Origin: Pseudisothecium myosuroides
Lineage: Eukaryota > Streptophyta > Bryopsida > Hypnales > Lembophyllaceae
Assembly: GCA_951799445.1 (NCBI GenBank)
Contig: OX637295.1
Span: forward strand, 19,406,001-19,470,000
Reading direction: 5' to 3'
DNA: 64,000 bases
This document shows, one piece after another, positions 1 to 64,000 of this stretch. Both the position numbers and the translations under genes were made by a program. Positions within the stretch are counted from its first letter, which is position 1. Each line of letters starts with the position of its first letter. The notes under the pieces were generated by a model, which searched no databases, was not told the DNA's origin, and was given only the letters and a program-made list of their open reading frames with translations.

Positions 1-300
1 GATTCGTCATACGGAGGCTGTGTACTTCATTTCAGCTCCTTCTCAGGTTTGTTTTCTTTTTGTTGCAATTTGAATTCTTGTTTGAAGCTGCAACAGTGAA
101 TGGGAGTTGAATGTTTGTTGCAGGGTGCATTTCGTAGAATTATGTGATTCATGTCAGGGTTAGACCTAGAATAACTGACAACAGAGAAAACAGCGTCAAG
201 TTAAAGCAAGTTCAAGTCGAAGGCAACTCAACTCGAAGCCAATTCAACTCGAAAACACACGTAAATTAAAAAAAGATTAGCTAAATCAGACCAAAGGCCT
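1..300. other. Left edge, upstream of the palindrome array
   Basis: No complete gene is visible. Bases 2-46 followed by GTTTGT, and 124-147 after TTGCAG, can be read as two spliced exons ending in TGA, so this may be the 3' end of a gene lying to the left. The peptide is too short to name. From about 205 to 270 there are half-sites (TTCAAGTCGA, CAACTCGAAG, TTCAACTCGA) that resemble single arms of the palindromes beginning at 308. Confidence 0.2.
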
Positions 301-307
301 CAGCCAA

Positions 308-1481
308 ATCAACTCGAATCGAGTTGAAATTGGAAAATTCAGACCCATAAACAAAACCTAATAGTTCAATTCGATTCGAGTTCAATCCAAAAAACAATAT
401 TCAGTAGAGAAAAGCAGTAGGTCCATAGTAGACTCACCATTCAACTTGACCCGAGTTGAATCCAAAAAGTAATTTTCATTAGAGGAAAGCAGTAGGTCCA
501 TAGCAGACTCCCCATTCAACTCGACCCGAGTTGAATCAGAAAAGTGATTCTCAGTAGAGGAAAGCAGTAAATCCACAGCAGACTCACCATGCAACTCGAG
601 CCGAGTTGAATGAAAAAAAGACTTTCAGACTGAGAAGGCAGTAGGTCCACAGAAAACTCTCCATTCAACTCGATCCGAGTTGAATAATAAAAACTGACAG
701 AGCCAAGGGCTAACAAAAACCCAACATCACAATCACCATTCAACTAGGGTCGTGTTGAATCAGCAAAATCGAGGACCGCAAGGGAGCAGAGCAGGTCAAT
801 TGCAGAGACATTTCAACTCGATTCGAGTTGAAACCCAAGGGAGGACCAGGAAAAATATAACCCCAAGACCATGGGGCAACCACTATTCAACTCGGATCGA
901 GTTGACATCATCACTAGGCAGGTGCTAAGCAATGGTCTGGGAGTCCGGAGACGTAGGAACATCAGAAAGATCAACTTGACACAAGTTGATAGAATTTGTG
1001 GACATTAGAAGCATTCACCAAATACACCATGACCGTTTCAATTCAACTCGGTCCGAGTTGAATTCGATACGAAGCAATTTGTCGTAGAATTCCGAATAGT
1101 TTATCATTTCTGCAGTTCAACTCGTGTCGAGTTAAGTGAAGAATTTGCTCTCCCTTATGAGCAATGCCTCAAAGGAAATAAGAGTGGGATCAACCTAACC
1201 AAAGAAAGACAGAAGTCATGACTTCCTATGTTGAAGTCGACTCGACTTGAAATGTGTAACTGTATATGTATAATCTCAGACCTCCCATGAGAAAATAGAC
1301 GTACCCCTCAACTCCACGAAATACTCGAAAGTTACTGGCAAGAGGAAGGTCAAAGTACAGTCCTCAAGGCGGGTCGGCTTAAATTACTCTTACCAACACG
1401 AACTAAAATGAGGAAGGAATTAAACCCACTCTAAGAATGCCGAGGTGTTTGCACCACTCATTCAACTCAAACCGAGTTGAG
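308..1481. repeat. Regular array of 21-bp imperfect palindromes, about 75-bp period
   Basis: Fourteen copies of TTCAACTCG-NNN-CGAGTTGAA start at 308, 365, 440, 515, 590, 664, 739, 812, 886, 970, 1042, 1116, 1231 and 1461. From 365 to 1116 the step is 75, 75, 75, 74, 75, 73, 74, 84, 72, 74. Between about 380 and 660 the spacers are also alike (AGAGGAAAGCAGTA, then GTCCA.AG.A.ACTC.CCAT), so the array arose as a 75-bp tandem repeat. After 690 the spacers have diverged while palindrome and spacing persist. The copy at 970 has paired changes in both arms (CAACTTG/CAAGTTG). The copy at 739 is worn. The outer TTCAA/TTGAA is the most constant part. The pattern suggests binding sites for a dimeric protein, probably the promoter or leader of the gene starting at 1510. 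That role is inferred. Confidence 0.9.
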
Positions 1482-1509
1482 ACTAACAAGGGTAATCGCA
1501 TGCGCAGAC

Positions 1510-2949
1510 ATGGAAGAGCAAAAGAATAAACTGCACGTGAACTTCAAGCGCTTCCTCATTGAGGGCGATGAGGACCTAGAGGACTTCGGCGTTGACCTCA
1601 TCCTTGGAGAGTACTGGACCTGGAAAGAGCCAGAAAGCGTGGAATGCTGGGGCATCTGTCTCACCCCGTGCACAGGACACCTGAGCTTCAAGACAAAGTA
1701 CAGGAACTGCCAGGAAACGCTGCCAGTGTCCTTGACCGAGTCCGTGACAAAGTTCAAGACTGGCCCGGACAACATGTTCATAGTTTCCTGCAAGACGGTC
1801 GACCCTGACCAGGAGGAGGAGTACGCGTTCTCGTACATAATCCCCGCCAAGGATATAATTTACTTGGTCTCGATGACAATCCGGAGTCTTGAAAACTCTG
1901 CATACAAGGGGGTCTACTCAAACCTCATTAATGCTATCGAGAACAAGAGGTGGGTCAGCAAGGACGGAGGACCCCTATCCCATAAGGTCCTTCTCTCTTG
2001 GCTGAACTACCTTCTCAAGGGGTTCGAGAATGAACGGGACAAGCTGAAAGAGAACAAGGCTAAGTTAACACCGATAGCAATTTCCAGGGAGTACACACCA
2101 GGTGGGGCAAGCCACGGGTCTCTTGTTGTCGACACAGCCGAGACACAGAAGAGCAGGACGAAGCGAAAGTCCACTGCTGTCGATGCAAGAGGGCCACGCG
2201 ATAAAACTCCGGCGAAGGGAAAGAAGCTCCAGGCAAAGGCTGATGCCGAGGAGAGAGCGAAGGAATTGGAGGAAGAGAGCATGATCTCCGTGCTCACCGA
2301 CCTTCCCAAGGACGCGCAGAACAGTCGGGTCGAGGTCAATTACGAGGAGTCCAGGAAAATCTACAAGGACTATTGGTCACAATGTACCGACTCATACATT
2401 GACGGGGTCGAAGTGTCCCAAGAAATTTTGATCGACCAACTGGAGAGCCCGCCAGCCGAACTGAACGTGCGTTGCCTCAAGGAGAAGGGCATCATGTCGG
2501 CTCTCCAATTTTACCTGGAGATGCCTGACCCCCGAGAGAAGATGACGCTTTGTGCAATGCCTCAGGACCTGACAGAGCGGCCCGGGGACTTCAAAGATGT
2601 CGCCTCGGAGAAATTCTGGATGATCAACGGGCAGCACAGCGTGGAGGCAGCAAAGAGGATGAGGAACCTTCCCGGGTACGAAGCAAAATTTAAGAAATTC
2701 AAGACGTGGGAGTGCTACGTTGTCTGGAACAAGGACGCCAGGATTATTCGCAAAATATTGGCGTGGTATAACCGAGTAAACCACTTCCAGAACTACATGC
2801 CGACCTGGGCCAGCAACATCCTCAGTGCCAGAAATGTCTGGATTAGCCTCGGCAAGCCGCCTCCTCCAAAGGAACCGACGGAGCTGGGGTCGACCGTCAG
2901 AAAGGAGCAGAAGAGCACAACTGATGTAGCCTCGACCCTGAAGTGGAAC
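1510..2949 (+). CDS. Exon 1 of palindrome-linked locus: protein with ParB/DGQHR-like NGQH motif
   Basis: Open for 480 codons from ATG 1510 (MEEQKNKLHV) to a GTAAGT donor at 2950; without splicing it stops at 2956. The first 180 residues have no motif I recognise. A basic, lysine-rich and charged segment follows (about residues 210-265, with KRKS and PAKGKK, likely nuclear). The C-terminal third contains FWMINGQHSVEAAKRM (about 369-384), then W-E-CYVVWNKD and a YNRVNHFQNYMP stretch. An N/D-G-Q-H-(R/S)-x-x-A motif is typical of ParB/DndB-type folds, which in bacterial mobile DNA often accompany DNA methyltransferases. The next block looks methyltransferase-like, which supports the reading. Base composition is clearly more GC-rich than the flanks. 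The function is unproven; a diverged plant-specific family is the alternative. Confidence 0.6.
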
Positions 2950-3108
2950 GTAAGTTAACCCATTCTACTCGAGTCGACTTGAATCGTCTTTCTCTGTCGC
3001 TGCTTGTAGACGATTTATCTTTTTGTTGATTCAAGTCAATGCGAGTTGAATCCTGAGCAGGCTTGAATTCTGACGTTGTCCACTTTGGTTCAAGAATTTC
3101 AAGACGCC
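2950..3108 (+). other. Putative intron 1 with two palindromes; junction does not keep frame
   Basis: A GTAAGTTA donor at 2950 is followed by palindromes at 2963-2983 and 3030-3050. The best acceptor (CCTGAGCAG, ending at 3060) leads straight into GCT TGA in the required phase. Later AG sites at 3094 and 3103 also give TGA in that phase. Exon 1 and the next block therefore cannot be joined in frame with the sequence as given. Either a small indel has broken the join or the downstream ORF uses its own ATG at 3109. Confidence 0.55.
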
Positions 3109-4449
3109 ATGAAACTTTGCTTCGCCATGATTGACATCAAAAAGAACCAGGACGCCGCCAATAGAGCACAGCTTGAGAAACTTGACATTCACAACGAGAT
3201 CAAGCTAATCACCGCAACCGATGAGGTCCACAACTTGTGGACGGAGGTTATTTCAAAGCACACGGAAGGGCTTCTCATCGATCCGGAGTCTCTCAAGCCA
3301 ATGAAGGATACGAAGAACTGGGACAAGGAGAGGGACGGTGCGTTCTCTCGGGAGTTCTTCAAGTGGATGGGGAACACCACTGAGAACGATCTCAAGAGAC
3401 TTGCTCTGCACCTCCTCAACAGAACGCCGGGGAGGACCCTCTTGTATCCAAAGGTGACAGTCAAGAAGGTCCCGGGAGTCATTCCCGATTGCTACAGCTC
3501 GGGACAGTGGCTGGAGAGGGTCAAGAGGAAATGGGCTATGAAGAAGTTTCTCTGGCTTGAGAAGCGGAGCCTTGGACTCTTTGGAGCCAAAGGATCCTAC
3601 CGTCGGGAGGCGTGGAAGGCTTTCAAGAAGAAGTATGATATCACGCCGGCCACGAAGCAGCTCCTCTTGACGGCTCCCAAGGAAGAGTTCTTTTCCCAGG
3701 TGAAGAGGCCATCCTCGAAGAACAAGAAATGCGAGGAGTTGTCGCCTTATGCGGCGGAATTCTTCAAGGTATTCCTCAGGAGCAAAGGAAAGTACAAGAA
3801 GCCCGAGGCTCGGGCTTACTTGAGGTCATACGACTCCGAGGAAGACGTAATGGGGTCATGGGCCCCCGGGGCATGGGATGAATCGATGAAGAGCTCCATC
3901 AAGCTGGCGCTGCTGAACTTCCGGAACATCCCAGGAGTGAAGTATAAGAGCACGGCCCCAAAAGAATCTCCGTATTACGAAGAATTCATGGAGAGGGCGC
4001 TGCAGTTGATCGACCCATGCCTCACAGATCCGCAGGTCTGGCTGTGGATTACCGGGGACGAGGAGGTGGATGACCAGGTGAGGGGATTCATCAGGACGGG
4101 GAAGATGGCGGGAGTCTACACCTCGCACTATGCAGTGTACCTCCCGACCGTGCCTGCGGAGCGACTCATGGACCTGAATCCTCATGCTTCTGCTGCCAAG
4201 GCTCCCATGCACCTCATCTTCCTCATCAAGAGAGGTGCTCAGATTAAGCCCAGGTCAATACCGAGGCGATTTGAGGTCCCGATGGACGGCAAGTGGTCTA
4301 AGGCGGGATCTTACAACAAGCTGGAGTACCAGATCTACGACATAGAACTCCGAATGGAGTTCTACCTCGACGTGCTGGACCTCTTCTGCAACTCCCGGAA
4401 TGATGTGCTCTCCATATTCGCCGGTGGCAAATTTGTGTGTGCTGCCTGG
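3109..4449 (+). CDS. Exon 2 of palindrome-linked locus: amino-methyltransferase-like protein
   Basis: Open reading from before 3109 (first ATG, MKLCFAMIDIKKN) to a GTAAGTTA donor at 4450, 447 codons. The block is lysine-rich and mostly helical in character. Near its end, about residues 417-447, is EFYLDVLDLFC followed by NDVLSIFAGGKFVCAAW. This resembles the closing segment of beta-class N6/N4 amino-methyltransferases, where a region around a proline/leucine-rich helix precedes VLDpFaGsGTt..AA, the SAM-binding motif. The acidic first residue and GxG spacing are altered (FAGGK). A DPQVWLW at about 307 lies where a D-P-P-[YFW] catalytic motif could be expected, but it is not canonical. It may be an inactive or strongly diverged enzyme. 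Exon 3 follows in phase 0 at 4801. Confidence 0.5.
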
Positions 4450-4800
4450 GTAAGTTATTTGTCCTGTACTGTTGCTTTCAAGTCGAGTCGAGTTGAATTT
4501 CGGGGGTGCCTTGGCGATCCTGTTTTCTGACTCATTTCATGTGTGCTGGTTCGTTTACTTTGTCCGTTTACTTATTGGTTACTTGTTTTAAGTTGGTCCG
4601 AGTTGAACTCCTTCTTCATTGTCTGCGTTCCGGATTCACGTCGGCCCGAGGTAAACCTCTTATGGTCTGTCTACTCCGTAAATTCAAGTCGGTCCAAGTT
4701 GAAACCTTATTTCATGGTCCGGATTGGTCATATTCCGGGAGTCAAGTCGACCCGACTTGAACCACACGTTGGCAATACTGAATCGTGTATTGTTTGGCAG
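4450..4800 (+). repeat. Intron 2 filled with palindromes
   Basis: The 351-bp intron runs from GTAAGTTA to TTTGGCAG and keeps phase 0. It contains palindrome copies at 4477-4497, 4587-4607, 4635-4655 (degenerate), 4683-4703 and 4741-4761, so about a third of the intron is palindrome. The left arms here are often TTCAAGTCG rather than TTCAACTCG. Confidence 0.75.
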
Positions 4801-5735
4801 ATGTCTGGCATGGACCACTTCTCCATCGACGACGCGGACTTCCATGATAAATTTCAGGACATGGCAGTGACGTTGGAGAATCTGGACAAGGATGACTTCC
4901 TTCAGTCCAGCTATTTTGTGGACGAGAATGCCCATCCAGAGAAGGCGGCGCCCACACCCGACAAGAAGGGATCGCATTCAAGAAAGGGGAAGGAGAGGGC
5001 GACATCTCCTGTTCCGGAGCCGTCTCAGCAGTTGGTATTGCTGGACATGGTCGTGGACCTGGAAGGAGGTGATGGGGAAGAGGAAACATGGGTTGACCCC
5101 GTGAATGCCATCATCGCCGCTGACCGACCCCTCTGCCGTATTCGGGGGCCCGACAGGAGTCGAGCCTCATGCGCGGGTCCTCAGCATCCGCGCGAGATCA
5201 CGTGAATGTAACTCCGACGTCCGATCGGCGCGTTCCCGCAAAGAGGAAGAGAGAGCAGGCCACAACAGAGTTCAGCGGGTTGGACTTCATGAAGTGGCAG
5301 GCTGATCTCGACAGCAAACGGGAGTCGGACAAGGCTGAGATGATGGTCTACATGAAGACCCTGGTGCAAAATGCCATTTCAAGGATCATCGTGCAGCCCT
5401 TGCAGCAGGCCCTGTTCGCCCCTTCACCTCAGTTCGTGGCACCTCAAGGAGAGAGCTTGAGACCGTCCCCGTGGATTCAACTCGAGTCGAGTTCCTTAGC
5501 AGCATCTCCATCCACAGTGTCAGAGGACGTCAATGCTGGGGTAGGTCCATCTGGGCATCGGGAAGGGGAGGAGGAGTTCCAAGACGTGGCCGAGGTCGAA
5601 CAAGATCGGGAAGATGACCACACGGATATGTCCGGGGACCGAGAGTCTGAGGAGGGGCAGAAGTTGGACGAGGTTCATCTTGAGCAGGCCTCGGATCCTG
5701 ACACGGAGCCAGGTGGTTCCCAGGACCTTCCCTGA
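4801..5735 (+). CDS. Exon 3 of palindrome-linked locus, acidic C-terminal part, frame broken
   Basis: Reading in phase 0 from 4801 gives MSGMDHFSIDDADFHDKF, then a basic RKGKERATSP patch and an acidic stretch, and stops at 5203-5205. A second frame, open from 5124 to the stop at 5733-5735, continues with similar composition: VPAKRKREQ (nuclear-signal-like), a helical segment KWQADLDSKRESDKAEMM, and a long acidic tail ending GGSQDLP. A single-base indel between 5124 and 5205, for example in the G run at 5144-5148, would unite them. An unrecognised short intron is the alternative. A palindrome copy lies inside the coding part at 5476-5496 (IQLESSS) and another at 5743-5763, just after the stop. 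No enzymatic domain is seen. Confidence 0.5.
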
Positions 5736-5742
5736 CCTTTCA

Positions 5743-5763
5743 TTCAAGTCGACCCGAGTTGAA
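5743..5763. repeat. Last palindrome copy, 3' of the stop codon
   Basis: TTCAAGTCG-ACC-CGAGTTGAA lies eight bases after the TGA of exon 3. It is the rightmost copy I see in the window and marks the right limit of the palindrome-bearing locus. Confidence 0.85.
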
Positions 5764-5883
5764 CTATCTCAGTGGTCTATCGTCATGTCGTTGAAGATGC
5801 ACTACGTAGTTACTGGTAGATAGGTCGGCGAAGACTATGAAGTTGAATATATTGTAAATTTATTTCTTGTTCAAAGACTTTGT

Positions 5884-5889
5884 AATAAA
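5884..5889 (+). terminator. Possible polyadenylation signal of the palindrome locus
   Basis: AATAAA in the AT-rich stretch TTTGTAATAAATATATTGG, about 150 bases after the stop codon at 5735. It is placed correctly for a 3' UTR signal before the next gene. Confidence 0.35.
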
Positions 5890-6060
5890 TATATTGGTTC
5901 TCACAAAGTTCTTTCTCTGTACGATTTTTACAGCCGCAGGCTCTCTTCCTTCCGAAAATCTGGCTGTTGGTTGTGCTCGTCCGTGTAGTCCCCCGAATGT
6001 GTGCACTCTGTCGTTGTCCGCGCATGAGGATTTAGTGTTAGCCTAGGGGCTGCTCATCTG

Positions 6061-7306
6061 ACACGGCCTGATTCGCCAGGAATTCCCGTCGATGTTGACC
6101 TGATTTTAGCTGAGGAGGTGGCCAGAGCCTGTAGTCTTGACGACGCAATTTTCCAGCTTAAAATTCCTCCATCAGCAACGTCGGCGGATGCAGTTATTCC
6201 TTCACCAGTCCCCGAGGATGCAGATCCAGTGAGTGTTTTTCCCCACACGTATTTTTGGGTGTTCTTCTCGGTGGTTTGTAATTCATCCTCGTCGTTATGC
6301 TTGTGTGGATTTTCAGTAGCGTGGTGCGCATGGGTTTGACGAGTTGGAAATTGTCGCTGTTCATTCTGAACAGGTTAGAAGTGAGAAAAGGATACCTGTA
6401 GGTGAGGAGGACGTGCAGGTTCTTCCGCCATTCTCGTCCAGGCTGACAGAGAAGAAATGGCTCAATGTCGTCCTGGATCTGAATGGCCTACTTTGCGTGT
6501 GCGAAGAACTAATCTATGACTTAGATGAAAAGAAACTTTGCTCGCCCAGTGAGGTAGATCCTAAGCTAGGGCACTTGGCAGCGGAGATCAACAGGGTCAC
6601 TCATCGACCGTACCTGAGGAAGTTCCTACAGGAGTTAAACTCCATAGCCAACGTGTCAGTGTGGAGCTCCATGAACAGGTCGTATGCCGAACTGGTGTGC
6701 GCAAACCTGTTCTATAAATTAGATCCACCAGTGTATATCTTCGGACAAGAACAGTGCAACGTTATGAAGTGCAGATCGAGAGATGGGAAAAGTTTAGTCA
6801 ACTTCAGATTGAAGGGGATAGAGAAGGACTTGTTCTTGAAACCCTTGGAGAAGTTGTATGATTTGAGTGGTTCTTGCTTCTCTAAACACAATACAATTAT
6901 TGTGGACGACAAACCGGAAAAGCACTTCATGAACGACCCCGTGAATGTGGTGCTCTTCGATACGTGGTCGTCTGAGGGATATGGAGAAGGAGATTCAATA
7001 CTCATAGATCATCTCCTCCCTTGGATTCGAAGACTGCACACGGAGAGGCCTTGGGAACTGTATCCCTTTCGGAGAGATGATGATATGGGGGGCCTCCACC
7101 TTGCCCTGCAACCCAACGAAAGCAAGTACAAGGAGCTGTATAGGGCACTGGAGGTCTCCAATTTTATCATTGATGAGTTTAGGGAGAAGAGTGGTAGGCC
7201 TTACGTGTCTCCTAAAAGGCCAGGCAAATCGAAGCGCAAGGACCTTGATATAGAGGACATTATGTTCGTCAATTGTTCGCGACCAGACCTACATGGGGAT
7301 TTCTAG
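6061..7306 (+). CDS. FCP1/NIF-type phosphatase-like protein (catalytic motif altered)
   Basis: Two exons are supported: one up to 6228 (open from 6028, no ATG seen, so the true start lies in an undetected upstream exon) and one at 6320-7306, joined in phase 0 by GTGAGT..TTTCAGTAG. The second exon holds an FCP1-homology (HAD superfamily) domain. KKWLNVVLDLNGLLCVC is motif I, RPYLRKFLQEL and VSVWSSMNRSY are the motif II region, and HNTIIVDDKPEKHF is motif III. Active CTD phosphatases have DxDx(T/V); here it is D-L-N-G-L, so the second aspartate is missing, while the motif III acidic pair is kept. Proteins of this sort are probably catalytically weak or are binding proteins. A basic tail (PKRPGKSKRK) precedes the stop. 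The palindrome locus ends only about 300 bp upstream. Confidence 0.8.
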
Positions 7307-7472
7307 GTGCTGTAGGACGTAGCCTTCTCTTCATGTGTGCTACTAAAACTACTTGTCAAACCGTTGCCTTTTATACTGTATGCATATTTGTTGTGGATAA
7401 TGAAGAAGTTAGTGATTGCAGAACACATTGTTTTGCGTACGTACCTAAATTTCCTTCCTCTGTTTGCCACAG

Positions 7473-8211
7473 GCTTTGCATCGTAAATTGTTCTCAAGTA
7501 TTGATTGTGGTGGCAAGTCTACTGCCTCTCATGATTCGTTTTCAGACTATGGTCAGTTTGCAATATCGGAGAGTGCTGTAGGGCACATTATGTTTTCTGC
7601 TAAAACGGCGCAATCCACAATGGACTTCTCCGCGATGCCTGTCGATGATGGGGTTGTGGATAGTCCACCCAATCCAAAGAAGCGCACCAGCACTGTCAGC
7701 TCTCCTTCTCCGTTGAAATCTTGTCGAAGGTCGACGTCACCCCAAGAGCGCTTTGGATTGAATCCTGAGACGCAAAGAAAGCTGTACGGTGAACAAATAG
7801 GTGTGCTGCCCACCCTCGAGGTACAAAGGTTTTCATTTTTATGATTAACCTTTGGAGCTTGTGTTTGTCAACTGGATTGGATTGCTAATTTTCTGATTTC
7901 AGTTGGCTTGGCAGGGCGGTGACATCGTCGCTAGGTTTGTTTCCAACGTTGGCAATGGTGTGCATGGTTTGCCACTTCCAAATGCCGATTCAAGAGAGCT
8001 GCCTACAATAGCAAGGGTTTCCAGAGCTCGTTTGCCTCGATGCAATTCGTTGGGAGTTGCCACACGACAATCCAAGTCACATAATATTGTTATGAAACCG
8101 AATTCTCTTAATTCCAAACCATGGGACGCTTGGGAAGAGAGGTCCTTGCAGGTGCAAAGACGGGAGATTGCGCGGACATCGTCTTCGCAAAAGAAAAATG
8201 GGTACAGTTGA
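7473..8211 (+). CDS. 3' exons next to the FCP1-like gene, unknown product
   Basis: Two exons fit well: 7473-7820 (after TTTGCCACAG, ending at GAG|GTACAAAGG) and 7903-8211 (after TGATTTCAG), both phase 0, ending in TGA. The encoded 218 residues are serine-rich and basic (PPNPKKRTSTVSSPSPLK; RRSTSPQERFGLNPE), look disordered, and show no domain. They may be the alternative C-terminus of the FCP1-like gene, joined by a donor upstream of the stop at 7304, or a separate small gene. I found no strong phase-0 donor before that stop, so the link is uncertain. Confidence 0.5.
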
Positions 8212-8481
8212 GGGCCAGAGATAATTGCGGCAATGGAGAAGTTGAAGAGTACATCGCAATCTTAGTATGTAGATAGAAGACTATGGAAGACATTGCACTC
8301 CCTCCTATGTAGTAATATAAAAATTTTGTGTATCACTTAATTGTTATTGAGTAGTTTACAATTTTTGATTCCGATGGTTGTGCCATCTTGTAGAAAATAG
8401 CTGAAATTCAGTGCTGCGAATCATGGATTGTTCCAAACTGTGAAAAAAGGTGCCACAATGTTGTAGTTGACAGTTTCTGAA

Positions 8482-8791
8482 GAAGGTACCTCAGTGTTTG
8501 AAGGATAAAATAATTTGAAAAGTGTAGGTAGCAACTATTTTCAGAGCGATTATGAAATCAAGAACGGAAATTAGAAAACTATAGAAACAAGCTATGTCAA
8601 TCTCCTTCGCAAATACTCTTATAGGCTGCAGTTTACACACTCCGGTGTGTAAGAGTACTTGTCAAGGAGCATGACATAGCTTGTTTCTATAGTAGTCTAA
8701 GTTTTGGTCTTGGTTTCATATTCGCTTTGGAATTAGTTGCTATCTATACCTTGCAAAAGATTTCATCCTTTGAATACTGAGGTACTCTTTT
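8482..8791. ncRNA. Long hairpin 1 (foldback; possible small-RNA locus)
   Basis: The left arm from about 8482 (GTACCTCAGTGTTTGAAGGAT) pairs along about 140 bases with the right arm ending about 8791 (ATCCTTTGAATACTGAGGTAC). The inner stem is AACAAGCTATGTCA / TGACATAGCTTGTT (about 8586-8685) around a loop near 8640. Pairing has scattered mismatches, as in young MIRNA loci born by inverted duplication or in foldback transposons. No ORF is present. Which of the two it is cannot be told from sequence alone. Confidence 0.6.
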
Positions 8792-8804
8792 CAAAATACA
8801 TTTA

Positions 8805-9082
8805 AGAATGAAGTAACTAGTAGTCTTTCAGCGACAATTAATTACAAAGCAAAAAGGGGTCAAGAAGTGCTGCGAGAAAGAGACTAGTAGAAACAAGGTA
8901 TTCCAAACTCCTTAGCAAGTACTCTTATAGATTGCAGTTCACACACTGCGATATATAAGAGTACTTCTGAAGGAGAGTGGAAAACCTTGTTTCTACTAGT
9001 CTCTTTCTCGCAGCACTTCTTGACCCCTTTTCGCTTTGTAATTAGTTGTCATTGAAAGACTATTATTTACTTCATTCTTCAA
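8805..9082. ncRNA. Long hairpin 2, tandem relative of hairpin 1
   Basis: The arms run from about 8805 (GAATGAAGTAACTAGTAGTC) to 9082 and are nearly perfect for about 120 bases (for example AAAAGGGGTCAAGAAGTGCT with its complement at about 9014-9033). The apical part (AGTACTCTTATAG..TTGCAGTTCACACACTGC) is closely similar to hairpin 1 (AATACTCTTATAGGCTGCAG), so the two arose by duplication. The high arm identity means a recent origin or selection on pairing. Confidence 0.65.
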
Positions 9083-9085
9083 ACA

Positions 9086-9535
9086 TTGAAGTTCACTCTT
9101 CATTAGCAATTAGCTTGTAATGGTGTTTAGGTTCTCCAAAACATTCTCACTCCAACGACAATGTACTTTATTATTAGGATTGGAACAGCTTATACATACA
9201 TTTACTTGTGCGAAGTCACATTTGATAGTGATTGTACAATTATATTTGAAATGCATGTACATTCTTCTATTACTTTCAATAAATTGTAATATCATTTGTA
9301 AATACTACATGGTGTTGGGAAATTGTGCTATTAATTGTGTGCTTTGTGTGTCATTCCATTGCTTATTTTGCATTTAAATATGTAGCTTGTTTGAGATTGC
9401 AATGCTTGGCAACTATAAATAGAGAATTCTTTGAATTTCAAACTCTAGAGTAGTTCCCATGACTCCCATTTCCTTGGAAAACTCCCAAAGTAATGAATAT
9501 AATGTTTAAATGGAAGAACTATGGTAGATGTTGGA
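9086..9535. other. AT-rich intergenic sequence
   Basis: No gene, splice pattern or clear repeat is visible here. The open frames on both strands are short and lack coding character. Confidence 0.5.
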
Positions 9536-10190
9536 ACGAAAGAGCACACTTGTAACCACCTAGCTTCGCACGGATAGGAAGTGGCACCAGGGTCGTTGTA
9601 GTATTGGAGGATCGTACGGAGGGTCTTTGCGTGACCTGCAATCCGGATTGTTGTCTGGGTGGCTATGAAAGATCAAACCGGATCCAGATTAGTATAGGAA
9701 CTGGTAGAATAGGGAAGTGGGTCTTCAGCCACTATAAGTCACGGAAGGAGTGGCGGGCCTGCCACTTTTAAAAGCAAGCGGCGAACCCTCTGATGGTAAA
9801 ACAGAGGTAAAACCAAACCGGTTAGGAATCAGAGCGGATGTGAGTAGACCGGAACGGATCGGTCTAGAGGAAGTTCAGCATCAGAATTGAGAAGATCCTA
9901 GAATTGTGATAGGTTTACAAGACTGGATTACTGGACAGATTGGAAACAGGGAGAGATCGAGTCGTAGTTTTCTGGGTGTTTTGTTGTTTCCGGTTTTAGA
10001 TCTAGGACCGAAAAGTAGGATTTGAATATTGACTGAGCTTAGAAACCAAATAGGGCGAAATACTTCACAGAATCTCGTGGGTTCGATCTTTAGAGTCACT
10101 TTGTTATGCTCTAGGGTGGTTTTTGGAAGTATAACAGGGAATTTACCTGCCCTGTGCTGCGACACGGGCAGTTGAGCGCTTCGAATGGAC
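9536..10190. repeat. Dispersed repeat related to 21.3-22.2 kb
   Basis: Shares an ordered set of features with 21330-22220: a GTGACCT..CCGGATT segment, a CCGGATCCAG segment, AAAAGCAAG-GCG-ACCCT followed by GG-TAAAA-AGAGG, and an end with an ACACGGG or CCCGTGT motif. Probably two decayed members of one repeat family, perhaps LTR-derived. No coding domain is left. Confidence 0.4.
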
Positions 10191-10274
10191 GATTTAATGT
10201 CTTGTGTAGAGGAGGAGAATTGAAATCAAACTCTTCAAATTCACACGCCAAAGCCAACTTGGCGCCCCTCCTTG

Positions 10275-10425
10275 GTGAGTCTGCTGTGGGGATGCTCTGA
10301 GCCATCATCAAATTTGGCCGTGGCCGGCATCTTGGCGAATTTGCGGTGGAGCACGCACAGTGGCTGGACTCACCAATTCCCCGAGTTGGAGTCATATTTA
10401 GAGCTACGATGGGGATGCTCTTAGC
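10275..10425. repeat. Direct repeats flanking a short element
   Basis: TGGGGATGCTCT occurs at about 10287 and again at about 10409, followed by similar AGC bases. Such GGGATGCTCT ends are common in short plant elements. The rest of 10426-11080 is AT-rich with no gene seen. Confidence 0.3.
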
Positions 10426-11080
10426 TACAATAATAAAAAAGAAGAAAAATTGTTGTTGAAGAACAAGCTCTCACATTTGCAAAGACTTGACTCTAATGCC
10501 ATAATAAAGATTTTAAAAATGAAGCTAGACAAGTATTTATGATTGCGCATCCAACTATGCAAACTTGTACCAATGCCTTTGGTAAGACCTATACTTTCAT
10601 TTCTTTTTCTTTTTTTGACACTATGCTTTTATTTGATTTTTTGAATTTAAAGCAAAAGTTTGTTTCTGGATAGTGGGAAGGTGCTGCGCTCTTCTCAGTG
10701 TTCAGGAAATTTTTAGAAGTCCTTCAGCTGATTTCCTCCTTCCACAAAAATCAACCGGTTTTTTTCCGATGGGCACCAACTACATCCTTTGATCTTCAAA
10801 AAGTATCAAATTATTTCTTCCAATTTCAATTTCTCACCAACTAATTTGTTCCAAACTGAAATTGGCACTGGCTAAATTATGAAATTCTTACAATATATAG
10901 AAAAACAAGTTAAAGATGAAAATAAACACAAGATTGATGATACTTTTGTAAATTTTTTTTTAAAGCAAATGAATCTTGACTGCTTGTGTCAAAATTTGGT
11001 TTAGAATACCTATAGTCTGGTAGAGTAACCAAGTAACAATAGATTCGAGTACCAATATTGTATTGTACTGTACTGTATAA

Positions 11081-11311
11081 TTAACCCTTGAACGACGGGC
11101 CAGTCACCGTGAAAATCCTCTGTTTTGTCACTGAGTAACACCATCTACATTAAAAAAACTCAAAAGTATCTATTGGAAGTCAAGCTACTGTAGAAGATCT
11201 CTCCTTTTCACAACAAATTGGGAGGATGAATAAGCGCACTTTTGTCCTATTCAGTTTGATTATCTGTCATCCATCGGCCATAGAATGACCTCTTCAATGT
11301 TCAAGGGTTAA
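11081..11311. mobile_element. Small piggyBac-like MITE (TTAA ends)
   Basis: Begins TTAACCCTTGAAC and ends GTTCAAGGGTTAA, giving inverted termini starting CCC inside TTAA at both ends. The TTAA target duplication with C-rich termini is the signature of piggyBac-type elements. 231 bp, no ORF, so non-autonomous. Confidence 0.65.
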
Positions 11312-12084
11312 GGACGGGGAAGCTCAAGGGGCCACCGAGAGCTTCAGCAGCCAGGCCCACAGCCACCAGGACGTGGTGGACCATTTTATTTTTAAATAAA
11401 TGTTTTTAAAAACTGTAAATGGCCAAATTTATAAAAGGGAACCTGACTTGAAATTTCCAAAATTCAGACTTCAAAGTTCAGACCTTTTGACTCTAGCTTC
11501 ATCCCCCTAGGAGTTTGCTACCCAAGGATATTGACTCTCTACTTGCCGGGTATTAGACAAGAAATTTCTATCCATGGTGGCTTAATATCCTTCAATTTTT
11601 GGAAGGTGCTGGTTGATTTCTAGTCCTCAAATTTTCTTCCAGGTTTAGCATCCTTCAATTTCAAAATTCAACCAATTTTTTTCCAAATCAATTGGCTAAC
11701 TTTGAACTAACCTGTTTTTTTCCAATCGTTGGATCTTCTATGTCTCAATGATAAATGAGGCTGCTAAGATCATCCCCACAATAACTCAGCAAGTGGTGTA
11801 AACTGGGTACTTGCATAACATTGTTAACCATGGTGGGGGGTACCTTTTTGCTTCCCCCCAACTAGGAGTCCCTCAACCAATGCATGCGAGAGATCTCTAA
11901 CAAGCATGACCAAGCATCTAAGAGGATCAACAAGTTGTTCAGGATTACAACTAAAGTCTCCCCCCAAGAATCTAGTGGGGATTTATACCTCTACATGGGG
12001 GAAAGACCTTTTGCTAGTTAACAATGTTATGTGGTCAGGCTAGGTGAGAACAAGTGCCCCATGGCAGACATGGCAAGGGCAAAA
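11312..12084. repeat. Gene-free stretch with a small foldback
   Basis: Contains an inverted pair, CATAACATTGTTAAC near 11814 and GTTAACAATGTTATG near 12018, bounding about 220 bp with C-rich internal sequence. Probably a small terminal-inverted-repeat element. Nothing else is recognised here. Confidence 0.4.
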
Positions 12085-13455
12085 CACTACTAGAAAATTG
12101 GTGATCCAATCAACAAAAAAATAACAAAAAAATGCTCTAATTTATAACAGTTTTTAGTAGCTTTGGTTAAGTTGATTTGGACGGTATGTAACTAAAAACT
12201 ATTGAATTTTTTTGTTAATTTGGTCACCTATTGCTTTTTTTTTTCATATTAAAAAATTTGGAACAAATCAGCCAATTAGAAATTGCCACATGGCACCTAC
12301 CACCTCAGCAAAAATTGCCACCTTAGCAACCTGCTACCACTAACTACCACGGCAGTGGGGTTCAAATCCCTAACCTTGGGGTTGAAAACACAACTTAACC
12401 AACAAGCTACCACTACGTGCATGTGTGCACACTTAAATTTTTTTTCTTAATTATGTAGTAACGAACTAGTATTTTGTGAACTCAGAAGACTTTAGGCCTC
12501 ATTTTGGCATAGTAAAATATATTTTTTGAAAAAATTTTGAACTAAGAAAATTTTGAAAATCAACCTAACTTCCATCTACAAAAATCCGTTTGAGATTTGG
12601 AGTCTCCAATCAAAAGTTATGGACAAAGTTTAGATAGGATGTATGAAAATGTCAAAAAAAAAATTCCTTGTCACCCTTCTAAATTGTGCTCATAACTTTT
12701 GATTGGAGACTCCAAATCTCAAACGGATTTTTGGAGATGAAAGTTACGTTGATTTTTCAACTTTTCTTAGTTCCAATTTTTTTCAAAAAATGTGTTTTAC
12801 TATGCCAAAATAAGGTTACAAAACACTGGTAATTAGCACATTTGTACATGTAAATACAATGATTATGATGTTATTTATTGAGTTGTTTTTTAAGTTTAAC
12901 TTCAGATGCCATTTAAGCATAATAAAACAAGTTGAAAAATCAAGCTAACTTTCACCTCCAAAAATCTGTTTGCAATTTCAAGTCTCCAATCAAAATTTAT
13001 GAACAAAATTCAGAGAGGATGTCTAAAAATGCCAAAGAAAATGCCATTCCAACCTCTCTCTGAACTTTGTTTATAACTTTTGATTAGAGAGTTGAAATCA
13101 CAAACGAATTTTTGGAAGTGAAAGTTAGACTAATTTTACAGCTTTTATTAGTCCAAAGTTTTTTGAAAAAAATGTGTTTTACTATGCCTAAATGGACCCT
13201 AAAGTCTGCTGATTTCAAAAATTAAAGTTCCATTGTACAAAGAAAATTTATTTGACACTTTTGTACTAAAGTCAACGAAAAAGTGTTGATTTTTTATTGA
13301 TTTGGACTTGCACTATTCAAATCAACAAAATTTTGTTACCATTTTGTTAACTTGTACCAAAATCAACAAAAAACTGTAAAAATTGACAATACAGTACCCA
13401 AATCAACAAAAATTTGTTGAATTTTTGTTGATTTGGTCACTGTTTTCTACTAGTG
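12085..13455. mobile_element. Non-autonomous CACTA-like element with internal foldbacks
   Basis: Starts CACTACTAGAAAATTGGTGA and ends TCACTGTTTTCTACTAGTG, which are inverted terminal repeats beginning CACTA. It is flanked by AAA on both sides, matching the 3-bp target duplications of CACTA (CMC/EnSpm) elements. 1.37 kb with no transposase ORF. Inside are two successive imperfect inverted repeats: about 12490-12825 (core AAATCCGTTTGAGATTTGGA and its complement) and about 12905-13200. Each is built from the same TTTTACTATGCC..GATTGGAGACT module. Confidence 0.75.
12348..12420 (-). other. tRNA-like remnant with A- and B-box-like motifs
   Basis: On the minus strand GTGGTAGCTTGTTGGTTAAG resembles a tRNA D-arm/A box. 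It is followed about 35 bases later by GGATTTGAACCCC, which resembles a T-arm/B box. It does not fold as a full tRNA by eye and lies inside the CACTA-like element. Probably a tRNA- or SINE-derived fragment. Confidence 0.3.
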
Positions 13456-14400
13456 AAAAAGTGGTTGGTCATAGCCAAATTTGATGATGGCTCGACCAAA
13501 TGGAGAATATTTGCTTAGGCTCAGTATACTTTAAAAAAAAAAAAAAAATTAATTCCTACTTTTCAAGGCACTTTAGAATTGAAAAAGGTTTAGCCTTGAC
13601 AGCACTCATGATGTGGCACCTTTGAAATCCAAAAAAGTTTGTCTCCCCATGCTTGTTGGTTGTTTTGCAATGAAACAATTGAAAGCATTGCCATTGTTTT
13701 GCAAGAAATCTGACTCAGTATGGGAGCTTTGGAGTGTTGACTTTGTGAATCAAGACCTGGTGTAATGTTGTTTCTCGACTCTTCCATGCTACATTACCAT
13801 AGTATGTCTCTATTGGAGCTATTGTTCATACACATGTCATATTAGAAAGATATGTTGACAAAAAGTTGACAATTATTCTTTGAAGATACCCCAAAATAGC
13901 AACTTTATATAGCAAGCAATGGTACAGGAAGATGGCATGCCAAACCATTTTCTTGAGTGGGCCAATTTAAATTTCAATGTTGCTGAATGTATAGTGGGGG
14001 ATGAAATTCCTTCCGAACTTAGTAAGCACCAGGCCAGGCCCATATAGTGACCAACAGTGACGCAGCCCGGCCTTGCTTAAACAGCACTACAAACAGGCCC
14101 TTGTTGAATCTCTACGCCGGGCCAACCGTGCGGGGATCATATACTCAATCCACAAAGCTGAAATTCCAACCTAAAACTAGAAAGTACAGAAATCTCAAGT
14201 TCATCGAACAATTGCAGTTTCCACATTTTCAATTCTTTTCAAAAAAACAGAGGTCAGCACCAAGCTGAAGCTTAGAAATTCCTAATTAAACCTAAGTATC
14301 TTCCGAAGCTGCCATTCATCGAATTTCATGATTTCAAATCCGCAAAAAAGGCATAAAACAATTGTAGCCAGAGCAAGCATAAGAGCTCAAACTAATGGAA
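13456..14400. other. Intergenic, no gene recognised
   Basis: Mostly AT-rich, with an A-run near 13533. The part after about 13980 may be the 3' flank or UTR of the minus-strand gene to the right. No domain or convincing exon was found. Confidence 0.4.
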
Positions 14401-14410
14401 AAGCTCACCT

Positions 14411-17400
14411 TACATGTGAGAATCCAATACTCAGACTTGATTTCGCTCTTAGTGGTCAACCTTGAAACACAAAGAGTGGTGTAGTAATTAGCAACGGAAG
14501 TAGGTAAGCTCCCATCTAAATGTTATACAAGGAAAAAGGCAGAATCTATCCACCATCATTGTTAAAGTCTTCAAACTTGTGCATCAATTGTTTAGTCTAA
14601 ATCAGCACGCTTTGAAGAAATGCATAACACACGGTACCATATCAATGAGCTTTTGAATAAAGTTCATAACAACCCGCATTCTATGGGACAATGATCCTCA
14701 GTCATGAAAAGAGGATAGATTAATTAAAATCAAACCTAACTCTTCTTCGAGTAATTGTGAAAACAGACACTGTTCCTAAGTTTCTCATGGGCAATTGCAT
14801 TCCTTTCAAAGTCGTGAGCACTTGCCAGCATCAATCTTTAAATACACAGTTCATGAGATTTGAAACATGTCCACAAAATTGACCTAGGAATATCAACTCA
14901 TCCAAACAGAAGCTCTAGATGACTCGTTTTATTAAATCATCTTCCTAACATAATAGTTGCATTTTTTCACTTAACTAGAAGTTATTAACCCCTCACCGCC
15001 CAAGGGGACAAAAAGTGTCCTCATAGAGTTTTCAGTCAAATTTAAAATATTGTAACTTTTGCATCCAACATCCAAATTTAATAATACTTGTTGAAAAAGT
15101 TGCACTCTCTCTTCTAGTTTGTGTGGTAGAATTTTCAAATCAATACGAGCTATATTGATTTCTTGAAAGTTAGTCAAAGTTCACAGGTTCAATTTGAGTC
15201 TACCAAACTGCATTTGATGGATGAAACTTTGGGGGGGTGTATCTCTTTCATCCAATGTTTGTTTTCAATAAAATTTGTTGGGTTATGTTCCCCTTGAAGT
15301 CTTGTTATTGCAGTAAGGTAGAAACATCCTAAACCGTCCCTGTTCCCATTCCTATATAGTAGAGTGCCACATAAAGCGTCCCTAGAGCTCCATGAATGTG
15401 TCCCCCAAATGTTTGATTTTTATTGGCTAAAGTATTTGAAAGACACATTATGAATTCTGATTTGGTAAGAGCTGATTTTCGCAAGGTTCAGATTTGGATG
15501 CACCTACAAGACGGTTCCAGTGGTCTAGAGACCCACAACTTTGAAAAATCATAGAAATTACATATTACATCTGAAAAATCTAATTTTTTTTGAATATTCA
15601 TGATTTTCATTCGCTAATACTACAAAAATATAATTTTTTGGAAAAAATACCTGCACCTATGCTGAATTCTTTAAAGTGACGGTTTTGGATGTTTCTACCT
15701 TAGAATTTTCATGTCAATCCAAGTTTCTTTGAATGTTTGGGAACAATTCAAAGTTCAAAATCCCAACATTTTTGGAATATATTGCACTTTGGCAGCTTGC
15801 ATCTTCTCCATACAATGTCCATTTCCAATAAAAAATTTAGAGAAAGTTGCGCATACTAATCTAGTTTGTGGGGCTAAATTTTCATATCAATCCAAGAAGT
15901 TATGAATGACTGAGAAGCATTTTAGTAGGAGGTTCAACCTCATATGTGTTTTCTTCAACTTTTCTCACCTAATTTTTGACATTTACAAGCCATTTTGCAA
16001 ACACATTGAGTCAATTTATTGATATTTTTTTTCACTAATGTGTTTGTATGTTGGTTTTGAATAACTTTATAGTTTTAAATTTTTCATTTAAGTTTAGGAC
16101 TTGAATTTCACCTCCAAATGTGTTTTTAGGAAAATTTCAACATCTTTTTTCAACACTAAAACATTATAATCTTTCAATCTATACGGTCAAATGACTCCAA
16201 ATTTGTACCACATCATCTACAATTTATTACAAGATTTACTACAAGATTGTATGGTTAAGATCTTTATAACTTAGTGAAATTTACATCTACATCGTTTCAA
16301 AAGCACTGATGTTTTGGAGCCCAAAACAGCCTTGGGCGGTGAGGGGTTAAAGTGCATGCCAATACAGATCCCTTGTACTGAAGAGCATTTGTCGGTCTAA
16401 AGACATCCACCGCGCAACTAATAAGAAAAACATGAACAGATTTTACTGATCTAAGTAGAGAAGAAGCTCTGCGAACCTAGAGCTTTGCGTTCAGTATTTT
16501 ACAGAAAGTTGTCCCTATCCATCTTAGCGAACTACACAGTTCTTCCAAACCACAACTGCTTTTACCTTTGAATGAATCCAAATAACCTTTGAGAAAAGGC
16601 AGGGGCATCAAAAAGAACTGAACTCTCCAGGAAATAATTGAAGAGATAATGCAGATAGCAGTTTCTACTGGGAGTCCGAATCACCTGTGGATTTATCAAC
16701 AAGTCCATGTTGTCCTGATAAGCCTGAATAAGTGCAGCTGCTTTGTAAGCAAAAAAACCCAAAATTAGGGGCGTCACGTGCTCACATCAACAACGTTCGT
16801 CCTCATAAGAGCAAGGACCCAAATTTTGACTGGACATCATACTAACCATGCGGTACAGTGCGGAAGCTGGCTTGGCTACATTGCCATAAAGCGAGGCAAC
16901 CCTTTTGAACACAGTCTCTTACAGGAAGTACAAATGGATCTGGGCAATACCTATCAGATGAACAGAAAAATCTTGACAACATACCTCCAAGTGAAAAGAG
17001 TGGCTGGAAGTTCTTGTGAAATGACTAGAGACGGTCCACAGGGCGTAGAGTGCAGCAGGGGTAACTCAGCGTGGAGAAGATAAGGATATTCCACATCCAC
17101 GAATCGTCTTCTCTAAGGACTCTTGCACATCACTACTACGAATGCCGATTCTGCACCAAGTGTCCACGTCTATGAGTATGCAGAACCTCTTGAGAGCAAC
17201 TTAAATACATCTAGAACCATTGCTTGTACCTCCAAAATTAGTGCAATCCTCAACGAACCTAGAATTAGGTTTAGTGAGCTTTCGTCTTCTTCCTCCTTTT
17301 TTGAAAGAGTTCTGCAGTATTCTCTTCTGAAACCGTGTCAGGATGACGACAGAGTAATTGCAAGCACAAGTACCTGCATGTGAATCGTTGGCATACGTTA

Positions 17401-17700
17401 GAGCAAAGAAATTTCCCCGTTCCTGCTGCTAAACAAAGATTCCAAGGGCGAGTGCCCATGACATGCTAAAAATAGAGAAAAGAGTACAAACTAAAATTCA
17501 AAAGAGTGATAACGGTTCCTCAAATTTCAAAGAAGACTTGAAACTCACCTTCCCAGTGCTCCAATGGTGTAGCTAATAGCAGTCTGAGACATACAGCGAA
17601 CACAATACGTTGAGAATTCCCACAAGAAATCGACAAGAATGCTTGCAATCACCGGAGTTTCATTCAGTGCGCACATCAGTAGAGCTCCCAGAAGTCAACA
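14411..17700 (-). CDS. Candidate downstream exons of a minus-strand gene, product unknown
   Basis: Several short segments look like exons with good splice borders, read right to left. About 17550-17690 encodes CALNETPVIASILVDFLWEF (hydrophobic) and is followed by GTGAGT. A piece near 17040-17100 encodes CGPSLVISQELPATLFTW. About 16850-16915 encodes TVFKRVASLYGNVAKPASAL. About 16690-16745 encodes ALIQAYQDNMDLLINPQ. About 14411-14460 encodes KSEIKSEYWILTCK, ending at GTGAGC. I do not recognise the protein. Phases between all exons could not be reconciled by eye, so some borders are wrong or the gene is decayed. A piggyBac-like element occupies the intron before the last piece. They may belong to the same gene as 18517-18942. 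Confidence 0.3.
14985..16350. mobile_element. Non-autonomous piggyBac-like element with perfect 21-bp ends
   Basis: The left end is TTAA plus CCCCTCACCGCCCAAGG. The right end is its exact complement followed by TTAA. TTAA at both borders and CCC-starting termini indicate a piggyBac-type element. 1.37 kb, AT-rich, with no transposase-length ORF. Perfect ends suggest recent movement. It lies between the candidate exons at 16.7 and 14.45 kb, so it is probably intronic. Confidence 0.8.
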
Positions 17701-18516
17701 AAAGAAAGTCAATTTATAGTAGATTTTGCCTGCCCTACACTATGTCAAGGCAGGAAATTGAGAGTAGATTGAAAACCTGTGGAGAAAGAGTGAGGAAGAT
17801 GTACGCATCAACAACCGCTACTACCCCGATTGTTGTAGACGATAGTTCCTTCTTCAGCTGTCACAATTCAACAATCCTGCCATTCACATCCACTACTTCA
17901 AAATTGATACAACATACCTCTTGATGACCTAATTTTGGTCTACAATAGGAAGTTGAGAGAAATCCAGCCGAATTCACCAAGCTCGAGCTGCTTACTGCTT
18001 CAAAGCCCTTTCTCCGCCGATTCGCCCTGGCTTGCTCCCTATCCTGGGCACCGTTGCAAAATCAACTACACGTCAGAATTCAAGCATCCACCGCGCAATC
18101 CACACCTCGCTCACAGAGCCAGCACAACCACAGGAAGAATTCTACTTCAAAATTGAAAACCAACACGATGTGATCGCACAGACCTCCGCGCTGAAGCTTG
18201 TGGAAGGCGTCTGAGTCCTCCACCAGGGACTCCCAAGAAGTCTCTCCAACCATGGCAATCACTACCAGCAGTCTCCTGCTGCTCATATTTGTTCTCACAA
18301 TGGAGCTCTGTTGGAGGCAGGGCCTAACGCCACACTGAGAGTAATATAGCTGCAAATTGGTCCCATGAAACCCTATTTAGCCAAGCAGAAAGGGAAACAA
18401 CGCCATAGCTCCAAATTCTCTACAAATCCAAGACGAGAGAACTTCCTATTGTAGACCAAAATTTCCAACAACAAAATACAGTGCGAAGAAACAGAAGAAA
18501 AAGTAGTCCCACTCAC

Positions 18517-18942
18517 GCCCATTTTGGATCCGGCATCCCACAATCCGCACATATGTGATTGTCGGGTTGCTGCACCAATTTCTTAAGCCTCTCCATCACT
18601 TGAAATTTATTTCTCTTTGCCAATCAGGAAGATGAGGCTTGTATCTAGGCAAGTGAAACGTAAATTTTTCCAACAGGCTCGCTCACTGTCCCTACAGGAT
18701 TTCAAAATACCGTGATGGACAAATGCATGCCCTCAAACCCTAAACCCTACGCCATCACAAACTACAAAAATTCAGATTTCACGCTACTCACTCTCCACTT
18801 GCTGCTTGATCCAAGCCTCCACCAACATGCCCGCACCTACTCCTGCCATGGTGAGAAACGAATACAAAGCGATCGTCCTGAGAATGGATCGACGCGGCAA
18901 AATATACCAATCCGTGACGATTCTGGCCTTTGCCTTGCCCAT
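18517..18942 (-). CDS. First exons of a gene encoding a membrane segment and the start of an ArfGAP domain
   Basis: Exon 1 is 18942-18792 (MGKAKARIVTDWYILPRR, then a hydrophobic stretch TIALYSFLTMAGVGAGML, then EAWIKQQVE), with donor GTGAGT. Exon 2 is 18598-18517 and continues in frame as MMERLKKLVQQPDNHICADCG-MPDPKWA, ending at GTGAGT. The pattern L..QP.N..CADCG...P.W is the beginning of the ArfGAP zinc finger (first CxxC of C-x2-C-x16-C-x2-C), most like plant AGD proteins. The second CxxC and the HRSLG part should be in the next exon, which I could not find. The gene may have a long intron, or the domain may be truncated. A hydrophobic segment ahead of an ArfGAP is unusual. Confidence 0.45.
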
Positions 18943-19560
18943 TGCTCTCTCCGGCGCCTGGAAAAGATCTCCCTCCGCTGTCTTCCCAGCATAAGTTCTC
19001 GAAGAGCACAGCATCTGCGGTAGAATTCCCTGAAAATGTCGGTGCCTCGACAACATTCCTGGATCTCCCCCTGATGGTCCATTCAGAATATTTGCCACAC
19101 TTACAGGAATTCCTCAAGCAGGATCTCATAGAGAGCAGGCTAGAACTCCGACATTGCCTTCAACGCCTACAATTTGAGATTCAGCAGCATCAATTTAAGC
19201 CCCCTCCGAGCGACTCAATTGACTTGAATGACTCGATTTCGATCATATCAAATACCTTGAGGTCGTAAATCAGTCCTAAAACTAATTCGTTTAGTCGCGA
19301 GAGCGAACAATCGGATTTCATCGCCACTTGTCTTCATCATATACTAGTTCGTTCCCGTTGAGTCCCGACGTTCTACGATGTTCCCAATGTCGGGAGCGTT
19401 GGCGTCTACAAAGGGCCACACAAAAAAAAAAGGCCACATAAAAAACCAGAGTTTTTATAATTTAAAGACATTATAGAATTTGGATATGTATAATTCATAT
19501 TTGCAATTAGAGGCTCTATATTAGTCTAGGGTGGTAATAAAGACTAGAGTTTTTAGGATG
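18943..19560. other. Likely promoter/5' flank of the minus-strand ArfGAP-like gene
   Basis: More GC-balanced than the DNA to the right. Overlapping short ORFs on both strands at 18784-19268 have no recognisable domain. No clear TATA element was assigned. Confidence 0.3.
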
Positions 19561-19985
19561 GTAATCAAGACTAGAATTTTTAATTATGTTTTCAATTAAT
19601 TGTAAACTTTGAATACTTTGAAATTACAATAAGTGTGATTTTTTCAATATTCTAGTCTAATGTAAAGCCTTTAATTGCAATTATAAAATTATAATATCCA
19701 AATTTGGAGTTGAATGAAAAGATAAGACTTCTAATTTTTATCATTGTCTACACTAATATAGGGCCTCATATTACAATTATAAGATTAAAGTATTCAAATT
19801 TAAATGTATTGAAAAGATAATATCTCTAGTTTTTATCATCACCTTAGACTAATAAGTGGGTATTTCTTTACCAAATTGAATTCAAAGCATCCAAATTTCA
19901 TATATATTGAAATGACTAAAACTCTAGTTTTTTTCAACATCCAATCTAATAAGAAGCATCCAATGGCAATTATAAAATCCTTGGG
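19560..19985. repeat. Degenerate tandem repeat, units about 110 bp
   Basis: Four diverged units share the order ACTCTAGTTTTTATCA, TCTAGTCTAAT.., AATTGCAATTATAA, ATCCAAATTT. They start near 19590, 19690, 19800 and 19910. AT-rich and non-coding. Confidence 0.5.
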
Positions 19986-21330
19986 GAGTTCACTTAATGT
20001 ATTTGTAGGTAACCATATCTGAATAAGTGACATTTTACTGTAATTTTTTTTTTAAACTTTTTAATAAACTATAATTTCAACCAATAATTTTGATTTGTAT
20101 ATTTATATTGTACCATTTTTGTAATCCACCTTCATTCATTTTTTTGTGTCCGGTCACCCAATTTTTCTTTTTAATAAATCGATTTTTTTTACTTCTTAGT
20201 CCACAAGTAAATGCTCCCCGCTCTAGATTTCCCGCTCTACACTCCACGCTCCCGCTCCATGCTTGCATACTAGCTTCGCTCATCTCTCCTACTCATAGGT
20301 TCAATGTTGTACCACTCTTCCCTTTCCATGGAAGGGAATCATGTCCTACTTATACTATCGGTGCATATCCTACTCATTCATTCCCGTAGTTCCATATCCT
20401 CACTAGTAGGAGCCGTTGATTTTCTGGATGTCAGTATGAAACGAGAACATTTTTTAGAATACAAGATGGAAGATGAGATTGTGGCTATGGGGGTCAAATT
20501 TATTTGGATGTCCCAAAAAACAAGTGGATGTCACTGTAAAAACAAGTAGATGTCTTGTGCAACGGGAATATTTTGACAAGCATAGAAAAAACATAGGTGT
20601 GTTTTGGAAAATGTCCAAAAAAACATGAACTTGCCATGTGAAGACACAATAAACTTAGTTTTTTTAGATAATAGGGAAGCTAGGATAATGTACGTTAATT
20701 TTTCTTGTTGATATAGTAAGACTTGTTCAATTAGTGAAAATAGATAGAATTAAGAAATAGGAGAAATGGTTATTAAAAAGAAAGGTAAATAAGGTTAAAA
20801 AGGGATTTTGGAAAAGAATCCAGAACTTAGAAGGATTTAGAAAGGATTTTGGGGAGGAATCCGGGAATTTTTGGAATTTTAGGAAGTTCCGGATTTGTAG
20901 GAAATTCCGGAATTTTAGGGATTTCCGGATTTTTAGGAAGTTCTGGAATTTTAGGGAGTAGCCAAGTTCCGGACTTTTAGGATCTGAATGGCTTTCCAGG
21001 TTTAGCGGAACGATTAGTTTGACCATTGCCTTGGTTTTTGGTGACTGTTAGGTCGCCTTGTTTTGTATTTAAGGGTGGGTTGGCTTGTTGGCCTCTCATT
21101 CCTTTCCTTGCCATTCAATCTGAGCATCCAGGCCTCCACTCTAGGGTCCATTTTCTGACGAATTGCGTTTATGTTCATATGAGTGTTGGAGTGTAAGAGA
21201 GAAGGTGAGGGGGAGTCCCGATCGTTTTGGAGCAATTGGATTTGATTACTGGTGAATGTACAAAGTAGTTATGGACTTATGAGTGGCGGCTTGTGTACAT
21301 TGGTTTTAAATTCACTGGAACAGTGATCTG
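19986..21330. repeat. Non-coding, with short tandem repeats at 20820-20960
   Basis: Between about 20820 and 20960 a unit of about 20 bp containing TTCCGGA and TTTTAGGA is repeated six or seven times with drift. It gives a proline/phenylalanine-rich shadow ORF on the minus strand that is not a gene. The remainder shows no gene. Confidence 0.45.
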
Positions 21331-22230
21331 GTGGGGACACTTGGGAGGAGCACGGAACGCTAGTCCAAATTGCGTGGGAGATGGGTCCATGCAGAGATCA
21401 GCGACTGCTTTAGCAGAATGTTTCCATCCATCGAAAGGACAGCTAAGCAATACTCATAGTTAGTAGCTAGTAAGTAGTTTACTTGTATTTCTCGGAAGTT
21501 CTCGATCTGTCATTGTAGTATTTGGGGACCTAACACTACCTTGTGTGACCTACGTTCCGGATTAGCTAACCGGAATGTTGTGAGGGTGCTACCCCCTTGT
21601 ATTGCAGCTTTGGTTATGATTGACTAGGGTATTGTGTTTGGAGAGAGAGAGAGAAAAGTGTGAGTGTTATGAGTGGTGAAGTCCCTACCCCTCCCAAAAA
21701 GCAAGTGCGGACCCTTTGAGGGTAAAATAGAGGCATAGAAAACCATCTGTTGAGTGTGTTGAGACCAAAAACTAGATTAGGCCGGATCCAGGACAGTATC
21801 CGGAAAGAAGTTATGATCCGGAAGAGTGAGATAGTTTGTGTGGAGCACTGTTTTGGTGGTCCAATGTTGGGAGGAAACTAGAGAAGTTCCTAATTCAAAC
21901 CATATCTTAGTTGGAAGAAGAATTCGGAAAGAATTGTTCATGAACTGGATTGAGATCTAGATTAGAGTTAGTTTAGGATTGGATGTGGATTAGGACAAAA
22001 ATAGAATTTGGATTGGATCCGGAATAGGATTTTAGAGAATCCGGATTGGATCCAGAATAAGATTTAATAGGATCCGGAATGATCCAAAATGAGTTGGAAT
22101 AGGATCCAGATTAATTGTAGGAGTTTGTGGGATTTTGGGGTAGTTTTTGGGCCATCTTGACACCAGTATTAGATCGAGCTTGCTATCCTACATAGAATCT
22201 CTATGGGAACGATAACCCGTGTCATCTTTG
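21331..22230. repeat. Second member of the repeat family seen at 9.5-10.2 kb
   Basis: Carries GTGACCTACGTTCCGGATT, AAAAAGCAAGTGCGGACCCT, GGGTAAAATAGAGG and a run of GGATCC/ATCCGGA variants at about 21990-22110. It ends near AACCCGTGTCAT. No protein domain remains. Orientation matches the copy at 9.5 kb. Confidence 0.4.
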
Positions 22231-22439
22231 TGGTGTTTTGTGCCACAAGAGAAGACACTTACTGAAGACTATTTCTACATGCCACGTTGTCAAGGGATTT
22301 TGATTTGATTTTGAATAAGTTTTTAGAAGTTACTAAGGGCTAAGGTAAAATGTTGACCAAATGTGAAAAAATAGAAGAAGGGCAGCTATTTAGCAAATTT
22401 TTGAAAAAAATTTAAATTTTAAAAAAAAAGTTTATTTTA

Positions 22440-23375
22440 AAAATTAAAGAATTAAAAAAAAAAACCTAGTGATGTGGCATGCCACGTTAGCACACTTTGA
22501 CGTTGTGTAAAAATTCTAACATTTTTTTTAAATGTCAACAAAGACATCAACTGAGACATCAATTGAGACATACAGATGTTTTTTGCAACGTCTACTAAGA
22601 TGTCTAAATAGACAAGAACCAAAGCCCAATGGACTAGACATATCCCATATTGTTAGTTTTCCTTCCTACCATTCTACTTACATAAATATCAGATGGTCTT
22701 TACATGTAAATATACTCACAATATGTGGCTTTTTAAATCATACAATATAAATACCATGTATGGTCTACAATGTATGGTGTATGGCGTATTGTATATAGTA
22801 TATTAAAAATAATATATGATGTATGATGTATGTTGTACAATGTATGGTGTATTTTGTATAATGTATTGTATATGACTTTTTCTATGGTATATTGTGCATA
22901 GTAAACATTTAAGCAAACATTTCAAAAAACGTTTATACATCTAAATTGACAAAAAAACAATTAGAAAATTCTTCTACACATTTCTATTGATGTTGCAAGA
23001 AAAAAAATTAAATTTTTTGCAACATCCACATTGATGTTGCTGAAAACAGTAGTGAATTTCTCAGACGTTGTGATGTCAGCTGCCACATCATTTTTGGATC
23101 AAGCTTAAAAAATCCTATATGGCACTGCCCGCTTTCTTGGCGCTTATGTGGAGGTGACATGGCCGCCATATGGCAAAATTTTGGTACCTTCTTTGACCAT
23201 GTTTGCAAAGACGTTGCTGTAAAAACATGGCATGTTTTTTCAAATTTTCTCTTATTTGTGCCATATCAATCTTGACAGATTTTCCTAGACATGCATAATA
23301 GACATGCCTTACGTTCAATTGAACATAACTCCATGTTTACAAACTTGTCATAAAAAACACATATTCCTTCTAGTG
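22440..23375. mobile_element. CACTA-like element fragment, related to the one at 55.6-57.9 kb
   Basis: The right end reads TAAAAAACACATATTCCTTCTAGTG, that is, a CACTAGAAGG terminus. The interior shares GTGGCATGCCACGT and the repeated GACATC..AGATGTTTTTTGCAACGTC modules with 55638-57886. The left terminus was not found. A degenerate TATGGTGTATG microsatellite lies at 22745-22875, and its complement occurs in the relative near 56330. Confidence 0.5.
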
Positions 23376-24930
23376 CCTTGTCACTTTGACAAGAAAAAAC
23401 CTCAGAGGATTAAATCCGACTACCTTCCATTCACAGTAAAAATGTCAATCCTAACATATGAGAGACCTAGACTCACAAGGCAACCAAACCGGGTGATATA
23501 AGGATCATAATTTGAACTTAGACACCTAAAAGTTCAATGGGCTCAAAGGTCCTCTAATCAAAGCAATGCATACCATATGCCCATGCAAGCTAGGGGGGAA
23601 ACGGTGGCCTTGTCCCATACCTAGTTATTTACCGAGTTCCCCCGAGTCAAGGCTAACTCACTGCCAATGGCGTGGGAGGGCTAGAGCCTTTCGCTAGCCT
23701 TGCTCTCTTGCACGGTAAGCTCAAAGAAGCAAAGTGATCACCGACAGAAAGGAGTGCACCTTCATGCCGGGTGGGGGTGAACCCTCACACCTTCACTTCT
23801 CTACATGGAAAAAGAATCCTTGGAATTAAAAAGCCTTTTGTTCCCATCAAGCTTTCTTTTGCCTACCACCAAACCATGACACTTTGATTTCCCACTTTTG
23901 TCACTTGTGCTCTCTATTTCATCCCAACCCTTAACTCTAGCGTGATTTGTGCTGAAATTTTTAGTTCAACATCCCTAAACTAAGAAAAAGTTAATTTTTT
24001 GGTGATTTTGTGGTTTTTGAATGATTTGAAGGGTCTAACTCAGCCTAAAAAAAAGACAAAATCAGCACATGGAGTTGCTGAAATTCTTAGATGGAGACTA
24101 TTATCTATAAAAAAGAGCACTCAAAGTTGCTGAAATTGTAAGGTAGGAAGTCCTTAGAAGAGGAAACTAATTTTTTGGGTGGTTTTGAGGATTTAGATGG
24201 TCCTACGGGACTTTTGAAGGATAAAAAATGAAAAAACAGCAACCAATATCACACCAAACACTTCCTTTTTTGGTGGGTTAGGAAATTACAAACTAATGGA
24301 TTACTACTTGTAAACACAATAGTCGTCCACCCCTTACCATTTGGTGCACGTCTTGGAAGTGAAATTCCACCTAGAAAAATCCGTGCCAGTTTCTAGATGG
24401 GCGGCATCTCCCGTTCACTTCCAATTTCCTTTGGATTTCCAACCAACAGTGCTAAATTGTGAGCATGCAAGTGTGAGCCTATAAGCATTGAGCATAAAGT
24501 ATGTGAGCATGGAGTTTTGGAATTGTAAAAAGTTCAATAATATTTCTAAAAATAGAATTTAAAAAAAAATGATTCTAAAAATTTCTATTTTTATTTAATT
24601 TTTGTACACTATGACCGTGGGCCTATGACCGTGGACCTATTATCGTGGATCTATTACCATGGATCTATTACCGTGGTTATATACAATTTGTATATAATTT
24701 TTAATTTCAATTACTGGTTAGAGTAATAGAAGTATATATTGTGAAAGGCAAATAGATGACGTATAAGAAAATGCAAATTGAGATTGAAAATAGGCTGTAC
24801 TAAATACTTCAAAAAATTACAGTATTTGTCCAAATAGAAATTGGTACTTGTAAAGCTATACATCTTACTTTAGTCTACAGTCCTTCAATCATCAACACCA
24901 ATCACTTAGGGATTGTTGGACTTCTAAACA
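23376..24930. other. Intergenic, no gene recognised
   Basis: Unique-looking, moderately AT-rich DNA. Near 24610-24670 a short run of GACCGTGG-CCTATTA units repeats four times. No exon or domain was supported. Confidence 0.4.
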
Positions 24931-24932
24931 TG

Positions 24933-26875
24933 TTAAAGACTATCCTTTGAAACTTTGATGATATCGGCTTTTGTGAGAAGGAGCTTCACTTCATTGAAGC
25001 TGAAGCTTGGAGAATGTATAAACTTATCCTCTGCCATATTCATTTTGGTGAAGTAGCAAAGTAAGTAATAAAGATGTTTGCAATGCACATACTGCTGGCG
25101 TCCACCAATTGCTAAAATGGCCATGTCGACAAAATTGGGACAAGTGCACTCTGGATACATGCCAAGTGTAATGTGATAAAGCTTTTGCTTAGGATCAAGT
25201 CCAGATTGAAGGGAGATTATGGCTCCAAGTCCGGGGAAGGGGAGAAAGGTTATTCCTAAAATTGTTCCTTTGACATTACCAGCACTCTCCCATTTATTGC
25301 GGTGCTCTGTTGTAGAAGCATTTGCAATATGTCGAATAGCCTTGCTCCTTCAAGTAGTTGGATATGTGTTTGCATGCAAAGGACTAGGATGATCATAGTA
25401 GATGGCCTAGAAAACATTGTACATGGTGCATAAACGTCGAGGGGACATAGTTGGCCGCTGTTGTAATTGGAAACCATCCTCTTGCAACAGCAACGTCTCT
25501 TGGCGGGTCAAATTAGTGCCTGTTAGTATAGGCCACACATCTGGAACTTGGGGCCAATCAATTACCCAACCTCGTTTAGAGCCTCGTACACATCGTTCAA
25601 TATCATCTGGGCAAAACTAGAAGTCGGTTATGATCTCCTTGTTTCCGCCATATTGTTTTTTCTACCACGGTAGGTCGGAGCTGGAGTACCTCTAGATCCC
25701 TTTGCAATTTTGGCAACACAATGGATGTTTGAATTCTGTTGTTGCGCGTGACATTTGCAACTGGACTTGTGCAAAATTCTTGCGATAAGCCACTGTGAAG
25801 TATCACAGTCACTCTCCATTGTAGTTGTCACATGTGGTACATGCGTAGAACCAACCAGCGTATCTGCTTCATTAGAAGCAACCGTAGATGAACGTATTGA
25901 TTGTGTTTGTACTCGGGGTTGAGAGAAGTTTACCTTGTCCGGACAATGGGAGTCACCATCTGACTCAATGGGGAGGTCAAGCTTGCACTTACTACTACCA
26001 AATATTTCTTCGCCTTCTAAATGGGGAATATGTGATGCAACACCAGCCCCTCCAGGAAGATCATTAAGTGCCTCTGCAATCTTCTTAGGATCCCTGCTAC
26101 GTCTAGCGCCTCGTAACTTTAACTCCTCTTCAGATGGCCCTGACCTTGATATGTTGCCTTTAAGAAAAGCTCGGTAATTGGTCATTTGCATGAAAGCTCA
26201 CATGCAGTCATCTGAAGTGGCAGCAAACAAATCATTACCCCGACTACTCGACTGCTGCAACCACCTATTATGGACAGTTTTGGATAAGTTGCATGACGGC
26301 ATGTCTGCCATCTCTTCAACATTTAAATCCTGAAATAATGATATCAACGACAAAATAAAATAAAAATTAAGTATCATCACAGTTCTGAGTTACAATAAAA
26401 TAGTTAAACTTTGATCTCTCTACTATGCGAGAAAGACTTCCCTTGGTGCCAAGGGGAGAATCCCCAATATTCTAGAGTGATCAATATTTCTAAAGAAGGT
26501 AGTAATATTTGTTCCGAATTTTGTTTCAGTAAAATAAAAGTGGATCCTGAAGATTGCAAAATGAAAAAGGTAAGGTAGAAAAAATACCATTTGCATAAAC
26601 CCGCTCCATTGACGATATCGAAAGTGCCAAAATGCAAGCCACAGCTCCAGTTCCCTCATAGCATCTTCTGATTGTTCCGAGGCTGCTCTAGATGAAAGCC
26701 ACCAAGATCGTATCGCCAGGTAACACATCTCAGCTTCGTCCATAGTTTTGGAGTCTTTGTATTGCTTACAAAGTCGAGTATGTTGGTGTTGCAAGTCCGG
26801 CTTGATGAGCTTCTGTATATGGCGATGCAAAGAGGTACTCCAATGTAAAAGACATGTCCGCTCCCGGTTCACCAT
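24933..26875 (-). pseudogene. SWIM zinc-finger protein pseudogene
   Basis: Exon 26875-26588 (after AATACAG; HWSTSLHRHIQKLIKP..WHFRYRQWSGFMQM) and an exon from 26329 (after TTTCAG; SKTVHNRWLQQS) lead to a C-terminal SWIM finger. That finger reads C-T-C-x19-C-K-H in the ORF starting at 25160, then SFSFNEVKLLLTKADI. SWIM fingers occur in MULE transposases and plant nuclear proteins. The gene is broken. There is TGA at 26198-26200 between DDCM and AFMQM. A frame change occurs at the T run 25655-25661 (A run on the coding strand). TAG lies at 25617-25619 just before FCPDDIERC. A further frame change occurs near 25280. The N-terminal part of the protein is missing to the right of 26880. Similar coding character resumes after each break, so these are lesions rather than introns. 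Confidence 0.7.
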
Positions 26876-26879
26876 CTGT

Positions 26880-29068
26880 ATTTTAGGATCTCCTCCAGAT
26901 CGGCACCTATTAGGGCTCGACCCTAAAAAGATGGACCTATTACCATGGAAAAGAGGTGGGCTATGGACTCTGTTGAGAATTAGACGGTGGGAAGTTAAAC
27001 TGTACAGTACCTGAAAATGACAACAACACTTAAAAATTTGCTACAATAGCTAAAAATTTGATGATGGGCATAAGGAGACTTATTAGTGTGGGCATGGATT
27101 TCCGTGGCATTGTGTTACAATTTACAACACCTAAAAATGACAATGTATTCAATGATCCTATTTTGTGCTTTCCATGTTAAAGCACATATCTACTTTCACA
27201 TTTATCCAAGAAACGGATGAAATAAACCTTTTCTGCATCCACTACTGTTGATTTTTGTCATCCAAAGGACTCAAAACGTCCCTGTCGTCCTTTAAGGGTT
27301 AAGAATTTAAGGGTTAAGAATAGAGCCTTTGCTCCGCCTTTGCTTCGTCGCCAGCCTTTGCACCCACTTCTATCGGAGTTATCGGCACTATATTCCTTTT
27401 TCGTGCTTAACCTGCTCTGCTTTCAATCAAGGTGTCTCACTCCCTCCTCCACGTTACGTCTTTACTGAATTGCGGATCGCCAGCAAACATCGTTGGTGAA
27501 TGATGTTTTCGCCATTTCCGCTCCTTAATTTCTAGGGTTCGCCAGTCATTGTAGTTGTAAGGAAGCACTCTTTTTGCCAGGGTCTTTTAGGTTGTAAATT
27601 TGTGAATTTGTGCTCCACCTCCTGCAATTTCAATGTTGCTCATCAAGTGTAGCCCTTAGTGGTTTAAGTTGGTAGAAATGGCGTCCTTGCGCCTTCATGG
27701 ACATAATATTTTGCGCATGCATCTTAAATTGTTGTTGTTCCCTTTTCTTTCTGTCATGGTTGAAGTGTTCATCAGCTGGGTTTGGAAACTACACCACCGT
27801 TGTTTGTCTTTCTGTTTGGCATTTGCTTTTCCATATGCACACCCTGAAATTTGCTTCGTATACTAACAATTGTGTTTCATGGAGTCTGGGGGACAAGGAT
27901 GCACACTCAAATCAATTTGCACTTCTGTGCAGATCAAACTATGGAAGAATTTTGGATGCGCTTACAAGTGTAAGACGTGCGATGCTGTGGATAGTGTGGA
28001 CGTTGCGTAGCTGTTGAGGATAGAAGCCTACAGCTTTCAAACCACGATGGAGAGGAGCTTGGCGTTGAAGATGGTGGCTTAGGGCTTAGAAGCGACGGAA
28101 AGGAGCTTGTTGTTGGCTCAGAAGGTGATACTTTATCACGTTCGTGATGTTTATGTCGTGTATTTTTGTTGAGAGAATTAATAATCAAGTCATTCATAAT
28201 TCTATACAGATACACCAAAATGCTCTTTAGGTCTTGTAAGCCTCAACTTTTGTCTAGAAAAATTGGATTGGATATTACATTCGAGTTTCAAAGTGAATGT
28301 GATTTCGATATTTTGTTCTACAGTTTCGTAAGGGGGCTTAGTTAGCAATTTGAGGAAAATAGAATTGCTTTGTCCTCAGTGCAGTAAGAAATCTTTGAAT
28401 TGCAGAGCAGGAATTGGAGGCTTGTCGTCCTACCCTGCATAATTACATGATTGATCCAAGATTGTTGACTTCTGTACTTGAATTTGGTTTAGCATCCTTC
28501 TGCCTCTACTCCCGATTGACTCTGTTTTTCTGTTAATGGCAACAAGTTAGTTACAATGGTTACAACCTTTGTATCATCATTTGATATATTCAAAATGATC
28601 GATTTGGATTCATGAGTGCAACAGTGGGCCTCAAATGAATGTTACAACACCAAGTATGAAAAGTGTATCTGACTCCGAAACTCAATTCCAAGTGAATTGT
28701 CATTTTTGAAATTGGAGCAAGTTTAAGCACTAGGGTACGATCACTGAATTCTGATCAGTTCCAAGTTGCCAGGGTTCTTGTGAATTTTTAGTCTTCAGCG
28801 ATGTGATTTTACTTACATGCTCTTTGAGCTCTGACTTTCCTTGCACTGGTTCCCTGGGCTGCATTTCCTTGTTTGTTGACACTTGTTCAGCTTGCTCCAA
28901 TTTTACCGGAAAAATGACTTCAATGTTTTCTGTGCAGGCGCAGGTTACACTGAATCCGCAATTGTGAAGAAGTGACACAATTTCATTGTGGAGTTTGATT
29001 TTGGAACTTGAAGAACTTCCGGGTGAACAATTCCCATTTTATAGCCCTTCTGCAGATAGACCGCAACA
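26880..29068 (+). other. 5' flank and probable leader of the F-box gene
   Basis: No coding domain. 27290-27312 holds two copies of TTTAAGGGTTAAGAA. From about 27320 the base composition and GTAAGG/GTGTTCAT stretches look like a promoter and an intron-containing 5' UTR. Short ORFs at 27669-28017 have no homology I recognise. Confidence 0.35.
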
Positions 29069-31122
29069 ATGGATTCTTTCTTGGATGATCTCCACAGTGC
29101 TCTTCAGAAGCAGATGCAATCGGAGACGATGGACGATCTAAGGCCATCGTCTTTAGCAAACGTTTGCACTCTTTGCAACGCGAGGATTATTGAAGGACGG
29201 ATGGACTTTAGGCCTTTATACGAGCGACTGGGACGGACAATCGTGAAGCTCGGAAGTCTAGCCATCGCCAGGAATGTGGTGAGTAGTGAGGATCCGTTTC
29301 GGAACCTAAGCGACGACATTCTGCAGCACATCCTCGCCAGGCTGCCTACGTTTCCCCTCATGGCCGCGAAGAAAGTGTGCAAGCGATGGGCGTCGGTGAC
29401 CACCACACCGGAGTTTGATATTTTGCACAAGAAGCTAATCCGTAAATCGCGTTTGGTTCCTTGTGGAATCAACTATATGGGTCCCAGCAAGTCTCAATTG
29501 TTTGCATATGATGTGGAGAACAATAAGTGGCTGATGCTTCCGGCTCTGCAGTTACCGGCTCTTAACTACGGCTCTTTAGCAGGTATTGGAAATGGTGGCC
29601 ATACACCTGGTTTTTGAATATTGTTTTATAAACGCACTGAAACTACAAGAGCTGTTAACGTTCTCCTCTGTACAAACGTTAGAACTATAGATTGAAGTAT
29701 AGAACTGTAGAAAATACAAGAGCTATTAAACAAGAACTATGGATTGAAATCTGTACTAAACGTCTCCTCTGTAATAACTTTTTCAAGAGCTTGAAATTTA
29801 AACTAAGTGTGAATATTCTTCATAGCAGTTGCCAGTGGAGTGGTGTTCGCCATTGCTGGGCCTGGTGACGACAGGCTTTTGTACAAGCTGACGACCTTGG
29901 CGTCCTCCGCTGAGTCTTTTGGAGAATCGTGGTACGAGACTCCTATTATGACGTTCAAGCGGTCGTCCCCGGTGGTGAGTGTGTCCCTGGGCGCTGGCAT
30001 GGGGCATAAAGTGGTGGTGGCTGGCGGGGGGGTGGATTCTAGTGAAGATGACAGGGCTCGACACAGGGCTGTGGAGGTCTTTGATTCTGAAATTGGTAAG
30101 TGGTTTGCAGGTCTCTTTCAATGCCATTAATTGATCATGGATTTATACTTCTGTTGTATTGTTGTGTAGGAGACTTGTTTGCAAAGTAAAACCTTTCTTC
30201 ATGAATGAGTCTTTGTTTTGTCTTTGCAGATGTCTTTGTTTTGTTTTGTCAACATTATGGTTTGTTAACCCAGTTCTGTTCATCGAAAATCTATGAGTTT
30301 TTCAACACCCGGTATTCGGTGTTTTGAAAGGTGTTCTTCAAATTTTCTTACCATTCTTCTAGTCTGGTAAAGGCATGTTTGTGCTTGGTGTTAAGGAGTA
30401 TTACAAATGAATCTAGGTATACAATTACATTGGATTTACTTTGCTAACATCATTTCTACTTCGAAGTGCAAACACACCTTCCATTAAGCCTCTTTTTTTG
30501 CACTAGTTTTGTGTTCATGGCACTTTCAATGACGACTGCAGGTACTTGGGAGTCCTATGGTGACCTGCCGGAGGAATTATCGGTATACAACTCCGCAAAT
30601 TGGATGTCAGGAGTAGTGTGTGACAACAAATTCTTGGTCTCATCAGTTCACAAATTCGAATTTGACAAAGTCCAAATTCACTCTCTGGATTTTTACACCA
30701 AGCAGTGGGCTTCCATCCAGTTGGTGTGTCCCATGGATTTGATTTACAGCCGCATCATGGCAATCGGGACAACACTTGTGGTCGCCGGGTTATGTCAACA
30801 TGAACATGAAGATGGGGTTCTTAAAGTGAAGCTCTGGAAAGTTGATTTGAAGACCCTCAGCTTGATTCAGATTGGGTTGATGCCAGGGGAATGGGCTGTC
30901 TTGCTCGAAGGAGTACTAGAAAATTTTTTACTCTTGACGTTTCTGGTGGATGAGAATTTGGTGTATATCTCCATGGGTCTCCCCATGCACAATGGGGAGC
31001 TCATCGTGGCAGAGGTTTCATTGGAAGAGTGCAAAACTTATTGGCGTCTTTTGCCAGCTATACGGAAACTGATCCCTTTCAATGAGTTTATCACTTTTTG
31101 CGCTTCTATTAGTTTTGCGTAA
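29069..31122 (+). CDS. F-box protein with kelch-like C-terminal part
   Basis: Three exons: 29069-29582, 29829-30095 and 30542-31122 (donors GTATTG and GTAAGT, acceptors ATAGCAG and CTGCAG, phases 1 and 1). They encode 453 residues. The start ATG 29069 (MDSFLDDLHSAL) opens the frame. The F-box is at about residues 74-112 (FRNLSDDILQHILARLP..AAKKVCKRWASV), which would bind SKP1 in an SCF ubiquitin ligase. After it come ELFAYDVENNKW-like kelch/F-box-associated strands (LFAYDVENNKWLMLP; VVVAGGGVDSS; VEVFDSEI-GTWESYGDLPEEL), the substrate-binding part. The layout resembles Arabidopsis F-box/kelch proteins of the HWS (At3g61590) type. No lesion is visible. The substrate is unknown. Confidence 0.88.
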
Positions 31123-32630
31123 ATATCTTAACAACTTTGGAACCTATTATTAGTTTTCAGATTATTAGGGTTCAGATTATGAGGCTTGGAACCATTGATG
31201 AATCCGCTGCGGATTCAGGTACGGTGGGTTTCATGTCCGAGTGGGGTCGCCGCATGAGAGAGCAAGTAGCGAGGGGGCCAGTCCACCCCGGCTAAGGAAT
31301 AGTGAATCCTATGGAATACTTTTTGCACTTCAGGCCGTTTGTGTTTTGAGGTGTGGTTAGATGCGATTTTCAGGTTGTGGATATTGGGTTTCAAGCTTGT
31401 AGGATTCAAATTTGTAGATTACTGTTTTCCATGGCCTCAGTGACCTTCTTGATTTGGCACCCGTAAACAAGGTGCGCTTCTCCAAAAATGACACCTTTAA
31501 AGTAGTCTTGAAGAGCTTCAAACGTCTTGCTAAGACTTTCATGTACTATGGTAGTTGAGTATCATCGGACTGGTCAGTTATAACTTTGGAATCATCTCTG
31601 TGCTATTTTAAGAGTCTCTCGGGTATCGAACCATCTGTTTGAACAAGTATTGAGTTCAAATTCGAGGCTTCTATGTCAAGTCAATCGATGATAATGTCTT
31701 GATAATTGCTATGTCATCTCTCAAGCCATTAAATTTCTGACAAGTCAATCGATGATAATGTCTTGATAATTGCCATGTCATCTCTCAAGCCATTAAATTT
31801 CTGACAACCTACGTGTTGCAGATCGTGTTCAGCACTTCAGCAGTGACGGATACGCATTTCCGGAGACATTTTATCTGGGTATGTGGACAAATCCATGTAG
31901 GATCCGTTTCCTCTGGTCATCAACAGGGTGGGGAAGTGGTGATCAATGCACTAACGCTGGACTCATCACTAGTACTGAGGGCGGGTATTGCAAAGCTTCT
32001 GTAGTGGGTTTGCGATGATCGGCAGAAAACTAATAACAGTTGTTTGCAATGGATGATTTGCAATTCTTTGAGATTCCAGTAGTTCTTACCACAGTTTAGG
32101 CAGAGACGAGCATTGGTTCCTTGCCCCCACGTTAGACTTTGTGTATCGATTTTGTAGTTCGTGGATTCTGTGGTTTTAGAGCAGCTGCTGCAGTCTCCAC
32201 GTGTTGATTCCGTTTTGTTATGCGGGTGCCATTTTCCAGTGCATGTAGTCGAAATCTAAGCCCGGGTGCTGAAATCATGCTCCAATTCTCGAGAAGGTAA
32301 CATTTCTGGCACTTTTCTAGAATTGGCTCGTGATTTCAGAGTCCAGTGTTCAATTTCTCTAGTGGAGGGAATGGGAATCGGAGGTATGAGGGATTGAATG
32401 TGTCAATTGCCTGCTAGGGGAGGGGTGGCTATGAGTCCGTGTCCAATGCACGAGAGTGAGCGGAGCTGCCATCGTCGTCGTTATTAACATGCAGCGAGGA
32501 GCGAGCAACCTAGGAAGCTTCTTTTGATCGAGAAAGATTGAGATTGAGCACAGGGGTTGTGAACCTTGTCGATCGACTTGTTGGGATCCCATAACAGAGA
32601 GACCCATCTTCTGGAATTGGGGTTGCTCGA
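31123..32630. other. Intergenic after the F-box gene
   Basis: Presumed 3' UTR and flank. The only clear structure is the 64-bp tandem duplication at 31677-31804. Short ORFs on either strand are not supported. Confidence 0.4.
31677..31804. repeat. 64-bp perfect tandem duplication
   Basis: CAAGTCAATCGATGATAATG..TAAATTTCTGA occurs twice head to tail (31677-31740, 31741-31804) with a single difference (GCTATG versus GCCATG), so it is a very recent duplication. Confidence 0.85.
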
Positions 32631-35043
32631 ATTGGGAAGCTATGGCGCATTGATGAGGGATTAGGTCATCTTTGAGGTCATACCCTTAGCGAAAGCAAAA
32701 TGTTTGGATGCTTCTTCAGTGACACTCTACATGTATGCACTTTGTATCAGGTGTGTCCATGGCGTCTATAACTGAGCTCTCATTCAAATGGAAGGGTTTC
32801 ATGAGCGCCATGACTGTGAACGTTGCAACTGGCTCAATGAACTATTACGTGTTATTGCTTTGGATGTTCGTGTTACATTGTTCTTCTTCTTAGCAAGTAG
32901 ATTTGAACCAGGCGGGTGTGCCTCTGTTGGCCAGAGGTGGTTTCGGAGACCGGTTTCTACTTACTATTTTTTTTGTATATGTCGTACAATTCCAAATGAT
33001 TTGAAAATTTTTAAGCATGTAGCCAACTTGTTTAGGAAAGATAATTCAAAGAAGCACCACCATTTTGGACATTTTTTCATACAAATGTGACCTTGTGAAG
33101 TGCAGCTGCCTTGTTTTCCGCAGGACCAAAAAAAGGATTTTTGCCATTTCAAATGCTAATATCTTCCAATTTGCATGGTGAAAAATTCTGAATTTTTTTT
33201 CACATCTTCTAAAACTAGTTTACTATAAGATCCTACAGTTACATGTGTCAAAAAAGTTATTTTTTCAAAAATTTGGTACTTGTACTAAAAATGGCAATTT
33301 TTGAGTGTTTTCGGTGAAAACATAGTCATGGAACATTAGGGGTTAATTTCCAAAAAAAAACTGGTGTGAAATGAATGTCCCATCAGTTCTCTACATTTTC
33401 GCCAAATTTGTGAACTTACAGTTCCGATTCAGTGCTCTATTCAGTGAATTGCACGCCGTCCCCGTAAAAGCGCCCGCTACAGCCCCCACACCAAAGTACC
33501 GTTCCGGGGGAGACCAGCCCGGCGTTGAACATGGCAAGCCGCGTCTGAACTAGCTTGCAGCGTCGTCGTCGCCGTCACCGTCGCCGTCGTGTTCGTCGCC
33601 TGCGTCGTCAACAACCATGCCTGCCTGCTTTCTCCTCACAAGCTCCTTCATAATTTCAGATCTATAGCCCTTCCCTCCTGTTTCTCTTCTTCTTCTTCTT
33701 CTTGCCTCCCCTATCATCACCAAAACATCACGCATGACACATATTTCACAAAAAAATTCAAAAAAATCTCGCCTTTCTTCCGGGATCCAACCTTAAGATT
33801 CTCTGGAACTCACCTTCCACGTACCCCCTCCCCACATAACTTACATGAGCCTTTCCGCAGTAGGCGGTATTCTTTGACGGGTTCAGTTCACACAAGTGGA
33901 GCCCCAACTGCCTGCTTTCACTCAGTTTCGTCACTGGGACGTTGAATACACTCATCATCAGTTCCGCGTTGCGATTGAGGGAATGAGGTTCTCGGGATTA
34001 GGGCTGGAGTGGATTGTTTGGTGCAGCTAGCGAGGGATCGTTTTTCGGTTGAAGAACGAGTTCTCAGTGTGTGTTTTGAGATGATCGTTGAAGAGGTTCG
34101 AAGTTTGCAGGTGAAGGTGATTCGGGTCGTTTTGGAGGTTTGGTTTCAGGGGCAGAAACGAGGGGATTGGCGGTGTCGGTAGTATGGTAAGGTAGCTGGA
34201 AGGTTTTAGTTTGGGTTTTTGGTTTTGGAGGATTCTGAGCTGTTTTGTGAAGCTCTACGAAGTCTAGATTGCGAAAGAGCTGGAAGCGCGTGAAGCTGAG
34301 GTTGGAAGTAAGTTAGTGGAACAGGAATCAGGGTAGTCAGTGAAGACTTGGACTTGGACTTGAAGGTTTTAGGCGACTCTCTTGGTTGTACGTTCAATTC
34401 GCACCTACTTTGGTTGGTGAGGAAAATTGTAGCAGAGGAGAGGGTGGATGATTGGCATATTTTGGAAGCAAAATTTCAGAATGAGGCGGATCCGGCGTCA
34501 ACTCTTGATATAATTAGGTATGTCCTGATTCGGGAATGTTTTCATAGAACTAGGTCTGTCTTTCTTCTTCGATGATGTCTGGGTTTTGGGTTCTGACCTA
34601 ACTGGCAAGCTGCGGTTATAACTAAGCATGTCCTTATTTGTGAATCTGCCTTATATGTCTGGATTTCTTGTACATGTTTGGATTTCCATTCTGACCTAAT
34701 TGACAAGCCGCGGTTTTCCTACCGACACTTCTTTATCTTGGGATTGAGTTCTGCATTATCATTCTTCTAGTGTTTATCCCGTTTCTCCTCTTGGCTTGTT
34801 GAGGTTTCTACAGTTGACTACTCTTTGCATGAGTGGTTTCCTTGATTTTGAATGACCTATTTATTTGAAAGTAGTTTCGTAGCATTCTTGAATGAAGCTT
34901 CTCGTGCTTTGCGCCTTGTAATTCAAGGAAGGATCGGGGTATCCAAGATGCTCTGATCGTATGACATACCATTTCCAGCGATATTTATTGAATCCAAATC
35001 ATACAAAATAGAGCAACTTTAGAATGTTATGCTAATCTTTAGT
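32631..35043 (+). other. 5' flank and probable long leader of the CRLK gene
   Basis: No coding domain. 33540-33735 is a CGTCGTCGCCGTC-type trinucleotide-rich stretch followed by TTCTTCTTCTTC runs, typical of a plant promoter or 5' UTR. 33960-34400 looks like transcribed leader. The TTAGGGGTTAA near 33338 resembles the right end of a TTAA element, but no matching left end was found. Confidence 0.35.
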
Positions 35044-35413
35044 CTGGGAAGAATCAAGTTTCTGATTCTCTTCCGTTTCCAATCGGTGTATTCTAGGTTT
35101 TCTTGGGTTTCTCTTGGTTTGCGGAAGATGTTCCAACTTGTTGACAGTGATGTTTAAGTCTTTCCCTTTGAATGTTCTGAATTCTGTTGGAATGCAATGT
35201 CTGAAGTGTGGTGAGCAGATTAGGTGAAGTTTAATCAGGAAAGAATCAAGTTTCTGATTCTCTTCCGTTCCTATAGTTGCATTCTAGGTCATTTTTCCTC
35301 TTATTGCAAAGAATCTTCAAACTTCTTGACAGTGATGTTCAAGTCTTCCTTTGTAACCCTTCTAAATCCTGTTAAAACGTAATGTCTGAAGTGTGGTGAG
35401 CAGATCAGGTGAA
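35044..35413 (+). repeat. 185-bp tandem duplication just upstream of the CRLK start
   Basis: AAAGAATCAAGTTTCTGATT..GACAGTGATGTT.AAGTC..ATGTCTGAAGTGTGGTGAGCAGAT-AGGTGAA occurs twice with a 185-bp shift (35044-35228, 35229-35413). The second copy ends at the ATG. Each copy carries the same GTGAGCAG acceptor-like site, so the leader may have two alternative acceptors. Confidence 0.7.
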
Positions 35414-38400
35414 TGGCAGGAACAGGAGCCCCCCCGGTTCCTTCCCCATCCCCTGCAGCCCCCTCCCCGCCTGCCGCTGCGGCGTCCAGCAGCTCCTTAT
35501 CCACAGGAGTCATCATCGGCATCTCCATCGGCGTGTTCATCGGAGTGCTCATCGCTGGGTGCACACTCCTGTGCTGCGCGTGTCGGAAGAAACGACTGGA
35601 GAAGCGGAACAGTTCCCAACGGGGCTTCAATTTGCCCATTCGTGTCAATGGCGTGAATTCCAGCACCATTATGTCGGACTCCGTCTCCTCACCGCCGTCT
35701 TATGCCAAGGCCACCAACTGGTGGGGGCAGGAACGGCAACTCATTCCGTCCTCATCTGGGGTTACCAAGTTTAGCTACAGGTAAGTGATTTCTGTCTCTG
35801 AATTTTCTTAGTTAGCGAATGTTCTAGTTAGCAAATCAAAGAGAATTCCAGTGCATTCAGGATGCAGTATTGGGATGCTATATGTGAAAGTTAGCGAATG
35901 TTCTAGTAAGCAATTCAACAGGAATCTTACAACAGTTCAAGCCAAGTTCTTTTTTGAGTTTTTACATTTTTTTTTGCTTGGATCGTTGTTCTACTACAGT
36001 AGAACCTCCCTAAGTCGTTCCTCTATAAGCAGATAAACTTCCTTAAATTAATCTGTCACTTAAACCAATCTGTCAGACCGGTCCCAGACTGGGTCACATA
36101 ACAAAGGTTGTGACTAAAAATGACCCTCCAGAAGCCAATAAACCTCTATCAACCAATCTGTCAGGCCGGTTCGGGACCTATCAGCTTAGAGAGGTTCATT
36201 GAGGTATATTGTTTACCTCAATTTCACGAATTTGGTCATGAAGTAAGGTTCATTTTTTTGAAGATTTAAGCATTACTTTGGATGAATCAGCACTCTTGAA
36301 GCACTATGTTCAGCATCTAAAATGTGGACTTGAGGGGCTCTTAGGGGTTAAGCATTGAACGTAGTTTGTATTATAATAAGAATGGTTAGACTTGTGAATA
36401 TTCTAGTTAGCAAATCAAAGAGGATTCCGGCGCACCAAAGAATGCATTATCTGGATAAGATATGTGAAAGTTATAAATGTTTGAAGTAGTAGGGTATGGA
36501 AAAGATTTATCACTTTGACTGTTGCATCAATCCTTTGCTTTTTCAAGCATTAATTTGAGATTTCTACTCTTGCAGGGAGCTTCAGAAAGCTACCTCTAAC
36601 TTCACAGCCCTGCTGGGATCAGGCGCGTTTGGCCCAGTTTATAAAGCCATACTGCCGTCCACTGGAACCACGCTTGCTGTCAAGGTTTTGGCTGAACAGT
36701 CCAAACAAGGGGACCGAGAGTTTCAGAACGAGGTATTTGACGCATGGCCTCCCTCTTTTTCTTTTGGGATACGATTTTATCCAATTCAAATGTTAACAAA
36801 AATGATTATTCAGAATTCAATGGTTCTAAATTGATCCTGTGAAGATCTATAATACTTTTTTGAAGTTCGACAGTATTGATTATTTCTAAGCATCATGCAC
36901 ACTAGCTTTTATGCAAGCTTCATAAGAGTTTACGAACCCTCATTTTATAGCGCATCTAAATTTTATCCCATACTCCTTGAGCGTTTAGAGATTTATATGG
37001 AAGCTGATAAGGTGCTTTGAATTTAGCACCCAATAATGTTTGGGGCATAGTTTGTTTTGAGTTACCATATATGTTATATCTGTTATAGTCGACTAATATG
37101 ACTGTCTTCATGTTCAGGTAATACTACTTGGACGGTTGCATCATCGCAACTTAGTGAATTTGGTAGGCTATTGCGAAGAGAAGAATCAAAGGATACTGGT
37201 TTATGAATTTATGTCCAATGGAAGTTTACAACAAAAGCTAACTGGTAAGCTTTGGATCACTACCTTTGGCAATTTTTGATCACTTTATTTTTTCATTTTA
37301 TTGGTGCCATCCACGATTTAATGTGCCACCAAAATAGCACGCCATACAAGAAATGCACTTTTTTGGTTCAAACATTGTGCTTGGTTTAACCTTGGGATCA
37401 CCATTGTTCATTGAAAGAAAAGAATGAAAAGCTTGCGATTGAATAGTTAGTCAATCAATAAATGGTCAACGTAGTAAATGAACCTGCTAAATGGTGTTCC
37501 AGTCTAATCCATCTTGAGGTACAAATTTAAATGGTGTTCAAATTAGCACTTATTAAGATTCTTGAAATGCGCTTTTTAAACTCACGAATGACATTGCAGA
37601 TCAGAAATTCCAACCCTTGAGTTGGGAGCAACGAGTGCTTATTGCCCAAGACATTTCCAGAGGGCTGGAATATCTTCATGACGGAGTGAGCGCATCTTCT
37701 CTTTCCTCCATTTGACCATTTTGTGAAGTACTATCAGCTCACAAAATGGTCAAACAGACTAGATCTCTTTCGTACTTGTGTTTAAATGTCATTCCATCTC
37801 GAATTCTGGGCATCAAATAGCTACTTGTAATGCTTAGCATTTTGCTTTGTCCAGAGACATGTAAACCAGCCCTAAGCTCACAAACATAGATCTTTACCAA
37901 TTATTTCCATGTTGTATTTGGTAGGCTTCATGTACATTCTAAATTCTGGTGCCATTTTATGACAGGCTGTGCCGCCTGTTATTCATCGTGACATCAAAGC
38001 TGCAAATATATTGTTGGACACAACCATGACAGCCAGGGTGAGACTCCGAAGCCCTTTCACTTAACCCCTAGAGGGCAAAGAGGCCAAACTTGAGTCTCAT
38101 GCTTCCTTTGGCAGTTTTGAGCAGCAGGGTATGTGGTACAGTTACATAGTAGGTTACAGTTATGAATGAGGTTTTGAATTTCATTACTGAATGATGATGG
38201 CAGGTGGCAGATTTTGGATTATCCAAGGCAGCAGAACAAAACTCTCTAAACATAGTTTCGGGCGTCAAGGGAACATTTGGATATGTTGACCCTGAGTACA
38301 TGTCAACCAATTCTTTCACTGAAAAGAGTGACGTTTACAGTTTTGGCGTGCTGCTTTTTGAGCTCATCACCGCCCGCAATCCTCAACAAGGACTCATGGA

Positions 38401-39243
38401 ATACGTGCACATGGTATGCCCTGGTCCACTTGACCGCCCACCATCTGAAAGTAAAACCCTTGCCATTATCATGTGACGTTCATATGACTTTCAGTGTATG
38501 AACTTCAAAAATCGCAGTAATGCGAATTTCAGATGAACTTCATATGATCTGCAATTTCAGTAACAGTTTAAAAGTTATAATTTCAGGAAAGTTGCAATTT
38601 TAGGAAGCGCTTCTAACCCTTTTTTCATAAATAATTTCAAAAGTTCCAAAAGTTTAAATGGTGTTTTTAAATAGTACTCCCTCTGTTTCTGAATAAGACT
38701 CGTGTTTCCTTTGTATTTTGCAATGGAAACACGGGACTTACTCAGAAACAGAGGGAGTAACTTCTTTTGAAGTTTCGAGTATTTCAGATCATGCGAAGTT
38801 CATATGAAGTTCATATCGATGTCATAAGGCAACGGCAAGGGTTTTTTTTTGAGTTATAGCAACAGAATCCTTCATTTATACTTTTAAATTGATGATGCCT
38901 TGTGCTGTGTCTGTCTGTCCAGGCGGCCGTGGGCATGGAGTCCAAGGAGGACTGGGCCGAGATCATGGACTCCCGAATGAACGGAAACTGCAACCTGAAT
39001 GAACTGGGCGACATGGCCAACATCGCCTACAAATGCGTGGGTCCCGAAGGAAGAAGAAGACCCAAGATGCGTGCTGTGGCGCAGAGCTTGTGCAACCTCG
39101 GTAAAAAACCTTCCAGGGAACACACTCTTAGCATGCCTGTCATCAGAGAAGATCCGCCGCCACAAGCCAGGCCCATTCCCAAAGGGGAAAGGAGTAAACC
39201 TGTCAGGTCCAACAAGAAGGATCTTAGAACTCAGATGGTTTGA
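35413..39243 (+). CDS. CRLK-type calcium/calmodulin-regulated receptor-like kinase
   Basis: Seven exons in frame: 35413-35780, 36576-36732, 37118-37244, 37600-37685, 37966-38037, 38204-38413 and 38923-39243, encoding 446 residues, close to Arabidopsis CRLK1. There is no signal peptide. A Pro/Ala/Ser-rich N-terminus (1-32) precedes one membrane helix (about 33-55, [17 protein letters not shown]) and a basic stop-transfer CRKKR. The kinase domain has [11 protein letters not shown] (P-loop), LAVKVL (catalytic Lys), [13 protein letters not shown] (HRD), VADFGLSK (DFG) and [20 protein letters not shown] (subdomains VIII-IX). All key residues are present, so it is probably an active Ser/Thr kinase at the plasma membrane. 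CRLK1/2 act in cold/calcium signalling to MEKK1 in Arabidopsis; that role is inferred here. Introns carry MITEs. Confidence 0.92.
35997..36205. mobile_element. pogo/Lemi1-like MITE in CRLK intron 1
   Basis: Begins TA|CAGTAGAACCTCCCTAAG, matching the CAGTAGAACCTC terminus typical of plant pogo-type (Emigrant/Lemi) MITEs. It ends near CTTAGAGAGGTTCATTGAG|TA, a diverged complement. A subterminal ACCAATCTGTCAGRCCGGT occurs twice. Confidence 0.55.
38480..38830. repeat. Dispersed repeat in CRLK intron 6, also at 42.0-42.75 kb
   Basis: GAACTTCATATGAT-TG-AATTT-AGTAAC followed by AAAGTTATAA, AGTTGCA and AAATCCTTTTT-like blocks occurs here and near 42449-42570. Both copies are rich in TTCATATGAA. Non-coding. 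Confidence 0.45.
38677..38757. mobile_element. 81-bp Stowaway-like MITE nested in intron 6
   Basis: TA|CTCCCTCTGTTTCTGAATAAG .. the complementary CTTACTCAGAAACAGAGGGAG|TA. Near-perfect foldback with TA target duplications and the CTCCCTC terminus of Stowaway (Tc1/mariner) MITEs. Confidence 0.85.
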
Positions 39244-39315
39244 TTCGAGCCCTTTTTTTTGGTGGGCGACTATAACGCGGCCTTGTTTAACATTTAATGG
39301 TGTATTTTAGAGGTG

Positions 39316-39680
39316 CACACAATGTGCACTGGGCAAGAGAGCTTCTGATGAGAATGGAGAAGAGAAGGGTGTGTGACTTCAAGTGCTGCATGATTCTCTG
39401 CTTTCTTTCGATTCTTTTGAGCCTGGTGGAAGGAAGATGCTGGTGAGAATGGAGATGGTTGTGTGACTGGAATTGCTTGATGTTCTTGTTTGCTTCCACA
39501 CAATGTGCACTGTGCAAGAGAGCTTCCTGATGAGAATGGAGAAGAAGGGTGTGTGACTTCAAGTGCTGCATGATTCTCTGCTTTCTTTCGATTCTTTTGA
39601 GCCTTGTGGAAGGATGATGCTGGTGAAAATTGAGATGGTTTTGTGTGACTGGAATTGCTAGATTTTCTTGTTTGCTTCCA
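39316..39680. repeat. 181-bp tandem repeat downstream of CRLK
   Basis: Two units start CACACAATGTGCACTG at 39316 and 39497 and run through GTGTGACTTCAAGTGCTGCA and GAATTGCT.GAT. Diverged further copies begin near 40712 and 41395. Together they account for much of 39.3-41.5 kb, in which no gene is seen. Minus-strand ORFs over the units are shadows. Confidence 0.75.
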
Positions 39681-41060
39681 TTTTGAGCCTTGTGGAAGAA
39701 AGCTACACTGATTTGTCTTGATTTGTCCTATTAGTGCGTGTTGCAAATGAACTTACTTATGGTTATACTGTATCTTTTTACAAGTGAGGAATCTTTTTAC
39801 CAAATGAATGATAATACCCTACGTGTAGGTCAGTTTTGTAAATAATTAGGGAGAAATTGGAACATGTCTAAGATATGAAAAATTATACAACTATTTTTGA
39901 AATTTTGAAGTTTTTTATTGTTGCAAATTCTGAATATTCAAAAATTGTTCTTGACAAAATTTAGAAAAAAAGAACACATTCAGTACGCATGAATAGACAA
40001 AATCAATCCATTTAATAAAAATGAAAAGGGCAAAAATGGTGCCTAAATATTGCTCCAAACAATGCCAAAATATTATGGCGTGCGAAGAGGTAGGAAGGGC
40101 GGTGTGTGAAGAGGAATGTTGAAATTAGGCCGAGCAACTTGTCAAAAGCCTAGAAAATTGAATGATACTATCGAATTGTCGAATTGCAAAAATTAAATTA
40201 TTTCAACATTGAGGTATCAAAACTGACCTATGTGTATAGTAGGTCTAAGAAGGATCCCATAATTGAGATGGTTTGATTCTAGCCCATTTATGAGTAATTG
40301 TAATGTGGGCTTTTTAACCATGTAAGGACGTGGTGGACTAAAAGTGTCCGATGGATGATAGAGAATTCTTTTATGTTTAGATGGATGTGTAGGGATGTGT
40401 AGGTGTTCATCCTTAGAATATTGTGTGAAAAGGGGAGGTTTTGCACAATAGTTTGACATCTAATGAATGCTCTTGATTTTTTTTTAATAAATGATTCACA
40501 TGGTATCAAAAAGGATGATTCACATGGTGACTAGTTTGGCATTCTAGGGTTAACATTAAACCTAGAAGGACGCGGTCCCCCACAACCAAAATAGTCACCA
40601 AAATACTTTGATTATTAGCCAATAGGTGCATTTTTTGTTTCTATAGTTCATAGTGAAGTCATCCATTCAACCTTTTAGATTTGTTACATCCTTACAAGGT
40701 TAATTGTGTATTTTACAATGCACAAGAGAGATTTGGATGAGAATGAAGAATGTAGTGTGACTTCAAGTGCATGATTATCTTATTTCTTTCCAGTCTATGC
40801 AATGTCTAAGGAAGATTCTAATGAGATTTGAGAAGCTTGTGTGACTTGCAATTGTTAGATTCTCTTATTGTTTCCCACTTTGAGCCTTGTGTAAGAAAGG
40901 TTCATTAGTAGTGCATGTTAGGAAATGAACTTACACACGGTTATAACTTTTAATAAGGGAAGAATCTTTTTGTCTATTGTTTGTGTGCTATTCATATTGA
41001 AGAGTCTATATAGATATCATTGGTAAAAATATTCTTCCGTTGAAAACGTACAACTCTATG

Positions 41061-41321
41061 CTCCCTTTGTCTCAAAATAAATGTCCATAGTTTGGTTTTG
41101 ATAATATTTAATACTAATTTCATTGATCAAATTATGAAAAGCATAAATTCAAAAAGGTCTATATTTTACATTTCAAGAGCTAATAAAAAACAAGGCTTAT
41201 CTTCAATGCAACCTAATGAAATTAGATGTAAGGAAATTTCTATATAACCTATTTTAGAACAACCTTAAGAAAATTATGAGGTCCAAACAAGACACTTATT
41301 GAATTATTTCTAGGCGGAGGG
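41061..41321. mobile_element. Stowaway-like MITE, 261 bp
   Basis: Termini CTCCCTTTGTCTCAAAATAAATGTC and GACACTTATTGAATTATTTCTAGGCGGAGGGA are complementary with drift and match the plant Stowaway terminus. The TA flanks are blurred. Confidence 0.65.
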
Positions 41322-44060
41322 AATATAATTGTTTTTTATAACACGTGCTAATAGGACAAATCATTGCACTGACCAAAATTTAAAAACTTGTTTTTGAAGC
41401 TTTTCAATTGCTAGATTTTCTTCTTTGTTCCCACTTTGAATCCTATGTAAGAAATCTTTTGGTGAAAATTGATAAGTTGTGCAATTTCAATTGCAAGATT
41501 TTCTTCTTTCTTGTCATTTGAATTCCAAATTCTTGGATAAACACTAACCCTTAAAGAGTGTTTTCAAATCTCATTAAGAATTGCCTCTTATTACAGGGTT
41601 GCAGAATTACCAAATGTGACACTTCTAGTAAAGAAGGGACTCCCAAATGCGCCACTAACATTAAAACAATAGATGTTCATTCAATTAACTAATATCTACC
41701 TCCATTGAAGAAACAATGTTAGAACGTCTATCAAAAATTAAAATTTGCATGGAATATTCAAATGAAATGTTTTTTAGTATGTTGAAATCCCCTTTAAATT
41801 GCCAACAAGAAAATATAAAAATTTGATGAATCTAATAATATATATATGATCTAACAAAAAAGGTAACACTTTTGAAAATCCCTACCTTATACGCATTTAC
41901 ATGTCTAACTCTAAATCTCCTTTGTTCAATGGCTCTTTCTACAAAGATTATTTGGATTTCATCTCCAAAAAGGCCTCTTATCATTGACATACGACTTTTA
42001 TATGATGGTCCATACTACACTAGATGCAATTCTCATATAATCAAAACTTCATATGACATTCATATGAATTCAATACTGCACAAAATGCGATTTTCATAAC
42101 AATAGAACTTCTAATAAGTTAGAGGGTTGAGACCAGTTTGACACATTATATTAAAGAGGTTATTACAATTAGGGAGGGTCATTACATTAATAAAGTTCAC
42201 AATCATTACATTGATGAGTTTACAATGATTTTTCATATTAAATTGTGCACACACATCAAAGAACATTTGACACATCGTGTACAAACAAAAAATATTGGAC
42301 ACATTTCTTGTTCTCGTACACACACGTTGCAGCTACATGGTAGTCACTTGTTAGATTTTATATATGGCTTGGGTTGGGACCGGATATCAATATTACATTG
42401 GAGAGGTTTATTACTTCAGAGATGGAGGTTTATTAGAAGTTCTATATTGTATGAACTTCATATGATTTGAAATTTTAGTAACTTTTAAGAGTTATAACTT
42501 GAATAACATGTAAATGTTAAAACTTTAGAAGAGTTGCATATTTGTAAAGCTCTCTAAATCCTTTTTATTTTTATTATACCTTGCAAAAGTTTAAAAAATA
42601 AATTTTTTATAGAAAATTGTAATTTTTGAAGTTGTAACTTCTTAAAGTTATTGAAATTTCAAATTATATGAAGGTCATATACAAGTCATATGAAAACTTG
42701 CATTTAGTGTGGTTTTGACTTCATATGAATGTCATATGAAGTTTTACTTTTATGAGAGTTGCATCTTCCGGATGTCTTGCACATCAGCATGTCCAATTCC
42801 TTACGCTCTCACTGCTCTGCTAGGGCATTCAATTAAAATCAGGTTTGTAGGTGTGAACTAATGTCATGCTCACAGTCTCCGTGTCCATCAACTAAACAGA
42901 GAGTCATAGCAGTCGGATGAGAGAAAAGCTTGAAGATTGGAGCACCGGTTTGAAAATTGAGATTTCTCTCCTGAAAGCTGATTTAAATTCTTGAGAGAAC
43001 GTGACAATGCATCAGTATTCACCTACTATATAGAAGAAAAGTGACCCCAACTTCTCGCGATGGATGGACACCAGGACTAAGAATCACAGGAAATTGACAA
43101 ACTCTAACTAAGTTATACTCTGTTTTCGCGTAGCGTTTACTGAATTGCAGAATCTCAATTTCGTTGAAGGCTGAAGGAACAGCAATGGGTTCCACGAATA
43201 CGTCTGCTCATGACGAGATTCAGCGCAGATGGAGAAGACGTGTGTGAGCATGGATAGTTAATCCTTGACGTTTTTGCAATAGGCACGCAGAGAGCATATC
43301 AGCAAACGAAACTAAACCATAGCGCGAGGCAGAAGGAAATTATACTAGAAGCATTCTCCGACTGTAGACTCACATAGTTTTTCACCTCTGCGAGTTGATG
43401 ATCGGCGCTGCTCTGGTGAAGAAATTCCCTGCAACGGGCGATGGCAACTCAACCTGTGTCGTTTCGGTTCAAAGCACATGGGCAGTTACCTTGTCACCCG
43501 TCAGCCATCCCTCTGGAAACTGTACTCTTCCTGGCATCACGTGCAGGAGGGACTAGGGAAGCGCCATTTAGAGGTCGAACATCATGCATAATCGCTGTGG
43601 GACACAATAGGGTCATGCGGAAGCTTTCTAGCTTGAATAAAAAATATTCTTATGCTTGCAGGAAACACAGAAGCTAGAAACTGTTACACTCAGGAAGTGC
43701 TCACTTCCCTTATTGAGGTTCCAAGTCCATGTCGGTGCACCTGAGAGCTTTGCAGCAACAGACATCATCACTTACACAAGTCCACATTCCATGTAAATGA
43801 TGATGCCTATGCTTCGGATACAGGAGCTTGCATTCTATCTTCCAAAAACATTCAAAGAATTCTCTGAGTCCCTATAACTGGGATGCCTTCGTAGTACACT
43901 TTGGAGAGAATTGATGTTCATGATATTCGAACATGCCCCAAGTTCCAAGAGGGTTTTGTTTAGTTCATGACCCACTCGAATGGCATAAATCTGTGCAAGA
44001 CAAGATGAAACCAAGCGCAGAGGGAAGGAAAGACACTCAGATATGGAAAAATAATAATAA
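41322..44060. other. Repeat-rich and unassigned DNA before the F-box duplication
   Basis: 41.4-42.75 kb is AT-rich repeat (TTCATATGAA modules; GAGGTTTATTAC and GAGGTTATTAC repeats). 42.76-43.98 kb has more balanced composition and looks like old genic DNA, but I could not place an exon in it. A first copy of the unit-start sequence CGCAGAGGGAAGGAAA lies at about 44017. Confidence 0.35.
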
Positions 44061-44137
44061 GCGTTTTACCATTCTGAAATTATACTAAATATCGTCCCGG
44101 AGAGCGTGGGGTGATTTTCATGTGCTCTTGGATGGAT

Positions 44138-44240
44138 GTTCTCAGCCATTTCCCAAATTTGTAATATATTGTCTTCAGCAGCACTGGCTATCAAGAAGCC
44201 TCCCGACCTACCGGTATTCCAAGTGAAGTCCTAGATTTTG
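44138..44240 (-). pseudogene. Short MSI1-like (WD40) fragment, unit 1
   Basis: The minus strand reads like the last WD40 blade of MSI1/RbAp48: an AEDNILQIWEM-like stretch preceded by a broken SDFSWN segment (ATTTTG..CTAGGACTTCACTTGG). It matches 52820-52920 base for base over most of its length. It is only about 100 bp, with a stop in the SDF region. Confidence 0.55.
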
Positions 44241-45493
44241 AAATACCGTTTTCTTGAAATACTCAATGCTGAAGTTGGCTTGGGTATTATGTAGTGCTTG
44301 TGATTGGGTTTGAAGTTTTGCTTCTTCTTGAGGAATGCAGTTTCTTCCGCTGTCTTCTAATCTAAGACTGAATCGTTTTTGCAGCCAGTTCCTAAAAAGA
44401 GACTTCTTGGCAGATGCTTGACATCAAATCAGACTCACGGGGTTGCTGTTGCTAATAGCTTGGGGTCACGGCTGAGGTCGCGTTCTTTGGGGTCAGTGAA
44501 CGCAAAAAACCAATCCAGACCCTTCCAAATCTTGTGACACAGATGGCTCCTTTTCAACTTTGTGTATAGGTAGGATGTGATCTACGTAACTTTTGATTTT
44601 CAAAAAAATAAGATTCCTTCTATTCCTAAATCCTTTCGTAGCAGTTGACATTGGTGTGAATGCTTGGCTCTTGTCACCCATTAACAGAATATAGAATGAA
44701 CATGGAAATGTCCTAAGTTTAATTCCTTAGTGCCCTGTCTAAGAGTAGCTTCCTGAACGTTTTATTTCAACAACCGGTAGTATAGTTAGTCTAAGGTCTG
44801 TATATGCATTTTGACACTCTTGTACATTCTCAAACTGTCAATTCACTGTAGATGTAGATGTAGTTGTAGTTGATGTTGATGCAATGCCTGATTTGCAAAT
44901 GAAAAGTTGGGCCTACAATGTCCTTAATACCTGTTTGCTGTCCCCTCTCATTCTTATTCAGTGAATGACTCGGGTGTGCGTTACATGTCTAAGTTGCAGT
45001 GCCCAAATTGAAAATATATGGCTAAGAAAAGTTCCATTTGTATTCCAAGTCAAATATTGCATTACCAATTATCCTCAATAAACCCATCCTGATCTCTCTC
45101 CATCCATGATAACCACCACACCAGAACCTCATACAGTGCAGCAATGACAATGACGCTGGCAAGCGTCCAAGTACATTTGTGAAACGATGATTCACGAAGA
45201 GCACATAAGATCAAAGTGGTGAATTTTACATTGGCTAAAAATTACGTACAGGAGTGACCAACAAATCTAAGGATTCAATGTAAGTGGTCAATAGGAAAGA
45301 CTAAGGCTCAAGGGATGCTTGACAACCCTGAAAACTGTATCAACTGACTTCTGAAAACCGCGATGACTTGATTGCTGCACGGATGCCTATGACGTTTCAT
45401 GCGTCGGACGTACGTGAACAAACAATCCAACGCAGTTCTAATGTACATATTGAAGTTCTAACCTGCTGAGTTCTGCGGTTTCCAATTGGAGAC
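44241..45493. other. Downstream flank of the F-box gene, no exon supported
   Basis: Contains a small segment (about 44810-44880, CTCTTGTACATTCTCAAAC..GTAGATGTAGATG) that recurs inverted at about 54415-54480. Short ORFs are not supported. Confidence 0.4.
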
Positions 45494-46624
45494 TTACAAT
45501 GGAGGCCCGTTGAGTTGCGGCTGAAAAAACAACCCATAGTGAAGCTCACGAGATGCAGGAAGCCTGTTCGTGACAAAATTTTGATTCCAAACCCGATTCT
45601 CCAAATCGTAGAGCGCTCCACCCCAGGTTCCGTCTCTACTGACTGTAAACAAGAGATGGTTCCCACACTGGTAGAGATGTAGAGCTCCATCATTGTCAAG
45701 ATTTTCTGTAGTGTAGTTCAACAGGTCCCTCAGAGGAGCTTTGGTGAGGAGTTGCCAGTTGCTTCGACGCTCCTTCTGGTGAATGCGCACGTACGTTGTT
45801 GGATACACGTTGTAGCTGAGTGCATAGAGGCACGATTCGCCCACAACTGTGGACTCCCTTGTGGTGAGTAAATTAACATTGGTAACCCTCAATTTCTCTC
45901 TGAAGATCCTATCCTCAAAGAAGCTGCAGTCTACAAGCTTCCCGTGTCTGATGTCATACACACTTGATCGAACGTCTCCGTAATTGCTACACTGCACGAT
46001 TTCATTGCTAGCGTTTGCGTAAGTTTCCAACTCCCGTGGAGCTAAGACAGTCGACCATTCATGGGATCCTGAGTCGTATATTTGAACAAGGTTATGGTTC
46101 TTCCAGTGGACAACCACCTTGTATGTCTTGGAATCTCCGTCCACTCTGATGCCCATGTGCAAATCGCTATAGTGCTGAGGGTACCAGGCGTCCTCCAACC
46201 CGGGGGGCAGCTCAAGCCTGAACAAAATAAAGCGGTTCTCACGGCTGATCGGGTTCAACACTACCAGAGGCCACCACTGTGGGAGTGGATTCACTTTACA
46301 AAAACCCGGTACACCGGTGAACAACAGAAGTCCTCCGCTCGAACTTACTGGCCGCAAATGTCGACACGATACTGGGAGCTCCCGGGCAGTGGGGAGTAGG
46401 AGTTGCACCCATTTTTGCAATGAGAATGCATAGTAGGATGGCTTGGCATCCCGAGGCGAAAAGTGCAGGAAGAATGGCTCTCCTTCAAACAGTCCTCTCG
46501 AGCGGGTGATCATGAGCTCGCGAAATCTTTTCGTGATCCCGTAGTGAAATTGCACGACGTCTCTCAAGGGCAGCTTATCCAAAACAAATTTCATCTCATC
46601 CCGAGTGGCTACGAAGAAATCCAT
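45494..46624 (-). CDS. Intronless F-box-like protein with F-box-associated beta-propeller region
   Basis: One open frame. I place the start at the ATG 46622-46624 (MDFFVATRDEMKFVLDKLPL) because this N-terminus is repeated in the two decayed paralogues. The frame is open 26 codons further up to 46702. The protein has 376 residues. The degenerate F-box is at about 10-45 (LDKLPLRDVVQFHYGITKRFRELM). The rest shows F-box-associated strands such as YYAFSLQKWVQLLLP, LVVLNPISRENRFI, DGDSKTYKVVVHW, VQIYDSGSHEWSTV, LVDCSFFEDRIF and LYDLENRVWNQNFV. It would be a substrate receptor of an SCF ligase; the target is unknown. It is the only intact copy in the local three-unit duplication. Confidence 0.82.
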   Translation of the reverse strand: MDFFVATRDEMKFVLDKLPLRDVVQFHYGITKRFRELMITRSRGLFEGEPFFLHFSPRDAKPSYYAFSLQKWVQLLLPTARELPVSCRHLRPVSSSGGLLLFTGVPGFCKVNPLPQWWPLVVLNPISRENRFILFRLELPPGLEDAWYPQHYSDLHMGIRVDGDSKTYKVVVHWKNHNLVQIYDSGSHEWSTVLAPRELETYANASNEIVQCSNYGDVRSSVYDIRHGKLVDCSFFEDRIFREKLRVTNVNLLTTRESTVVGESCLYALSYNVYPTTYVRIHQKERRSNWQLLTKAPLRDLLNYTTENLDNDGALHLYQCGNHLLFTVSRDGTWGGALYDLENRVWNQNFVTNRLPASRELHYGLFFQPQLNGPPL

Positions 46625-46734
46625 GACGATGCGAGGTTGCGTTGTGCATGCATGAGATTGCGGACGAGCTGTGGGACTGCGCGCGTTGACCTCGGGAAAC
46701 ACGCTGCGCTTTCAACGTAACGACGAGGAGGCAA

Positions 46735-46795
46735 TGACTATGACTATGACTATGGAGACTATGAGACTATGACTATGAGACTATGACTATGAGAG
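46735..46795. repeat. CTATGA microsatellite 5' of the F-box gene
   Basis: Repeats of ACTATG/GACTATGA about ten times, roughly 110 bp upstream of the chosen start codon. Confidence 0.85.
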
Positions 46796-47034
46796 GAGAA
46801 TCCTAAACGTTGTGCCCCAATTGATTTCTGTTTGTAATTTCTTCCCATTCTGCTCTGGAAGTCCTCGAGATGGCTCTCGGCAGAGTTTTAAATCCAACCC
46901 TGTTGCTGCAAGCTGAAGTCCAAGCTCTGAAATAAACATCTTCCATCACGAAAAGAAGGATGATCACATTCTGCCCAATTTGCTAACAGACCTGCAGACC
47001 TTAGCTGCTAATTAACAGACCTGCAGCTGCGCAG

Positions 47035-47480
47035 AGGGAAGGAAAAAAAAAAATACTCGTCTACTATTCTGAAACTTTACAAAACATCGTCCCGGAGCAT
47101 CGGGTGATTTTCATGTGCTCTTGGATGGCTACACCTCCTCTAACGAGTTCGATAACGAGAGCAAGGATACCGTTCGTAATCGTTTCAAAACTTGCAGCAC
47201 TAGGCCAGCTACTAGCGAAACCGCTTTCAATTCTCTAAAGGAAATTTAACCATGTCCGACATAGGCACTGTCGGTCAATCCAAAACACGTTTCATCTCAT
47301 CCCGTGTGGCTACGAAGAAATCCATGACGATGCGCGCGAGGTTGCGTTGTGCATGAGATTGCGGACGAGGGATCGGGAGCTCACTATGGGAATGCGCGCG
47401 TTGACCTCGGGAAACACGCTGCGCTTTCAAGTTTCAACCTCACTGAATTTCAAGACGACGAGGAGGGACTGAGTGGGATG
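47035..47480 (-). pseudogene. F-box copy reduced to its first codons, unit 2
   Basis: The segment begins like unit 3 (CGTCCCGGAGCATCGGGTGA.., GTCCGACATAGGCACTGTCGG). It then jumps straight into the 5' end of the F-box gene: minus strand MDFFVATRDEMKRVLD followed by TGA at the joint near 47278. The 5' UTR (GACCTCGGGAAACACGCTGCG) is kept. About 1.1 kb of coding sequence has been deleted. Confidence 0.75.
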
Positions 47481-50400
47481 AAACCCCGACAGAATGGATG
47501 AGTCCAGTCATCCGTCGACGGAAACGGGAACTGTTCATCCGGGAATTGTTACTGCGATAAAACTCTTCTTCTGTCGCCTTTACTACTGCACTGAATTAAG
47601 TACTGTAGTATTTATTTTAAGTCAGATGCTTTCCTTCAATCTTTGGTGTCCTCCCTGTTTTATTTTTTATGTATGCATGTACGTATGTACTTGTATATTT
47701 TTATTTATTTACTATTTTATTTATTTATTTATCTATATTTTTCTTCTTCTTTCTTGAAACGCGTGGACAATTTGACAATTTCACCTAAATTATTTTCTCG
47801 AAAGTATTCTTTTAGAGAGAAAGAATAAAATTACAGGATGATTTTATAATTAGCATGTATTGAATCTTTAATTTTGTATAAATAATTATTTGACATGACA
47901 AAACATTCTAAACCAATGAAGCATTAGGCCAAGAAACAATGTTGAAGTACCCACAAATATAGCCAGGCTCAGAAGAAGAATCATTCTTATAGTGTAATCA
48001 CCTCATCCTTTTTGAAAAGGCATTCCCCCAAACTAACTACACTAAATAGTGAAATTGGGTTGCCTTAACAATTAGGTTGCCTTACCCCAGAGAAGTTACC
48101 TCATGACTAATGCTTGTCCAGATGGAGGCACATGCCAATCTTTGCATCCCTCTAAAGTAATTGTGCATATTGACATAGTGTAAAATGTCAAGAAATTAGT
48201 GTGGGGCAACCTAATTTCACTATTCAGTGTAGGGGATTTTGTTAACCCCTAAAGAACCGGGGGTGTTTGAGCAGTCCTTGTTTTCTTGACTAGCTCTTGT
48301 AACAAGCATAATTCCTCATTCGTGTCAAATAATTTCGATGATTGCCATTGTCAAAATGAAACAAGACTTCTTGAGCTTTCTTATAAAAAAAAGATCGCCA
48401 AAATCGTACAATTTTTGAGAAAATGCCACCATTGACAAGAGTGATGAAAGATGTTTGGTTAGGGAGTACTTTGTATGTACATTGAAATCAAAATGTTGAA
48501 ATTGGAATGCTCAAAAGTGCTCCAAAAATTCTGATTTTTTCCCACATATGTACATCATCATAACATTGATGTATAATTTTTTTCAAATCATTTTGAAGTG
48601 TAGAAAAATAGATATGAGAATGTGAAGTAACAACCCACAATGCCTTTTCTATTCTCAAAAAATTCACCAAAAATTGCACACTCAATCATTTTTCGATCGG
48701 ATTGCACCGATGGATTCAACAAAGAAGATCATTTAAGGTCTTTTTGTTGCTTACGGACTATTAATGAGGTTCACATATCATATCTTTTACAAATGTAGTT
48801 GTAAAAGCCATGTGGTGGCCTCATGGTCCTTTAGAGGCCATAAAGGCATTACTTCTCAAATTAATTGACTTTGTTGTCTTCCTACAGTATTGCACTCATT
48901 GATATACCCTACGCTCAGGTCAAATTTATTAAAAAATAATTCAAAATATAAATAAATATGGCATGTAATGAAATTTTTAGAAAATATAACACGGCATATT
49001 TGAAAGTGTAGAAAATGTTAATGAAAATAATTGAAATCCTAAAAAAAATGATGAAAAATAAAAAAAAATATAATGAGTGGACAAACAATATGAGGCAGTC
49101 AACTGGCAAGTTATTTTAAGAACTTGCTCTTTGAGTTTCAGCCTGACTCAAGCCTAAGTGAGTCACTGAGATTTTGGTAAAGTTTTAGTCAGCCTAATCC
49201 AAGCCTAAGTCAAGTTTCTCTATAGTAGCAAAGTGGGAGGAAGTTTAGAGAAATATTTCCAAGCACATCAATTGAAATTTTGATTATTCTAAATCTTTCT
49301 AATGAAAGAGTAATTCAGGCCAAAAATAAAAGATTTCATTTGGGATCTAACGAATCTAAATCCACATATGGTAGCATGTGTTGTTACCACAATTGCCCAA
49401 GATGTATGAAATCCTTGGCTAGAACTCTATACCTTGGTCAATAAGAACTTTGTTTTTGGTGAATTATTTTTTTTTTCCATGATTTTACATAATAATTAAT
49501 TAAAAAATACATGTGATGACCTTTTAACATATGATTGCACATGCAAGTAATTAGAAAACATCATTGTTTACATCTTTCATGTTACAAAGATTTAGACTAC
49601 GTAGGTAACATTTTCCTCTATGTGGCTTTAATGTGTTTTGCAACTTTTTTTAAGGAAAACAAGCTCATGTAATAAAAAAAAATTTGAGCAAAAATAGTCA
49701 TATAAGATATAATATTGTAGAAGCCTATCGTAATATGAATTTTACAAGTGAGAAAAAAAACTTTTTCCATTTTTACAAAACAAGGTCAAGAGACTTCAGG
49801 CCCTTTTGTAGTAAATTTTTTATTATAAACGAAAATGAGGATTTTGACCATTGATTTCACAAGTGTATGATGTTAGGTTCACTCATGAAAAATTTTAGAA
49901 GTGAAAATGGAGTCTAGCTTATTCTAAATCACCTTGCAATGCAAAGACATTAAGTGAGTTGATTGATCTCTGGGATTGCATTGATTTTAAATGGCCATAA
50001 TTTTTTTAAATACCAAATATTAATCTTGGTTGCTCCAAGAGATTAGGATTTATTTTGTCAATCCATCCTTATAGGTGGATTGACTTTAAATAATTATCAC
50101 TACTTTTGAATCTACTTTCGGACACAAATCTTGGTTGCTCCAAGAAATTGCAATTTGGTTTTGTCAATCCATCATTAGGGTTGAATTGAATTTTTCCCCT
50201 AAAGTTCTAAGAGTTTCCTTGTAAAATACTTGAAGGTTTAGTGTGCTCTTATAATCTCAATTTTGGGCATAGTTTTTTAAATTTTTTTTAAAGATGGAAT
50301 AATACATTATCTTATTGGAAATATGATTTTTATTTCAATTTGTACCCAAAAGCAAAAGTTATGTCATACTAAACTCAAAATGGTCAAACCTAGGTTGAAA

Positions 50401-52470
50401 ACATTCCACAAAAATTTGAAATAAAAATTGAAATTTTATTTTTTATATATTAAATTTTTATCTATTTAAAAAGATATCATTCATTGTATTTGGATTAGTG
50501 ATGTAAAAGCTATGGAGCACCTTGTTTTGTAGGTAGTCATAACATCTTTTTGGAAAATTAACTTATTGGATTTGTTTTTGAATTCAATTTTTATAATTTT
50601 CCAAAAAAATAAGTTGCACAAAGTTTAGTTTGATTATTAGAACAATCAAGCTGTTGAGATTAATGTATTTTAAATTCCATCTTAAAACTATTAATAATTT
50701 GATACTTACTTCCACTTAACAATATATTGAAGAATGAAAATCAAATTTAATTTTTTGGATTTTTTTTCTTTCAAACCCTCAATTCTAATCTACAACATAA
50801 AAAAGTTGTAATGCAAAATTTGTAATGTAAAATTTATAATGCAAAACTTTTTTGTTAAGAGGATTCAAAGTCTTTTACTTTACTGTAGCAAGGTCTCTCT
50901 TATTTTCTTTATTTTAAATGCAAACATTTTTGCAATCTACATGGTCAAACTTCACCAAATTTTTTCTACACATTTTCATACAAGTGTAGCGCAAGGCACT
51001 ATGGTTGGATATGCAAGAAAAAAATGTTTTGGAATTTTGCTCTTTGCATTAAAAAGGATAGTTTTCAGTGATTCTTGATGAAAAAATGATTTAATCTGGA
51101 TGCCTTGAAGTGATTTTAGTAAAATTCTAGATACCATTCTTGGTGGCCTCAAGAGAGTAGGAATCAATTTTGTTAGTAATACCTTGGGTTTGGGTTGATT
51201 TTAAATGACCATCTTTTTTATGTAAAGTTGTAAACTACCATATACCATTGTTAGTTGCTTCAAGAGTTTAGAATTCAATATTGTCAATTCCCCCTTAGAA
51301 ATGGATTGCTTTTAACTACCACAGTTCCAGCAAGTTCCTATATATAAATTTTATATTTCAATCGGTGCTTAGGAAAAGAAGTTATACCACAAGTCTTTGG
51401 AGCGTATAAAACCAAATTTTAGCTTGTTGGACAACAAAAAACATATAAAAAACTTGAAAAAAAATACTTTTTTTTCTTATAGATTGTATATTTGTCTACA
51501 TGATAAGCTTTGATTTATTCCATTTAGATTAGTGATGAAAAAATTGTAGAGTCTTTTGTTTTGTGGGATGTCATAGAAACTTGTTGAAAATTAATATATC
51601 AAATTCATTTTTAAACTCAATTTTCAAAATTTTCAAGAGATAGAAATTCTACAAGGTTTATTATGATTATTAGACCAACCTTGCTATTGGAATAATTGTA
51701 TTTCAATTCTTTCATAGAGTTATTATCAATTTAATTTTTTCTTCAACTTTGTATCTATTTTTATTTAATAATTTTTTACAAAGTAAAAATCATGTGCATG
51801 TGTGTGTATTTTTAATTTACTTCCTAGGCTTTCAACTCAATTATTCACTATAAATTTTTTTAAATTAGAATTTTTGGTGCAAACATCTTAAGCTATATAG
51901 ATTCAGAGCTTTCTAATCTAATAGTATAAGTTGCAACTGAACAAAACATTTTTTTTCTTAAAATGCAAATATTTAGCAATCTATATGGTCAAAGATTTTT
52001 AAATTTCTTCCAAATTTTTTTTGACTAGTCTAATGCACAGGTAGTCTAGTTTTGGTAGTGTACACGCAGTTACATTAGAGGAGTTTGAGCCTCTGGAAGA
52101 GTATTTCAAGGTTGTTCCCATTGCTAGAAACTAGCACCATGCTGTCAAAATAAATTAAAAATAAATTAAAATGTTTTAAATTTTTTTTTCCAAAAAATAT
52201 ATTTAAAATTTTTAAATAATTATTAATATTTGACGTGGCAGTCACTCGGTCACATCTTATTGATGATTTGGCAACATTCCCAAAGTTCCTATCGTCCGGG
52301 AATTTGCAATCTTTTAAAGGCCCAAGAATCCGCTAATTCTCCCTCTTTTGAGGTGATTGTATAGTGTCAAAAGAAAATAAAAGCTATATATGATTTACAC
52401 AAAAGGTACACTTGTCAGTTTTCCAGTTTTCCATTGATTGTAAAAAAAATTCACATATTTTGAGAGGCAT
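47481..52470. repeat. AT-rich part of duplicated unit 2 (paralogue of 58.4-62.2 kb)
   Basis: No gene. Aligns by eye with 58460-62220, for example AAGCATGTATTGAATCTTT.AT at 47855 and 58943, GGTTGCTCCAAGAGATTAGG at 50026 and 59926, ATGGTTGGATATGCAAGAAA at 51001 and 60869, and GATTTGGCAGCGTTCCC-like DNA at 52266 and 62063. Internally, a GGTTGCTCCAAGA..TTGTCAATCC..GATTGACTTTAAATG module of about 75-130 bp repeats four times (49.9-51.3 kb). A TTTA microsatellite is at 47700-47745. Confidence 0.75.
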
Positions 52471-52769
52471 ACATTATTTGTTCTGAAACTTTATAAAGTA
52501 TCATCCTGGAGTGTCGGGTGATTTTCATTTGCTTTTGAATGGCTACACCTCTTCTTCTAAATTCAATAACAAGAGCAAGGATACCTTTCATAATTGTTTC
52601 AAAACTTGCAGCACTAGGCTTTCTCTAAAGGAAATTGAACCATGTCCGACATAGGCATTGTCGGTCAAGGCCCCACGAGGCAAGACTTCGTGACTTGCCT
52701 CCAAATCAGTGTAAGTACAACTTTCTTATAGGTTGATATGAAGAGTGAAGAGTTGGAGAAAAGAAGTCG

Positions 52770-53510
<741 letters not shown>

Positions 53511-54740
53511 GATTTATGAAACAACGTACGTATGATTAATAAAGGTACGGAGGCTCCTCGACATATTCTATAGGTCACTATTCTATCTGCATTCGTTCTT
53601 TGGGTTGAATGCTAAGCAATTGATCTGCATCAAAAATCTGGAACACTTAGCATTGGAAAGCAAGGCGTACTCAGAAGTACAATGTATGAAATGCAAAGTT
53701 CACCCACCAAGTGCTTTTTAATATTTGAAATTTACATATGCAATTTTCAAGGCCAGCTTCAAGGCCATTGTAATCTAAAGTTGTTCAATCGACACTCCCA
53801 ATCATGCTGACCGCAAGCTCTTTGTAAAGGCACACCAAGCCAATCTTAGCAGTCTTTAGCTAGGAGGAATATGAGCGCAGGAGCATCATTGCTGCAAGCA
53901 TGTTAGTAAGAGGATACCTCTATTATTTACTTGTACATATACAACGCCGATTTCGAGAGGAATTGGCAAGTGAGTAGAACTAGTTTATGTTCCGTGTTGC
54001 ACTTATTGTCCAAGGAATGTGAATGTGATTGAAAAGTATCTTTCAAAATTTGAACCAGCCAACTCGTGAATGCTAAATTGTTATCTGTGACCTTTGAACT
54101 TGGTAGACATAACAGATTGAGATAGGGTGCAAAAAATATGAATCCTTAAAGCATCCATGAAAATGATCAATATGCTACAAGCTGAATTTGAAAGATTCAA
54201 TCTTGCATGACATTGTTGTTTAATTTGGGAATCCCTGAAGATGCATAAACTTCCCAACATTTTGAAGGCTCTGCCTGTGGTACTTCCTTGGCATAGTGCA
54301 TTGACAATATTTTTATACGCATGCTAAAAGTGATCACAAAATTTGGCTTTCAGATCACTACATGACGACAAGGCTTTCATTGTTAGCTGGACCAGGCATT
54401 GCATCAACATTAGCTACATCTACATCTACAACAAATTGAGGGTTTGAGAATGTACAAGAGTGTCAAAATGTGTAATTTCAGCAGTGTTGTTTTATTGTTC
54501 ACTTCCAAATCCAGCCAATGCAATTCTAGGCTTACAATCTTGTTGCGAAATCACATCCTTGCCATAGAAATTTCAAATCTCGTTTTCTCAAAGTACCTCT
54601 ATTCTTGAACTCAGCCATTGTTTTAATAGTAGTTGCTACTCAAATTGAACATCCTTAAAATGAAAGAAGAAGTCAACCTCTAGAAGCTTTGTAGATTGAT
54701 GCTTTGGCCCTATCTGTGCTAAGTTCTGCGGTTTCCAATT
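53511..54740. other. Non-coding stretch between MSI1 fragment and F-box pseudogene
   Basis: No exon recognised. 54415-54480 is an inverted copy of 44810-44880 (TCTACATCTACAAC..GTTTGAGAATGTACAAGAGTG). Confidence 0.4.
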
Positions 54741-55637
54741 GGAGGCTTAGCATGGAATCCCATTCAATTGAGGCTGAAAAAACAACCCATTGTGAGGCCC
54801 AGAAGATGCAAGATTCCTATTCACGACAAAATTTTGATTCCAAACCCGCTTCTCCAAATCGTAGAGTGCTCCACTCTAGGTTCCGTTTCTACTGATTGAA
54901 AACAGGAGAAGGTTCCCACATTCATAGAGGTGTAGAAAGAATACATCAGTGCCAAGAATTTTTGTGTAGTTCTACAGAGGAGCTTCGGTGAAGAGTTGCC
55001 AGATGCTTCAATGGTCCTTCTTGTGAATGCGCACGAATGTCGTTGGATACACGTTGTAGCTCAATGCATAGAGGCACCATTTGCCAACAATTGTGAAGTC
55101 AACTGCTTTGCTAGGAAGTGGTTAATACTGATAGCCTTCAATTCTTCTCTGAAGATCCTATCCTCAAAGAAGCTACAGTCCACAATCTTCCCGTGTGTGA
55201 TATCAAACACACTTGATCGAATGGCATCATTTTCTACGTAGGTGCGACAGTCCACTAATTCATTGCTCGAGTTTGCGTAAGTTTCCAACTCTCGCGGAGC
55301 TAAGAGAGTCGACCATTCATGGGATACTGAGTCGTAAATTTGCACAACGTTATTGTTGTTCCAATGCACTATAACCTTGTACGTCTTGGAATCTCCATTC
55401 ACTCTGATGCCTATGAGCAAGTTGCGGTAGTCTTGAGGGTACAAACGGGGCCAGGTGTTGTTCAACTAACTCTCCAACTGGGGTGGCTTCTCAAGCATGA
55501 ATAAAATGCAGCGGCTCTCATGGGTGATCGGGTTCAAGACTACCAAAGGCCACCAGTGTCGGAGTGGATCGACTCTGCAAAAGCCCAATATACCCGTGAA
55601 CAACAGAAGTCCACCACTAAAACTCACTAGATGCAAG

Positions 55638-57886
55638 CACTACAAGAAACCCGTGTTTTTGTTGCTGTCAGGATTCTGCATGCGCATGTTGCAGATGATG
55701 TTTTTCCACGTCAACATCGACGTCCAAAATTCGTGTTGCTGCAAACAACCCAAAACATCAAAAATCTGGCCAGACATCATATGTTTTCCACTGGACATCA
55801 CAAAAAACATGGGTCAACGGGGGCCTCAAAGACCGCCATGTGACTGCCACCTAAGCGCCACCCATGCACGGGTAGCCATGTAGGAAATTTTTCATCTATT
55901 TTCGTCCATGACGTGGCATCTGAGATGACACCTGATGTAGCAATGGAAAAAGTGATGTGGCATCCAATAGGGATGACCTGGCATGCCACGTCAACATAGT
56001 TTATTGCTGCCTAAGAATTTTAATAGTATTTTTGGAGATGTCAACTTAGACGTCTAGATGTTTTTTGAAACGTCAACTCTGACATCCACACATTTTTTGA
56101 GACGTCAACTTTAATGTCTATATATCTTGTGACATCAATGTAGACATCTGCATGTCACAATAAATACCTCTTGCAACATTTAGTATAATTTAGGAGAACA
56201 AAACAATGTCACGTTAGATGTTTATGTGATTGAATGTACTATTTTGCATGATATTAATATGGACAATCACACGTATCCTACATGACATTCATGTGCATTT
56301 CACAATGTCCAATACAACATGTCATACACTGTACACCATATATCATACATAGTACACCATACACAATGTACAATATGCCATACAAAATACACTACATTTA
56401 AAAACTATGTCACATGGCTTTAAAAGCCACTTTATGTAAGTATATAGAGGGAAGAAGACGATCTCTTTATACAAGTAGGGTGGTAGGAGGGAAGACAAAC
56501 CATATGGGTTATATAAAACGCTGGAATTATGTTTCTATGGGGTAGCATGCAGACATCTGACAGGACGTCCAGAGGATAAAGTGGTTGTCCACTTCTATAT
56601 CTCCCCAAAGATTACCAAAGACTTCAGAGACATACTAGGAGACAATGTTGTGTTGGAGGATGAAGCTTAGCACTTGTCAATCCTATATATTTCAATGGAC
56701 CAACACGCAGACGTCTGCAAGATACAATGGGTTGTCCACCTGTATGTCTCTTCAGGCGTACCAATGTCTACCAAATAGTAATGGGGGGGGCCCAAGGCAT
56801 ACTAGTGTCTTATAAACATTTAAGAGAGGGAGAAGACATTGTTACCCAATGTACAGCAAGATGAACATGTCGCATTGCTGCCGTATTTAGGATTGCTTAC
56901 ATAGAACACATGCATGATTTTGTAAATCGCCCTACCTAAAATATTGTCATTAGGATCACGGCAAGGATAGTGCAACTCATTCCTTATCTTTGGAGAATGC
57001 AGTGATTAGGTCTTCTACAAGAATGTTTATGTTCTCTTGCTCATCCAGCCATCCTTATTCATTGTCATACATCCAAGAGGAAATAGGGTCTACAAAACCC
57101 ATGGAAGATATGTAAAGTGGGCATGTTCATCTCAAGTAGTGGCATGCATGGATGCACTCAATGATGGACATTCATAAAATTGCTTGAAGGAGGCAAAAGA
57201 TCATGTTGATGTCATATGCACATCACAAAAGACGGCTTCCTTCAATCACTATACGTGAGGCTGTCTGGTCAAACGCCATGGATTGCACAGTCAACAGCAT
57301 GCGCTACTAAGTCCCAGTCGCTTGTAGGTGATGACATTGCTGGCAAAAATAATGTTTTCAAAGACGTCTGTATGTCCCACATGACGTTAGGAATAACATC
57401 CAAAAATGGATTATGGATGATCCTGCACATTGACGTGGCATGCCACGTCAACAATTTTGAAGTTCATGTCATTGAATGTCCACGTCACCAGACACGTCAG
57501 ATGCCACGTCAGCATTTTTTAAACCACCTACCCATTTTTTGTTTTTTCACCTCGGACAACCATTTTATTCTTGACTGCAATAACTTCCACAGACTTACCC
57601 ACAGTTAAATTTGACCAGTGATTCTGAAGTGGCTATGATTGTTTTTTTGGACGATCTTCAAAACATAAATATGTCCGCAATCATGTCCTCAATGACATAC
57701 GTGTTTTGGTTAGTACCAACGTGCTATGACTGAAAATTTTCCTTGTTTTATACAGTATCCACAAAAATCTACACTTTTGTTGCAAAAAATCGACCGACAT
57801 CTTGATATTCTCCTCAACGTATCATGTCCATCTGGACATTGCACGTTTTTGGTCAGACATAAAAAAAACACGAGTTTCTTGTAGTA
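55638..57886. mobile_element. 2.25-kb non-autonomous CACTA-like element inside the F-box pseudogene
   Basis: Left terminus CACTACAAGAAACCCGTG; right terminus CACGAGTTTCTTGTAGTA, nearly complementary. The flanks are AAG on both sides (GATGC-AAG | AAG-TGTCTAC). The intact paralogue reads GCAAATGTCGAC at this point, which is the empty site. The 3-bp duplication and CACTA end place it in the CMC/EnSpm superfamily. No transposase. The interior is rich in ACGTC, ATGACATTC and GACGTC modules and shares sequence with 22440-23375. Confidence 0.8.
57430..57451. promoter_or_regulatory. Perfect palindrome with two bZIP-type ACGT cores
   Basis: TTGACGTGGCA meets its exact complement, giving a 22-bp palindrome. 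Each half, TGACGTGGC, is a hybrid C-box/G-box as bound by plant bZIP factors. Single halves recur in the element (near 55910, 55985, 57477-57510) and in its relative at 22470. Whether the sites are used is unknown. Confidence 0.45.
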
Positions 57887-58339
57887 AAGTGTCTACATAA
57901 AACTAGGAAGCCGGCTAGCCACGTTGTTGGGAGTAGGAGTTGCTCCCATTTGTGCATTGGAGAAAATGCATAGTAGGAGGGCTTGCCATTCAAAGGCAAA
58001 AATTGCAAGAAGAACAGCTCTCCCTTCAATTAATACTCTCAAGCTAGTGATCATGCGCTGTCTACATTTTTTGTTGATCCCGTCGTGTAAGAGCACGGTG
58101 TCCCTCAAAGGTAGTTTGTCCAGAACGTGTTACATCACATCCTCTGTGAAGAACTCCATTCTCCCCAAATTCACAACATGAACGCCACTCCAAAGGCGCC
58201 TAATCTCAATTTTGGTCAGAGCAAATATTACTTTGATCGATCGCCAACAACTGATCGAATCAAGAATTGAAGTGGAATGAAATGGGGTCCAATTCCAAGC
58301 GAGTAACTAGAATACACGGTACTACGACTATTGATGACG

Positions 58340-58759
58340 ATGCCTGTGAGATTAGATTGAAGGGGTGTCCTGTCCGTCCTGAGGATGTGCTGTGAGATTG
58401 CAGACGAGGGTTTGGGAACTGTGGGACTGCGCTGACCTTGGGAAACATGCTGTGCTTTCAACTGAATTTCAAGACGACGAGGCAAGACAAGAGGGAACAA
58501 ATTGAAGGAACAAAGGAAAGGCAGGGCTGGGATGAAAACCCGACAAATTCGATGAGTCCAATCATTCGTCGATGGAAACGGGAATTGTTCATCCGGGAAT
58601 TGTTACTGTTGCCTTTACTATTGTGCTGAACTACTATAGTATTATTTTTTTATTTTTGGTGCCGATGGATGTTTTCCTTCAATCTGTGGTTGTCCTCCCT
58701 ATTTTATTTTATTTTATTATGCATGTGTATGTATGTATGTATGTATGTGTGTGTACACG

Positions 58760-58806
<47 letters not shown>

Positions 58807-61800
58807 GTGTGTGTGTGTGTATTTGTATGTATGTGTGTATGTGTGTGTATTATTTTCTTCTTTTTTCTTGAAACACTTGGACAATTTTTTCAAAAGTTTT
58901 TTTTAGAGAGAAAGAATAAAATCATAGAATGATTTTAGTATAAGCATGTATTGAATCTTTGATTTCCTATAAATAATTATTTGACACGACATGAACCATT
59001 CTAAACATTCTAAACCAATGAAGCATTGGGTCAAAAAACATTGTTGAAGCATCCAAGAATATAACCGGGCTCAAAAGAAGAATCTTTCTTATAGTGTAAT
59101 CACCTCATCCTTTTGAAAACTCATTTCCCAAACTAATTGAGTCTCTCTAAAACTTAAATGGGAGATTTTGTTAAGGGTGTTACTTATCAAATGAATTGAC
59201 TTTGTTGTCCTCTTATAGTAGTGTACTCATTGATATAGTATGTGGCGTTAATTACCGCAATTGCCGAAGATGTACTAAATCCTTGCCTAAAACTCTATAC
59301 CTTGGTTAATAGCCCGGTTAATAGGAACTTCATTTTTGGTAAATCATTTTCTTTCTTTTTCATGGTTTTATATAATAATTAATTGAAAAATACAAGTGTT
59401 GATTTTTAAGATATTATTGCACATGTAATTAGGAAACATCATTGTTCACATCTTTCATGTTACAAAGACTTAGACTGTGTAGGTAAAATTTTCCACTATG
59501 TGGCTTTAATGTGTTTTGCAATTTTCCTTCAAGGCAAAGGAAAACAAGCTCATGTATTTAAAAAAATTTGAGCAAAGATAGTCACATAAAATATCATTAT
59601 TAAGCTACAATGCTATAGAAGCCTACTCTAACATGAATTTTATAAGTGAGAAAAAAAACTTTTTCTATTCTTATAAAACAAGGTTAGCAAACTTTAGGCC
59701 CTTTTGAAGTAAAATTTTTGTTGTACACAAAAATGAGAATTTTGACCATTGATTTCACAAGTGTATGACGTTAGGTTCGCTCGTGAAATTTTTTAAAAGT
59801 AAAAATGGAATCTAGCTTACTCTAAATCACCTTGCAATGCAAAGGCATTAAATAAATTGATTGATCTTTGGAATTGCATTGATTTCAAATGGCCATCATT
59901 TTTCTTAAACTACCAAATATTAATCTTGGTTGCTCCAAGAGATTAGGATTTATTTTGTCAATACACCCTTGGAGGTGGATTAATTTTAAATGGCTATCAC
60001 TGTTTTGAAACTATCGGATACAAATCTTAGTTGCTCCAAGACATTGCAATTTGGTTTTGTCAATCCAACCTTAGGATTGAATTGAATTTTTTCTCTAAAG
60101 TTCCAAAAGTTCCCTTGGGAAATACTTGAAGGCTTAGTGTGCTCTTATAATCTCAATTTTGGACATAATTTTTAAACTTTTTTTAAAGATGGAATAATAC
60201 ATTATCTTATTGGAAATATGATTTTTATTTCAATTTGTACCCAAAAGCAAAAGTTATGTCACACTAAACTCAAAATGGTCAAACCCAACCACCTAGGTTG
60301 GAAAAAAAAATTAAAATAAAAAATTGAAATTTTATTTTTTATATATTAAATTTTTATCTATTTGAAAAGATATCATTCATTGTATTTGGATTAGTGATGT
60401 GAAAGTTATGGAGTACCTTGTTTTGTGGGTAGTCATAACATCTTTTTGAAAAACTAACTTATTGGATTTGTTTTTGAATTCAATTTTTATAATTTTCCAA
60501 AAAAACAAGTTGTACAGAGTTTAGTTTGATTACTAGAACAATTAGACTATTGTGATTAATGTGTTTCAATTCCATCTTAAAACTATTAATAATTTAGTTT
60601 CCTTCAATTTGATACTTACTTCCACTTAACAATATATTGAAGAATGAAAATCAAATTTATTTTTTTGGATTTTTTTTCCTTCAATCCCTCATTTCCATTC
60701 TACAGCATAAAAAAATTCTAATGCAAAATTTTTTTGTTAAGAGGATTCAAAGTCTTTTACTTTATTATACTAAGGTCTCTCCAAGAAAACTTATTTTCTT
60801 CACTTTAAATGCAAATATATTTGCAATCTATATAGTCAAACTTCATACAAGTGTGGCACAAGGCACTATGGTTGGATATGCAAGAAAAAAATGTTTTCGA
60901 ATTTTTCTCTTTACATTAGAAAGGATAGTTTTCAGTGATTCTTGATGAAAAAAATAATCTTGGAACTTCAAGGCTTAAATGGCCATCATTTTTAGGTAAA
61001 ATTCTAGATACCATTCTTGGTGGCCTCAAGAGAGTTAATTTTGTTAGAAATACCTTGGGTTTGGGTTGACTTTAAATGACCATCCTTTTTATGTAAAGTT
61101 GTAAACTACCAGATACCATTGTTAGTTGCTTCAAGAGTTTAGAATTCAATATTGTCAATTCTTCCTTAGAAATGGATTGCTTTTAACCACCATAGTTCCA
61201 GCAAGTTCCTATATATAATCTCAATTTTTGGCACAATTTTTTGAACCTTTTTTATAGATAGGAAAATACAAATAGCTTTTTGGTAATAAATTTTATATTT
61301 CAATCGGTGGTTAGGAAAAGAAGTTATACCACAAGTCTTTGGAGCGTATAAAACCAAATTTTAGCTTGTTGGACAACAAAAAACATATAAAAAACTTGAA
61401 TTTTTTTTTTTTTTTTTCTTATAGATTGTATATTTGTCTACACGATAAGCTTTGATTTATTCCATTTAGATTAGTGATGAAAAAATTGTAGAGTTTTTTG
61501 TTTTGTGGGATGTCATAGAAACTTGTTGAAAATTAATATATCAAATTCATTTTTAAACTCAATTTTCAAAATTTTCAAGAAATAGAAATTCTACAAGGTT
61601 TATTATGATTATTAGAGGAACCTTACTATTGCAATAATTGTATTTCAATTCTTTTATAGAGTTATTATCAATTTAATTTTTTCTTCAACTTTGTATCTAC
61701 TTCTACTTAATAATTTTTTAAAGAGTAAAAATCATATGCATGTGTATGTATTTTTAATTTACTTCCTAGGCTTTCAACTCAATTATTCACTATTAAATTT

Positions 61801-62220
61801 TTTAAAATTTAAGCTAAATAGATTTAGAGCTTTCTAATCTAATGATGTAAGTTGCAACAAAAAAATCATTTTCCTTTCCCTTTACTAGAAACTAGCGCCT
61901 TGTTGTCAAAGTAAAAAAATAATTAAAAATTAAAAATTAAAAAAACATTCAGTTTTTTTGTTTTGTTTTCTTAAATTTTTTTATTTTTTGAAAATAAAAT
62001 TTTAAAATTTTAATTAATTATTAATATCTGCCTGGCAGTTGCTTGGCAACGTCATATTGATGATTTGGCAGCGTTCCCAGAGTTTCCACAGTCCAGGAAT
62101 TTGCAATTTTCCAAAGGCCCAAAGATCCTCTAATGCTGTCTCTTTTGAGGTGATTGTGATAGTGACAAACCATGTCGAAAACAATAAAAGTTATACATGG
62201 TTTACACAAAAGGTACACTT
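58340..62220. repeat. AT-rich part of duplicated unit 3 (paralogue of 47.4-52.4 kb)
   Basis: Starts with the former 5' leader of the F-box copy (CCTTGGGAAACATGCTGTGC; GGAAACGGGAATTGTTCATC, compare 47520). It continues collinearly with unit 2, apart from missing blocks, for example the segment matching 48.2-49.2 kb. No gene. Short ORFs shared with unit 2, such as the FVKRIQSLLLY frame at 60637, are AT-rich artefacts. Confidence 0.75.
58722..58850. repeat. Compound microsatellite (ATGT)n-(AT)n-(GT)n
   Basis: About 130 bp of ATGT, then about 20 AT repeats, then GTGT/ATGT. The homologous place in unit 2 (about 47670-47750) has only a short TTTA/ATGT tract, so it expanded after the duplication. 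Confidence 0.9.
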
Positions 62221-63324
62221 GTGGGTGATTGCAAAAAAGACCTGTACTATTTTCCGTCACAAGTTCAATGCGGAAGTTGTTTTGTGCCATAAGTATTGCA
62301 AAAATGATTGAATGAACATGAAATTCAAAAGCAAACTTTCTATAGCAAAAGAAAATGCACTTGAATTATTTCAATTTTTTCAAAATTATTTTAATAGGTG
62401 AAATTGAATTTTGAATATATGTCACACATGCGGTTTTATTAGTTTTTAGTACTATTGAGTACCTTTTTTGAAGGATTACATCATCAAATTTGGTAGGCTA
62501 GCTCTTCTAATAGAAATACACCTTCTCAGGAGAGGGATTTCCAAAAATATTTTCCAAGTGTGTTTTATATTGGCTTAAAGTGTACTATATTCAGGTTGAA
62601 TTTATGTTGAATTAAAAATGTTTTTTTAGTTCTAACTTTGAGCTTCCTACTTTGCTCGTAGTCGGCAACTATGGCCATTTTTAAAATAAAATTTTCAAAC
62701 TCATTTCCTAATTTTCAAAAATAGAAACGTGAAAGTGTCATTTTCTAGGATAAATTGTAGCATGTGGCTCAAAATAGTACTTCAGAGTACACATAAAGAC
62801 TCAATAGTACTGCTAGGGCTCGTAATACCTTTTATCTGCCAATGTAAATTGTTTTTTAATGGAAAATTAAGTGTTTCCATCCATTTTTGTCATCCAGTGA
62901 TGAACATCACATGTTGTTGAAATAGTAAATTTTAAATCCAATTGACCATTCAAATTTTATGTTCCATACCTTCAATAGTACTAAAGGTGGCTCATAGTAC
63001 AAAAAGTACTAAAAGTCCAAAAATGCAAAACGCAACAAATAGTACAAGTGTTTCTTGCAATCACCCTTGAAGGCCATATTCATTAAATTGAGACAAAATG
63101 GACATTTTGAGATTTTAACCCTATTATTTGAGACTTCTATTTCTAACAAATAAAAAATTTATGAACATATCAGCCCTTATAAAATCAAAGGTTTGTGAAT
63201 GTATTAACATATTTTAGTCTCAAATCACCAAATTTTTTCTATATCAAACACTTGTTATCATCTAAATGTAAAATCAAAGTTAAAATGAGATTGCAAATTG
63301 TCTCACTTTAATGAATATGGCCTT
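62221..63324. mobile_element. 1.1-kb insertion in unit 3, with a nested small MITE
   Basis: Unit 2 is continuous where unit 3 is interrupted (ACACTTGT|CAGTTTTCC at 52410 versus 62218 and about 63330). The insert starts GGGTGATTGCAA and has TTGCAATCACCC at about 63056-63067. Next to it a TIR pair, AAGGCCATATTCATTAAATTGAGAC and its near complement, bounds 63071-63324. No ORF of note. Confidence 0.55.
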
Positions 63325-64000
63325 ACTTGTCAATTTTTCACTTTTCCATTGGTTGTAAAAAAATTCTCATATTTTGAAAGGCATACACTATCCATTTTTC
63401 CATTGAATTTAAAACCTGAAAAATCCAATCCTAAACCCTAATCTCTTCAACAACTTTGTCTTCAATCTCATGTCTCCTTCTCCTTCTTTGTCCCCTTTCG
63501 ACTCTTGAAATTGTCCGTATATGAAGAGAAAAGCATTTAGAAACATGTGAATTAGAAAGCATTAGCAACAAAAATAACATAAACTACCAAATAATAATTT
63601 TATAGCTATCATAAAATTTTAGCATTCAAAATTTCAAACATACTCTAATACTAAACTCCTAATTCAAAATTCATGAGCATTCACAAGCATCCCATTCCAC
63701 CACAATCCAAAGCATCAGCACCCTCACAAATTAAGATACAAATTGCCAAACCCTAACTCTCCCAATTGACCTCCAAACACTACACGCAGTGGTGTAAATT
63801 GACTAATCAGACATTGAATCGCAAAATCCTCCTATACATGCATCAAGCCGGTTGACATTTTTTGAAAATAAATCATCAAAATGACTAAATTTCAAGTGGA
63901 ATACAAAACAACAAGCAGTTAGTTCCTACATGAGCAAATAATAGTTGAAGACTTACAAGAATCGTTCTATTTCATCTTTGACCTACTACTTTTGTATTTT
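63325..64000. other. Right edge: end of unit 3 and unassigned DNA
   Basis: 63330-63395 matches 52410-52475 (CATATTTTGA.AGGCATACA.TAT). Beyond it the sequence is AT-rich with no exon recognised. Confidence 0.4.

What the first reader, a model, noticed from the sequence alone, without database searches (positions are those of the whole stretch)
308..1481. Palindrome array with fixed spacing in front of a ParB/methyltransferase-like locus
At least eleven 21-bp palindromes recur at a 72-84 bp step (mostly 74-75 bp, about seven helical turns). In the right half the spacers have diverged while palindromes and spacing persist, and one copy (970) carries matched changes in both arms. This looks like selection or gene conversion for an ordered set of dimer-binding sites. 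The adjacent gene carries an NGQH motif as in ParB-type proteins, whose bacterial relatives bind arrays of palindromes. A protein recognising its own upstream array (autoregulation, tethering, segregation or element recognition) is a testable and, as far as I know, undescribed arrangement.
Basis: partly seen in the sequence, partly recalled or inferred. Interest (0 to 1): 0.9.

Follow-up and report, generated by a model that had tools for sequence, protein, structure and literature searches.

The report
ParB-like plant gene with palindromes
A gene of a plant, probably a moss, encodes parts that look like bacterial chromosome-partition and DNA-methylating proteins, and the non-coding DNA around and inside it carries about two dozen copies of one palindrome, as if its protein recognised its own gene.

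Summary
The palindromes are real: 21 copies (<=3 mismatches) in 64 kb against 0.02 expected, all within 308-5763. They are not only an upstream array; they also sit in two introns and just after the stop codon, and avoid coding DNA. Homologous genes 39-64% identical in protein carry the same palindrome 10-22 nt behind the 5' splice site: <=1 mismatch in 6 of 18 readable intron tails, against 0.03 in shuffles. The motif travels with the gene.

The gene encodes a predicted ParB N-domain fold (exon 1) and a beta-class adenine/N4-cytosine methyltransferase fold (exon 2) in which no relative examined has the motifs DPPY or FxGxG. The family appears dispersed and multi-copy. ParB-methyltransferase proteins are known in algal DNA transposons, where self-binding was only proposed (PMC12477816). 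Arabidopsis VANC anti-silencing proteins bind motifs placed like these.

Best reading: a mobile or formerly mobile element whose ParB/pseudo-methyltransferase protein recognises its own non-coding DNA, probably to resist silencing. Binding, mobility and effect are inferred. The own genome could not be searched, and this copy shows frame defects. New variant of a known kind.

The parts
308..1481 (.). upstream array: 13 palindromes with <=3 mismatches at 308, 365, 440, 515, 590, 664, 739, 812, 886, 1042, 1116, 1231, 1461, plus the symmetric variant at 970 and a weak one at 1363
365..693 (.). still recognisable 75-bp tandem repeat, 4.4 copies
   Evidence: spacer identity matrix
1510..2949 (+). 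exon 1 ORF, ends at a GTAAGT donor (read as 'KW.VS' in homologue ORFs)
2407..2799 (+). predicted ParB N-domain (CTPase/sulfiredoxin) fold, residues 300-430
2626..2637 (+). NGQH motif, invariant in the 17 of 26 aligned members that cover it
2950..3095 (+). intron 1 (acceptor uncertain) with palindromes at 2963-2983 and 3030-3050
3096..4449 (+). exon 2, ends at a second GTAAGT donor
3799..4449 (+). predicted beta-class N6-adenine/N4-cytosine methyltransferase fold, residues 233-449 of the exon-2 model, without the catalytic motifs
4450..4800 (+). intron 2 with palindromes at 4477, 4587, 4683, 4741 and a weak one at 4635
4801..5205 (+). exon 3, first frame; its beginning aligns with Physcomitrium patens P0052 (30%, E 0.003)
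5169..5735 (+). probable continuation of exon 3 in another frame (frameshift or unseen intron); holds one partial palindrome at 5476-5496
5743..5763 (.). palindrome just after the stop codon; AATAAA follows at 5884

Best explanation
The locus is one copy of a repetitive gene family of a plant (probably a moss), most likely cargo of a transposable element. Its protein or proteins combine a ParB-type N-domain with a methyltransferase-fold domain that lacks the catalytic motifs. The palindrome is the binding site of that protein: each 9-bp half-site TTCAA(C/G)TCG is read by one subunit of a dimer, all sites of the array on nearly the same DNA face (74-75 bp is about 7 turns). By sowing the sites through its upstream region, introns and 3' end, where the protein sequence does not forbid them, the element labels its own DNA along its whole length. 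The most likely use is VANC-like: bound protein, perhaps spreading as ParB clamps do, keeps host silencing off this element only. Shown: the sites, their non-coding distribution, their persistence in relatives, the missing catalytic motifs. Predicted: the two folds. Inferred: binding, the joining of the domains in one protein, multi-copy mobility, spreading, anti-silencing.
For: Site counts and confinement to the locus. Without the upstream array, 8 of 9 sites (one of the eight, 4635, is weak) fall in the 646 bp of intron and 3' DNA against 3,729 bp coding, P = 1.8e-6. ORF tails of homologues that run past the donor: 0 mismatches in 5 of 18 tails, <=1 in 6 of 18; in 500 shuffles none reaches 0 and the mean number with <=1 is 0.03 (largest 1); 100 permuted half-sites give at most 1 tail; exon bodies of the same proteins give 0 of 689 windows with a near match. 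The six proteins are 39-64% identical to the window's. ParB N-domain fold and methyltransferase fold. No DPP[YFW] and no FxGxG[TS] in 53 aligned members, 52 of which cover the presumed DPPY place and 41 the SAM loop. Seven relatives from contigs of seven different lengths are 78-94% identical to one another over 46-234 residues, several cut short. A contig of 471,068 bases is listed for both an exon 1 of the P0006 type and an exon 2 of the P0013 type, which suggests two diverged copies in one genome. The two arms differ independently at position 6 (C or G), as expected of two separately read half-sites. VANC21 sits in introns, intergenic and terminal non-coding regions of its own element and its targets form tandem repeats (PMC5735166). 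Algal ParB-methyltransferase transposon proteins (PMC12477816).
Confidence: 0.5

Rival explanations
1. Autoregulation only: the protein is a host gene product or repressor that binds the array to control its own promoter; the intron sites help or are remnants.
For: The densest sites lie directly upstream of the start codon; KorB and Noc, which share the fold, bind palindromes (recalled).
Against: Sites also lie in both introns, 3' of the stop and in introns of homologues; the family appears dispersed and multi-copy.
Confidence: 0.2
2. TnpA-like transposition factor: the palindromes are subterminal binding sites used to pair the element's ends in transposition (and perhaps to demethylate them), as for Spm TnpA.
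For: Clustered sites at the 5' side and one at the 3' side of the locus (308-1481 and 5743); Spm TnpA is described as linked to demethylation in PMC10398659 (passage).
Against: Many sites are internal to introns; no terminal repeats or transposase seen.
Confidence: 0.15
3. The sites belong to a host transcription factor and the element exploits it; its own protein does something else.
For: Nothing here ties binding to the encoded protein.
Against: The two exact half-sites are absent from the other 57.7 kb of the window; the motif follows the gene family across wide divergence.
Confidence: 0.12
4. RNA hairpins: the palindromes act in transcripts (splicing, stability or small-RNA production).
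For: Sites 10-22 nt behind 5' splice sites in homologues; matched arms slightly exceed chance.
Against: Of 216 arm positions in 24 sites, 33 are not Watson-Crick and 27 not even G-U; six are G opposite G at position 6. No Rfam family at gathering score in 1-8000. Most sites are upstream of the start codon.
Confidence: 0.05
5. Satellite by-product: a tandem repeat that happens to contain a palindrome, without function.
For: The left half is an ordinary 75-bp tandem repeat.
Against: Right-half spacers are at random identity while palindromes persist; sites in introns and in homologues.
Confidence: 0.03

Closest known systems
ParB-like/N4C-N6A methyltransferase accessory proteins of algal DNA transposons (Sola1-1_Ec32 of Ectocarpus; others said to exist in green and red algae), PMC12477816
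   Same: ParB-like domain and N4/N6 methyltransferase fold in an element-borne gene; self-binding was proposed there
   Different: Here in a land plant; catalytic motifs missing; candidate cis sites are visible in the DNA; no transposase seen in the window. In the passages I read, no cis sites are reported and 'palindrom' does not occur in the main text.
VANC anti-silencing proteins of VANDAL elements (Arabidopsis), PMC5735166, PMC10398659
   Same: Short motif repeated in the element's own introns, upstream and terminal non-coding DNA, partly as tandem repeats
   Different: VANC proteins bear DUF1985/DUF287, not found here; the VANC21 motif is the 9-base YAGTATTAY; VANC effects are experimentally shown
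Spm TnpA (maize), mentioned in PMC10398659
   Same: Element-encoded protein linked to demethylation of its own element; binding to repeated subterminal motifs is recalled from memory
   Different: No similarity tested
Bacterial ParB/Noc/KorB with palindromic parS-type sites
   Same: Predicted N-domain fold; palindromic sites in clusters (site properties recalled)
   Different: ParA partner and HTH not identified here, P-motif arginine replaced, eukaryotic gene with introns
Phage ParB-CTPase fusions to N6_N4 methyltransferases, PMC12704722
   Same: Same two folds
   Different: No tblastn match (E <= 1) in 50,697 phage records; eukaryotic; catalytic motifs missing

Membership tests
ParB-CTPase fold proteins | ParB N-domain fold | tested here: met
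ParB-CTPase fold proteins | P-motif GxxR (nucleotide-binding arginine) | tested here: not met
   NGQH in 17 of 17 covering members, followed by S 15, K 1, I 1; no R at the fourth position; role of GxxR from PMC12704722
Canonical ParB (ParABS) | HTH domain that reads parS | not tested
   region behind the N-domain has low confidence; the fused protein was not folded
Canonical ParB (ParABS) | ParA partner | not testable with these tools
   own genome could not be searched
Beta-class N6A/N4C DNA methyltransferases | methyltransferase fold | tested here: met
Beta-class N6A/N4C DNA methyltransferases | catalytic (D/N/S)PP(Y/F/W) and SAM motif FxGxG | tested here: not met
   DPP[YFW]-type 0 of 53 and FxGxG[TS] 0 of 53; 41 members cover the SAM loop, none with G at its last position; Pfam N6_N4_Mtase only in 1 of 53 at E 0.082
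Algal transposon ParB-methyltransferase proteins | both domains in one protein | tested here: inconclusive
   adjacent exons, but the intron-1 acceptor of this copy is unclear
Algal transposon ParB-methyltransferase proteins | lies within a transposon with transposase and ends | tested here: inconclusive
   no ends found, left side outside the window; family appears dispersed
VANC | DUF1985/DUF287 domains | tested here: not met
   Pfam scans of the window proteins, the 12 members of A1 and the 53 of A2
VANC | motif repeated in the element's own non-coding DNA | tested here: met
VANC | binds its motif and removes methylation | not testable with these tools
   needs experiment

The most novel reading that the evidence does not exclude
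Land plants harbour a eukaryotic parS-like system: a ParB-type clamp joined to a dead adenine-methyltransferase domain loads at palindromes sown through its own element and spreads along it, giving a self-recognition and anti-silencing machine built from prokaryotic parts.
Probability: 0.22. Interest if true: 0.92.

Novelty: new variant of a known kind. Interest (0 to 1): 0.72.

Why it matters
It was only proposed that ParB-methyltransferase proteins of algal transposons bind their own element. Here the candidate sites can be read off the DNA, are shared by relatives and can be tested with one gel shift. It would add a second, unrelated protein class to the self-recognition strategy known from VANC, take ParB-type element proteins into land plants, and suggest that the methyltransferase part lost its chemistry and became a structural or DNA-reading module. 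It could also give a targeting tag for epigenome editing.

Tried and rejected
Close relatives in viral contigs and prokaryote genomes: none; the exact palindrome in viral contigs: none. Phage records by tblastn: none. Pfam, PHROGs and NCBIfam: no convincing family. PDB by sequence: none convincing for exon 1 (3 rows, best E 0.2), none for exon 2. Fold search in viral structures with the exon-2 model gave three unnamed or unlooked-up rows with E <= 0.001 but rmsd 16-26, then methyltransferases and one phage ParB/sulfiredoxin protein; not used as evidence of origin. Terminal inverted repeats between 1-1500 and 4401-12000: only the palindromes themselves and chance-level matches; no related copy in the rest of the window. 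Rfam, 1-8000: none.

First scoring of the intron tails demanded all 21 bases inside the ORF and found 3 of 18 tails with p <= 0.01. I then allowed the last base to lie beyond a stop codon, because frame 1 of the palindrome ends in TGA, and got 5 of 18 exact. The motif was first noticed by eye in such tails, so the test is post hoc. Of 78 proteins, 27 had a recognisable donor; 9 were dropped for length (8 too short, P0052 too long). The inverted-repeat count without sequence preference shows no excess of palindromes in general in the locus (26 per kb against 33 elsewhere): it is this sequence that is enriched. The arms match slightly more than column composition predicts (183 against 175.8, sd 2.5, p 0.007), which may reflect regional C- or G-type half-sites.

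Literature: 10 of 10 searches used. No row shown to me was a paper on such a gene or palindrome in mosses; most searches matched more papers than were listed, and only the held library was searched. Papers seen: PMC5735166 (outline, Results part 1, section 9), PMC10398659 (outline and passages), PMC12704722 (outline, passages, Discussion), PMC12477816 (outline, passages, second part of section 5, part 2 of the references). Iyer 2011 and Petroll 2025 were seen only as reference entries; Petroll 2025 and Iyer 2016 (recalled) are not held.

Full report
Observation. The window holds 21 matches (<=3 mismatches) to TTCAACTCG-NNN-CGAGTTGAA, expected 0.02, all between 308 and 5763. A looser scan (>=14 of 18 positions, C or G at position 6) adds 970, 1363, 4635 and a half-intact one at 227. 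The steps of the array are 57, 75, 75, 75, 74, 75, 73, 74, 84, 72, 74. The left half is a 75-bp tandem repeat. In the right half spacers have lost all similarity (0.54 against 0.55 random) while palindromes remain 0.86 identical and evenly spaced.

The palindrome continues through the gene: two sites in intron 1, four plus a weak one in intron 2, one just 3' of the stop, one partial site in coding DNA. Leaving the array out, 8 of 9 sites are in intron or 3' DNA although that is 646 of 4,375 bp (P 1.8e-6). The exact half-sites are absent from the other 57.7 kb.

The organism is a plant. The one named relative among the hits is an uncharacterised Physcomitrium patens protein (P0052), and the window has an F-box ORF; a moss is likely but not proved. 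The own genome could not be searched.

The gene. Exon 1 (1510-2949) has 26 relatives at E <= 1e-3 (25 of them are in alignment A3), exon 2 has 52. In the window both exons end at GTAAGT; in relatives this is inferred from a conserved V-S in the ORF. Five contig lengths (104904, 72633, 109202, 313938, 471068) recur in the two hit lists, so the two exons travel together. Seven relatives of the closest clade lie on contigs of seven different lengths, at 78-94% identity over 46-234 residues, several cut short. The 471068-base contig is listed for an exon 1 that is 90% identical to P0006 (62% to P0002) and for an exon 2 that is 86% identical to P0013 (54% to P0027, the P0006 partner), which suggests two diverged copies in one genome.

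The motif follows the gene. Predicted ORFs of relatives often run through the donor into the intron, so the intron start can be read as protein. The palindrome read in frame is FNS-x-RVE or Q-L-x-x-S/T-stop. Of 18 such tails of usable length, 5 are exact (P0001, P0006, P0069, P0071, P0047) and P0074 has one mismatch; 500 shuffles give 0 exact and a mean of 0.03 with <=1 mismatch; permuted half-sites give at most one tail in 100 trials. All 5 exon-1 tails are among the six; of 13 exon-2 tails only P0047 is. Exon-2 relatives such as P0039 and P0059 show a three-mismatch trace that is not significant. P0006 and P0069 are 90% alike, so count them once. The carriers are 39-64% identical to the window protein. 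I infer that introns would not keep such a sequence over these distances without selection, gene conversion or recent transfer.

DNA or RNA? In 24 sites 33 of 216 arm positions are not Watson-Crick, 27 not even G-U, and six are G opposite G because position 6 may be C or G in either arm. That speaks for two separately read half-sites in DNA. P0071's tail shows the same independence (inferred from its residues).

Mechanism. The likeliest reading is self-recognition: a dimeric element-encoded protein binds sites placed wherever the coding sequence leaves room. VANC21 of Arabidopsis is found in introns, intergenic and terminal non-coding regions of its own element through a 9-base motif, its targets form tandem repeats, and it removes methylation (PMC5735166). 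The distribution here is the same, with an unrelated protein. Anti-silencing is therefore the favoured function (about 0.35 on its own), self-binding of any kind about 0.5.

Known or new. The Ectocarpus transposon Sola1-1_Ec32 carries a 1104-aa ParB-like plus N4/N6-methyltransferase protein, and the authors say similar proteins of green and red algal transposons may bind and modify their own element (PMC12477816). A large survey of the ParB fold names sulfiredoxin as the most common eukaryotic form and N6_N4 methyltransferase fusions in phages (PMC12704722). So the kind is known as a proposal. New here, as far as the held papers show, are the land-plant family, visible and conserved candidate sites, and a methyltransferase fold without its catalytic motifs. 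Hence 'new variant of a known kind'.

Weak points. This copy may be damaged: relatives seem to begin exon 2 at a Q|EF boundary, whereas here every in-frame acceptor leaves a stop and the nearest AG is out of frame, and exon 3 changes frame. Nothing shows binding. The tail test was made after seeing the pattern.

Noticed in passing
3030-3110: Intron-1 acceptor of this copy is unclear: in-frame AGs leave a TGA and the AG at 3093-3094 is out of frame; relatives seem to begin at Q|EF.
   Followed up: partly
5100-5735: Exon 3 seems to continue in a different frame (4801-5205 against 5169-5735): frameshift or unseen intron.
   Followed up: partly
6344-7306: Neighbouring ORF is an NLI-interacting-factor (FCP1/SCP-type) phosphatase (PF03031, E 5.5e-15); it could be a host gene marking the element's right side.
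   Followed up: no
29069-29617: F-box ORF (PF00646, E 6e-9); the ORFs at 45494-46702 and 55061-55465 look like copies of one another but have no Pfam match.
   Followed up: no
203-255: Half-sites without partner and a 16-bp tandem repeat just left of the array (TTCAAGTCG at 211; TCAACTCGAAGCCAAC repeat 212-253), perhaps decayed further sites.
   Followed up: partly
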